Assembly: GCA_015521325.1 (NCBI GenBank)
Contig: WAOK01000013.1
Coordinates: 1 to 43,917 of the forward strand
Direction of reading: 5' to 3'
Origin: Desulfurococcales archaeon
Lineage (GTDB): Archaea; Thermoproteota; Thermoprotei_A; Sulfolobales; NBVN01
Length of the DNA stretch: 43,917 bases
The notes under the pieces are model-generated. The model had not been told where the DNA came from. It saw only the letters and a program-made list of their open reading frames with translations, and made no database searches. Positions within the stretch are counted from its first letter, which is position 1, and every line of letters begins with the position of its first letter. Below are positions 1-43,917 of the stretch, piece after piece. The position numbers and the translations under genes are program-made.

Positions 1-247
1 TCGCCGTCGTTATTCCCACGCCCCACAGCTCCCATATCCTCGGTGTGACGATGGCGTCCGTCACCCAAGCCCCTATGGTTGTGGAGGAGGCGCTCGTGCC
101 GTTGAGGGCATTCAGCACCTCCTCAGGTACCTCGGCCTGCGGGAGCCCCGAGACTATCATCACGACGATCGAGAATATGAGGGTGGCGAGAACGTAGAAC
201 CTGAGATAGGCGGCTACGCCCTTATGCGGCTTGGGGCCCTCACTCAT
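1..247 (-). CDS. Membrane protein, N-terminal part only (cut by window edge)
   Basis: The minus strand is open from an ATG at 247 to the window edge and gives 82 residues. It begins MSEGPKPHKG and then has one clear hydrophobic segment (about residues 15-35, RFYVLATLIFSIVVMIVSGL), followed by a polar stretch rich in Ser/Thr that could lie outside the membrane. The start overlaps the end of the upstream flavoprotein gene by 8 bases, so the two are probably co-transcribed and translationally coupled. The shape (short cytoplasmic N-terminus, TM, extracytoplasmic loop) resembles the start of cytochrome-oxidase subunit II-like or other redox membrane proteins, but no diagnostic motif lies inside the window, so no function is assigned. 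Confidence 0.6.
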   Translation of the reverse strand, partial: MSEGPKPHKGVAAYLRFYVLATLIFSIVVMIVSGLPQAEVPEEVLNALNGTSASSTTIGAWVTDAIVTPRIWELWGVGITTA

Positions 248-977
248 TGCCTCCGCCCTCTTCACCGAGAAGCCTCATTACCCTGGGCTTCCTCAACCTC
301 CACTCAACCTCTCTTATGGACTTCAGCCTCTCCCTCACCTTCTCTATGAAAGCCTCGCCCCCCAGCCTGTTCAGGAGGTCTGGGTCATACCCTGGTGCGA
401 GGCCGCCCAGCGACTTAATCATCCTGACAACGAGAGCACCGACGTTGGCTGCGTCCTCGACGGCCGACCTATTGCTTAAGGGATCGTCCATGGAGTGATG
501 GTAGGCGAGTGCCCAAGGCGGTATGGTGAACCCCATCGAGTTGAAGGTCACCATGAGGTACGCTATCGTCATTATAGCGCCTGAGTCGTTCCCAACCGCT
601 ATGAACCCGGCCGGCTTCCCCTCCACGAGGGAGCGCCCAGCGACTATGGCCATGTTCTCTAGGGATGTCATCCTATCTATTAGGTTCTTCAGCGGGCCTG
701 AGGGGCCGTACCAGTAAATAGGGGTGCCGACGATGACGCCGTCGGCCTCAACGATCTTCCTAAGTACCTCCCTTCCGTCGTCATCGATCACGCAGGGGTA
801 CCTGCACGCCTCCTGCACGTCGGACACGCACCCAATACATGGCCCGATGTCTAGGTCGTAGAGGTAAATCACCTCAGTATCGGCCCCCTCAGCCCTCGCA
901 GCCTCCTCAGCGACGGTGAGTAAGGCTGTCACTCCCCCGTACTTCCTCGGAGAGGCGTTGATTATGAGCACCTTCAT
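240..977 (-). CDS. NAD(P)H-dependent FMN reductase / iron-sulfur flavoprotein (Isf-like)
   Basis: Flavodoxin-fold protein of about 245 residues. The N-terminus MKVLIINASPRK is the FMN phosphate-binding loop of the NADPH-dependent FMN reductase family, and GTPIYWYGPSGPLKNLIDR is the second FMN contact region. Between them is a Cys-rich insert, CIGCVSDVQEACRYPC (about residues 50-65), placed as in archaeal iron-sulfur flavoproteins that carry a [4Fe-4S] cluster; the spacing is looser than the classical compact Isf motif, so cluster binding is inferred. The likely role is electron transfer or reduction of oxygen/quinone-type acceptors in the cytoplasm. I chose the ATG at 977 because GGGTG lies 6 bases upstream; an in-frame GTG at 986 has no such signal. 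It overlaps the next membrane gene by 8 bases. Confidence 0.8.
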   Translation of the reverse strand: MKVLIINASPRKYGGVTALLTVAEEAARAEGADTEVIYLYDLDIGPCIGCVSDVQEACRYPCVIDDDGREVLRKIVEADGVIVGTPIYWYGPSGPLKNLIDRMTSLENMAIVAGRSLVEGKPAGFIAVGNDSGAIMTIAYLMVTFNSMGFTIPPWALAYHHSMDDPLSNRSAVEDAANVGALVVRMIKSLGGLAPGYDPDLLNRLGGEAFIEKVRERLKSIREVEWRLRKPRVMRLLGEEGGGNE

Positions 978-1031
978 ATTCCGCACCCACTAAACCATGT
1001 TGGTTACGGCACGAGGTAATAAATCGAGGCA

Positions 1032-3680
1032 TCAGACCTCGATCCTCAGCGCCTTCCTAACCTCATCAACGACCAGCACGGGTAGTGCCGAGGCGAGGGC
1101 TAACACGAGCACCCACGCCGGTAGCGCGACGGTCGAGAACGCTGCCTGGAGTGGTGGCAGGTAGACAGCCATCAGCTGGAGGGCTACGGACGCCGCCAGC
1201 CCGGCGCCGAGCCAGTGGTTCCATGGGAGCTTTAGGAAGCTTATGCGTTCCGACCTCGCCGCCAGTGCTCGGCCGAACTCGCTGAACGCCATCGCCGTGA
1301 ACACCGCCGTCCTCGCAAGGGTCAGGCCCAGTGGGAGGAGGTACCTGAAAATCGCTATGTTCACCACACCGATGAGGGTGCCGAGCAGGGTCATGTACCC
1401 CAGCTTCCTGTTAGTGAGGAGCTTCTCCTCCCTACCCCTCGGCGGCCTCTCCATTATGTCCGGCTCCGGGGGCTCGACAGATAGGCCTAGTGCTGGGAGG
1501 GAGTCTGTGGTCACGTTTATCCAGAGCAGCTGCACCGGCTTGAGGGCCGGCGGCATGAGCATCGCCTGCGAGAGGAATATCGTGGCTACCTCGCCGATGT
1601 TCGCCGGTATGAGGTAGTTTATCGGCTTCTTCAGGTTCTCGTATATTATCCTCCCCTGCCTCACGGCCTCCACGATCGTGACGAAGTTGTCGTCCTGTAT
1701 GATGAGCTGGGCAGCCTCCTTAGCGACGTCGGTCCCCCTAATCCCCATAGCTATCCCTATGTCCGCCTCCTTGAGGGCGGGAGCATCATTAACACCGTCC
1801 CCCGTCATCGCGACGACGTAGCCCCTCCTCTTCAGCGCCCTCACTATCCTCCTCTTGTGCTCTGGTGTGACCCTAGCATATACGACAACCCTATCGACCA
1901 CTTCGTAGAGCTCGTCATCACTCATCCTGTCCAGCTCCTTCCCCTCCAGGACAGAGCCCTCTCCCACCTCGAGCCCTATCTCCCTCGCTATCGCGGCAGC
2001 CGTGAGCCTGTGGTCACCGGTTATCATTATCACCTTTATCCCCGCCTTCCTCACCTCCTCAACGGCATCCCTAACCCCCTCTCTCGGGGGGTCGATGATG
2101 CCCATCACAGCCATAAATACCAGGCTGTCCTCTATCGCCTCGTCGTTCTCCGGCAGGCTGTCCATGACCTTGTACGCCAGCGCGTAAGTCCTGTAACCGC
2201 TCGATGCCAGGGACTCGATGTACTTCATTATCTCCTTCCTCACTGACTCATTCAGTGGCGCCTCCGACTCCCTCACCAGGACCCTGTTGCTGAGGGCAAG
2301 CACATACTCGGGGGCGCCGGACGTTATTACTAGATATTTCTCGTTGCCCAGGTGGTGGACGGTGGTCTTCCTCTTCCTGAACCTGTCGAACGGTATTGTC
2401 TTGACGATGGACTCATCCGGCCTCACGGCATCGAGCCCCAGGATCTTCGCCGCTAGGACTAAGGCAGCGCCCTCCGTCGGTGAGCCGAGCACCCTCCACT
2501 GCCCTCCCTCACTCACGAGCTGGACGTCCTGGGCGATGTGCCTGATTATATACTCCGCAAGCCTCTCCACCGGCGCGCCCTCACCCCTAATCAGGCGCAC
2601 CTCACCCCGCGGCTCGTACCCGACCCCGGTTACTTCGTACTCAGAGCCCCCCACCCATACACGCCTAACCGTCATCTCGCCCTTCGTTATCGTGCCGGTC
2701 TTATCGGAGGCTATGACATTACACGCTCCCAGCGTCTCTATCGCTGAGAGGGAGCGCACGAGAACGTTCCTCTGGGCCATCCTCCTCGCACCGATTGCCA
2801 AGACCGTGGTCGCGACTGCTGGCAGGCCCTCCGGCACCGCGGCCACGGCTAAGGATACGGCGAGGAGGAAGGAATCGATGATCGGTATACCTTCCAGCGT
2901 TGAGGTGGCGAACACGATGCCGCTGATCCCAAGAATAACCACACCTATCTTCTTACCTAGGGTGTCGAGCTCCCTCTCGAGGAGGGTCCTCTCCTCCTTG
3001 ATCTCCGTTAGGGAAGCGGCGATCTTTCCTAGCTCGGTCGAGGCACCAGTGGCGACCACTACCGCGAGGCCCTTCCCCTTGACCACGTGGGTGCCCATGA
3101 ACACCATGTTCTTCCTTTCGGCAACAGGCGTATCGGGGTCGAGGACGGCGTTGGGGTCCTTGCTGACCGGTACAGATTCCCCAGTTAGGGGTGACTCATC
3201 GACCTCCAGGTTCCACGCCTCAATCACCCTCGCGTCAGCGGCTACCCTGTCACCCTCCCTCAGAACGAGTATGTCACCGGGCACGACCTCCCTCGCCTCG
3301 ACCTCGACCACCCTCCCGCCCCTGATGACCCTCGCCTTAGGCGAGGCCAGGGCCTTGATCGCCTCCAGCGCCTTCTCAGCCTTGAACTCCTGGGCGAAGC
3401 CCGCGACACCCATTATGACGACGATTATCGCTATGACAGCCGCGTCAATCACCTCCCCGAGGAGCGCCGATACCGCGGTAGCGGCGAGGAGGATCACTAT
3501 GAGGAAGTTCGTGAACTGCCTCAGGAGCATCATGAGGGGTGACTTCTTCTTAGTCGATAACTCGTTGGGGCCATACCTCTCGAGCCTCTCCCTAACCTCC
3601 TCATCTGTTAGGCCCTCCCTCCTCGTCCCGAGCCTCTTAAGCACCTCATCGGCGGTGAGGGCGTGCCAGGCCTCGCTCAT
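1032..3680 (-). CDS. P-type cation-transporting ATPase, P2A (Ca2+/Mn2+) type
   Basis: Complete 882-residue P-type ATPase. In order: N-terminal cation ATPase domain (1-70), TM pair, actuator domain with TGES (166-169), M4 with PEGLP (283-287), phosphorylation site DKTGT (326-330), nucleotide-binding domain, TGDH (about 554-557), hinge TGDGVND (626-632), then the C-terminal membrane helices. The residues that form a Ca2+ site in SERCA are present: Glu in PEGLP (M4), Asn694 and Glu697 in M5 (NIGEV) and Asn722, Thr725, Asp726 in M6 (NVTTD). This argues for Ca2+ or Mn2+ export rather than H+, Na+/K+ or heavy metals. The start ATG is preceded by a GGGGGGT stretch. It is a single gene with its own 5' region, divergent from proS. 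Ion choice is inferred, not shown. Confidence 0.92.
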   Translation of the reverse strand: MSEAWHALTADEVLKRLGTRREGLTDEEVRERLERYGPNELSTKKKSPLMMLLRQFTNFLIVILLAATAVSALLGEVIDAAVIAIIVVIMGVAGFAQEFKAEKALEAIKALASPKARVIRGGRVVEVEAREVVPGDILVLREGDRVAADARVIEAWNLEVDESPLTGESVPVSKDPNAVLDPDTPVAERKNMVFMGTHVVKGKGLAVVVATGASTELGKIAASLTEIKEERTLLERELDTLGKKIGVVILGISGIVFATSTLEGIPIIDSFLLAVSLAVAAVPEGLPAVATTVLAIGARRMAQRNVLVRSLSAIETLGACNVIASDKTGTITKGEMTVRRVWVGGSEYEVTGVGYEPRGEVRLIRGEGAPVERLAEYIIRHIAQDVQLVSEGGQWRVLGSPTEGAALVLAAKILGLDAVRPDESIVKTIPFDRFRKRKTTVHHLGNEKYLVITSGAPEYVLALSNRVLVRESEAPLNESVRKEIMKYIESLASSGYRTYALAYKVMDSLPENDEAIEDSLVFMAVMGIIDPPREGVRDAVEEVRKAGIKVIMITGDHRLTAAAIAREIGLEVGEGSVLEGKELDRMSDDELYEVVDRVVVYARVTPEHKRRIVRALKRRGYVVAMTGDGVNDAPALKEADIGIAMGIRGTDVAKEAAQLIIQDDNFVTIVEAVRQGRIIYENLKKPINYLIPANIGEVATIFLSQAMLMPPALKPVQLLWINVTTDSLPALGLSVEPPEPDIMERPPRGREEKLLTNRKLGYMTLLGTLIGVVNIAIFRYLLPLGLTLARTAVFTAMAFSEFGRALAARSERISFLKLPWNHWLGAGLAASVALQLMAVYLPPLQAAFSTVALPAWVLVLALASALPVLVVDEVRKALRIEV

Positions 3681-3734
3681 CAGACCCCCCTAATGACTCG
3701 GGGCCGGGGTCATAAGGGCGAGGGTCGGGGGCGA

Positions 3735-3745
3735 CTTATTTAAAG
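3735..3745 (+). promoter_or_regulatory. TATA-like box of proS
   Basis: CTTATTTAAAG is centred 28 bases ahead of the GTG start of proS, which fits a leaderless archaeal transcript. There is no clear ribosome-binding site before this start. Confidence 0.6.
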
Positions 3746-3767
3746 AGTTAATGGAATAGGGCCTTAG

Positions 3768-5144
3768 GTGCCCGGGTTGTCAAGCGAGAGAGAGGTCGGC
3801 GGTAGGGAGTGGTTCAACGACCTGATCGAGGAAGTAGGTATCGTGTTCATTCACTACCCTGTGTCCGGGTCCTACCCCTACCTACCCTTCGGCGCTAAGC
3901 TCGCCAGGGCCCTTCAGAGGGAGCTCGAGAGGAGGCTGGAGGAGTCTGGGCACGAGCCCATAATATTCCCCTCACTCATACCCCTCTCCCTCTTCCGCAA
4001 GGAGGTCGACTTCTTCGAGGGCTTCTCACCCGAGGCACTCGTTGCTGAGAAGACCCTCAGCGGAAGGGAGCTCGGCGAGCCCTTAATACTGAGGCCCACG
4101 AGCGAGGTCCCGATATACTTCGTTTTCTCTCAACTCATCCACTCCTGGAGGGACCTCCCGAAGAAGGTCTACCAGACAGTCACCGTCTATAGGGTCGAGA
4201 CAAGCGCTACCGCACCCCTCTTCAGGCTGAGGGAGGTCACTCTCTTCAACGAGGAGCACGTCTTCACTAAGGGGCCGGAGGAGGCGGAGGCACTCTTCGA
4301 GGAGGCGATAAGGCTCTACTCAGAGTACCTCGAGTGGGCCAGGATACCTCACCTCATAGTCGAGACACCTCCCTGGGACCTCTTCCCTGGGGCCTCAAGG
4401 AACGTCGACCTCATAACCTTCATGCCGGACGGCAAGATACTGGAGCTGGCCTCAGTCATTAACTTCAGGGATAAGTTCGCCAAGGCCTTCGAGATAAGGT
4501 ACATGGGGGAGGACGGGGTCAACAGGTTCGTGCACCAGATAACCTACGGCATAGGCATAGACAGGGTTCTCGGCGCGCACCTATGGCTCCACGCAGACGA
4601 GAGGGGCCTCACTCTCCACCCCGACATAGCTCCTCTCGATGCTGTCGTGATACCGATATTCAAGGAAGAGACCAAGGAGGAGGTGATGAGGTACGTTGAG
4701 GAGAGTGTCGTGCCCGCCCTGAGGTCGGCAGGGCTATCATTCGTCGTTGACACAAGCGAGAAGACACCCGGTAATAAGTACTACCACTGGGAGAAGAGAG
4801 GCGTCCCGTACAGGGTAGAGGTCGGCGCCAGGGAGGCGAGGGAGGGCTCGGTCACGCTCTTCAGCAGGGCGGAGAGGAAGAGGAGGAAGGTAAAGCTTGA
4901 GGAGCTAGGGGACGCCCTTAGCGTGGTTAGGGGAGCGTACCTGGAGGCAATGTGGGAGAGGGCTAAGGAGAAGGTTCTGGAGTCCATGAAGAAGAACGCC
5001 AAGCTCCTAGATATAGAGTTTGAGGAGGGCGCTTGCCTCGAGGCCGAGGAGGACACCGGCCTCAACACCATTGGGAAGGTAATAGGTGGGCCGCTGGCCA
5101 CGGAGGACATGATAGGGAGGGTACTGTTCGGTAAAAAATACTGA
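3768..5144 (+). CDS. proS: Proline--tRNA ligase, archaeal type
   Basis: Class II aminoacyl-tRNA synthetase of 458 residues that charges tRNA-Pro. The order of conserved parts matches archaeal/eukaryal ProRS: EWFNDLIEEVGIVFIHYPV at the start, motif 1 region around FPSLIPLSLFRKE...EGFSPE, LRPTSEVPIYFVF, motif 2 with VYRVET and FRLREV, the PPWDLFPGA loop, HQITYGIGIDRVL (motif 3 Arg), the anticodon-binding domain from about residue 280 (VVIPIFKEE) with EKTPGNKYYHWEKRGVP, and a C-terminal Tyr. The C-terminal domain, which in several archaeal enzymes binds zinc through Cys residues, here keeps only one Cys (GACLEAEE), so the zinc site seems lost, while the terminal Tyr is kept. The GTG start fits the TATA box position. 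Confidence 0.95.
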   Translation: MPGLSSEREVGGREWFNDLIEEVGIVFIHYPVSGSYPYLPFGAKLARALQRELERRLEESGHEPIIFPSLIPLSLFRKEVDFFEGFSPEALVAEKTLSGRELGEPLILRPTSEVPIYFVFSQLIHSWRDLPKKVYQTVTVYRVETSATAPLFRLREVTLFNEEHVFTKGPEEAEALFEEAIRLYSEYLEWARIPHLIVETPPWDLFPGASRNVDLITFMPDGKILELASVINFRDKFAKAFEIRYMGEDGVNRFVHQITYGIGIDRVLGAHLWLHADERGLTLHPDIAPLDAVVIPIFKEETKEEVMRYVEESVVPALRSAGLSFVVDTSEKTPGNKYYHWEKRGVPYRVEVGAREAREGSVTLFSRAERKRRKVKLEELGDALSVVRGAYLEAMWERAKEKVLESMKKNAKLLDIEFEEGACLEAEEDTGLNTIGKVIGGPLATEDMIGRVLFGKKY

Positions 5145-5161
5145 GTCCTTTCCTACGGTGC

Positions 5162-6031
5162 TTACCTAACTAGCTTCTTGGCGAGCGCGTACACTATCGG
5201 TACTAGCATTATGCCGAAGGCTATGGCAACTCCCCAAGCAATGTTAGCTATGACGACCGTTGTCCCCGGAAAGGCACTGAATATGGCTGCTATACCAACT
5301 ATGATGAACATTATGTATACCATGAACTTGGCGAAGGCGGCGTACTCCCTGAATTCGGGGTGATCCTCCTCAATATTCCTTATCACTGTCGTTCCGATGA
5401 AGATCCCGAGCGCTATCACCATGAACCCGAGGATGAGCGGGTAGACGTACTGCCCGCTCAGCTCCATAGTGTTAAGCGCTATAGCGATAACCAACGCCAC
5501 TAGCCCTACCAGGAGGACGTTCTTCAGCATCTGCCCGACCTCGGCCTGCTCCTTAGGTAGGGAGGCGATGACGAGCTTGCCGACATAGGAGGCGAGGATC
5601 GATACGAGTATGATGCCGTACGTCAGTATGAACACGCCGGCTATCAGCTTCGGGAGGTAGACGGCTATCGCTGAGAGGAGCTCGCCAGCGTAGCCCGTTA
5701 TGTTCAGTACCGGTATAGCTATCACAACAGCGATCACGACGATGAATGCCTTCACTAGCATGCCTGTGAGGTCGGAGAGGTCTATCCCGCTCTCCTTGAA
5801 CGCCCTCCCGATATCTGTCTTGTCGAAGGACGGCTCTAGGGTCTTATCAATGAGCTTGTTTACTGCCCTAGCAACGCCCTCACCTATCAAGTACCCTATG
5901 CCTATGATGATCGCGGCGGCGATAACGTTCGGTATGTACAGTATTATAGTACTGATCATCTGTGCTAGTGACTCATAGAGCTTGTCGATAGCGCTGACTG
6001 TCTGCGCTATGAGTGGTAGCGGCAGAACCAT
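5162..6031 (-). CDS. TM-helix (CmpX-like) membrane protein of the mechanosensitive-channel group
   Basis: About 289 residues, nearly all membrane. It carries the repeated 'conserved TM helix' pattern (PF05552 type): an amphipathic stretch, then IPNVIAAAIIIGIGYLIGEGVARAV (about 35-60) and a second copy LPKLIAGVFILTYGIILVSILASYVGKLV (about 125-153), with three to four further helices to residue 280. Such proteins (for example CmpX) are linked to small-conductance mechanosensitive channels but lack the MscS beta domain, as here. The ATG at 6031 has GGTGGAG just upstream; a TTG at 6043 is an in-frame alternative fitting a leaderless start. It ends 17 bases from the end of proS (convergent). Confidence 0.75.
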   Translation of the reverse strand: MVLPLPLIAQTVSAIDKLYESLAQMISTIILYIPNVIAAAIIIGIGYLIGEGVARAVNKLIDKTLEPSFDKTDIGRAFKESGIDLSDLTGMLVKAFIVVIAVVIAIPVLNITGYAGELLSAIAVYLPKLIAGVFILTYGIILVSILASYVGKLVIASLPKEQAEVGQMLKNVLLVGLVALVIAIALNTMELSGQYVYPLILGFMVIALGIFIGTTVIRNIEEDHPEFREYAAFAKFMVYIMFIIVGIAAIFSAFPGTTVVIANIAWGVAIAFGIMLVPIVYALAKKLVR

Positions 6032-6065
6032 GGGCTCCACCAAATGATTATAATGAATAGTTCTT

Positions 6066-6075
6066 GCATATAAAC
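6066..6075 (-). promoter_or_regulatory. TATA-like box of the CmpX-like gene
   Basis: The minus strand reads GTTTATATGC in a strongly AT-rich stretch (6044-6125). The centre lies about 27 bases ahead of position 6043, predicting a start of transcription within about 12 bases of the ATG at 6031. Confidence 0.45.
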
Positions 6076-6138
6076 ATAATTATTAGGCGTATATTTTATT
6101 AATTAAAAAAGTAAAAATTAGTTTAAAATGAATTTCGA

Positions 6139-7860
6139 TTATCCCCGGTCCTGCTTTGTCTTGAGAGCAACGAATCGTGCGACAGCCTCAGTTACCCAGG
6201 GACTGACGGCTAGGACAACGAACAATACCTCGACAGGGTATGTTCCGAGGCCGGGGCTCCCCCAGAAGCTGTATCTCTTCGCAAGCACGGTTCTAGCAAT
6301 CAGCACCGGTGCAGTAGCTATGACGGCGTACGCAGCGGCAAGTATTTTTCGCCGGACACCTCCTAACACCCACTCAAGAAGCATCAATGATGGGGCCAGG
6401 ATGACTAAGGCTATGGCGGGCCCCGCGTATGATATTCCATACCTCTCTATTACGTCAAGGAACGACAGGTTAGTGTCTACATGGGTAATCGCGAAGGGTA
6501 CTGCGTTGAGTAGAGGCGCAATGAGTGCAGAGGCGGTGGCGGGGATGGAGAACCGCTTACCTAGTACTACGTAGAGTGCGTAGGCGACGAGGGCGGCAGA
6601 GACTGCCGCAGTTATGAGGGAGAATGTCCTCGTGGTGATGAATAGCAGTGAGCTGGTGTACTCCTTAGTGTACTTGGTAAGGAAGAACTCCGAGGCGAAT
6701 AGGTTGGGTACAGCGCCCTGGCTTGGGAGATATGGAGACCCCGCGAAGGCAGGTCTCCACCAGACGTCGCCTCCAGATGCCTGGGTTATGAAGGGGAACG
6801 CATGGATCGCTGGTTTAAGGGGCTCAACCACCTCAGTCCCGAGGAGTGAGTTCTTCACGAACCTAACGACCTCATTGATCACGGCTCCATCGTTCAGAAC
6901 CCCGTCATGCCCCCTATTTGGGAGATAGAGTGTCTCGAACTTGCCTCCGAAGGATATCAGGAGGGTGAGGTACTTGTCAAGCGACTCCGGTGGGAAGACC
7001 TCGTCGTTCGTGGGCATCACGATCTTGAGCTTTTTCCTGTAGTACATGAATGTATACGATGCCGGGTCGATAGGTATTAGGGCTTTCATGGTCGACTCAT
7101 TTATCGCCGTCCCTGGTGGGAGCACCTTCGATATGAGCCCGCCTAGCTCAGCACCGCAGCTTATGCACCCGGTCCCGGCTATCGAGACAACGACCCTCAC
7201 CCTACCGACCACGTTCCCGACGACCTCAGCCGCCATACCGCCTAGGGAGTACCCGATCATAGCTATGCCCGGCCCTGGGTTGCATGCCGGTATCTGGAGT
7301 ACTAGATTCACTGCCTCGGCGGCGCTTCTGTAGAACTGAAAGAGGAGTGAGCGCCTTGCAGCGTCGGGGCTCCCCAGCTCATCCGGTGATAGAGTGAGGG
7401 AGGGGTTACCGACCACCCCGCTTTTCCCGTGTCCAGCCCCATCAATGACTAAGGCCCCCATCCCCTTCTTTGCTAGCTCGTACGCTAGGGGCATCATCTG
7501 CTCGTGGTCGGCTCCCTCACCATGAACCAGTATAGCGCATGGGACGGGTTTGCTGGACTCGGGTAGGACGAGCCAGGCGTGGGCGTAGAACGTGCCTACA
7601 CCCGATATGGGTACATCGTAGACGTACTCCGTTATGTTAAGGCTCACCCCATCAATCACCTTCTCCTTCGTATCGAGGACCGTGAAGTTGAGGGCGCGGA
7701 AGACCGTGTAATCCTTCCACGCGTTATTCACTGTGTCGACGATGTCGCCCAGCTCAACGAGGTCATCGATGCCCGTCACCCGCTTGGGGACGGGCGCCAC
7801 CAGCGTGAGTGCGGAGACCGTGTATAGGGTGATGAATAATATGCTCAGTACAACCGCCAA
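6139..7860 (-). CDS. Membrane-anchored alpha/beta hydrolase (dienelactone-hydrolase-like) with C-terminal membrane domain
   Basis: 573 residues. An N-terminal hydrophobic segment (about 3-22) acts as signal or anchor. An alpha/beta hydrolase domain follows (about 85-335): CAILVHGEGADH (oxyanion loop), GALVIDGAGHGKSG, nucleophile elbow GYSLGG, a candidate acid in MPTNDEVFPP and a candidate His in LPNRGHDGVL. After about residue 405 come five membrane helices ending near the C-terminus. The enzyme part should therefore face outside, tethered to a multi-helix membrane domain; substrate unknown (ester, peptide or lipid possible). The TTG start is supported by GAGGAG 4 bases upstream, and a stop codon in frame a few codons before it rules out a longer protein. 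It is divergent from the DUF2070 gene, about 70 bases away. Confidence 0.8.
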   Translation of the reverse strand: MAVVLSILFITLYTVSALTLVAPVPKRVTGIDDLVELGDIVDTVNNAWKDYTVFRALNFTVLDTKEKVIDGVSLNITEYVYDVPISGVGTFYAHAWLVLPESSKPVPCAILVHGEGADHEQMMPLAYELAKKGMGALVIDGAGHGKSGVVGNPSLTLSPDELGSPDAARRSLLFQFYRSAAEAVNLVLQIPACNPGPGIAMIGYSLGGMAAEVVGNVVGRVRVVVSIAGTGCISCGAELGGLISKVLPPGTAINESTMKALIPIDPASYTFMYYRKKLKIVMPTNDEVFPPESLDKYLTLLISFGGKFETLYLPNRGHDGVLNDGAVINEVVRFVKNSLLGTEVVEPLKPAIHAFPFITQASGGDVWWRPAFAGSPYLPSQGAVPNLFASEFFLTKYTKEYTSSLLFITTRTFSLITAAVSAALVAYALYVVLGKRFSIPATASALIAPLLNAVPFAITHVDTNLSFLDVIERYGISYAGPAIALVILAPSLMLLEWVLGGVRRKILAAAYAVIATAPVLIARTVLAKRYSFWGSPGLGTYPVEVLFVVLAVSPWVTEAVARFVALKTKQDRG

Positions 7861-7931
7861 CTTGCTCCTCGCCAGCTCCGCTCACCGAACCATTTTTTCC
7901 AAAGCATCAGTAAAATAGGGGTAGCGGCGAG

Positions 7932-9647
7932 GTGGAGCAGTACATAAGGGACGCTGGCGACATAGCTAAGGACTTCTACAGCAGGCTCTTCATCCTCCCG
8001 AGGGCGAGCGTCGTAGGCGCTATAGCGGCGGCGTTCGTAGTGCTCCTCGCGGCTATCAATGAGCCGTGGCCCCCGAGCATCGGCGGCTTCGTATCCTCCC
8101 TCGCCTCGTACGCTGTGATGTTTGGTTCGATGACTCTCATCTACTCATCGCTCATGATTGCCCGGGTCTTTAACCCTAAGAGGGTCGTGGGTTTGGTGCT
8201 TGTGTCGCTCATCGCCGCCTTACCCGCCGAGGTAGCGGTGTACAGGCTGTCCGGCCTCAGGGGTGCCTCGGCCATTGCGTCCGCTGGTTTCACGGCATCA
8301 ATACTCACTGCGTTCCATAGTCCACCGCTCGCGTTCGCCCTAGCTGTGGCTGGGTCAGTGCTCGCTTTCATAACAGCGAACTACGGCTCAGCGTACGACA
8401 TGAACGCTGTCCTCGCGGCGCTCATAGCTTCGGTGGTGATGGGGGCGGCCTACCTGATCATCATTGAGGCGAGGGGTAGGGGCATGGGGTACTCGCCGCT
8501 TAAGGCTGTGAGGGCATTCCTTAAGGTGTGGTTCACTCGCTCGACCAAGGACTTCGAGAAGTTCTTCGGAGAGCACGGCGAGATCGCCTCTGTGAAGGTT
8601 CATGGAGTGATCCTGGAGTCGAGTAATAAGCGCCTACTCCTAGCGTTCCCCTCAATACATTACGGCCCCTTATGGCACGTTGGTTCAGCGTCATTCATCT
8701 ACCACTTAATGGAGAGCGCGGGGAGGAGAGGCATGGACGCCCTAGCGTTCCACACGCCCGGCTCGCACGAGCACAACCTAGTGAGCGAGAGGGAGTCGAG
8801 GGAGCTGGCGGCGGAGATAGCTAGTGACGCTGAGAGAGTGGTGAAGGAGAACGCGCCTGTTACTGTCTGCGAGCCATTCATAGCTAGGGCCCCGGGAGGT
8901 TGGGAGGCCTTCGTCTTACCGACGGAGACCGTGTCGGTAGCGATAATAGAGAACAGGGACGGGAACGATGACCTGCCCCACCAACTATGGGGTATTGCCG
9001 AGGAAGCCGTGGGTAGGAGCGACTCGGTAGCGCTGGCCCTCGCGGACGCCCACTCAAGAGTAGGGAAAAAAGTAACCGACCCCGAACCCCTTAAACCACT
9101 CATTAACGAGATAGTCAAGGGCTTGAGATGCTCCTCCAGAGGAAGGGGGGTCGTGGCGGGATTCGGCGAGGCAAGGGTTAGGGGCTTCTGTAGAGGGCTC
9201 TGCAAAGATGCAGTCAAGGTCGTCACACTCGTCTTTGAAGGGAGGAGGTACGTCCTTGTCTACGTCTTCGGAAACAACATGATGAGCGAGGCCCATGACA
9301 GGCTAGAGAGGATCGCCAGAGAAGTCGGTGGGGCAGAGGCAGCGGTTATCGTGACACCGGACGACCACTCATGTGCTGCCTCGGTCAGGGAGACGCCCTA
9401 CGACTCCGTATGGCCATGCAAGGCGCTGGAGGAAGCCGTTGCCGAGGCCGTGCGTGAGGCGGTGGCTTCCGAGGGCCCGGCTAGGGTCAAGACGTTCACG
9501 GGAGTATACGAACCCTACATGATAATGAGTGAGGGTGTGTGGAGGATGATGGAAGGCCTTGACCGCCTCGGCAGGGTCGCTGAGGCGGGTATATTAGTGC
9601 TTGCCCTCGCCTCGAACGTGGTCGCCCCGGCCCTAATGCTTCTGTGA
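7932..9647 (+). CDS. DUF2070 family archaeal integral membrane protein
   Basis: 571 residues. Six hydrophobic helices (about 25-175) are followed by a long soluble domain (about 190-545) and a last hydrophobic helix (about 548-571). The soluble part has the features I associate with DUF2070: FPSIHYGPLWHVGSASFIYHL, then FHTPGSHEHNLVS, and further on TPDDHSCAASVRETPYDSVWP. The clustered His/Asp residues suggest a metal-dependent hydrolase, but the family has no assigned function that I know of. It starts with GTG and ends 4 bases from the convergent HD-domain gene. Confidence 0.8.
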   Translation: MEQYIRDAGDIAKDFYSRLFILPRASVVGAIAAAFVVLLAAINEPWPPSIGGFVSSLASYAVMFGSMTLIYSSLMIARVFNPKRVVGLVLVSLIAALPAEVAVYRLSGLRGASAIASAGFTASILTAFHSPPLAFALAVAGSVLAFITANYGSAYDMNAVLAALIASVVMGAAYLIIIEARGRGMGYSPLKAVRAFLKVWFTRSTKDFEKFFGEHGEIASVKVHGVILESSNKRLLLAFPSIHYGPLWHVGSASFIYHLMESAGRRGMDALAFHTPGSHEHNLVSERESRELAAEIASDAERVVKENAPVTVCEPFIARAPGGWEAFVLPTETVSVAIIENRDGNDDLPHQLWGIAEEAVGRSDSVALALADAHSRVGKKVTDPEPLKPLINEIVKGLRCSSRGRGVVAGFGEARVRGFCRGLCKDAVKVVTLVFEGRRYVLVYVFGNNMMSEAHDRLERIAREVGGAEAAVIVTPDDHSCAASVRETPYDSVWPCKALEEAVAEAVREAVASEGPARVKTFTGVYEPYMIMSEGVWRMMEGLDRLGRVAEAGILVLALASNVVAPALMLL

Positions 9648-9651
9648 GTGC

Positions 9652-10995
9652 CTAGAAGAATGACCTGGACTCCCTCCCCTGGAACAACGTCATCGCTATC
9701 GCCCTGACCTTCTCAGCGAGGTGCTCGTACTCCCTCTTCACGTATATCCTCATGAAAGCCACCTCCGACGGCATCATCCCAACGATCGTGTTCCTCACCG
9801 GCACGTTCTCTATGGTGCCGTCGGCGTACTCGATCGGTATCGTCGACTCCTCGAACATCGGGTTCGTGGGTAACCTGGGCATGTCGATGAACACAGCGTC
9901 CTCACCTACCTCCTCCTCGGCGACTGAGCGGAGGTTGTCGATGATGGACTCCTGCAGGAACTTGAGGCTGAACCTTATGAGGGTCTTGACCTGCTGCTCG
10001 AGGGACTGCATCACCTCGTACGCAAGCTTATAGGGCACTACCCTGTTAAGGAGGTACCTCGCCTCCTCCAGCTCCCTGACATCCGGGTGGGATAGGACGT
10101 AGTCGTCGTCGAGCTCGACATATTTGGTGACGTCATCCACCGCCTCCCGGAACCCGAGTATGTCCTCCGCCTTCACCAGGAGGTCGCCCATCGCCTTATC
10201 GAATGCTCTGGAAGTCTTATGGAAGTACACGTTCTTGAACATGAAGAACCTCGCTATGAGGAGGGAGTCGAGCACGTCCTTCCCCTTATAGCTCAGTACG
10301 GGTCTATCCCTCACGAACCTGGAGTGGTAGGCGAGTCTCTCCCAGTCGAGGGCGACACCGTAGGAGGCGCCGGTAAAGAAGGAGTCCCTTAGCAGGTAAT
10401 CCACTATGTCGGCTGAATAGGGCCCCTTGATTATGTAGTAAAGGGACCTCTCGCTCACACCCTCAGCGATGACGGAGCGGAGTGGCCAGGTCTCCGTGTT
10501 CGGTGCCTCTATCATCTTCCCCATATCTTTTGCGGAGATGCCTAGCTCCTTCTCAATAACTTCATCAAAGCATTTGGCTACGTCAGGATGCTCTGAGACT
10601 ATCCTACCCCCGATTACCTCATGGTTCGTGCTGTACTTAGCTAGGACATGGTCTTCGAATGTGTGGCTGAAGGGGCCGTGCCCTATGTCGTGGAGAAGGC
10701 CGAGCAGGCGGGCTATGTAGTAGAGCCTCTCCTTCTCCGCCCTATCAACGCCGTCGAGCCTGCCGTAGAGGTGCTCCGCGAACACACCCGCAACGTACGC
10801 GACGCCGAGGGAGTGGGAGAACCTCGTGTGCACAGCGCCCGGGTAGACGTAGTGGGATGCGGGCAACTGCTTCATCCGCCTCAGCCGCTGGAACGGTGGG
10901 GAGTCGATGAGGCATCTCTCGTGGGAGTAGACCCTTATGTAGCCGTGCACAGGGTCCTTGATGATTATGTAGTTACTGCCTATCAGCCCGCGCAC
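9652..10995 (-). CDS. HD-domain phosphohydrolase (SAMHD1/dNTPase-like superfamily)
   Basis: About 447 residues from the chosen start. It opens with IIKDPVHGYIRV and FQRLRRMKQL, typical of HD phosphohydrolases related to dGTPases and SAMHD1. The metal site is visible: H in HTRFSHS, HD in LLGLLHDIGHGPFSHTFE, and a later Asp in GPYSADIVDYLLRD. Likely role: cytoplasmic hydrolysis of nucleotides, possibly dNTP control; substrate unproven. The open frame reaches a TTG at 11052, only 3 bases from the divergent CDF start. I prefer the GTG at 10995, because the AT-rich stretch 11014-11034 in between looks like promoter DNA and the GTG gives a normal family N-terminus. Either start is possible. Confidence 0.85.
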   Translation of the reverse strand: MRGLIGSNYIIIKDPVHGYIRVYSHERCLIDSPPFQRLRRMKQLPASHYVYPGAVHTRFSHSLGVAYVAGVFAEHLYGRLDGVDRAEKERLYYIARLLGLLHDIGHGPFSHTFEDHVLAKYSTNHEVIGGRIVSEHPDVAKCFDEVIEKELGISAKDMGKMIEAPNTETWPLRSVIAEGVSERSLYYIIKGPYSADIVDYLLRDSFFTGASYGVALDWERLAYHSRFVRDRPVLSYKGKDVLDSLLIARFFMFKNVYFHKTSRAFDKAMGDLLVKAEDILGFREAVDDVTKYVELDDDYVLSHPDVRELEEARYLLNRVVPYKLAYEVMQSLEQQVKTLIRFSLKFLQESIIDNLRSVAEEEVGEDAVFIDMPRLPTNPMFEESTIPIEYADGTIENVPVRNTIVGMMPSEVAFMRIYVKREYEHLAEKVRAIAMTLFQGRESRSFF

Positions 10996-11055
10996 CCTCT
11001 GAGATACCTTATCAGAGAAAAAACTTTTTGTGGGCTTAATCAAGGAAACCAAGTA

Positions 11056-11949
11056 ATGAGGGCAATCTATCTCTCCACAGCAATGAACGTCGCCGCCCTA
11101 GCACTGAAGGCGGTGGCAGTAATAACTTCAGGTTCGGCAGCTGTTGACGCTGAGTTCCTCCACGCCCTCGGCGACCTCGCGGGGTCGTCCCTCATAGCTC
11201 TGGGTGCATACATAGCCGCCACCAGGCCCCCGAGCATGAGGTTCCCTTTCGGTCTGGGTAGGGCAGTCTATGCCCTATCACTCATAGCCTCGACCCTCAT
11301 AGCCGGTTTCCTCTCCGCACTAGCGGCCGTAGCCGGGCTCAAGAAGCTCGCCACCTCATCACCTGTAATTGCTGGCAACGCCACCACCGCACTCCTAGCC
11401 GCGACGGCCCTTGACTCGGCGGTTCTGTACCTCGGCATCAAGGAATACAGGAGAGGAGTATTCGACCCCTCGACAAGGTGGGTACTCATCGAGAACTCCA
11501 TGGACCTCTTAGGGAACGCTGCCGCCCTAACCTCGCTCGCCCTCCTCAGCCCCACGATAGATGCCTACGCGTCCTTCACCATAGCCGCCCTGTTAGCGAC
11601 ATCCTCCGCCTCACTCACCTACAGGTCGTTCCTAGTCTTGGTGGGCGTGTCCGCACCGAGGAACGTTGTGGGGAGGCTCATAAAGGTCGCGGCGTCTCAC
11701 CCGGATGTGGTCGATGTTGACGATGTCCGGACAATGGTTCTTGAGCCAGGTAAGTACCTAGCGATCATGAAGGTAGAGTTCCGGGAGGGGATGACGGTGG
11801 ATGAGGTGGAGAAGGTGAAGAGGGAGATAGCGGAGGCCGTGAAGAAGGTAGAGCCGGGGGTAGAGCACCTAATAATAGATGTGGTACCCCCCGAGGGCGA
11901 GGCCACCACCTTCTTAGAGCTCCTCAGCATGCTGAGGGGCCTGAGCTAG
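11056..11949 (+). CDS. Cation diffusion facilitator (CDF) family transporter, SLC30A9-like variant
   Basis: 297 residues with about six membrane helices (1-205) and a C-terminal cytoplasmic CDF domain (about 210-280; DVDDVRTMVLEPGKYLAIMKVEF). Helix 2 has the metal ligands as HALGD. In helix 5, where most CDF proteins have HxxxD, this one has ENSMD, so His is replaced by Glu, as in the SLC30A9-like branch. The protein probably exports a divalent cation in exchange for protons, but Zn2+, Mn2+, Fe2+ or Co2+ cannot be told apart from sequence. The ATG at 11056 is the start; a longer frame runs through the HD gene and is a shadow. It overlaps the CBS gene tail-to-tail by 4 bases. Confidence 0.85.
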   Translation: MRAIYLSTAMNVAALALKAVAVITSGSAAVDAEFLHALGDLAGSSLIALGAYIAATRPPSMRFPFGLGRAVYALSLIASTLIAGFLSALAAVAGLKKLATSSPVIAGNATTALLAATALDSAVLYLGIKEYRRGVFDPSTRWVLIENSMDLLGNAAALTSLALLSPTIDAYASFTIAALLATSSASLTYRSFLVLVGVSAPRNVVGRLIKVAASHPDVVDVDDVRTMVLEPGKYLAIMKVEFREGMTVDEVEKVKREIAEAVKKVEPGVEHLIIDVVPPEGEATTFLELLSMLRGLS

Positions 11950-12497
11950 GTCTCCTCTTCTCCTTCCTCCATTCCCTGGGCCACGAACCTTAGTAGCTCG
12001 GCTATGAAGTCCTCATCTATGACGGCGATGACCCTGCTCTCCTCTTCCCCCACGATGATTGCTGCCCTAGTGTCTGTCCTGCCCATGCTCGATACGACCT
12101 CCTTTAGCGGCTCGTCCTGGGAGTGTATGTGTGGGTGCTTCTTCATAATCGCCTCTATTGCCATATCAGCTAGAATCGCGGGCGGTATCCTCGTCCTACG
12201 GAGGTGGATCGTCACTAGTGGCGGGAGAACCGACACGTCCCTGACGTAGCCTGAGAGAAGAAGGGTCGCTAGGTCATGGTCGCTGACCAGCCCCACTATC
12301 TTCCCCTTCCTCGAGACGACGACGAAGTACTTGATACCCTTCAGCGCCTCCCGGAGAAGCTCCCCAACCCTTACAGCCTCACCGACGACCTCGTGGACGG
12401 GCACGATGTCTGGGTACTGGCTTATTATCTCCCCTACAGAGGTATCGCCTAGGTCCTCCAGGACCTCGATCAGCTTGTTGGTCAGTTCCTCCCTCAA
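11946..12497 (-). CDS. CBS-domain protein (tandem CBS pair)
   Basis: 183 residues made almost wholly of two CBS motifs: the first about 35-90 with GIKYFVVVSRKGKIVGLVSDHDL, the second about 120-175 with TDTRAAIIVGEEESRVIAVIDEDF. CBS pairs bind adenine nucleotides such as AMP or ATP and report energy state; stand-alone archaeal CBS proteins mostly have unknown partners. The start is TTG, with a TTATTTA box about 30 bases upstream that would fit a leaderless message. The C-terminus is acidic (MEEGEEET). It converges on the CDF transporter gene with a 4-base overlap and is divergent from pyruvate kinase; no partner is implied by an operon. Confidence 0.85.
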   Translation of the reverse strand: MREELTNKLIEVLEDLGDTSVGEIISQYPDIVPVHEVVGEAVRVGELLREALKGIKYFVVVSRKGKIVGLVSDHDLATLLLSGYVRDVSVLPPLVTIHLRRTRIPPAILADMAIEAIMKKHPHIHSQDEPLKEVVSSMGRTDTRAAIIVGEEESRVIAVIDEDFIAELLRFVAQGMEEGEEET

Positions 12498-12576
12498 ATA
12501 AAACGACCCACGAATAATCTCATGGTAGCAGTAAATAACTTGGTGCCAACGCTTTAACCTCGCTCAGGAAGCGTAG

Positions 12577-13983
12577 GTGGTGGAGGGAGGAGTGATAAGG
12601 ACACTCAATGTCAAGATAATAGCCTCACTGGGGCCCTCCTCAGCGGAGCCAGCGACGATCGAGGCACTAGCTAGGGCGGGTGCCTCGGGATTTAGGATAA
12701 ACTTCTCACATGGGAGCAAGGAGTTCTGGGATAAGCTCGTAGAAGGTGTTAGGGCGGCTGAGAAGGCTGTTGGCAGGCCCATAACGCTCATCGGAGATCT
12801 TCGGGGTGCGTCAGTGAGGATAGGTGATCTAGAGAAAGAAGTAATTGTGAGGAAGGGTGACGCCGTCAAGTTCAGCCTGAAGCCCGAGGAAGGCTCCATT
12901 CCTCTCCCGGTTAGGGAGGTATTCGAGAGTGTCGAGGTCGGGGATCTCATCGTAATGGATGACGGGCGCTCAATGCTGAGGGTCATAGACGTTGGCGCGG
13001 ACTGGTTCCTCGCGGTAGCGGTGACGGACGCCGTGATAAGATCCAGGAAGGGCCTTGTCGTTAGGGGCAAGGATCTTGGGCTCCCGACCCTCAGCGACTA
13101 CGACATCGATTGCCTGAGATACGCCTGCTCGAAGGGCTTCGACTACATAGGCCTCTCCTACGTGAGGAGGAGAGACGACGTCGAGGTACTGAAGTCAGTC
13201 ATGAAGGAGATAGGGTGCTCCGCAGGCCTCATAGCGAAGATAGAGACGGCGCAGGCCGTGGAAAGGATAGACGAGATAGTCAGGGCGGCTGACGCGGTCC
13301 TAGTCGCGAGAGGGGATCTGGGCATGAACCTAGGGCTAGAGAGAGTCCCGGAGGCCCAGACAAGGATCGTTGAGGCAGCCCTGAGGGCAGGGACACCGGT
13401 CATAGTCGCTACCCAGCTACTCGAGTCAATGCTCTCATCACCCGTCCCCACCAGGGCAGAGGTAGTCGATGTAACAGTAGCGGTTAGGGAGGGGGTGGAC
13501 GCACTAATGCTGACCGGGGAGACAGCGATAGGTAAGTACCCGGTGGAGGCGGTGAAGTGGTTGGCGAGGATAGCTAAGGCGGCTGAGAGAGGTGAGATAA
13601 GGAGGTACAGGGAGGTGGGGGACCTCAGGAGGAGATTCGCCAAAGGTATCGTAGAGCTGGCCGAGGACCTCGGCTCCAAGCTCCTCATATACTCCTTCAG
13701 CGGCAGGCTAGCGGTTAACGCCTCCATACTCAGGCCGAGAACCCCGTTCTACGTCGCCGTCGGGAATTGGGGCCTCGCTAGGAGGCTCACCATACTCTGG
13801 GGTATAAGGCCTGTCGTGGTCGAGGCCGGGACGTATGAGGAGGGCCTAGAAAGGGCTTACGAGACCCTTCTGGCGTCGGATGAGCTGAGGCTCGGAGACC
13901 TCGTTACGATGGCTTACGGGATAAGCGGTGACGAGCAAATAATCAAGCTGAGGAGGGTTGCGAGAGCACCTAACACTAGTTAA
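12577..13983 (+). CDS. pyk: Pyruvate kinase
   Basis: 468 residues. It transfers phosphate from phosphoenolpyruvate to ADP at the end of glycolysis in the cytoplasm. Visible: KIIASLGPSS, RINFSHG, a shortened B-domain region, catalytic Lys in AKIETAQAVERIDEIV, VARGDLGMNL (metal-binding Glu/Asp), ATQLLESM, and MLTGETAIGKYPVEAV, followed by the C-terminal domain (about 345-465). The usual DxKGPxxR segment reads DLRGASVRIG, a divergence also seen in some archaeal enzymes. A TTTAA-containing stretch about 25 bases upstream fits the GTG start at 12577; a GTG at 12592, preceded by GGTGG, is an alternative that removes five residues. Confidence 0.95.
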   Translation: MVEGGVIRTLNVKIIASLGPSSAEPATIEALARAGASGFRINFSHGSKEFWDKLVEGVRAAEKAVGRPITLIGDLRGASVRIGDLEKEVIVRKGDAVKFSLKPEEGSIPLPVREVFESVEVGDLIVMDDGRSMLRVIDVGADWFLAVAVTDAVIRSRKGLVVRGKDLGLPTLSDYDIDCLRYACSKGFDYIGLSYVRRRDDVEVLKSVMKEIGCSAGLIAKIETAQAVERIDEIVRAADAVLVARGDLGMNLGLERVPEAQTRIVEAALRAGTPVIVATQLLESMLSSPVPTRAEVVDVTVAVREGVDALMLTGETAIGKYPVEAVKWLARIAKAAERGEIRRYREVGDLRRRFAKGIVELAEDLGSKLLIYSFSGRLAVNASILRPRTPFYVAVGNWGLARRLTILWGIRPVVVEAGTYEEGLERAYETLLASDELRLGDLVTMAYGISGDEQIIKLRRVARAPNTS

Positions 13984-14035
13984 TCCCTAATCACGACCTA
14001 TCCCGGGGGATGAGGAGGGAGGTGATCACTGACTC

Positions 14036-14719
14036 ATGAGGACTCCCCTGCGTCTCCCCGACCCCCAAAGCCTCTACTCAGCCCTCAGGACCCTCCGAGA
14101 AGGTGGTGGGTGCGTTAAGGAGAGCTCCCCCGAGGCAACATTGCTGGAGGATGCCGGGATCCGACTAACCCCGGGGCTCGGGGGGTGGGTATGTGCTCAG
14201 TCCCTCGCCGAGGACGCCCTCAGGCTGGCTGAGAAGGGGTATGATGTTGAGAGGGTTGCTGAGGCCCTCGACTGGAGGGGCTTCGAGGAACTTCTCGCCA
14301 GGTACCTCGAGGCGTCCGGCTGGGTCGTTGAGAGGAACCTCCGCTTCGGCAGGAGGGAGGTGGATGTTGTGGCCGCCCACCCTATCTCGGGGCTGGGCCT
14401 ATCAATAGACTGTAAGAGATGGGGAGGCAAGTGGAGAAAGACGCACAGAATAAGGGAGGTTGCTGCAGAGCAGAGAAGAAGGACCGAGGAGATGCTGAAA
14501 GCGTGTCGGGGCCTGGTGAGCAAGCACCCACCGATCAGGATAGGTAAGGTATTCGTTTCAGCTGTGGTCACCCTCAAGGAATCCGTCAGGGGATACTTCG
14601 GCGGCTCCTTCATCGTACCGATCTACTACCTAAGGGATTTCGTGAATAACCTCGAAACGTACGTGCAGTTAGAGGACACCGACCCAGAGCCCCTAATAAA
14701 GAACCCTTGTGCACGGTGA
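14036..14719 (+). CDS. PD-(D/E)XK nuclease-like (archaeal restriction-endonuclease-like) protein
   Basis: 227 residues. The first 75 residues are a helical part with a winged-helix look (STEAT-like helices, LEDAGIRL, AEDALRLAEKGYDVERVAEAL). The rest shows an endonuclease core: WRGFEELLARYLEASGWVVERN, then REVDVVAAHP (acidic metal ligand) and LSIDCKRW, the D-x-K half of the PD-(D/E)XK signature, followed by helices with many Arg/Lys. It is therefore likely a DNA-cleaving or nuclease-fold protein, perhaps in repair; no methylase lies nearby, so it is not an obvious restriction system. It is followed after 6 bases by a DUF429 gene, suggesting a two-gene operon. Confidence 0.75.
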   Translation: MRTPLRLPDPQSLYSALRTLREGGGCVKESSPEATLLEDAGIRLTPGLGGWVCAQSLAEDALRLAEKGYDVERVAEALDWRGFEELLARYLEASGWVVERNLRFGRREVDVVAAHPISGLGLSIDCKRWGGKWRKTHRIREVAAEQRRRTEEMLKACRGLVSKHPPIRIGKVFVSAVVTLKESVRGYFGGSFIVPIYYLRDFVNNLETYVQLEDTDPEPLIKNPCAR

Positions 14720-14725
14720 TCCCCC

Positions 14726-15286
14726 GTGAGGGTGGCGGGCCTCGACCTAGCGGCTAGCCCTTCAAGGTGCTCGGGGTACGTATCAATTAATCTCAGGGGC
14801 AGGTGTGACGGTGTCCTGTTGACGGCTAAGTGCCTTGGGGGAGATAGCGAGATCATCAATGAGATCGTTAGGGAGGAGATAGCGGTCGTCGCCATTGACG
14901 CACCGATAGCCCCCGAACCCGTCATGAGGGATGTTGACAGGAAAATGATCTCCCTTGGGTTCCGGGTTTTCCCTCCGTCCTTCTCCCACATGAGGGAATT
15001 AACTAGGAGGGGCTGGGGCATCTACTACACACTCAGATCCATGGGTGTGACAGCGATTGAGACACACCCAAGGAGCGCCCTGAAGAACGGGGGATATGGG
15101 GACCCGTACGAGGCTTCTCGTGCTATGGGCGTGAGGGTGGGTGCGAGGCTGGCTGGGAAGGATCTGGAGGATGCCCTGACCGCCGCACTTGTTGCGGCTG
15201 CCTACGTCTGGGGCGTTGCTGAGAGGGTATGGGGGAGCGACGGTGTTATTTATCTCCTCCCAAGTTACGAGAGGCTCGCTACCTGA
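14726..15286 (+). CDS. DUF429 / predicted RNase H-like fold protein
   Basis: 186 residues. It begins RVAGLDLAASPSRCSGY, the Asp-containing first strand of the DUF429 (predicted RNase H-like nuclease) family; a second acidic strand VVAIDAPIAP and a third conserved block IETHPRSALK and GKDLEDALTAALVAAAYVWG complete the family pattern. These Asp/Glu residues could bind two metals. Function is unknown; a nuclease role is inferred from the fold only. GTG start, 6 bases after the nuclease-like gene, so likely co-transcribed. It overlaps the end of the oppositely oriented oxidoreductase gamma gene by 8 bases. Confidence 0.75.
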   Translation: MRVAGLDLAASPSRCSGYVSINLRGRCDGVLLTAKCLGGDSEIINEIVREEIAVVAIDAPIAPEPVMRDVDRKMISLGFRVFPPSFSHMRELTRRGWGIYYTLRSMGVTAIETHPRSALKNGGYGDPYEASRAMGVRVGARLAGKDLEDALTAALVAAAYVWGVAERVWGSDGVIYLLPSYERLAT

Positions 15287-15842
15287 GGAGGGACTCCTCA
15301 ACCCCGCCTAGGTCATAGCCCCTCCTCAGTGCCTTCTTGTTTATCTCTATCCACCTCTTCTTCACTACTTCCTCTATCGCTGCCTCAACAGCCTCTAGCC
15401 CTAGGAAATTAGTGAGCCTGACGAAGTGGCCTAGGGCGACCATGTTAGCTACCCTCGGGGTACCGAGCTCCTCCTCAGCTATCCTGGTGTATGGGGCGCC
15501 CACCTTGACCCATGACGGCCTTAAGGTGTCCTTGGGTATGTTGAAGGACGTGTCGAACTGCACCAACGCCCCCTCGCCTATCAGGTGCTCATAGAGACCC
15601 AGCCTCGGCGGGTACATCGCTATTACGTCAGTCGCGTTCCTTACCTTAACGTAGTCCAGCTCCTCCTCACTATCAGCTATTATTAGGTCGGAGCGGGACT
15701 CGCCACCCCTCATCTCGCTGGAATAGCTCTCTGTGGAGGTGACGTACAGGCCCGCGTGCTTCGCCGCCGCGACCCCTATGACGTGGCCCATGAGGAGGAT
15801 TCCCTGCCCTCCCCTACCGAATATGAGTACCTCCTTCCTCAC
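15279..15842 (-). CDS. korC: 2-oxoacid:ferredoxin oxidoreductase, gamma subunit (KorC-like)
   Basis: 187 residues of the pyruvate/ketoisovalerate oxidoreductase gamma domain: VLIFGRGGQGILLMGHVIG at the start, SYSSEMRGGESRSDLIIADSE (coenzyme A-binding region in the family) and the C-terminal helices with ANMVALG. It forms the third catalytic component of a ferredoxin-linked 2-oxoacid oxidoreductase. The GTG start overlaps the stop of the beta gene as GTGA, so the two are translationally coupled. It is the last gene of the operon delta-alpha-beta-gamma. Confidence 0.88.
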   Translation of the reverse strand: MRKEVLIFGRGGQGILLMGHVIGVAAAKHAGLYVTSTESYSSEMRGGESRSDLIIADSEEELDYVKVRNATDVIAMYPPRLGLYEHLIGEGALVQFDTSFNIPKDTLRPSWVKVGAPYTRIAEEELGTPRVANMVALGHFVRLTNFLGLEAVEAAIEEVVKKRWIEINKKALRRGYDLGGVEESLLR

Positions 15843-16669
15843 CCCTTGATCACCCCTATCCTCTCGAGGTAGCTCGGGTCATCCTTGTCTACGTACTCGC
15901 CGAGAACGAACTTCCCTCCCTCCCACTCATAGTACGACTCGTCGATGTGGGGCCTCTGCTTCACCACGACCCTCTCCCTAAGGGCGTTAAGGAGGTCGAC
16001 AGCGTCCCTCATCCCTATATGCCTCCCGAAGACCTCCGGACACGTCGATATGACCTCGATGAACGCGAAGCCCTTCTTCCCCAGCGCCTTGTAGACATAC
16101 CTCTCTATGAGAGGTGGATGCGTTACTGCTGCCCTCGCCACATAGTTAGCTCCCATGGTGGCCACGAGCTTCACGACATTGATGGGCCTCTCCGGGTTCC
16201 CGTAGGGTGTGGTAGTCGTGTACAGGCCAGTGGGTGTGGTGGGGGCGAGCTGCCCGCCCGTCATAGCGTAGACCATGTTGTTCATCATGATGACCAAGAG
16301 GTCAATGTTCCTCCTAGCGGCGTGCATTAGGTGGTTACCGCCTATCCCAGCTATGTCGCCGTCGCCCCCGATTACTATTACCTTCATGTCCGGCCTCACT
16401 GCCTTGAGCCCTGTAGCGAACGGTATAGCTCTCCCGTGGACTGTGTGGGCTGAGTCGAAGTCTACGTATAGGGAGGCCCTGGCCGAGCACCCTATCCCGC
16501 CAATGAACGCTGTCTTCTCCCTCTGTAGGTACCCCTCCTCAATCCTTCTCTTGACAGCCCTAAGTATGGCCCCTAGTGCTATGCCGAGGCCGCAGCCCGG
16601 GCACCAGAGATGCGGCAGCCTCTCAGGCCTGAGGAGGCCGTCTAAGGGGTGCTTCCTAAGCCTTCTCAC
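15839..16669 (-). CDS. korB: 2-oxoacid:ferredoxin oxidoreductase, beta subunit (TPP-binding, KorB-like)
   Basis: About 276 residues. It holds the thiamine diphosphate site: WCPGCGLG (Cys ligand of the cluster near TPP), GIGCSAR, and GDGDIAGIGGNHLMHAARRNIDLLVIMMNN, the GDG-to-NN TPP/Mg motif. The stretch YAMTGGQLAPTTPTG and then TTPYGNPERP is characteristic of 2-oxoglutarate-type (Kor) beta subunits rather than pyruvate-type. CPEVFGRHI near residue 220 matches the CPxxFGR end of the domain. I chose the GTG at 16669, which overlaps the alpha stop as GTGA; a GTG at 16678 is also possible. Substrate assignment is inferred from motif and operon shape. Confidence 0.9.
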   Translation of the reverse strand: MRRLRKHPLDGLLRPERLPHLWCPGCGLGIALGAILRAVKRRIEEGYLQREKTAFIGGIGCSARASLYVDFDSAHTVHGRAIPFATGLKAVRPDMKVIVIGGDGDIAGIGGNHLMHAARRNIDLLVIMMNNMVYAMTGGQLAPTTPTGLYTTTTPYGNPERPINVVKLVATMGANYVARAAVTHPPLIERYVYKALGKKGFAFIEVISTCPEVFGRHIGMRDAVDLLNALRERVVVKQRPHIDESYYEWEGGKFVLGEYVDKDDPSYLERIGVIKG

Positions 16670-17787
16670 CGCCTCCACTCCTTCACCACCTCAATAATCT
16701 GGTCGGGCGTGGGGAGTTCTAGGTCTATTAATGGCGCTGACACTACCTCCTTATCCCTCAGGGCTCTGGCAACCTCCTTGTACATCAGCCCTATGTTGTT
16801 CTCGACCACGAACACCCTCCTAGCACCACCTACGGCCCTCTTCAGGTCCTCATCTATGAACGGCCAGAGCGCTGTCGGCCTCACTAACCCTACCTTAAGG
16901 CCCTCCCTCCTCAGCTCCTTCACCGCCGCGTAGGCAGCCCTTGCAGTGGAGCCGTAGGCGTATATCGCTACCTCGGCATCGTCCATGTAGTAGGTTTTTG
17001 TGTCGTGGATGAGGCGCCAGTTCCTCCTGACCTTCTCAACGAGCCTCCATATGAGCCTCCTGTGGGCCTCATTGGTCGGGGCGTAGTAGCCGCGCTCGTC
17101 GTGGGTTAGGGACTCAACCATCACGTTGTAGCCCTCGCCGAACGACGCCATCGGCGGGACGAGGTCGTCCTCGGGCTCGTACGGCCTGTACTCCTCCGGC
17201 GGGACCCTCGGCTTCTTCCTCTCCGCCCTCCTCACGGGGACGAACTCGACCCTCTCGAAGGTGTGTGCGAGCGTCGCGTCGCTCAAGAGGATGGTCGGTA
17301 CCCTGAGCCTCTCAGCAACCCAGAGGGCCTTTGCCCCGAGCTCGTACGCCTCCTGGGCCGACCACGGCACAAGGGCCGGGATCTCGTAGTTACCGTGCGC
17401 GCCGTACCTTGCCTGAAACACGTCTGCCTGCGTAGACTTCGTGGGAACGCCCGTTGACGGATCGGCCCTCATAATATATGCTAGGAGAAGAGGGGTCTCA
17501 GTCATTATCGCGAAGGAGAGGCCCTCGAGCATGAGCGAGAACCCGGGGCCGGAGGTAGCGGTCATGGCGGGAGCCCCGCCCCATGAGGCACCGATGACGG
17601 CGTTGATTGATGCTATCTCGTCCTCAAACTGGATCACCACACCGCCCCTCTTCGGCAGCTCAACGGCTAGGTACTCGAAGAGGTCTGAGGTGGGGGTGAT
17701 GGGGTACCCGGCGAAGAACCTGAGGCCGGCGGCCATCACTCCCTCAGCTATCGCGAGGTTGGCGTTGATGAACTCGACCCGCGCCAT
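16666..17787 (-). CDS. korA: 2-oxoacid:ferredoxin oxidoreductase, alpha subunit (KorA-like)
   Basis: 373 residues. Domain I has FFAGYPITPTSDLFEYLA (substrate-binding YPITP loop) and FEDEIASINAVIGASWGGAPAMTATSGPGFSLMLEGL; the later part has LRREGLKVGLVRPTALWPF and VFVVENNIGLM, the transketolase C-terminal domain. With beta, gamma and delta it makes an enzyme that oxidises a 2-oxoacid (probably 2-oxoglutarate) to the acyl-CoA, reducing ferredoxin, or runs in reverse. The ATG at 17787 overlaps the stop of the delta gene as TGATG and has GGTGGTCGG upstream, so it is preferred over the GTG one codon earlier. Confidence 0.9.
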   Translation of the reverse strand: MARVEFINANLAIAEGVMAAGLRFFAGYPITPTSDLFEYLAVELPKRGGVVIQFEDEIASINAVIGASWGGAPAMTATSGPGFSLMLEGLSFAIMTETPLLLAYIMRADPSTGVPTKSTQADVFQARYGAHGNYEIPALVPWSAQEAYELGAKALWVAERLRVPTILLSDATLAHTFERVEFVPVRRAERKKPRVPPEEYRPYEPEDDLVPPMASFGEGYNVMVESLTHDERGYYAPTNEAHRRLIWRLVEKVRRNWRLIHDTKTYYMDDAEVAIYAYGSTARAAYAAVKELRREGLKVGLVRPTALWPFIDEDLKRAVGGARRVFVVENNIGLMYKEVARALRDKEVVSAPLIDLELPTPDQIIEVVKEWRR

Positions 17788-18053
17788 CACCGACCACCAA
17801 CCCTCTCAACGAATATGGCGAAGTCGGGGCAGGACCACTCACACATCTTACACCCGATGCACTTCTCGATGTGCTCCGGTATTGGGTACCTGTAGCCCCT
17901 GCTGTTCGCCTTAGGGCCCTTGACGAGCACCTTCGTCGGGCAGACGCTTATGCATATCCCACACTCCTTGCACCGTTCCGTAATAACGACGACCCGGAAC
18001 TTCCCGTTATCGGCCTCAACAACCTCCCCGCCGCCCTCGGCGGCGGCCTGCAC
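17787..18053 (-). CDS. korD: 2-oxoacid:ferredoxin oxidoreductase, delta subunit (2[4Fe-4S] ferredoxin)
   Basis: About 88 residues. Two complete cluster motifs are visible, CKECGICISVCP and CIGCKMCEWSCP, each able to hold a [4Fe-4S] cluster, joined by a linker with GPKANSRGYRYPIPEHIEK. This is the electron-transfer subunit that passes electrons from the TPP/cluster core to soluble ferredoxin. It is the first gene of the oxidoreductase operon. The GTG at 18053 has GTGAGG 10 bases upstream; a TTG at 18062 is an alternative. An AT-rich box around 18095-18105 may be the promoter. Confidence 0.9.
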   Translation of the reverse strand: MQAAAEGGGEVVEADNGKFRVVVITERCKECGICISVCPTKVLVKGPKANSRGYRYPIPEHIEKCIGCKMCEWSCPDFAIFVERVGGR

Positions 18054-18114
18054 TGTCGTCAAGCCTCACGCCCGTTAAAGGGGGTTCGTGTGGGCACTAA
18101 AAATTATTCGGAGC

Positions 18115-18456
18115 CTACGTCAAGCCTATGCGGATAATGTCCCCGTCATCAATCACGATCACGATCCTGTCCTCGAGCACAAGGTCGAGCTCCAGGATCC
18201 TGGGCGAGCCGGCCTTGGAGGCAACGGATCTAGCGGCCGACACCATCAGGGAGGCGAGTTTGGCGAGGGCCTCCGGATCCCCCACACCCGCCAGCGGGCT
18301 CGACACACTCATGTCTAGAAGCTTCCCCGTCCTGCTGTCAACGATCATAACGGCAGAGAACTCTATGTCCTCGGGTCCGAGCAGTGGGTCACTTAGGGAT
18401 GTGGACGACGGCACTGACCGATCAACAACGGCAGGGGCGCCCATACACCACACCAT
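18115..18456 (-). CDS. Small Roadblock/LC7-like domain protein
   Basis: 113 residues. From about residue 35 it shows the alternating strand-helix-strand pattern of a Roadblock/LC7 (longin-type) domain: SAVMIVDSRTGKLLDMSV, a helix GDPEALAKLASLMVSAARSVASKA, then RILELDLVLEDRIVIVIDDGDIIRIGL. Such domains in archaea and bacteria usually pair with small GTPases or act as dimer platforms; no GTPase gene is seen in the window. The N-terminus is unrelated and polar. It sits just ahead of the oxidoreductase operon in the same direction (62 bases). A TTTTAT box about 27 bases upstream fits a leaderless ATG at 18456; the ATG at 18444 is an alternative. The assignment rests on pattern only. Confidence 0.6.
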   Translation of the reverse strand: MVWCMGAPAVVDRSVPSSTSLSDPLLGPEDIEFSAVMIVDSRTGKLLDMSVSSPLAGVGDPEALAKLASLMVSAARSVASKAGSPRILELDLVLEDRIVIVIDDGDIIRIGLT

Positions 18457-18637
18457 TTACATTCCAGGACAGCTGATACCATAAAAGACCGGTAAAGCCG
18501 CCGAAGCGTGATACCGAGGGAACACCCGCCTCTAGGGTAAGACACCGTACAACGGCAACGCCTCCCCTATTGGGCCGGTGTAAGTGATTCACCCCTTTTA
18601 ACGATGTGATGACCCCAAACTCCGATGGGGGCGGGCA
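18457..18637. other. Intergenic region, 181 bases, between divergent genes
   Basis: This stretch separates the Roadblock-like gene (minus) from the small HD gene (plus). It holds a minus-strand TTTTAT box near 18480-18488 and a plus-strand CTTTTAA near 18595-18601. I see no tRNA, no convincing open frame and no long repeat in it. Confidence 0.4.
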
Positions 18638-19240
18638 GTGATAGCTGACGACATAGCGAAGATAGTGAAGGAGGTGATGAGCGATGACCCTGTACATGGC
18701 TGGCCCCATGTTGAGAGGGTTCGGGCGATAGCGCTGGAGATAGCTAAGTCGTACGAGGGCGTCGACTTAGAGGCCCTAGAGGTCGCGGCGCTCCTCCACG
18801 ACATAGCAAGGAACGGGGTGCGGTCTGGGGATCACGCCCTAAGGTCTGCCGAGGTTGCTAGACAGATCCTGGAGCTTGCTGGGTGGCCGGAGGAGAGGAT
18901 CGATAAGGTCGTGGACGCGATACTCGCACACTCCTACAGCGCTGGCCGGGAGCCGACCACGCTCGAGGGCGAGATACTGAGCGACGCGGACAAAATAGAC
19001 GCGCTGGGGGCTATCGGCGTTGCAAGGGCCCTCATGTACGGTGGTGCTATAGGGAGAGGAATCGAGGAGACACTCGAGCACATGAGGTCGAAGCTCCTGA
19101 GACTCCCATCACTAATGCGTACCGAGATAGGGAGGAAGATGGCTGAGGAGAGGGTGAAGTACGTCAAATCATTCATAGAGCAGCTCGAGGCCGAGCTGGC
19201 GTGGCTGCGTGAGCGCGGTAAGGGGTCGTCAGATATTTAA
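18638..19240 (+). CDS. HD-domain metal-dependent phosphohydrolase (small, YedJ/YpgQ-like)
   Basis: 200 residues. All metal ligands of an HD domain are present: His in GWPHVERV (about 23-26), HD in AALLHDIARNG (about 53-54), a His in LAHSYSAG and the final Asp in LSDADKIDALGAIGVAR, a signature of the small HD hydrolases such as YedJ and YpgQ. The C-terminal third is helical. Substrate is unknown; relatives act on nucleotides. GTG start preceded by a G-rich stretch. The downstream glycoside-hydrolase-like gene starts 39 bases later on the same strand, so they may share a transcript, without an obvious functional link. Confidence 0.85.
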   Translation: MIADDIAKIVKEVMSDDPVHGWPHVERVRAIALEIAKSYEGVDLEALEVAALLHDIARNGVRSGDHALRSAEVARQILELAGWPEERIDKVVDAILAHSYSAGREPTTLEGEILSDADKIDALGAIGVARALMYGGAIGRGIEETLEHMRSKLLRLPSLMRTEIGRKMAEERVKYVKSFIEQLEAELAWLRERGKGSSDI

Positions 19241-19279
19241 CCCCTAAGGCATGTGGGCGGTTGGCCCGCTGGTGGTCGC

Positions 19280-21559
19280 ATGTCCTTGAAGGGTGGTGAG
19301 GAGCGGGCCGGGGACGGAGCTCCCCGGAGCAGGAACTGGTGGGAGAGACCGGTAAGGGTTCTCCAGTTCAACATCGAGGACAGGTACGGTGTCTTCGTAC
19401 CGAAGATCCGGGGATACGAACTAGCCAGGCTCGCGAAGAGAGTGGGCGCCAACGTACTGGTGATATTCGCGAGGGATCCGTGGGGCAGGGTGCACTACAG
19501 GGGCTCCAAGGTGGGGCCGGAGCACCCAAAGATGATCGGCGACATAGTGAGGGAGGCACTCGAGGAGGGGAGGAGGTTAGGGGTTAAGGTCGTCGTGATG
19601 GTTGGGCACACAGCGAACAAGCACCTCTTCGAGAAGCACAAGGACTGGGCGCAGGTCAATAAGAACGGCGAGGTCATAATACTTGAGCACGTCCCCGCAG
19701 GGATGGATCCGAAGAGGTACGAACCAGAGTGGCCTCAGATGTGCATCAACTCACCGTTCTTCGACCACGTAAAGAAGGAGGTTGAGGAGGTACTCGACAT
19801 AGGCGTCGACGGGGTCTTTCTCGACAGCTTCAGGTACCAACCGGACATAGAGAGGGCCTGCTACTGCAAGTGGTGCAGGAGGAAGTTCAAGGAGGACACC
19901 GGATACGATATGCCAACAGAGATGGACGGATGGGACAGTGTCTGGAAGACCCTGTGGGAGTGGAGGTACAGGGTCGTCAAGGAGAAGATAAGCGAGCTCG
20001 GTGAGCAGGTCAAGAAGAGGTCGCCCGGTACCCTATTCATGTATAACAGCCACCCAGGCGGGTGGGCAGGCAGGACGAACAAGATAGTCGAGATATCGAG
20101 GGAGAACATAGACGTCGTGTTCGCTGAGTGCAGCGAGGTAGATCATCAGCCGCCCGGCTTCGTGACGGAGATGGTCAAGCTCACAAGGGCTATGGCGGGC
20201 GGGAAGCCCGTCTGGGCCTCCAGGAATTACTTCCACCTCTACAGAACTACCCAGTCCACCACGCCCCTCGCCATAAGGCAGGGCCTCAGGGAGGCCATAG
20301 TGGGCGGGGGTTCCCCCTGGCTCCTAATATTCTCGATCTCGTACTTCCAGGATCCCAAGGCCCTCCGGGCGGCTGAGGAGGTATTCCGTGAGCACATGAT
20401 CCTCGAGGAGTACCTAGACGGTGCCGAACCCATAAGGTACGCCGCCATAATAGCCTCGAACAAGACGAGGGATCACTACGGCAGGGAGAGGCCACAGCAC
20501 TACGTTGATGAGGTGAGGGGGTTCTACTACGCCCTCACACACTCCCACCTACCGGTGGAGTACATAGCTGACAGAGATATCGAGGACCCGGCAAACCTCC
20601 GCGGCTACTCCGTCATCATAGCCGCGAACACCGCCTGCATGACCGACGCCGCCATATCGGCTGTGGAGGAGTTCGTCAAAGAGGGCGGGGGCCTCGTCGC
20701 GACCTACCTAACCTCCACGAGGGGCGAGGGATGTGTTAGGAGGTATGAGATAGGGCTGAGGAAGGTTCTCGGTATAGAGAGGACGGGGATGCTCAGGCAC
20801 TCGTGGACCTACATCAAGCCCGTGGAGGAGGCCCATCCAATATTCGACGGCGTTCTCAAGGAGATGATCCTCTGGGGAGACATGAGCTACGAGTTCGTCA
20901 GGCTAAGGGTCGCGCCGATGCTCGGCTACCACACGGTCGTGCAGCCCGCCGAGGGCTCCCCAACCGAGGTGCTGGCGAGGATCGTACTGCCGGGCGGGAG
21001 GTTCGGGTACGAATACACACTCGGACGCTCACCGCCCCCCGCATCGAGCGAGACCGGGGCCCCAGCAATAACCACGAGCAAGTATGGCGTCGGCTCGAGC
21101 GTCTACTTCAGCGGGCAACTCGGGAGGCACTACTGGAGGACAGGTCTCCCCGAATACCTCGGCCTCATAAGGAACTCCATCACCTACGTAGCCGGTGACC
21201 CGCCCGCCCTTCTCGAGGGACCATCAACAGTTCACGCAGGGTACTTCAGGCAGGGAGAGAGAACAATAATACACATCATAAACCACTCATACAACCAGAG
21301 AATACTAGCGACAAGCATAGGCTCAGTAATGCAGCCCCTCCCACCCTACAGCACGGCAGAGGCGGTTCACCCGCCCAGGGAGATAATACCGGTCGGCGAG
21401 GTGACGGCAAAGGTACTCATTGACGAGCCAGAGAAAATGAGGGCCTACTTACCACTGAGGGGGAACAAGGAGATCGAGACCTTCGTGAGCGGGGGCTACG
21501 TAGCCGCCAAGGTAGGTGTGAGGGAGTACGAGGTCGTGGTCTTCGAGCCTAAGGCCTGA
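19280..21559 (+). CDS. Glycoside-hydrolase-like protein (GHL6-type barrel plus beta-galactosidase-trimerisation-like domain)
   Basis: About 759 residues, with no signal peptide, so cytoplasmic. Residues about 20-390 form a TIM-barrel-like region of the hypothetical glycosyl hydrolase 6 kind: RGYELARLAKRVGANVLVIFARDPWG, then GVDGVFLDSF, a Cys pair CYCKWCRRKF and later FMYNSHPGG. Residues about 400-610 look like the glutamine-amidotransferase-fold trimerisation domain of GH42 beta-galactosidases (RGYSVIIAANTACMTDAAISAVEEFVKEGGGLVAT). A beta-sandwich C-terminus with hydrophobic strands follows. The role is probably hydrolysis or recognition of a sugar-containing substrate that is not known; no sugar transporter lies next to it. 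I chose the ATG at 19280 because GGTGG lies 4 bases before it; an in-frame GTG at 19253 is weaker. Confidence 0.75.
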   Translation: MSLKGGEERAGDGAPRSRNWWERPVRVLQFNIEDRYGVFVPKIRGYELARLAKRVGANVLVIFARDPWGRVHYRGSKVGPEHPKMIGDIVREALEEGRRLGVKVVVMVGHTANKHLFEKHKDWAQVNKNGEVIILEHVPAGMDPKRYEPEWPQMCINSPFFDHVKKEVEEVLDIGVDGVFLDSFRYQPDIERACYCKWCRRKFKEDTGYDMPTEMDGWDSVWKTLWEWRYRVVKEKISELGEQVKKRSPGTLFMYNSHPGGWAGRTNKIVEISRENIDVVFAECSEVDHQPPGFVTEMVKLTRAMAGGKPVWASRNYFHLYRTTQSTTPLAIRQGLREAIVGGGSPWLLIFSISYFQDPKALRAAEEVFREHMILEEYLDGAEPIRYAAIIASNKTRDHYGRERPQHYVDEVRGFYYALTHSHLPVEYIADRDIEDPANLRGYSVIIAANTACMTDAAISAVEEFVKEGGGLVATYLTSTRGEGCVRRYEIGLRKVLGIERTGMLRHSWTYIKPVEEAHPIFDGVLKEMILWGDMSYEFVRLRVAPMLGYHTVVQPAEGSPTEVLARIVLPGGRFGYEYTLGRSPPPASSETGAPAITTSKYGVGSSVYFSGQLGRHYWRTGLPEYLGLIRNSITYVAGDPPALLEGPSTVHAGYFRQGERTIIHIINHSYNQRILATSIGSVMQPLPPYSTAEAVHPPREIIPVGEVTAKVLIDEPEKMRAYLPLRGNKEIETFVSGGYVAAKVGVREYEVVVFEPKA

Positions 21560-21610
21560 CCCCGCCCCCTTATTTTCCGTGACACTATTCCTTGACTGGG
21601 CAGCACTGCC

Positions 21611-22095
21611 TTGACTTACGCAACGATTAGATCGCCAGAGTCGATAGTTAGGAGAATGCAAAAAGAGGCGGAGAAGCTAGGAATGAGTTTAGAGGAGTAT
21701 GTGCTTGAACTCGTTGCCCAGGGCCTAGATCCAAAGAATAGGGCGAGAGAATACATTGAAGCAGCCAAGGATTTGCTCTCCCAGGCCAGGGAAGAACTCG
21801 AAAGGGATAACGCTAGACAGGCGGCTGAGAAGCTATGGGGGCGACGGCCCTAGCTGTTAAGGCTTATGCCTCTTGGAAATATGACAAAGTACTGAGAAGT
21901 CATGCAGACCTCTGGGAATACAAGAGGAAAATGATGAAAGAATTCGGCGAATGGGTCAATAGTTCATGGAACGGAGGACAAAGCATGCATGTGTGCTTCT
22001 ATGAGGGTTGGTGCACTGAGGAGGATGTTGAATCGACGCTTAAGGACATTAAGAGGCTTGTTGATGAAGTTGCTAAAAGGATTAGAGAGGGTTAA
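21611..22095 (+). pseudogene. PaREP1 family gene, split by a -1 frameshift at a G run
   Basis: Two overlapping frames together encode one PaREP1-type protein of about 161 residues. The first (21611-21853, TTG start) gives an RHH-like N-terminus SPESIVRRMQKEAEKLGMSL and REYIEAAKDLLSQAREELE, QAAEKLWG, then ends RRP-stop. The second frame, open from 21835 to 22095, continues the family sequence exactly: ATALAVKAYASWKYDK, LWEYKRKMMKEFGEWV, SMHVCFYEGWCTEEDVE. The junction is a run of five G (21837-21841); six G would restore a single frame. It may be a decayed gene, an assembly error, or programmed slippage of the Gly codon GGG by one base, which would yield the exact family sequence. The base composition is visibly poorer in G+C than its neighbours, suggesting transfer. 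Confidence 0.8.
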
Positions 22096-22106
22096 GCGCG
22101 GCACGG

Positions 22107-22925
22107 TCAACAACACTCTTCTAATAACTTTATATCTTCCTCACCAAGCCTCCAACCCATTGCGCCAGCTATTTCCCCTAGGTGCTCTATCCTCTCGGTC
22201 TTCGGTATCGCCACTACTCTCGGCCTGCTTATGAGGTAGTTTAGGGCCACCTGGATAGGTGTTTTTCCGACCTTTCTGGCCACCTCCCTAACAACCGGGT
22301 GCTCAGCTACCTCTCCCCTCTCCAGCGGTGTGTATGCTTGGATCGTCACGCCCTCCTTGATTGCCTCCTTCAGAAGGCTGTGCTCCACTTCCTTTATTAG
22401 GATGCTGTAGTGAACTTGGTTCACAACTATCTCCGCTGACTTCAGCGATTCCATGGCAATCCTCATCTCCCTTACGCTGAAGTTGCTCACGCCTATGTAC
22501 CTAGCGAGGCCCTCCTCATAGACTGCTTCGAAGTTCCTTACTTGGGTGCTTATCGGTAGCGTGGGCTCCGGCCAGTGAATTAGGAAGAGGTCGACGTATG
22601 GGAGCCCTAGCCTCCTGAGTGACGCCCTCGCGGCCTTAAGCACCTCGTCCCTCGACCTCAGGTGGTGTGGTAGCATCTTGGTCGTGATGAAGTAGGCCTC
22701 CCTACCCACCCGCCTGATCACCCTCCCAACGAGTTCCTCAGCTGCTCCCGAGCCGTACATCTCGGCTGTGTCGATGTTGTCTATTCCGTAGCTCGGTGCG
22801 GCGGCAAGCACTTCCTCAGCCCTGCGGTAGTCTCTTATTGCCCACGTACCCAGACCTATGGCAGAGACGGTCTCCCCTGACCTACCGATGGGTTTCCTGT
22901 CATTGGTGTCGATCGGGAAACGCAT
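22107..22925 (-). CDS. Aldo/keto reductase
   Basis: About 272 residues, (beta/alpha)8 NAD(P)H-dependent reductase. Visible catalytic parts: DTAEMYGSG (Asp and Tyr), TKMLPHH (Lys), LIHWPEP (His), and NADPH-binding AIPKTERIEHLGE near the C-terminus; VSNFS is the family strand-5 motif. It may reduce aldehydes or ketones in the cytoplasm; the substrate cannot be told. I chose the ATG at 22925 since GGTGG lies 5 bases upstream; a TTG at 22937 is in frame. An AT-rich TATA-like box lies at 22941-22953, and the divergent E1-like gene starts 69 bases away, so both promoters share this short region. Confidence 0.92.
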   Translation of the reverse strand: MRFPIDTNDRKPIGRSGETVSAIGLGTWAIRDYRRAEEVLAAAPSYGIDNIDTAEMYGSGAAEELVGRVIRRVGREAYFITTKMLPHHLRSRDEVLKAARASLRRLGLPYVDLFLIHWPEPTLPISTQVRNFEAVYEEGLARYIGVSNFSVREMRIAMESLKSAEIVVNQVHYSILIKEVEHSLLKEAIKEGVTIQAYTPLERGEVAEHPVVREVARKVGKTPIQVALNYLISRPRVVAIPKTERIEHLGEIAGAMGWRLGEEDIKLLEECC

Positions 22926-22940
22926 TAATTCCACCAAAAC

Positions 22941-22953
22941 ATTTATTATTTAG
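22941..22953 (-). promoter_or_regulatory. TATA-like box of the aldo/keto reductase gene
   Basis: The minus strand reads CTAAATAATAAAT, ending about 16 bases before the ATG at 22925. Depending on the true centre this gives a leaderless or nearly leaderless transcript. Confidence 0.45.
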
Positions 22954-22994
22954 CAACGTATTTCGCTTTAACTCTGTTTAAGGGGGTTATAGTA

Positions 22995-23720
22995 TTGAAC
23001 CCGCGTTATGAGAGACAGATTTTAATGATAGGGGAGGAGGGGCAGGGTAAACTAAGTAACTCATCAGCCCTGGTCGTGGGGGTGGGAGGCCTCGGCTCCC
23101 CTGTCGCATATTACCTAGTGGCGGCCGGTGTGGGCAGGGTACACTTGGTCGATCCCGGCTATCTCGAGGTGAGCAATCTGAACAGGCAGATCCTCTACAC
23201 GACCGAGGACATAGGCAGGCCCAAGGTTCTGGCGGCGGCTGAGAGACTCTCAAGGCTCAACCCAGATGTTGATGTAATTCCTCACACAGTAAGTGTTGAC
23301 TCACCCGAGTTTGAGGAGCTGGTTAAGGAGGTGGACGTAATTATCGACTGCCTCGACAACTGGCCTGCTAGGGAGGCCCTCAACAGACTGGCTGTGAGGT
23401 ATGGGAAGCCCCTCGTTCATGCTGGGGTAGCGAGATGGTACGGACAGGCGACGACGGTCATACCGGGGAAGACCGCTTGTCTTGCCTGTATCTACCCGAA
23501 GGGAATGAGGTCAGAGTCCCCAATACCGGTTATAGGGCCTGCTCCCGGGGTGCTCGGAGCTATTGAGGCAGCGGAGGCACTAAGGATCCTCCTGGGCCTT
23601 GAGCCAGGGCTGGCGGGGAAGCTCCTCATAATGGACCTCAGCGCCGGGGCCTTCGAGGTCGTTAAGGTGAGGAGGAGGCCTGACTGCCCGGTATGCGGAG
23701 GTTTAGGCGTTGGCGAGTGA
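22995..23720 (+). CDS. E1-like ThiF/MoeB family adenylyltransferase
   Basis: 241 residues. It opens NPRYERQILMIG, with the nucleotide loop VVGVGGLGSP (27-36), the Asp region LVDPGYLEVSNLNRQ (Arg and Asn ligands) and DCLDNWPAR. Two CxxC pairs, CLAC (162-165) and CPVC (232-235), form a structural zinc site. Such enzymes adenylate the C-terminal Gly of a ubiquitin-like small protein (MoaD, ThiS or archaeal SAMP) for sulfur transfer or conjugation. No such small protein is encoded nearby. In the stretch where many relatives carry a catalytic Cys, this protein reads SPIPVIGPAPGVLG without one. The TTG start follows AGGGGG by 8 bases; the end overlaps the next gene. Confidence 0.88.
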   Translation: MNPRYERQILMIGEEGQGKLSNSSALVVGVGGLGSPVAYYLVAAGVGRVHLVDPGYLEVSNLNRQILYTTEDIGRPKVLAAAERLSRLNPDVDVIPHTVSVDSPEFEELVKEVDVIIDCLDNWPAREALNRLAVRYGKPLVHAGVARWYGQATTVIPGKTACLACIYPKGMRSESPIPVIGPAPGVLGAIEAAEALRILLGLEPGLAGKLLIMDLSAGAFEVVKVRRRPDCPVCGGLGVGE

Positions 23721-24195
23721 GTCGTGCTACTCCTTCGATGTGGACGGGGTAGTTGTGGATGTGAGGCTTAGGCTTGAGGAGGCGAGGAGGGCTGAGGCCC
23801 TAGGGGCTAGGTTTGAGGACGTCTTCTTCGATGAGGAATTGATAAGGCGTCTCGACATGCCGAGGCATGTCGGTGTAGAACTCGTTAGGAGTAGGGCGAG
23901 GGATGGGAGGGTCATTGTCGTGAGTGCGAGGCCTGCTAGGCTGAGGAGGGTCACGATAGAGCAGTTCGTGAGGTTCACGGGGGTGGAGCCACTAGCCGTT
24001 CTCCTTAGGCATCCCGGGGACTTCAGGCCAGCGGGGGTTGTTAAGGCCGAGCACCTCGAGGCCGCTACTAAAAAACTGTGCTGGGTCATGGAGCACCATG
24101 ACGACGATGAGGAAGTACTTAGGTACCTATCCTCGAGGCTCCCCTGGCTGAGGCTATACCTCCACTACGGCGACACCTACACGAGGTTCAGGTAA
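23710..24195 (+). CDS. HAD-like hydrolase
   Basis: 161 residues. It has a short-form HAD core: YSFDVDGVVVDV (nucleophile Asp and the +2 Asp), VIVVSARPARL (motif II Ser), a Lys in GVVKAEHL and EHHDDDEEV as the acidic motif. The middle part is a small alpha-helical cap (about 20-55). It probably dephosphorylates a small molecule or a nucleic-acid end; substrate unknown. TTG start, overlapping the E1-like gene by 11 bases, so translation is likely coupled, and the two may share a pathway. It converges on the HicB-like gene with an 8-base overlap. Confidence 0.75.
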   Translation: MASESCYSFDVDGVVVDVRLRLEEARRAEALGARFEDVFFDEELIRRLDMPRHVGVELVRSRARDGRVIVVSARPARLRRVTIEQFVRFTGVEPLAVLLRHPGDFRPAGVVKAEHLEAATKKLCWVMEHHDDDEEVLRYLSSRLPWLRLYLHYGDTYTRFR

Positions 24196-24442
24196 GCTCC
24201 TCTCCGGCTCTCTCCTCAACATCAACCTCAACAAGCCTGGCGTCCACCGCCTCCCTCACCTCGGACTCGCACCAGCTAGCGAGCATCTTGGGTATCTCCT
24301 CAATAACCCTCCTCACAGCCTCCTCAACGCTCTCCCCCTGAGCCCTAGCACCCGACTGCGGCTCTTCAGCGACATACCATACACTGCCATCCTCATCGAC
24401 TTCCTTATACACAATTATACCGAGCCTAACCCTCCTCCCCAT
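24188..24442 (-). CDS. HicB-like protein, orphan
   Basis: 84 residues. The first 55 residues have the HicB antitoxin-like fold pattern: two strands (LGIIVYKEVDEDGSVWYVAEEP), the turn SGARAQGESVEEAVRRVIEEIP with the Gly and following helix. HicB antitoxins usually pair with a HicA toxin of about 60 residues carrying a catalytic His; I looked on both sides and saw no such frame, so this is an orphan or a non-toxin relative. The ATG has GGTGG 6 bases upstream. It is divergent from the ATPase gene and separated from it by about 230 bases that include the palindromes. Confidence 0.65.
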   Translation of the reverse strand: MGRRVRLGIIVYKEVDEDGSVWYVAEEPQSGARAQGESVEEAVRRVIEEIPKMLASWCESEVREAVDARLVEVDVEERAGEELT

Positions 24443-24630
24443 ACTCAGCCACCGCTATTACTAGCTCTCGATGCTTAAGTTAGATTCCTTGAGCTCAATA
24501 AACTCGGCTATAAGAGGAGTCGCTAGTAGCGTGAACACATAATGACATGAGCGAGAGGGGATTGGTGCTACATGACTCGTACTGCTATGTAAGCGGGGCT
24601 AAGAGTTGTTGATTTGTCTTTAGGCGAGGT
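24443..24630. other. Intergenic region between the HicB-like gene and the ATPase promoter
   Basis: This stretch has no open frame that I believe. It holds a short inverted repeat CGCTA-G-TAGCG (24521-24531) and a possible minus-strand box CTTAAG near 24475. No RNA gene was recognised. Confidence 0.35.
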
Positions 24631-24637
24631 GTTTATT
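24631..24637 (+). promoter_or_regulatory. TATA-like box of the archaeal ATPase gene
   Basis: GTTTATT lies immediately before the first palindrome. Transcription would then begin about 24660-24665, inside the second palindrome, a few bases ahead of the ATG at 24674. Confidence 0.45.
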
Positions 24638-24638
24638 G

Positions 24639-24671
24639 GTTCCGGTGCGGAACTGAGTTCCGGTGCGGAAC
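24639..24671. promoter_or_regulatory. Two tandem perfect palindromes, candidate operator
   Basis: Two identical copies of GTTCCG-GTG-CGGAAC lie at 24639-24653 and 24657-24671, that is 18 bases apart start to start, separated by TGA. Each is a 6-base inverted repeat around a 3-base centre. They fill the DNA from the TATA-like box to within 2 bases of the ATG of the ATPase gene. Such a position fits a repressor operator; in RNA each copy could also fold as a small hairpin next to the start codon. Confidence 0.7.
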
Positions 24672-24673
24672 CA

Positions 24674-25711
24674 ATGCTATTCGACCCGAGGCCCAAAACG
24701 AGTAGGGCCGAGTTATTTGATAGAGAGGATGAACTGAGAACCCTGGACAGATTTGCTGAGAGAGGTGATCCTCTCGTCCTCGTCCTTGGGATTAGGAGGA
24801 TCGGCAAGACATCCCTCGTAAGGTCTTTCCTCAGCGACTGGATAGGGGTTTACGTTGATGCTAGGGGAGTTAGGACGAGGGCGGACCTATTTAGGGTTGT
24901 GGGTGAGGGTCTCAGCTTCTCACAGCGGGTTAGGAGATTGCTCCGGGGTGTTAGGGGCGTTAGAGTTAGTGCCTCGGGTGTCGAGATTAAATGGAGAGGG
25001 AGGGATTCTATTAGTTTGGCAGGCCTCCTCCACGAGCTTGGGAGATCGGGTAAGAGGGTATTGGTTGTCTTCGATGAGGTTCAGTCCCTCCGCCCACCGA
25101 TCTCGGTAGAGGTTAGGGAAGCAATAGCTTACGCCTACGACAACGTTTCGTCTGTCTCCGTGATCCTGTCAGGTTCTGAGGTAGGCCTCCTAAGGGACTT
25201 CGTCGGCATCGACGACCCGGACTCACCCCTGTATGGGAGGTACGCCCTCGAGGTTGAGGTGAAGAGGTTCAGCCATGACCTGTCGGTTGAGTTCCTTAGG
25301 GAGGGATTTAGGGAGGAGGGTGTTGAGGTTGGGAGGGGCATCATAGAAGAGGCGGTCGCCGAATTCGACGGAATAGTTGGTTGGCTCGTTTACTTCGGCC
25401 GCCTCTACGTGGACGGTATGAGAGACCTTGGCAGGATCGTTGAGGCGGCCGTTGAGACAGCCTTGAGGGAGTTGCGGCACCTCAGGCGTAGGGAGAGGCT
25501 CGTACTTAGGGCTATAGCGGAGGGTGCGAGGACTTGGTCCAGTGTTAGGGATTACGTAGAGGGGGTAGAGGGCGTCACGATACCCAAGGCATCCTTGACC
25601 AGGACCATTAAGAAGCTCGAAAGACTCTCGATAATACGGAATTATGAGTTCCTCGACCCGGTCTACGAGAGGGCGGCCAAGAGACTGGGGAGGGGCGGGG
25701 GAGCGTCGTAA
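24674..25711 (+). CDS. Archaeal ATPase (PF01637-type P-loop AAA family)
   Basis: 345 residues from the ATG at 24674. MLFDPRPKTSRAELFDRE is the usual start of this family, so I reject the longer TTG frame from 24614, which reads through the palindromes. Walker A is GIRRIGKTS (39-47); Walker B is VLVVFDEVQSL (about 145-155); SGSEVGLL is the sensor-like Ser/Gly region. The C-terminal third (about 250-335) has a winged-helix look: RRRERLVLRAIAEGARTWSSVRDYV and PKASLTRTIKKLERLSIIRNYEFLDP. These ATPases are common and variable in archaea and often sit in mobile or genomic-island settings; their role is unclear. The start is covered by the tandem palindromes. Confidence 0.9.
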   Translation: MLFDPRPKTSRAELFDREDELRTLDRFAERGDPLVLVLGIRRIGKTSLVRSFLSDWIGVYVDARGVRTRADLFRVVGEGLSFSQRVRRLLRGVRGVRVSASGVEIKWRGRDSISLAGLLHELGRSGKRVLVVFDEVQSLRPPISVEVREAIAYAYDNVSSVSVILSGSEVGLLRDFVGIDDPDSPLYGRYALEVEVKRFSHDLSVEFLREGFREEGVEVGRGIIEEAVAEFDGIVGWLVYFGRLYVDGMRDLGRIVEAAVETALRELRHLRRRERLVLRAIAEGARTWSSVRDYVEGVEGVTIPKASLTRTIKKLERLSIIRNYEFLDPVYERAAKRLGRGGGAS

Positions 25712-25739
25712 GCGGGTGCGCAGCTCATCGTATTTGTTC

Positions 25740-27392
25740 CTAGGTCTTGATAACCTCCGTAGCAATCGCTACGGTGGTAAGCATCACCGCCAGGGGGAGA
25801 ACAAGTATTGTTGGTGCTAAGACAGAGTAATTGAGGCCGAGGACGTTGGATAATTCTTCACCGTATCTGAAGACAAGGATTATCGCAGCGACCTCAGCGG
25901 ATATACCAGCTATTACCGCCGCTACACTCGCTTCAGCAATCTTCTTTAGACCCTTAGGTGCGCCGAGGATGTCCGCCAACTTGCCCGATGCCTTGACGGC
26001 TCTCCCAATAAGCCTCGCTGCCGCGGCAAGGTAAGTACCTAATACGGCCACGAGGACTACTGCCTTATAGGCCGGGAAAGCAGATGGCAGGTACCTCAGG
26101 ACTTCGAGCACAATAGCAGTGGCTATCACCACCTCACCAGCACTGTGCGTTATTATGTGGAAGAGATCGTATGATACTCCGTGCAATCTCGAGCTCGACT
26201 GCCTCTGGATTGACAACGATATCGTATCTATGACCCACCTCAGCTTCCTCGGAATAATTCTAAGCAGGTGAACCACGACGGCGTACTTCCTATTCACTAG
26301 GAAGGAGGCGGTCATAGAGGCAACAGAGACACCTATTGCTATGGCCGGGAGGACGTAGGGCTCCACGGTGCCCGCGGTCACTGCGGTGTAAGCGATTATC
26401 AGCGATAATTCACTAATGGTTGATAAGTACAGGCCTGACTCAATGCCGTACTTCAGCCCCACACCCCCACCGATGAGTGTCGCCATCCCCTTGGAGATTA
26501 TGTGGATAAGGACAATGAGGAGGCCCATAACAATTGCTGAGGGATGCGAGAGCGTGCCCGGCATCGCCGCCGCTGTCTCCAAGCCCATGAATATGAGAAA
26601 CAAAAGGATGAACACGGCACGGACAGGCCTAAACTTCTCCATGACCTCGTCAGCCTTAGGTATCTTCGATACGGTGATGCCGGCCACGAAGGCCCCAATG
26701 CTTGGGGATAGGCCAAGGGCTGAGGAGATGAACGCGGCGACGAGGCCGTATGATATGAGCAGTATGAGCCCGCTCTCACCCCCCTCTATGATCCTCGGCA
26801 GAATGATGCCCCCACCCCAGTAAATCCCTGCGGACACAGCCATGGCTATGACGGCTATCTCGGCGACGTCGATCGGCCCCCTCGCGTTGCTCGAGAGTAT
26901 TGTGAGTGTAACTACTATGGCGACGTCCTCCGCGGCGAGGGTCATTAGGACGAGGTTCTTCACGTCCTCCCTTGTGGGCGGTACCTCCTCCATTAGCTTG
27001 TATGTGAAGACGGTGCTCGCGAACGCCGCTGACACGCCGAAAACGATTGAGGTACCTGTGTCGATACCTAAAGCGAACCCAGCTGAAGCCACTAGTGCCA
27101 GTGACATGGTGAGCTCTAATGCAGTAACGTAGGCGGGGCTACCCCTCAATTGCTGGATGTTCTTCACATGTATCTCGAAACCTATCTCGAAAAGGAGGAG
27201 GGCTATGCTGATCTCCGAGATAATATCTAGAGCGGTGACGACGTCTTCGGGGATCCGTAGTAGGAGTCCCACAACTATACCCGACAGCAGGTAACCGACG
27301 GCGGCGGACATCCTCACCTTCCTTGCGATAGTGCCTAGGGCAAAGGCTAGGGTCACCACTATCGCCAACACAGCGTACTGCTCTGTCTGCAA
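25740..27392 (-). CDS. CPA2 family cation:proton antiporter (KefB/NapA-like)
   Basis: 550 residues with about 12 antiporter helices in the first 380 residues and a further hydrophobic region to the C-terminus (four more helices, about 420-550). Features: AVGYLLSGIVVGLLL, LLLFEIGFEI, FGVSAAFASTVF (discontinuous helix), and LAAEDVAIVVTL, where the ion-binding pair reads ED rather than DD or ND. It probably exchanges Na+ or K+ for H+ across the membrane. There is no TrkA-N/RCK domain; the extra C-terminal helices replace it. The TTG start is supported by GGGTGAG 6 bases upstream. It is divergent from the aminopropyltransferase gene and converges on the ATPase gene 29 bases away. Confidence 0.88.
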   Translation of the reverse strand: MQTEQYAVLAIVVTLAFALGTIARKVRMSAAVGYLLSGIVVGLLLRIPEDVVTALDIISEISIALLLFEIGFEIHVKNIQQLRGSPAYVTALELTMSLALVASAGFALGIDTGTSIVFGVSAAFASTVFTYKLMEEVPPTREDVKNLVLMTLAAEDVAIVVTLTILSSNARGPIDVAEIAVIAMAVSAGIYWGGGIILPRIIEGGESGLILLISYGLVAAFISSALGLSPSIGAFVAGITVSKIPKADEVMEKFRPVRAVFILLFLIFMGLETAAAMPGTLSHPSAIVMGLLIVLIHIISKGMATLIGGGVGLKYGIESGLYLSTISELSLIIAYTAVTAGTVEPYVLPAIAIGVSVASMTASFLVNRKYAVVVHLLRIIPRKLRWVIDTISLSIQRQSSSRLHGVSYDLFHIITHSAGEVVIATAIVLEVLRYLPSAFPAYKAVVLVAVLGTYLAAAARLIGRAVKASGKLADILGAPKGLKKIAEASVAAVIAGISAEVAAIILVFRYGEELSNVLGLNYSVLAPTILVLPLAVMLTTVAIATEVIKT

Positions 27393-27519
27393 ACGCGCTC
27401 ACCCTAAGAAGGCTACACCATTACCTTCAAGGCATCAATAGTTAATCTTTCCGAGAGTGGGCGATAGCCTGCCTCTTCCAGATATTAGGGCTTTGCTCGT
27501 GTTTCTTCTGGGTGTCGTT

Positions 27520-28386
27520 ATGGTTTATGGCCCAGCAATAATCGAGCCGGTCTCCGAGCACAGCGATTTCATTACAAGAATGAAGAGACTGATCCTCGCA
27601 ACGAAGACTAAGTACCAGGAGGTCCAGATAGTCGAGCTAGCTGAGCTTGGGAGGGCGCTGGTGCTCGACGGCTTCATCCAGTCGACGGAGGTGGATGAGC
27701 ACATATACCACGAGACCCTCGTGCACCCTGCACTGCTTACCCACCCTAACCCAGAGAGGGTCTTAATCATAGGCGGTGGTGAGGGCGCCACACTGAGGGA
27801 AGTGCTGAGGCACCCCACTGTCAAGGAGGCGGTGATGGTCGATATCGATGGTGAGCTCGTGGAGTTCGCTAAGGAGTACCTTGACTTCATGCACCAAGGC
27901 TCCTTCAGCGACCCGAGGGCGAAGGTCGTCATAGCTGATGGTAAGGAGTACGTTGCTAGGGCGGAGAGCGGGTACTTCGATGCCGTAGTCATAGACCTCA
28001 TCGACCCGTACGCCGGGGAACTCGCTAGGGAGCTCTACTCAGACGCCTTCTACGCCGAGATAAAGAGGGTGATGAAGCCCGACGGCATCATGGTGACTCA
28101 GGCAGGGAACTCGTTCTTCTACCCCAAGGTCTACACCTGGGTTCTCAACAACGTGAAGGCGGTGTTCCCGATAGTTAGGGAGTACTGGAACTGGGTACCG
28201 TCCTTCGGCTACGCCTGCAACTTCATAATAGGGTCGCTTAAGCACGACCCGCTAGCCCTCGACATCGAGGCCCTAAGAGAGGCGTTTAAGGCGAGGAACC
28301 TGAAGACGAGGTACATAACACCGGAAGCCGTACATGCACTGCTGAGGCTCCCCGTGGTGGTCGGTGGCCAGGATAACGCTGGCTAA
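27520..28386 (+). CDS. Aminopropyltransferase, spermidine/thermospermine synthase family
   Basis: 288 residues. An N-terminal strand domain (TKYQEVQIVELAELGRALVLDGFIQST) leads into a Rossmann methyltransferase-like core: DEHIYHETLVHPAL, IIGGGEGATLREVL (decarboxylated S-adenosylmethionine site), VDIDGELVEF, ADGKEYV. The key loop reads VIDLIDPYAGELARELYS; DLxDP at this point is the pattern of ACL5-type thermospermine synthases, while ordinary spermidine synthases have DSSDP. It therefore likely adds aminopropyl groups to make longer polyamines, important for thermophiles. ATG 27520 follows GGGTG by 5 bases; a GTG at 27457 would add 21 hydrophobic residues with no family match. Stand-alone gene. 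Confidence 0.88.
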   Translation: MVYGPAIIEPVSEHSDFITRMKRLILATKTKYQEVQIVELAELGRALVLDGFIQSTEVDEHIYHETLVHPALLTHPNPERVLIIGGGEGATLREVLRHPTVKEAVMVDIDGELVEFAKEYLDFMHQGSFSDPRAKVVIADGKEYVARAESGYFDAVVIDLIDPYAGELARELYSDAFYAEIKRVMKPDGIMVTQAGNSFFYPKVYTWVLNNVKAVFPIVREYWNWVPSFGYACNFIIGSLKHDPLALDIEALREAFKARNLKTRYITPEAVHALLRLPVVVGGQDNAG

Positions 28387-28601
28387 ATGAAGCAGCACGG
28401 TACAAGACATCCTCAGTTATTGTACGTAAATGAGCGGGCTGATCGATGCCGGAGTACAGGGATGTGGTGCCCTGGATGTAAATGTATGGGAGTGGTTTCG
28501 TTTGGTTCAGACGGGTAAGTTCTCCTCATCGGTCGGACAGGGGGTATTCATCACCGTCGAGTGATCGGGTGTGGCCTCCGTTCTTATCCTTAATGTGGTC
28601 A
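28387..28601. other. Intergenic region, 215 bases
   Basis: Between the convergent ends of the aminopropyltransferase and phosphodiesterase genes. It contains an inverted repeat GTACAA (28400-28405) / TTGTAC (28420-28425) 14 bases after the upstream stop, which could be a terminator hairpin, and a weaker CAGGG/CCCTG pair about 60 bases further. No gene or RNA was recognised. Confidence 0.35.
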
Positions 28602-29321
28602 CTATATGTTCCTGCTCATTTCGTCCCTAACCCTAACGCCGAGTTCGGGGTAATCCGTCGCTATTGCGTCGATCCCGCGCTCAACCAGTTCCCTCATCTT
28701 ACCAGCGTCGTTAACTGTCCACGCTACAACCTTTAGCCCGAGGCGGTGGGCGAATGCTATAGCCTTCCTCGTGGCTAGGGGGTATCTTGGGAGTACGATC
28801 CTGCAGCCGAGCTTCTTAGCGTCTATTATTGCCCCTGGCGGGCGAAAGTACACGATCCCGGCCCAGAGACCTTCCCTCGCCGCTAGGGCGGCAACCTCCT
28901 TGTGGAAGCTTATGACGGCGGCGAATTCGTCTGCTTGCAGATCCTTAATTAATGATATTACTGCACCTGCATCTCTGGGGTTCTTAACCTCTATGAACAG
29001 GGCTATCTTACCTCTAGCGAACTCGATCACCTCCTTAATGGTAGGTATTCTCTCTCCCGACACAGTGACCGTGCTGAGGTCGGCGTAGGTAGTGCCCCTA
29101 ATATCCACTACCTCACCTGAGTCAGCCCTTACTTGGGGGTCGTGTGAGGCAACCGGTACCCCGTCAGCGGTCAGCTGGGCATCGAACTCGGCAATGTCTG
29201 CACCAGCATCTATGGCGTGCCTAAGCCCGAGCAGGCTGTTCTCAGGTGCAGTTCCCTTAGACCCCCTATGCCCGACCACCGCGAAAGGCCTTCTGGAGAA
29301 AGCCTCAACCAGGGTGACCAA
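28602..29321 (-). CDS. Glycerophosphodiester phosphodiesterase
   Basis: 239 residues, TIM-barrel GDPD family. VVGHRG (catalytic His/Arg), PENSLLGLRHAIDAGADIAEFDAQLTADG (Glu metal ligands) and PVASHDPQVRA (second catalytic His) are all present; IEVKNP and AWTVND near the end are further conserved strands. It hydrolyses glycerophosphodiesters to an alcohol and glycerol phosphate; no signal peptide, so cytoplasmic. The start is TTG at 29321, with GGTGA about 10 bases upstream. It ends 215 bases from the convergent aminopropyltransferase, and its start is 76 bases from the divergent creatininase-like gene. Confidence 0.92.
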   Translation of the reverse strand: MVTLVEAFSRRPFAVVGHRGSKGTAPENSLLGLRHAIDAGADIAEFDAQLTADGVPVASHDPQVRADSGEVVDIRGTTYADLSTVTVSGERIPTIKEVIEFARGKIALFIEVKNPRDAGAVISLIKDLQADEFAAVISFHKEVAALAAREGLWAGIVYFRPPGAIIDAKKLGCRIVLPRYPLATRKAIAFAHRLGLKVVAWTVNDAGKMRELVERGIDAIATDYPELGVRVRDEMSRNI

Positions 29322-29397
29322 TCCGTGACTTCACCAACGTATTATGTTAGCCTGAGTTATAGGTTCTTTAGCGAAAAACCTCTGGGGAGGTAATGCA

Positions 29398-29949
29398 TTG
29401 CTGGCCCGCTTAAGAGAGCGGTGCCCGGGAATGCTGTACAACCATAGAGAAGTCAGGAGAAAGGCCGTCGCGTTACCGATAGGATCGTTCGAAGACAGGC
29501 CAGAAGGGCCTGCCGCCCTAGACACCCTCATGGCGGTTGCCGCTGCCTGCGAGGCAAGCAGGCTATGCGGGCTGGTTGTCACGCCTCCCATGAGCTTCGG
29601 CTACAGCCCGATGCATAAGAGGTGGGCGGGGCTTAGCAGGGAGTCACTGACCCTGGTCGTCGCTGAGGTTGTGACGTCGCTTAAGAAGAGGATGGGCGCG
29701 CCTAGGGTGGTCATAGTTGACGGGCACTACGGTCACAAGGACGTCGTGAGAGGCGTAGCTGAGGCGCTCGGGGCTAAGTACGTGAACGTGTGGGATGTCA
29801 TAACCTCTAAAGGGTTCGCGGGCTTCGAGGACTCCCTCAGATTCGAGGAAATAGCTGCTAAAGAGATAGCGAGCGATGACCCGACAATACTCATCGAAGT
29901 AATACGGGAGACAGCCACCCTCATCTGCTCTCTCGCCCGCGGTGCCTAA
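29398..29949 (+). CDS. Creatininase-family protein, short and with altered metal site
   Basis: 183 residues; typical creatininase or ArfB (FAPy deformylase) proteins have about 230-260. The pattern is recognisable: ALPIGSFEDRPEGPAALDT corresponds to the family GSxExHGPHLPxxxD, VVTPPMSFGYSPMHKRWAGLSRESLTLV to the next block, and VIVDGHYGHKDVV to the NGHGGN block. However, the first metal His is replaced by Arg and the HGGN Asn is not kept, so the canonical two-metal site seems incomplete. It may be a non-catalytic or altered-specificity member. The TTG start is well supported by GGAGGT 6 bases upstream. It overlaps the tail of lysK by 29 bases. Confidence 0.6.
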   Translation: MLARLRERCPGMLYNHREVRRKAVALPIGSFEDRPEGPAALDTLMAVAAACEASRLCGLVVTPPMSFGYSPMHKRWAGLSRESLTLVVAEVVTSLKKRMGAPRVVIVDGHYGHKDVVRGVAEALGAKYVNVWDVITSKGFAGFEDSLRFEEIAAKEIASDDPTILIEVIRETATLICSLARGA

Positions 29950-31009
29950 TGTTGACCAGCTCCTTCAGTGAGCTGGCGTAGGCGAGGGCAGCTGTCGAGA
30001 GCTCCTTTAACGAGACCCGCTCCTTATCTGTGTGAGAGAGGGATGGGTCGCCTGGACCGAACGCCACCACGTCATCGCTTACCCTACCTAACAGAATGTT
30101 CATGTCGCTTGTCCCTGCCTTCCTCGAGAGTGAAGGCCTCACACTCAACCTTATGAGTGAGCGGAAGATCGCCCTAACAAGTGGCGAGTTAATCCTCGAT
30201 CTTGCTGGCGGGATGTAGCTGCTGATCGTGTAGGAGCAACCGCTGATCAGGGACTCAGTTAGTGCCTTATCAAGCTCCCTAAACCCGGAGCCCCAGGGTA
30301 TGCGCACATTAACCTTCATCACCCCGGTTCTCGGGAGGATGCCTCCCCCGTCTCCACAGGATATTCTTGTAGTGGCTACTGAGAAACCGTCTCCGAGCCC
30401 GCTCCTCAAGGCGGCGATCACTTGGAATAGTTTCTCACACGCCGAAACATTAAGGCCGGGCGAGGAGGTATGGCCTCCTGGCGCACGGCAGGTCACCGTA
30501 ACGGACGCGCTACCCCTGTACTCGATAACGACGCCGCTCCCACCTGTGGGCTCGAGTATGATCACGTGGTCGAAGCGCTCCCCCCTATTGACGAGCTCCC
30601 AGGCACCGTGACTTGGGCCCTCCTCACCGACCAGGGCGATGAGGTAGACCCTAAGCTTGTCCTTCACAGCGTCCCTCGCCAAGGACGCGCCGATGGTTGC
30701 GGCTATGAGCGGGCCCTTAGCGTCGACCGCCCCCCTACCTGCTATGGTGTCTCCCTCGACCCTCACCGGTAGGTGGCCGGGGACAGTGTCTATGTGCCCA
30801 ACGAGGGCGATAGATGCGTCGCCCCTGCCGTATGAGGCGATGAGGTTACCGACTGAGTCAGTTGACACGTTATCATACCTGAGGCGTGACATAATGAAGC
30901 GCTTCAAGACACTAACGGCTCTGGACTCCTCGTAGGTGGGGCTGTACGCGCTGAGTAACTGGTAAGCGCCCTCAAGGAGAAGCCTCCTCAATGCATCCGG
31001 TGACGGCAT
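29921..31009 (-). CDS. lysK: [LysW]-lysine hydrolase (LysK-like, M20 peptidase family)
   Basis: 362 residues. It is a di-metal peptidase: GHIDTVPGHLPV (His, Asp), GRGAVDAKGPL (bridging Asp), GEEGPSHGA (catalytic Glu and metal Glu), then a dimerisation insert with GGHTSSPG, and KAGTSDMNIL plus FGPGDPSLSHTDKE (last His). These blocks are those of LysK, which releases free lysine (or ornithine) from the C-terminal Glu of the carrier LysW, the last step of the pathway. It overlaps lysJ by 38 bases and is the last gene of the lysW-X-J-K operon. Because such enzymes can be bifunctional, a role in arginine synthesis as well is possible. Confidence 0.92.
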   Translation of the reverse strand: MPSPDALRRLLLEGAYQLLSAYSPTYEESRAVSVLKRFIMSRLRYDNVSTDSVGNLIASYGRGDASIALVGHIDTVPGHLPVRVEGDTIAGRGAVDAKGPLIAATIGASLARDAVKDKLRVYLIALVGEEGPSHGAWELVNRGERFDHVIILEPTGGSGVVIEYRGSASVTVTCRAPGGHTSSPGLNVSACEKLFQVIAALRSGLGDGFSVATTRISCGDGGGILPRTGVMKVNVRIPWGSGFRELDKALTESLISGCSYTISSYIPPARSRINSPLVRAIFRSLIRLSVRPSLSRKAGTSDMNILLGRVSDDVVAFGPGDPSLSHTDKERVSLKELSTAALAYASSLKELVNIRHRGRESR

Positions 31010-32126
31010 CCACTACCGCCTCCACGTCTTCCTCGTTAATCATGTACGGCGGGAGGAGCCTGACGACAGTCGCGCCCGCCTTGAGCGCGAGTACTCCCTT
31101 GCCCTGAACGCACCTAAGGACTTGGTTGGGGCGCGTCCTTAGCTCGACACCGAGCATTAGCCCAGCACCCCTAACATCTCTCACAAGCCTCGACCCCCTC
31201 AGCCGTGCCTTTAGTCCCTTCTTAAGCACCTCACCAGCGGCCGCGGCCCTCTGTGGCACGTTATCACGGATGAGTACATTGACCGTAGCCTTAACAGCGG
31301 CCCACGCGAGGGGGTTACCTCCGTAAGTGCTCCCGTGGTCACCGCTCCTCACTGACGAGGCCACGTCCTCATCCGTAAGGACAGCGCTGACGGGGTATCC
31401 CCCACCTATGGCTTTCCCGGCAAGCAATATGTCGGGCCTCACCCCATACGCTTCATGGGCCCATAAAGCCCCGGTCCTCCCGAACCCTGTCTGTATCTCG
31501 TCGACGACGAGTAGTGCACCGGCCTCGGCTGCCCTCTCCGCAACAGCGCGGATGAATTCCCTCGTCGCTGGCCTCACCCCTCCCTCACCCTGGATCGGCT
31601 CTATGAAGACGGCCGCTACGCCCTCGTCTATCACCTTGTCCACGTCGCCCGGGTCGTTGAATCTCCCGAACCTGACCCCCGGAAGCAGGGGCTCGAACGG
31701 GGCCCTATACCTCGGGTTATGGGTTAGGGAGAGGGCCCCAGCCGTCCTGCCGTGGAACGAGCCCGTGAAAGCTACGAGTCCCTTCCTCCCTGTTGCTCTC
31801 TTCGCGAGCTTTATTGCGAGTTCAACAGCCTCTGACCCGCTATTGAGGAGGTATGCGTGGGTGACCCAACCTGGGGTGACCTTCGAGAGGGCGTCCAGTC
31901 CCTCATCAACGACCCTAGCCCCGAACCCGTGCCCCAGTACCATGAGCTCCTCCAGCTGCTCCTTAATCGCCTTCACGACCGCCGGGTTCCTGTGCCCGAG
32001 GAAAGCCACGCCATGCCCCGTGTGTGCATCGATGTACTTCCTCCCTCCCTCGTCCCAGACGTACTGCATGAATGCCTTAGCCACTCTCAGGCCCCTGTCC
32101 GCGTAGAACCTGATAAGGCTGAGCAA
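30972..32126 (-). CDS. lysJ: [LysW]-aminoadipate semialdehyde transaminase (LysJ)
   Basis: 384 residues, class III pyridoxal phosphate aminotransferase. Visible: NSGSEAVELAIKLAKRATGR, FTGSFHGRTAGALS, FIEPIQGEGGVRPA, VVDEIQTGFGRTG, the PLP Lys in LLAGKAIGGGYP and HGSTYGGNPLAWAA. It transfers an amino group (usually from glutamate) to LysW-bound aminoadipate semialdehyde, giving LysW-bound lysine; it may also serve the ornithine branch. The TTG start has GGGGT about 8 bases upstream and lies 5 bases after lysX. The gene order lysW-X-J-K makes this assignment firm relative to plain ArgD. Confidence 0.93.
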   Translation of the reverse strand: MLSLIRFYADRGLRVAKAFMQYVWDEGGRKYIDAHTGHGVAFLGHRNPAVVKAIKEQLEELMVLGHGFGARVVDEGLDALSKVTPGWVTHAYLLNSGSEAVELAIKLAKRATGRKGLVAFTGSFHGRTAGALSLTHNPRYRAPFEPLLPGVRFGRFNDPGDVDKVIDEGVAAVFIEPIQGEGGVRPATREFIRAVAERAAEAGALLVVDEIQTGFGRTGALWAHEAYGVRPDILLAGKAIGGGYPVSAVLTDEDVASSVRSGDHGSTYGGNPLAWAAVKATVNVLIRDNVPQRAAAAGEVLKKGLKARLRGSRLVRDVRGAGLMLGVELRTRPNQVLRCVQGKGVLALKAGATVVRLLPPYMINEEDVEAVVDAVTGCIEEASP

Positions 32127-32131
32127 AGCGC

Positions 32132-32974
32132 TTACCCCTTAGCGACAGCCACCACGTACTCAGCTATGTGCTCGTGAAGGCTGATCCCCGACGCCCTGAC
32201 GGTGTTCTTGAACTCCGGTACAGGGTTGACCTCGTTGACGAGGTAACCCCTCCTCGGGTCCTCCATCACATCGACACCGGCGATCTCCGTACCGACTGCC
32301 TCAGCCGCCTTCACCGCTACCTCGGCTAGCTCCTCATTAACCTCCGCGGGGACGGCCCTGCTACCCCTCGCAGTGTTTGTTATCCAGTGCTCGCTAGTCC
32401 TGTAGATCGCCGCGACCGCCGCCCCTCCAATAACGAACACCCTTATGTCCCTCCCCGGCTTCTTGATGAATTCCTGAACAACGAACACCCTGGAGTCTAT
32501 GCCGGGCAAGTAGGATCTGTACTCGAGCAGGGCCCTCAGCTCCTCCTCGTCCCTGGCCACCGCCACCATCCTCCCCCAGCTCCCGCTGACGGGCTTGATC
32601 ACGACCGGGTAGCCTATCTCTGCGGCTAGGTCAAGGGCTTTCTCAGGCGTGAACGCTGCCCCCGTTCTAGGTGTGGGCACGCCGGCCCTCACGAGCGTGG
32701 CGTGCGTTAGGAGCTTATCGTTCGCTGTCCTTATGGCGCTGGATGAGTTGATTACCCTGCTCCCGGACGCCTCAAGGAGTGCCGTGGATTCCTCGGCGAC
32801 GTAGTGGCTTATGGATCTCTGGAGAACTACGCCGGGCCACTCACCATTGGGTGGTTCAATGAAAATGCTCTTGAGGTGGATGAGCTCCGGGTCTGTGCCG
32901 TGGCCGCGGAGGGCATCAATTATTGCCCTCTCTTCCCACCTCAGTATGTCGTACGCCACCCCAATAGATGCCAT
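32132..32974 (-). CDS. lysX: [LysW]-aminoadipate ligase (LysX; RimK-like ATP-grasp)
   Basis: 280 residues, ATP-grasp ligase. N-terminal domain IGVAYDILRWEERAII, central ATP-binding parts YPVVIKPVSGSWGRMV and VVQEFIKKPGRDIRVFVIGG, and the Mg/ATP site GVDVMED and NEVNPVPEFKNT. LysX joins the amino group of 2-aminoadipate to the gamma-carboxyl of the C-terminal Glu of LysW, protecting it for the later steps. The sequence NTAR lies in the substrate-side loop; an ArgX-type glutamate ligase is the alternative. Only one copy is seen here, 3 bases downstream of lysW. Confidence 0.93.
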   Translation of the reverse strand: MASIGVAYDILRWEERAIIDALRGHGTDPELIHLKSIFIEPPNGEWPGVVLQRSISHYVAEESTALLEASGSRVINSSSAIRTANDKLLTHATLVRAGVPTPRTGAAFTPEKALDLAAEIGYPVVIKPVSGSWGRMVAVARDEEELRALLEYRSYLPGIDSRVFVVQEFIKKPGRDIRVFVIGGAAVAAIYRTSEHWITNTARGSRAVPAEVNEELAEVAVKAAEAVGTEIAGVDVMEDPRRGYLVNEVNPVPEFKNTVRASGISLHEHIAEYVVAVAKG

Positions 32975-32977
32975 GAG

Positions 32978-33154
32978 CTACTCTCCCCAGTCCTCCCTGA
33001 TATCGTCGAGGGGCTTGAGCTTCACCCCGTCACCGTCGTGCACGACCTCCAACACCGTGCCGCAGTCGTGCTCTATGACCTCTCCGGGGAGGGCGTCATC
33101 AGGTACCTCGACCGGTAGACCACACACAGGACATTCGAGCCTCACATCGATCAC
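32978..33154 (-). CDS. lysW: Amino-group carrier protein LysW
   Basis: 58 residues from the GTG at 33154 (55 if the GTG at 33145 is used). It has the zinc-binding pair CPVC and HDCG around a beta fold, PDDALPGEVIEHDCG in the middle, and the conserved C-terminus EDWGE whose last Glu carries the substrate. All intermediates from aminoadipate to lysine stay bound to it. The longer open frame to 33232 is rejected, because LysW is normally about 54-60 residues and an A/T-rich TATA-like box (33178-33193, minus strand) lies about 27 bases before 33154. It is the first gene of the operon. Confidence 0.93.
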   Translation of the reverse strand: MIDVRLECPVCGLPVEVPDDALPGEVIEHDCGTVLEVVHDGDGVKLKPLDDIREDWGE

Positions 33155-33177
33155 CGGGTTCCTTCGCTTGGGGGTTC

Positions 33178-33193
33178 CATAAAAATATTTTTG
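33178..33193 (-). promoter_or_regulatory. TATA-like box of the lysW-X-J-K operon
   Basis: The minus strand reads AAAAATATTTTTATGG, centred about 30 bases before the lysW GTG at 33154, so the message is nearly leaderless. Confidence 0.5.
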
Positions 33194-33271
33194 TTCGGAA
33201 AGCGGACTGGGGATATATCTTCGTGGATGCATGCCGAACCGTGGAAGGCTATTTCGGTACGGAATCCGAAC
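33193..33271. promoter_or_regulatory. Divergent lysine control region with inverted repeats
   Basis: Between lysW and lysY. GTTCGGA (33193-33199) and TCCGAAC (33265-33271) form a 7-base inverted repeat 65 bases apart. Inside are the palindrome GATATATC (33212-33219) and TTCGG/CCGAA (33253-33257 and 33266-33270) with an 8-base spacer. Lrp-family regulators such as LysM, encoded downstream, bind such imperfect dyads at several sites. The assignment to LysM is inference. Confidence 0.4.
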
Positions 33272-33331
33272 ACCGCAAATAATTTAGCCATAATAAGGCC
33301 GCACCACCAACCATGGTGAAGGTGCGGGGGG

Positions 33332-34375
33332 ATGAGGGTAGCCATAGTCGGCGGGTCCGGGTACGTCGGGGGCGAGCTCCTGAGACTCCTCGCCATGCAC
33401 TCCGGCCTGAGCGTCTCAGTCGTGACCTCTGAGAGCAATCACGGGAGACCGATCCATGCTGTGCACTACAACCTCAAGGGCTACTACCCCGGCCTAAGGT
33501 TCGTAAGGTACAGCCTCGACACCGTGAGTAAGGAAGCTGACGCGGTCTTCCTCGCGCTCCCGCACGGGTCCTCACTCCACAAGGTTCCGGAGCTCCTAGA
33601 GGTCGGGCTCAAGGTAGTTGACCTAAGCGCGGACTACAGGCTCAAGAACCCCGAGCTGTACAGGGTGTGGTATGGGTACGAGCACCCCTACCCGGACCTT
33701 CTTCAGAGGGCTGTGTACGGGATGCCCGAGCTCCACAGAGACGAGCTAAGGGGTGCTGACCTCATCGCCTCTCCCGGCTGTAACGCTACTGCCTCGATCC
33801 TGGCATTAGCCCCCCTCATCAAGGAGGGGCTGATAGAGACTGACGGCATAATTATCGATGTAAAGGCAGGGAGCAGCGAGGCTGGCTCAAAGCCGGCGCC
33901 CCACGACCACCACCCCGAGAGGGAAGGCTCCATCAGGCCCTATGCTGGGGAGGGCCATAGGCATGTTGCGGAGGTGGAGCAGGAGCTCAGTGCCTTAGCT
34001 GGTTCAAGGGTGAGGGCGTCCCTAACACCTCACGCCGTCCCCAGTGTTAGGGGGGCACTCGCCTCAGCCTACTCCCGTGGGGTGGGTGATGTCGGGGAGA
34101 GGGACGTCCTCCGGGCATTTGCCAGGATGTACGGCAGGGAACCCTTCGTGAGGATCGTTAGGAACACGCCCCTCAAGTACCCGAGCACTAAGTACGTGAT
34201 AGGGAGCAACTTCGCCGACGTTAGCTTCGCTGTAGAGGGGAGCATCGTGAAGGCCTTCGCCGCTATCGATAACCTCATGAAGGGAGCGGCTGGGCAGGCC
34301 CTACAGGCATTCAACGTGGCGGCCGGGTTCGATGAGGCAGACGGCCTAAGGGCGCCTCCCCTAAGGCCTGCCTGA
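33332..34375 (+). CDS. lysY: [LysW]-aminoadipyl phosphate reductase (LysY, ArgC-like)
   Basis: 347 residues of the N-acyl-glutamyl-phosphate reductase family. NADPH loop VAIVGGSGYVGGELLRLL at the start, ALPHGSS, LSADYRL, the catalytic Cys in SPGCNATAS and the C-terminal Rossmann return FVRIVRNTPLKYPSTKYVIGSN. It reduces the LysW-bound aminoadipyl phosphate to the semialdehyde. The start ATG has a G-rich stretch immediately before it. First gene of the operon lysY-lysZ-lysM that faces lysW; the neighbours make LysY more likely than ArgC, though one enzyme may serve both pathways. Confidence 0.93.
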   Translation: MRVAIVGGSGYVGGELLRLLAMHSGLSVSVVTSESNHGRPIHAVHYNLKGYYPGLRFVRYSLDTVSKEADAVFLALPHGSSLHKVPELLEVGLKVVDLSADYRLKNPELYRVWYGYEHPYPDLLQRAVYGMPELHRDELRGADLIASPGCNATASILALAPLIKEGLIETDGIIIDVKAGSSEAGSKPAPHDHHPEREGSIRPYAGEGHRHVAEVEQELSALAGSRVRASLTPHAVPSVRGALASAYSRGVGDVGERDVLRAFARMYGREPFVRIVRNTPLKYPSTKYVIGSNFADVSFAVEGSIVKAFAAIDNLMKGAAGQALQAFNVAAGFDEADGLRAPPLRPA

Positions 34376-34376
34376 G

Positions 34377-35189
34377 GTGTCCCAGTTGGTGCTAGTCATT
34401 AAGGTCGGTGGGAGGGCCCTCACATCCAATATGAGGGAGATAGTCAAGGATCTTGCATCCCTCGCCGAGGAGGAGAGGCTCATCCTCGTGCATGGGGGAG
34501 GGGACGTCGTCACAGACTACTCTAGGAGGATGGGGATAGAGCCGAAGATAATGGTCTCCGCCTCCGGAGTGAGGTTCAGGTACACTGACGAGGAGGAGCT
34601 GGAGGTCTTCGTCATGGTGATGGCTGGCAAGCTCAACAAGGAAATAGTCTCCGCACTGAACGCCCTAGGAGCACAGGCTGTGGGGGTCAGCGGCGTCGAC
34701 GGCTCCCTCCTCCTCGCTGAGAGGAAGCGGAGAGTGATCATTATTGATGAGAGGGGGAGGAAGCGCGTCATCCCCGGCGGCTACACAGGCAAGGTCGTGT
34801 CCGTTAACAAGCACCTCATCCGAACCCTCATCGGCGCCGGGTACGTGGTCGTTGTTGCCCCCATAGCCATGGACCAACACGGAACGATGCTCAACATCGA
34901 CGCTGACCAGGCGGCATCGGCCATAGCGTCAGCGCTGTCAGCGGATGCACTAATAATGCTATCCGACGTCGAGGGCGTAATCGTGGACGGGGAAGTAATT
35001 AAGAGGATCGGATCAGAGGAGATCCTCTCGCTCGCCCGCTCGGTAGGCAAGGGGATGAACAGGAAGCTAATCATGGCCGGGGAGGCCCTGAAATCAGGGG
35101 TCAGGAGGGTAGTCATAGCGTCGGGCCTCGTGAAGAGGCCGGTGACGAACGCATTAAACGGCGGTGGCACGGTCATAGGTGATGCGTGA
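34377..35189 (+). CDS. lysZ: [LysW]-aminoadipate kinase (LysZ, ArgB-like)
   Basis: 270 residues, amino acid kinase fold. IKVGGRAL and LVHGGGDVV form the phosphate-binding part, VSGVDGSLLLAERK and GYTGKVVSVN are middle blocks, and LNIDADQAASAIASALSADALIMLSDVEG is the ATP-side Asp/Lys region. It phosphorylates the delta-carboxyl of the LysW-linked aminoadipate. GTG start 1 base after the lysY stop, in a GAGGTG context. Its end overlaps lysM as TGATG, so lysY, lysZ and lysM are translated from one message. Confidence 0.93.
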   Translation: MSQLVLVIKVGGRALTSNMREIVKDLASLAEEERLILVHGGGDVVTDYSRRMGIEPKIMVSASGVRFRYTDEEELEVFVMVMAGKLNKEIVSALNALGAQAVGVSGVDGSLLLAERKRRVIIIDERGRKRVIPGGYTGKVVSVNKHLIRTLIGAGYVVVVAPIAMDQHGTMLNIDADQAASAIASALSADALIMLSDVEGVIVDGEVIKRIGSEEILSLARSVGKGMNRKLIMAGEALKSGVRRVVIASGLVKRPVTNALNGGGTVIGDA

Positions 35190-35614
35190 TGAGAGCCAAC
35201 ATAGACCAGCTCGACCTCCAGCTCCTCAAGCTCCTCAAGATAAACGCTAGGATGTCCTACGCCAGACTAGCGGAGGAGCTTGGGATTAGTGAGTCCGCTG
35301 TTAGGAAGAGGATAAGGAAGCTAATCAATGCTGGCGTAATAAAGAGGTTCACCATAGAGTACGAGCTAGGCAACGAGGTCAGGGCAGCGGTGCTCGTTAA
35401 GACGGTGCCTCCGAAGCCAGTCCCGGAGATCTCGAGGGAGATCATAAACATCGAGGGCGTCGACATAGTTTACGAAATCACGGGAGAGAACGACATACTC
35501 GTCCTCCTGAGAGCACCCAATATAGAGGTCATCAACAGGTGCGTGGACAAGATAAGGTCCGTTGAGGGCGTGGCCAGCACCAACACCATGATAATCATGA
35601 GAGTATGGACCTGA
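35189..35614 (+). CDS. lysM: Lrp/AsnC family regulator (LysM-like)
   Basis: 141 residues. N-terminal winged helix-turn-helix (about 3-60: LDLQLLKLLKINARMSYARLA, GISESAVRKRIRKL) and C-terminal RAM effector-binding domain (about 68-140: AVLVKTVPPKPVPE, DIVYEITGENDILVLLRA). In Sulfolobales, a gene in the same place, LysM, binds lysine and controls the lysW promoter; the same role is likely here. The ATG overlaps the lysZ stop as TGATG and has AGGTGATG upstream, which I prefer to the GTG 3 bases earlier. It could also regulate the downstream homocitrate synthase cluster. Confidence 0.9.
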   Translation: MRANIDQLDLQLLKLLKINARMSYARLAEELGISESAVRKRIRKLINAGVIKRFTIEYELGNEVRAAVLVKTVPPKPVPEISREIINIEGVDIVYEITGENDILVLLRAPNIEVINRCVDKIRSVEGVASTNTMIIMRVWT

Positions 35615-35624
35615 ACTCAAGCCC

Positions 35625-35639
35625 GCGGAACGAATCCGC
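35625..35639. repeat. Small inverted repeat after lysM
   Basis: GCGGA-ACGAA-TCCGC, a 5-base stem with 5-base loop, 10 bases after the lysM stop. It could end transcription or form part of the control region of the next gene, which starts 115 bases further and has a GCTTATTAG box at 35713-35721. Confidence 0.4.
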
Positions 35640-35753
35640 ACCGATAGCCGTGAAAAGTGATGTGTTCCGTACCCGTGATGTTTAATGAATCGTTTATGAA
35701 GACCCTTATCATGCTTATTAGACTTGTACCAACAAGGCGTGTATCGATGAAGG

Positions 35754-37040
35754 ATGATGGACGGGCCCGAGCTATACGAGGACATATTCCCGTTCGACGC
35801 ACCCCCCAGGATAGTCGGTGTTAGGGGCGAGGTCGCCTTAACAGATACTACCCTGAGGGACGGGCAGCAGGGGTGGCGCTACCTGAGCGTGGAGGAGGGG
35901 CTAAGGATATATGAGGTGCTCGCGGAGCTCGGCGGGGACGGCGCGATCCTCACTACCGAGGTCTTCCTCTACACCGATAAGGACAGGGAGCTGGCGAGGA
36001 GGATAAGGGATTACGGGTACAGGTACCCCGAGCCCATAGCCTGGATAAGGGCTACCAGATCCGATCTGGGGCTGGTGCTGGAGTCGGGCCTGGATACGGC
36101 GGCCATACTTGCCTCGATCTCGGACTACCACATATTCTTCAAGCTCGGCGTGGACAGGGAGACAGCGTTCCGGAAGTACCTTGAGGTCGTGGAGGACGCC
36201 CTCAGGCACGGCCTCAGGGTGAAGGTCACCCTAGAGGACGTCACTAGGGCAAGCCCGGAGAAGAACATCAGGCCCTTCGTCGAGGCCCTCATGAGGCTCG
36301 AGGAGAGGTACGGCACCGAGATAATCATTAAGCTGGCCGACACCCTCGGGGTCGGGCTCCCGTTCCCCGAGGTCCCCCCGCCCAGGGGGATCCCCGCACT
36401 GATCAGGTACCTCACCGACGAGCTAGGGTTCCCTGGCTCGAGGCTTGAGTTCCACAGCCACAACGACCTCGGCCTCGTCGTGGCTAATCACCTCGCTGCG
36501 TGGTACTACGGCGCCGCCCTATCGAACTGCACCCTCTTCGGCATAGGCGAGAGGGCAGGGAACTGCCCCCTCGAGATCATGCTCATCCACTACGCGGGCA
36601 TAATGGGTGAGGAGAGCAGGGCAAACCTTAAGGCAATAAAGAAGGCTGCCCAGCTCTTCAGGGAGCTAGGGCTCAACATACCTGAGTTCTATCCCCTCGT
36701 CGGGGAGAACGCGTTCCGCACCAAGGCAGGTATACACGTGGATGGGCTCATAAAGAACCCGAGGGTCTACCTCCCCTTCGACCCCTACGAGGTGCTGGGC
36801 ATACCCTACAGTGTCGCAATAAACCCGTACTCGGGCAGGGCCGCCATAGCCCTGTGGCTCTCCTACAGGCTAGGCAACGGGCGCGGTAGGGACGTTATGA
36901 GTCTCAAGAACGACCCTAGAGTAATGGCGATCTATAACGAGATCCTCGAGATCTTCAGGCGCGGCAGGGCAACACCCATGACCGACGCCGAGATGGTTGA
37001 GATAGCGTCGAAGTACTTCCCGGAGCTTCAGGGGGTGTGA
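35754..37040 (+). CDS. Homocitrate synthase candidate (HMGL-like; Re-citrate-synthase-like branch)
   Basis: 428 residues. A DRE-TIM acyltransferase: LTDTTLRDGQQGWRY is the metal-binding start, EFHSHNDLGLVVANHLAAWYYG carries two His ligands, and GIGERAGNCPLE the Asn/Gly loop. The wording of many blocks (GGDGAILTTEVFLYTDKDRELARRI, PEPIAWIRA, SDYHIFFKLGVDRETAFRKYLEVVEDAL) resembles the Re-citrate synthase branch (as in Clostridium kluyveri) rather than classical LysS or LeuA homocitrate or isopropylmalate synthases. Context (homoaconitase, homoisocitrate dehydrogenase, LysW genes) argues for acetyl-CoA plus 2-oxoglutarate giving homocitrate; citrate synthesis is the alternative. ATGATG start; the TATA-like box GCTTATTAG sits about 37 bases upstream. 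Confidence 0.8.
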   Translation: MMDGPELYEDIFPFDAPPRIVGVRGEVALTDTTLRDGQQGWRYLSVEEGLRIYEVLAELGGDGAILTTEVFLYTDKDRELARRIRDYGYRYPEPIAWIRATRSDLGLVLESGLDTAAILASISDYHIFFKLGVDRETAFRKYLEVVEDALRHGLRVKVTLEDVTRASPEKNIRPFVEALMRLEERYGTEIIIKLADTLGVGLPFPEVPPPRGIPALIRYLTDELGFPGSRLEFHSHNDLGLVVANHLAAWYYGAALSNCTLFGIGERAGNCPLEIMLIHYAGIMGEESRANLKAIKKAAQLFRELGLNIPEFYPLVGENAFRTKAGIHVDGLIKNPRVYLPFDPYEVLGIPYSVAINPYSGRAAIALWLSYRLGNGRGRDVMSLKNDPRVMAIYNEILEIFRRGRATPMTDAEMVEIASKYFPELQGV

Positions 37041-37043
37041 GCA

Positions 37044-38291
37044 TTGCCCCAGACCATGACAGAGAAGATACTCTCAGCCAAGGCAGGGAGGCCTGTGAGC
37101 CCCGGGGAGTTCATACTCGCTGAGGCTGACGTCGCCTATGCCCACGACGGCACGGCACCCTTGGCGATAAAGGTGATGGAGGAGAACCCTTTCATGTATA
37201 GGGTAGCCCACCCTGAGAGGGTTGTCTTGGTCATAGACCACGCCTCCCCACCACCTCACGTCGAGGCGGCTAGGGTGCACACGCTCATGAGGCGCTTCGC
37301 GAGGCGCTTTGGCACGAGGCTCTACGACGTGGGGGAGGGCATATGTCACCAAGTCATAGCTGAGTCAGGCCTCGTGAGGCCCGGCTCCTTGGTCATCGGT
37401 GCCGACAGCCACACCGTGACCTTGGGCGCGTTAGCGGCCTTCGCTACGGGTGTCGGCTCAACGGACATAGCCCTGGTCTTCGCTTTCGGTGCCACGTGGT
37501 TGAGGGTGCCTGAGGCCGTTCGGGGTGTGATAACCGGGGAGCCCCACCCAGCCGTGGGCGGGAAGGACGCGGTGCTCGAGCTCCTCAGGCAGGTGAGGGC
37601 CGATGGCCTAACGTATAAGGCGATAGAGTTCGTTGGTGACGGGCTAAGGCACCTCAGCGTCGAGCAGAGAATGACAGTTAGCAACATGGTGGTGGAGGCG
37701 GGTGCTAAGGCAGGCATCTTCCCTGCTGACGAGGTGCTCCTCTCGTGGCTCGGTGACGGCGCGAAGCCCCTCCGCCCGGACCCAGGGGCTGAGTACGTTG
37801 ACGAAGTCGTGATAGACCTGAGCAACCTCGAGCCCATGGTGGCTGAGCCCCCTAACGTCGACCGCGTCAGGCCGGTGACTGATTTGGAAGGTATTGAGGT
37901 GAACCAAGTGTTCATCGGTTCGTGCACCAACGGCAGGTACGAAGACTTCGTGACAGCTGCGAGGATACTGAGGGGTAGGAGGGTCAAGGAGGGCGTGAGG
38001 TGTATAGCTGTCCCCGCATCAAGGAGGGTCTATATGAGGTTGCTCGCTGAGGGGGTCGTGGAGGAGCTTGTTAGGGCAGGCTGCTTCGTGGCTCACTCGA
38101 CGTGCGGGCCCTGCATAGGGGCACACCTAGGGATCCTCGACGCCGGGGAGGTCGCTGTGTCGACATCCAACAGGAACTTCCCTGGGAGGATGGGTCATAA
38201 GGACTCAAGAATATATCTCGCATCACCCGCGACGGCGGCCGCATCGGCTGTCGAGGGTGTGATAGCTGACCCTAGGAAGTACCTTTCGTGA
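37044..38291 (+). CDS. Homoaconitase / 3-isopropylmalate-dehydratase-family large subunit
   Basis: 415 residues. [4Fe-4S] Cys ligands in GSCTNGR and STCGPCIGAH; also GADSHTVTLGALAAFATGVGSTD and NRNFPGRMG of the aconitase superfamily. With the small subunit 9 bases downstream it isomerises homocitrate to homoisocitrate, the second step of the lysine route; isopropylmalate or citrate are alternative substrates that these archaeal enzymes may also take. The TTG start follows GGGGGTG by 5 bases and lies 3 bases after the synthase stop, so the genes form one operon. An ATG at 37056 is a weaker option. Confidence 0.9.
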   Translation: MPQTMTEKILSAKAGRPVSPGEFILAEADVAYAHDGTAPLAIKVMEENPFMYRVAHPERVVLVIDHASPPPHVEAARVHTLMRRFARRFGTRLYDVGEGICHQVIAESGLVRPGSLVIGADSHTVTLGALAAFATGVGSTDIALVFAFGATWLRVPEAVRGVITGEPHPAVGGKDAVLELLRQVRADGLTYKAIEFVGDGLRHLSVEQRMTVSNMVVEAGAKAGIFPADEVLLSWLGDGAKPLRPDPGAEYVDEVVIDLSNLEPMVAEPPNVDRVRPVTDLEGIEVNQVFIGSCTNGRYEDFVTAARILRGRRVKEGVRCIAVPASRRVYMRLLAEGVVEELVRAGCFVAHSTCGPCIGAHLGILDAGEVAVSTSNRNFPGRMGHKDSRIYLASPATAAASAVEGVIADPRKYLS

Positions 38292-38299
38292 GGTGATGT

Positions 38300-38824
38300 A
38301 TGGTGAGGGTCAAGGGCAGGGCCTGGGTGCTCGGGGATAACGTGAGCACTGATCACATAATATCGGGGAAGTACAAGTTCAAGGCGATATCGAGCCTTGA
38401 GGCAATGCTTCCCCACCTTCTCGAGGAGGTCATACCTGGGTTCAGCGAGAGGGTGAGGCCCGGGGATGTCATAATCGCCGGGAAGAACTTCGGGATGGGG
38501 TCAAGCAGGGAGCACGCCCCGAGACTCCTTAAGATGGCGGGTGTGGGGGCGGTGGTTGCTAGGTCGTTCGCGAGGATATTCTACAGGAACGCCATCAACA
38601 TAGGCCTGCCCGTGATCGAGGCAGAGGAGATACCGTCGATCACTGAGGATGGTGACGTAATCGTGGTTGACCTGGCCGAGGGTGTGGTGGCTAACCTCAG
38701 TAAGGGCGTTAGGGAGAGGTTCCGCCCGTTCCCGAAAGAGGTTATGGAAATACTGCGCGCTGGCGGCATTATTGAGTACATAAAGAAACACGGGGGTTTC
38801 CCATGGCAAGGAAGTACAGGATAG
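38300..38824 (+). CDS. Homoaconitase / 3-isopropylmalate-dehydratase-family small subunit
   Basis: 174 residues, the swivelling domain of the two-chain enzyme. GDNVSTDHIISGKYKFK contains the substrate-choosing loop, here KYKFK, unlike the YL-type loop of many isopropylmalate isomerases; GKNFGMGSSREHAP is the conserved phosphate/carboxylate loop, and ARSFARIFYRNAINIGLPVIE the next block. ATG with GAGGTGATGT upstream. The gene ends inside the homoisocitrate dehydrogenase gene (22-base overlap), so the two are coupled. The loop sequence alone does not settle homocitrate against citrate. Confidence 0.9.
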   Translation: MVRVKGRAWVLGDNVSTDHIISGKYKFKAISSLEAMLPHLLEEVIPGFSERVRPGDVIIAGKNFGMGSSREHAPRLLKMAGVGAVVARSFARIFYRNAINIGLPVIEAEEIPSITEDGDVIVVDLAEGVVANLSKGVRERFRPFPKEVMEILRAGGIIEYIKKHGGFPWQGSTG

Positions 38825-39846
38825 GAGTGATAGAGGGTGACGGCATAGGGCCCGAGATAGTCGGGGCGGCCCTAACACTGCTCGACCTAGTAAACGCGGA
38901 CTTCGATATAGTGCGGATAGAGGCAGGGCTGAGAAGGTACAGAAAGGAGGGCATACCGATAAGTGAGGAGGACGTAGCCGTTCTGAAGGGGCTGGACGCC
39001 ACGATTAAGGGCCCAATAACGACTCTCCCAGGGAGGCAGGGGTACAGGAGCGTTAACGTGTACTTAAGGAAGAGGCTGGGCCTCTATGCCAACGTAAGGC
39101 CGTTCCGGAGCTACAGGGGCCTCTCGCTCAGGGATATCGACGTCGTCATAGTAAGGGAGAACACTGAGGGCCTCTACTCCGGTATAGAGTGGCGGGTCTC
39201 CTCCTCCGCGTTCAGCCTGAGGGTAATCACGGAGGAGGGCTCGAGGAAGATCGTGAGGTTTGCGTTCGAGTATGCATCCAGCAGGAGGAGGTCGAAGGTC
39301 ACCGCCGTGCATAAGGCGAACATACTGAAGGAGAGCGACGGATTGTTTAGGGAGGTGTTTCACGAGGAAGCGGTGAGGTACCCAAGCATAGCCCATGACG
39401 AAGTATTCGTTGACGCCGCCGCGTACCTCCTGGTCAAGAACCCCGGCAGGTTCGACGTTATTGTCACGCCCAACCTCTACGGGGACATACTCAGCGACCT
39501 AGCGGCTGGGGTGGCCGGATCCCTCGGTCTCTTCGCCTCGGCCCAGGTGGGTGAGGACACGGCAGTATTCGAGCCCGTGCACGGCACCGCACCCGACATA
39601 GCGGGTAAGGGAATAGCTAACCCGACATCAGCTATGAAGGCACTCGCGATGATGCTCGACTATCTAGGCACAAAGCACGGTGACCGATACCTCACGCTGG
39701 CGTCATCCGCCATAGAGGAGGGTATTAAGAGGGTCATAGAGGAGAGGAGATCCCTAACTCCCGACATAGGTGGGTCAGCCTCGACGAACGAGTTCGCCGC
39801 GGCTGTTAGGGCAGCGGTGCAGGAGTTACTGGCTAGTTATTCATGA
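38803..39846 (+). CDS. Homoisocitrate dehydrogenase (beta-decarboxylating dehydrogenase family)
   Basis: 347 residues of the isocitrate/isopropylmalate dehydrogenase family. IGVIEGDGIGPEIV at the start, RSVNVYLRKRLGLYANVRP (substrate Arg residues), VRENTEGLYSG, TAVHKANILKESDG (catalytic Lys), NLYGDILSDLAAGVAGSLGL (metal Asp) and VHGTAPDIAGKGIANP (coenzyme side). It oxidises and decarboxylates homoisocitrate to 2-oxoadipate; isocitrate is an alternative substrate in related thermophile enzymes. The ATG lies within the end of the small-subunit gene. A LysN-type aminotransferase to finish the first half of the pathway is not seen in this window. Confidence 0.88.
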   Translation: MARKYRIGVIEGDGIGPEIVGAALTLLDLVNADFDIVRIEAGLRRYRKEGIPISEEDVAVLKGLDATIKGPITTLPGRQGYRSVNVYLRKRLGLYANVRPFRSYRGLSLRDIDVVIVRENTEGLYSGIEWRVSSSAFSLRVITEEGSRKIVRFAFEYASSRRRSKVTAVHKANILKESDGLFREVFHEEAVRYPSIAHDEVFVDAAAYLLVKNPGRFDVIVTPNLYGDILSDLAAGVAGSLGLFASAQVGEDTAVFEPVHGTAPDIAGKGIANPTSAMKALAMMLDYLGTKHGDRYLTLASSAIEEGIKRVIEERRSLTPDIGGSASTNEFAAAVRAAVQELLASYS

Positions 39847-39890
39847 ATTATTTACCAGCTCTTTAGGATATATCTCCCAAAATAGTATGG

Positions 39891-39910
39891 ATACTTATTT
39901 CTATAAGTAT
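39891..39910. promoter_or_regulatory. Perfect 8-base inverted repeat upstream of prefoldin
   Basis: ATACTTAT-TTCT-ATAAGTAT is a perfect 8-base dyad with a 4-base centre, in an AT-rich stretch (39847-39945) between homoisocitrate dehydrogenase and pfdA. It lies about 20 bases ahead of the pfdA TATA-like box, a place that would suit an activator or heat-shock-type regulator; a terminator hairpin for the lysine operon is the other reading. Confidence 0.5.
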
Positions 39911-39926
39911 AATGAATTATTACCAA

Positions 39927-39935
39927 AAATATTTA
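39927..39935 (+). promoter_or_regulatory. TATA-like box of the prefoldin operon
   Basis: AAATATTTA, with predicted transcription start near 39957, leaving a leader of about 12 bases to the chosen ATG at 39969. Confidence 0.55.
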
Positions 39936-39968
39936 TGAGTATCCACGCGAATGCAGATGGTGAGTGTT

Positions 39969-40412
39969 ATGGCCGAGCAGGCCCCCAAGGTCAAGAACCA
40001 CGAGAGGCTCCTCAGTCTCCAGGATGAGCTCAGATCCCTGATAGCTCAGGCCGAGTACCTGAGGGATCAGGTGGATGCAATAACTGCGACGATTCAAGAG
40101 CTGGCCTCCGTGATCGAGACGCTGACCTACCTGGAGAAGCGGGGTGAGGGCAAGACCGTGCTCCTACCGCTCGGCGCTGGCAACTACATAAGGGCGAGGA
40201 TCGAGAAGGTGGACACCGTCATCATGGGTGTTGGCGGTAGGCTTAGCATAGAAGCTTCCGTGAAGGAGGCCAAGGACATGCTGAGTGAGAGGGTGAAGGT
40301 GCTTGAGGAGCTGAGGCTAGACCTCCTCAAGAAGCTCGAAGAGGTTAACAGGAGGATCAACGAGATCCTCCCGCAGGTCGAGGAACTGGCTAAGTCAGAG
40401 GAGGGTAAGTAA
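39969..40412 (+). CDS. pfdA: Prefoldin alpha subunit
   Basis: 147 residues. Two long coiled-coil helices (about 10-55 and 95-145, LKKLEEVNRRINEILPQVEELAKSEE) joined by beta hairpins: TVLLPLGAGNYIRARIEKVDTVIMGVGGRLSIEASVKEA, the alpha-prefoldin signature. Prefoldin is a hexamer (two alpha, four beta) that captures unfolded proteins and hands them to the thermosome. The ATG at 39969 has GGTGAG 5 bases upstream; ATGs at 39951 and 39957 are in frame, and the latter would be leaderless. The next gene, prefoldin-beta-like, follows closely on the same strand. Confidence 0.9.
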   Translation: MAEQAPKVKNHERLLSLQDELRSLIAQAEYLRDQVDAITATIQELASVIETLTYLEKRGEGKTVLLPLGAGNYIRARIEKVDTVIMGVGGRLSIEASVKEAKDMLSERVKVLEELRLDLLKKLEEVNRRINEILPQVEELAKSEEGK

Positions 40413-40440
40413 AAACCTCCTCTTTTAGGGGGTGTCGAGC

Positions 40441-40758
40441 TTGACCCGCTCTTTTACTGAAGAAACGCTTAAGCTGATTGAGGAGGCACGCGTCCTTAAG
40501 CAGGAAATAAGCGCAGTTCGCTCGATGCTTACCGAGGTCGAGGAAGCCATAAAGTTGCTCGACAGGATAGGGTGGGACAGGAGGTTCTTCCGCCTCCTCG
40601 CCGGCCTGCTGATCGAGGTACCGCCTGAGGAGGCCAGGCAGTACCTCCTCGACAAGAAGGACGTCCTAGAGGCCAGGCTCAAGGCCCTTGAGGAGAGGGA
40701 GAGGAGTATTCGGGAGAGGCTCGGCCGAGTCCTTAAAGCCGTCCCCGCAAGACCATAA
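40441..40758 (+). CDS. Prefoldin-beta-like coiled-coil protein
   Basis: About 105 residues. Two coiled-coil helices (about 5-45 and 65-100) are joined by a hairpin region where the sequence matches the beta-prefoldin order: VEEAIKLLDRIGWDRRFFRLLAGLLIEVPPEEARQYLLDKKDVLEARLKALEERERSIRERL. It is divergent (no DxxVYKxVGxLLVKV exactly), so it may be the real beta subunit or a paralogue. The TTG at 40441 has GGGGGTG 6 bases upstream; a GTG at 40432 is an alternative. Between pfdA and an MFS gene. Confidence 0.7.
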   Translation: MTRSFTEETLKLIEEARVLKQEISAVRSMLTEVEEAIKLLDRIGWDRRFFRLLAGLLIEVPPEEARQYLLDKKDVLEARLKALEERERSIRERLGRVLKAVPARP

Positions 40759-40769
40759 GGTAAGGCGGG

Positions 40770-41834
40770 TTGCGGTCGATCACCGATGAGAGAGCATTTG
40801 CCACCTCGATGGTCAGTGTCGTGGCCCTGATGGTGATTGTTGGTGTAGTGACGCCTCACCTAAGCATAAAGGTTCTTGAGAACGAGGGCCTTCTCTGGGT
40901 CTCCCTGCTCACACTAGCGTACATGGTTGCCAGGGCGTTTGCTTCCATAGCGCATGCTGCCCTCTACAGAGTCCTATCCGTCAAGGCCTTGGGGGTAATT
41001 GGTTTATCAGCGATCATGGGGAGCTACACCCTCTACGCCCTCTCGCCTACGGTGATCTACCCGGCCATTAAGCTCATTGAGGGCTTCGCCGCCGGGCTCT
41101 TCTGGCCCCTCATGCAGACACTGATCGTTGACTCCGTAGACCCTAGGTGGAGGAGTCGCTGGATGAGCATATACTTCATAGCGGGCGCGGTAGCTGGCTA
41201 CGCTGGCTACGCCATAGGATCGCTGGTGTACTCCCTCCTCGGGCCAGGCCTCATAATATGGGCTGGCGTGGGTGCAGGTGTTGGGTTCATTATTACTTAC
41301 GCCCTGATGGCCCCAGGTAAGAGGGTCTCTGTGAGGAAAGGTTCCTCACCGGGGTTTCGGGAGGTCTTCACCGACCTGGGTAGGGTGTGGGCGTACGTGC
41401 CCATTATCCTTCTGGTCGGCGGGGTGAACGGGCTGATGAAGGACTACCTATTCGCCTACACGAAGGAGGTGACGGGGATGGACGAGCCCACGCTGAGGAA
41501 CTACTGGTCAATGATAGGGTTCGCTGGCCTGGTACTGAGCTACCTCCTGGCCTACGTGCAGGAGGGTATGGGCAGGACCCGCGCCGTGCTAGCGATATCT
41601 ACCGCGCTGGTGGCCTCTGCTTCATTAATGCTCGTAGCTAGGGACTCGGTCACGGTTTTCGCTGTGCTCACAGCCACTACCGTTGGTCTCAGGGTCATAA
41701 GGCCCGTGCTCCGGGGGGTCGTCAGTAACGCCGCCAGCAGGCCGGAGCACGGCATCGCCCTAGTCAACGCTTTCTCGAACATAGCCGCTGGGACGGCGCC
41801 GGTGATCGTCGCGCTCTTAGCAACGATCGCCTGA
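40770..41834 (+). CDS. Major facilitator superfamily transporter
   Basis: 354 residues, about 11-12 membrane helices; shorter than most MFS proteins (about 400). The loop after helix 4 reads VDPRWRSRWMSIYFIAGAVAGYAGYAIG, the MFS motif-A/C-like region, and the middle loop (about 190-215, KRVSVRKGSSPGF) divides two six-helix halves. Substrate unknown. TTG start with AAGGCGGG just upstream, 11 bases after the prefoldin-beta-like gene, so it may lie in the same transcript without a functional link. It converges on the MscS gene, one base between the two. Confidence 0.8.
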   Translation: MRSITDERAFATSMVSVVALMVIVGVVTPHLSIKVLENEGLLWVSLLTLAYMVARAFASIAHAALYRVLSVKALGVIGLSAIMGSYTLYALSPTVIYPAIKLIEGFAAGLFWPLMQTLIVDSVDPRWRSRWMSIYFIAGAVAGYAGYAIGSLVYSLLGPGLIIWAGVGAGVGFIITYALMAPGKRVSVRKGSSPGFREVFTDLGRVWAYVPIILLVGGVNGLMKDYLFAYTKEVTGMDEPTLRNYWSMIGFAGLVLSYLLAYVQEGMGRTRAVLAISTALVASASLMLVARDSVTVFAVLTATTVGLRVIRPVLRGVVSNAASRPEHGIALVNAFSNIAAGTAPVIVALLATIA

Positions 41835-41835
41835 T

Positions 41836-42666
41836 TCAGGCCTGACCCCTTATGTGTACATCGAGCTGTGGGAACGGTATCTCTATCCCAGCTTCCGTCA
41901 GGCCCTCGTACACCGCCTTTATTAGTTCCGACCTAACTCTACCGTAGTCCTCCTTTCTCACCCACGCCCTTAGCTGGAGGTTTATCGAGGAATCCGCGAG
42001 CTCTGTGACGACCGCCTGAGGGGCCGGGTTCTTCAGCACTGACTCATTGCCCCTCGCAATCTCCAGTAACGTACTGATCGCTTTGTTCAGGTCTGTACCG
42101 TACGCTACACCCACACTCACCGTTACCCTCCTTATGGGTTCCCTGGTGTAGTTGGTCATGGGCGACCCCCACACGGAGCGGTTAGGTATGGTAATGACTG
42201 CGTTGTCGAACGTCTTAAGCCTAGTCGACATGATCCCTACCTCCTCAACCACACCGGAATAACCCGCCACGTCTATGAAGTCGCCCTTGCTGAAGGGCCT
42301 CATAGTCGCTAGCCATATGCCGGCTGCCATGTTAGCCCAGGTGTCCTGTAAGCCAAAGCCTATCACGAACGCCATTATCGCCGATAGGCCGAGTCCAACA
42401 GTGCTTGTGTCGACCCCGATTAGTGGGAGAGTTGCGAGCACTACGATGACATAGCCTACCGCCTTCACAAGGTTCGCCACTAGACCAGCAACGAGCTCTG
42501 GCGCGCCTGCCCTCAGCATGGCGTGCCTGACGGCGCTGATAACTAACTTTATGACTACGTAGCCGAGAATCAGTGCAGCAACGAACCACAAGATCTGTGC
42601 TAGAGTGACTGGCGTGCCGGGTATAGGGGTGTTTAGGAAGCCAAGGTATGTACTGTTCAGATCCAT
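41836..42666 (-). CDS. MscS family small-conductance mechanosensitive channel
   Basis: 276 residues. Three membrane helices at the N-terminus (about 25-50, 68-90, 95-115), the last being the pore helix VGLGLSAIMAFVIGFGLQDTWANMAAGIWLATMRPFSKGDFIDV, followed by the beta domain (GVVEEVGIMSTRLKTFDNAVITIPN) and the C-terminal alpha/beta domain (about 170-275). It opens under membrane tension to release solutes in osmotic downshock. ATG start; a CTTATTAG box lies about 30 bases upstream, so a near-leaderless message. A second, CmpX-like relative is at 5162-6031. Confidence 0.93.
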   Translation of the reverse strand: MDLNSTYLGFLNTPIPGTPVTLAQILWFVAALILGYVVIKLVISAVRHAMLRAGAPELVAGLVANLVKAVGYVIVVLATLPLIGVDTSTVGLGLSAIMAFVIGFGLQDTWANMAAGIWLATMRPFSKGDFIDVAGYSGVVEEVGIMSTRLKTFDNAVITIPNRSVWGSPMTNYTREPIRRVTVSVGVAYGTDLNKAISTLLEIARGNESVLKNPAPQAVVTELADSSINLQLRAWVRKEDYGRVRSELIKAVYEGLTEAGIEIPFPQLDVHIRGQA

Positions 42667-42722
42667 TTATAGAGCCCAGCTAATACCAAGCACCCACTAA
42701 TAAGTGAGTCCAAAACAGCCGG

Positions 42723-43142
42723 TTACCTGCTGGAGTTCTCCTTATATTTCTTTATTTTCCTATAGACAGCAGAGTAGGATAGTCCGAGCTCCTCAGCGAT
42801 CTTCTTTACTGGGACACCCTTCTCCCACATCCTAATGATCTTTTTCTCAAGCCTCTTACCTATCCTGCGCCTCCTCTGCTTCCTCGGTCTGCTGGCCTTA
42901 CGCACCTCAGCAGGCTTCTGCGGAATAGATAGCACCTCAGCAACGCTCTCATAGAAGCTGAAGTTCTCGGCCTCTATCTCCTCAATGGAGGGGGCCGGTT
43001 GAGGGGGTAGGACAGCTAGCTCTTCTTCATCGACCTCCTCGACACCGATCCTCCTCCTAATGAGTTCCGTGACCAGGAGCGTTCCGACAACTGCTGTCGA
43101 CGCCGCGATTAGTACGTAAGGACTCGCTGACAACTCACCCAA
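42723..43142 (-). CDS. Membrane-anchored helix-turn-helix protein
   Basis: 139 residues. Residues about 7-30 (YVLIAASTAVVGTLLVTELIRRR) form one membrane helix; 31-80 are acidic and proline-rich; 85-100 are very basic (SRPRKQRRRRIGKR); 100-135 are a homeodomain-like/resolvase-type HTH: KKIIRMWEKGVPVKKIAEELGLSYSAVYRKIKKY. So a DNA-binding domain is tethered to the membrane by its N-terminus. No catalytic resolvase domain is present. The TTG start has the box TTATAACTTAA about 30 bases upstream. It is upstream of and codirectional with the MscS gene (56 bases), so it might control membrane-stress genes or anchor DNA. Function unknown. Confidence 0.7.
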   Translation of the reverse strand: MGELSASPYVLIAASTAVVGTLLVTELIRRRIGVEEVDEEELAVLPPQPAPSIEEIEAENFSFYESVAEVLSIPQKPAEVRKASRPRKQRRRRIGKRLEKKIIRMWEKGVPVKKIAEELGLSYSAVYRKIKKYKENSSR

Positions 43143-43190
43143 CCCATTAATTCTTGCTGGCCCGCGTTAAGTTATAAGGTGTAGGGCAGT

Positions 43191-43917
43191 TCACCCCGTC
43201 CCACGGGCCCACCTCATCAGCCCTTCACCACTCACAGCAGCGGCATCGCCTGTGAAGCCCTCGCGGCAAACGACACCGAACCTCTCGCACCCCTCCCTTA
43301 GTCTTCGCCAGAAGCGTCCCCAATCATATCTCCTTGCGGACAGGGATGCCTCACGCAGCGGATGCGAGGGAGCGAGCATGAAGGGCTTCACGTGGAGTGA
43401 GTCGTAATATAGCACAGACCCGGTTGAGGCCGCCAGCCTAAGCAGTCCCTCAACAACGTCGTCACCATCGTTTACTCCGGGGATGACCGGCCCGTAGAAC
43501 ACCCAGGTCTTTATACCCTCCGATGATAGATCCTCAAGTGCCCTGACCCTCTCTCTTGGGGGAGGCGCGCCGGGCTCTAACCACCTCGCCACCCTTTCGT
43601 CAAGGGTCGTTATGGTGAACCCCACATCCACCGAGCCCCTATACTCCACGAGTATGTCCTTGTCTCTAGTGACTAACCAGGACTTCGTCTGTATGCTGGT
43701 TCTCAGACCCCTCCGGAGGAGAACCCTTAAGGACTCTCTGGTGAGGCCGTACTCCTTCTCTACGGGCTGGTATGGGTCCGTGACGGTGCCGACCCCCACA
43801 ACGCCCCTCACGCTGGAGGCCTCCCGCCTGAGGAGTTCTATCAGGTTTACCTTCACCAGTACTACCTCCCCCCACCTCTCCCTAACCTCTTCCCTGCCTG
43901 TGTAGAACCTAGCGTAG
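43191..43917 (-). CDS. Radical SAM protein (spore-photoproduct-lyase-like group), C-terminal part
   Basis: The frame is open to the window edge; the visible part is about 241 residues including YARFYTGREEVRERWGEVV, the typical continuation of the CxxxCxYCYARF cluster motif whose Cys residues lie beyond the window. Further blocks VGVGTVTDPYQPVEKEYGLTRESL and TSIQTKSWLVTRDKDIL, VGFTITTLDERVARWLEPGAPPPRERVRALEDL and FYGPVIPGVND belong to the SPL/Rv2578c-like radical SAM group (COG1533). An ATG-like internal start (43856) is not a true start. Substrate unknown; members act on DNA damage or proteins. It ends 48 bases before the membrane HTH gene start. Confidence 0.85.
   Translation of the reverse strand, partial: YARFYTGREEVRERWGEVVLVKVNLIELLRREASSVRGVVGVGTVTDPYQPVEKEYGLTRESLRVLLRRGLRTSIQTKSWLVTRDKDILVEYRGSVDVGFTITTLDERVARWLEPGAPPPRERVRALEDLSSEGIKTWVFYGPVIPGVNDGDDVVEGLLRLAASTGSVLYYDSLHVKPFMLAPSHPLREASLSARRYDWGRFWRRLREGCERFGVVCREGFTGDAAAVSGEGLMRWARGTG

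Follow-up and report, generated by a model that had tools for sequence, protein, structure and literature searches.

Differently spelled palindrome pairs as predicted autoregulatory operators of an archaeal AAA+ ATPase family

The window ATPase gene and its twin palindromes

The window analysed here, a 43,917-nucleotide stretch of a Desulfurococcales archaeon genome, contains a gene for an AAA+ ATPase with two copies of a palindrome just upstream of its start codon (Table 1). The protein belongs to the PF01637 (ATPase_2) family, scoring 62.1 bits against the curated Pfam cut-off of 33.2 when scanned from an upstream TTG (24614). A profile search of the PDB matched it to PABY2304 of Pyrococcus abyssi (2QEN; E = 1e-83) and SSO1545 of Sulfolobus solfataricus (2FNA; E = 7e-81), and Foldseek gave TM-scores of 0.84 and 0.82 to the same two proteins. 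The homology is full-length, and the window protein (AlphaFold model, pLDDT 96.2) shares the architecture of both, an ATPase domain followed by a C-terminal winged helix. P-loop residues G39, R41, G44, K45, T46 and S47 occupy invariant columns of the alignment. The winged-helix domain weakly matched the Pfam MCM_C wHTH model, slightly below its cut-off. To our knowledge, PABY2304 and SSO1545 are described by structures only, with no operator or autoregulation reported, and no function has been assigned to this ATPase family, which is abundant in hyperthermophilic archaea and whose structures were solved about two decades ago.

STAND-type regulators such as MalT and IniR likewise join an ATPase to a DNA-binding domain. 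The Foldseek hits of the window ATPase include a maltose regulatory system structure (8bob), the stretch DGI(P/V)GWL (residues 232-238) resembles by eye the NB-ARC GLPL motif of STAND NTPases, and the ATPase domain of IniR was modelled on SSO1545 (PMC5760070).

Table 1. Features of the window ATPase gene and its upstream region
Feature	Position	Strand	Basis
TATA-like box, TTTATT	24632..24637	+	sequence
Predicted operator site 1, GTTCCG-GTG-CGGAAC	24639..24653	+	sequence; homologous position in 115 + 60 loci
Predicted operator site 2, GTTCCG-GTG-CGGAAC	24657..24671	+	sequence; homologous loci
Larger near-palindrome enclosing both sites	24635..24675	.	arms 24635-24654 and 24656-24675, 85% complementary
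PF01637 ATPase, 345 aa	24674..25711	+	Pfam, profile search of PDB, AlphaFold model, Foldseek
Walker A / P-loop region, GIRRIGKTS, residues 39-47	24788..24814	+	invariant columns
C-terminal winged-helix domain, helices 272-282, 288-299 and 305-317, then wing	25487..25681	+	AlphaFold model
Recognition helix and N-cap, residues 302-317, TIPKASLTRTIKKLER	25577..25624	+	column scan, leave-one-out, held-out test

The palindrome GTTCCG-GTG-CGGAAC (GTTCCGGTGCGGAAC) is present as two exact 15-nt copies, 18 nt apart from start to start, the second ending 2 nt 5' of the ATG (24674-24676). The original prediction placed the pair at 24631-24674, correct to within a few bases, and held that two exact palindromes between a TATA-like box and the ATG were unlikely by chance. 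Our counts agree. We defined a pair score as the agreement of the four half-sites in the best pair (maximum 36). The window pair scored 36, and dinucleotide-shuffled upstream regions of this kind never reached 28 (0/575). The perfect palindrome GTTCCGNNNCGGAAC occurs only as the two window copies in the whole 1.72-Mb genome. Because the palindrome is unique to these two places and no shuffle reached 28, we conclude that the pair is beyond chance. Near-matches to GTTCCGNNNCGGAAC were no commoner genome-wide than near-matches to a reversed control.

Palindrome pairs across the ATPase family

We found PF01637 similarity at 14 places in the host genome. All members of the window ATPase's subfamily (5/5) had a tandem palindrome pair upstream, with arms that differ from gene to gene. 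The pairs are AGTTTA-CCGGG-TAAACT and AGTTTA-GGGGG-TAAACT at L017, GTATC-AGGGGT-GATAC and GTATC-GGGGGT-GATAC at L019, two copies around CTAA-GGGGGG-TTAG at L023, and GTTCTGGGTCAGAAC and GTTCTGGGTGAGAAC at L026, where the gene's frame is broken. The three paralogues with AGTTTA, GTATC and TACTAA arms are intact. Other host PF01637 genes (L016, L018, L022, L024, L025 and L027) had no tandem pair upstream, and another, L020, had a single unrelated palindrome. The broken gene at L026 (G000 contig C35, approximately 10340-11450) nevertheless has a pair identical to that of L197, an intact copy from the same genus. At L019 (G000 contig C23, near 6164) the family start codon aligns with ACG, with a GTG within site 2 as the closest usual start.

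Perfect sites were essentially private to each gene. In the host genome, the perfect sites with GTTCCG arms and those with AGTTTA arms all lay at the gene itself (2/2 in each case). For the shorter GTATC arms this held for 2 of 5 perfect sites, and one-mismatch sites in the host genome were not in excess over the control. Because the perfect sites are private, its own gene is the only evident target of the ATPase, whereas MalT and IniR are larger proteins that carry sensor domains and act on genes other than their own. A wider regulon in the host genome was rejected, with site counts showing no excess over the control. Among 87 within-genome paralogue pairs, the operators showed no clear excess of difference, and no clear avoidance of each other's sites beyond chance.

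Searching with a profile built from four paralogues, we obtained 80 loci from Thermoproteota, Thermococcaceae, other archaea and two Thermotogota-labelled records; the same profile hit approximately 75 good places across 60 related genomes. The main set consisted of 115 distinct full-length genes with sufficient upstream DNA, and 60 further genes from genomes of the phylum were held out. The mean pair score of the 115 homologues was 30.0 out of 36, compared with 20.1 (sd 2.0) in shuffles. A score of at least 26 was found for 87% of the homologues and 0.35% of the shuffles, and a score of at least 28 for 75% and 0%, respectively. Among the 60 held-out homologues, 72% scored at least 26. As a control, we scored 175 other ORFs in the same loci; 3.4% (six) had a score of 26 or more upstream, and at least one of these six (L099) is a family gene itself.

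The paired sites lay 16 to 20 nt apart from centre to centre, mostly 19. The arms differ between genes and yet remain complementary and equal across both copies. Counts of complementarity are somewhat inflated because sites were picked for symmetry, a bias of which the shuffle and control comparisons are free. The check set in the original prediction, whether the palindrome is missing ahead of orthologues, has to be reworded: the exact window sequence was absent from most, but a pair of other sequence was present. Differently spelled pairs ahead of orthologues are stronger evidence for an operator than one conserved sequence.

There were exceptions to the paired arrangement. L157 and L221 have a single site, L196 has nothing clear, and the Pyrobaculum-type genes L091, L107, L217, L225 and L227 have one compact 23-nt palindrome, such as ACCTCCCAAGTTACTTGGGAGGT in L091 and L107, in place of the pair. 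This is a second predicted operator architecture in the ATPase family.

The palindromes are not a coding repeat within a longer N-terminus starting at the TTG at 24614: an in-frame stop falls within 45 nt in 132 of the 175 homologous upstream regions, and spacings of 17, 19 or 20 nt between centres, none a multiple of 3, are frequent. The open frame back to that TTG is due to chance only.

Recognition helix and operator arms

We compared differences between operators with differences between the proteins encoded next to them. Operator distance correlated best with the distance between recognition helices (Spearman 0.27), compared with 0.15 for the ATPase domain and 0.05-0.11 for other regions. 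In a partial Mantel analysis, the recognition helix retained r = 0.26 after the ATPase domain was removed (permutation p = 0.005). Once the helix was accounted for, the partial correlation of the H1-H2, wing and linker regions was near zero, and the ATPase domain kept a small one (r = 0.12, p = 0.01). A scan of 306 alignment columns, corrected for whole-protein distance, ranked residues 306, 308, 304 and 305 as the top four (r = -0.23, -0.23, -0.21 and -0.20, respectively); the most extreme of 200 permutations gave -0.199, and a value of -0.20 was likewise seen at column 142, which lies in the ATPase domain.

The helix also predicted operators in the held-out genes. Prediction was limited to training relatives with less than 45% identity in the ATPase domain, and the site distance was 0.41 when the nearest relative was chosen by the first 8 residues of the helix, 0.51 by the ATPase domain, 0.50 by H1-H2 and 0.54 at random. 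The helix outpredicted the ATPase domain (Wilcoxon p = 0.002). The Mantel and nearest-neighbour controls remove shared descent only in part, and the correlation between arms and helix is clear but moderate, in part owing to automatic register assignment.

Particular combinations of helix and arm recurred: TNAQ with GTATC, PK(S/A) with GTTCC, NNT with GTTAG and, in distant lineages, DDK with CTGG. L235, which has a PK(S/A) helix, has an operator identical to that of the window. From its helix, EISDSEIYNYL, SSO1545 is predicted to have the operator ACTTC-TAGGGGTA-GAAGT, matching L191 and L231.

Promoter geometry and a proposed self-controlling switch

We mapped the pair relative to the promoter in the 141 homologous loci where a pair was clear. 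Counted from the centre of site 1, an A/T-rich box occupies -14 to -9. The centre of the TATA box is a median of 40 nt from the start codon and approximately 30 nt upstream of the centre of site 2. Because this matches the usual archaeal distance from TATA box to transcription start, we infer that the transcript begins within site 2 and that site 1 is untranscribed; in the window, site 2 is expected to overlap the transcription start of the ATPase gene. On the + strand the core of site 2 contains GGG in 94/141 loci and CCC in none (0/141). The core of site 1 contains CCC in 14/141 loci, that is, it can be flipped. This pattern is consistent with a Shine-Dalgarno sequence sitting within site 2 and with a site-1 core that is free of direction.

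A different type of promoter is seen at L106, a Thermotogota locus on a 134-kb contig. There TACAAT follows both sites, the 17-bp spacer of a -35/-10 promoter is taken up by site 2, and GGGGGTGG lies apart from the pair, upstream of the start codon. L074 appears by eye to be like L106, with TATAAT after the pair; it is on a 4-kb contig and is absent from the promoter-scan list. By eye, the ORFs neighbouring L106 encode an M3-type peptidase-like and an OsmC-like protein. In L074, which is Thermotoga-labelled, ATPase-like genes (15-1361 and 2700-3986) flank the family member, by eye a small ATPase cluster.

Very probably, the ATPase itself docks on the twin palindromes. We further propose, with considerable confidence, that the pair is an autoregulatory operator through which the ATPase, binding with its winged helix, represses its own transcription. 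The operator reading in the original prediction is supported by the recurrence of the pair, its position, and the coupling of arms to helix: a symmetric site overlaps the core promoter from which the regulator itself is expressed, and the operator covaries with that regulator's recognition helix, as expected of an autoregulatory operator. Repression is plausible because the sites are downstream of the TATA box. Autoregulated archaeal repressors of the Lrp, TrmB and similar families have palindromic sites that overlap their own core promoter downstream of the TATA box. The proteins of those families are small, and the sites of any one regulator are largely conserved, whereas here the protein is an AAA+ ATPase and the spelling differs at nearly every gene.

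The sites might also, or mainly, serve DNA remodelling, replication or mobility, in the manner of Orc1/Cdc6 or of a selfish element, with repression a by-product; we consider this unlikely. After PABY2304 and SSO1545, the nearest folds found by Foldseek are the Cdc6/Orc1 initiators, which also combine AAA+ and winged-helix domains and bind DNA, at a TM-score of only ~0.5. The family is also patchily distributed (43/121 genomes) at 0 to 12 copies per genome, and several copies are broken. However, Cdc6/Orc1 proteins bind origin repeats, whereas the predicted sites of the window ATPase are promoter palindromes, and in Thermotogota the position of the sites is kept relative to the promoter rather than the gene. 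The ATPase family was not found in the phage, plasmid and viral collections searched, and such an origin was rejected for those collections.

The genomes G129 and G156 have as many as 12 ATPase copies per genome, several of them broken in G156, indicating rapid gain and loss. In a synteny check for an empty site, the neighbouring gene of 161 aa was found in relatives, and none of the other window genes turned up beside it there. Elsewhere in the window (21611-22095), positions 2-31 and 32-115 of PaREP1 (PF05942) are matched by two ORFs that overlap in different frames, a split and probably frameshifted PaREP1 gene.

It is very unlikely, in our estimate, that the palindromes act as RNA hairpins controlling translation by masking or exposing the Shine-Dalgarno sequence and start codon, an option raised in the original prediction. 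The predicted RNA fold of the near-palindrome is strong (-28.9 kcal/mol, z = -3.95) and the G-rich core of site 2 resembles a Shine-Dalgarno sequence. However, the TATA spacing would leave site 1 outside the transcript, the site-1 core can be flipped, the dependence on the recognition helix would go unexplained, and an Rfam search gave no match at E <= 1. Because the L106 pair covers the -35/-10 region and so precedes any transcript, it would act as DNA. A DNA operator would explain the arrangement at L106, including the separate GGGGGTGG before the start, and RNA hairpins would not.

Least probable of all is an operator for another DNA-binding protein, such as a global regulator or the HicB-like protein, whose ORF (24188-24442) is divergent from and close to the ATPase gene: that ORF matched no family in Pfam, NCBIfam or PADLOC, HicB of the HicAB toxin-antitoxin systems included, and had no relative among the 80 homologous loci, and gene-by-gene differences in arms that track the ATPase's own helix are not expected of one outside protein. 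The orphan HicB-like gene lacks conservation and probably plays no part; of the two binders originally suggested, the evidence strongly favours the winged helix of the ATPase.

If the ATPase is its own repressor, its C-terminal winged helix would bind both sites, probably as a dimer on each palindrome. With site 1 between the TATA box and the transcription start and site 2 over the start, bound ATPase would block TBP, TFB and RNA polymerase and so repress its own transcription. DNA binding may depend on the nucleotide state of the ATPase domain. Each gene's operator spelling would be matched to its own recognition helix, and paralogues in one cell would then form largely separate self-limiting switches. 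Whether the family as a whole consists of one-gene, ATP-gated autorepressors, with private operator pairs, a readable code and many insulated copies per cell, we judge to be an even call. The copies may possibly be sensors or selfish elements.

We did not find an earlier report of operators for ATPases of the PABY2304/SSO1545 type in the open literature, and novelty is provisional on that scope. Autorepression is a known kind of control; what is provisionally new is an AAA+ ATPase family with a differently spelled operator pair at nearly every member. The operator pair suggests DNA targets for family members and makes the function of these ATPases directly testable. With recognition helix and cognate DNA side by side at 175 loci, the family is a natural experiment on winged-helix specificity, and its members could serve as thermostable repressors that may work independently of one another. 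An ATPase family that has long been a puzzle now appears to be a collection of gene switches that control themselves.
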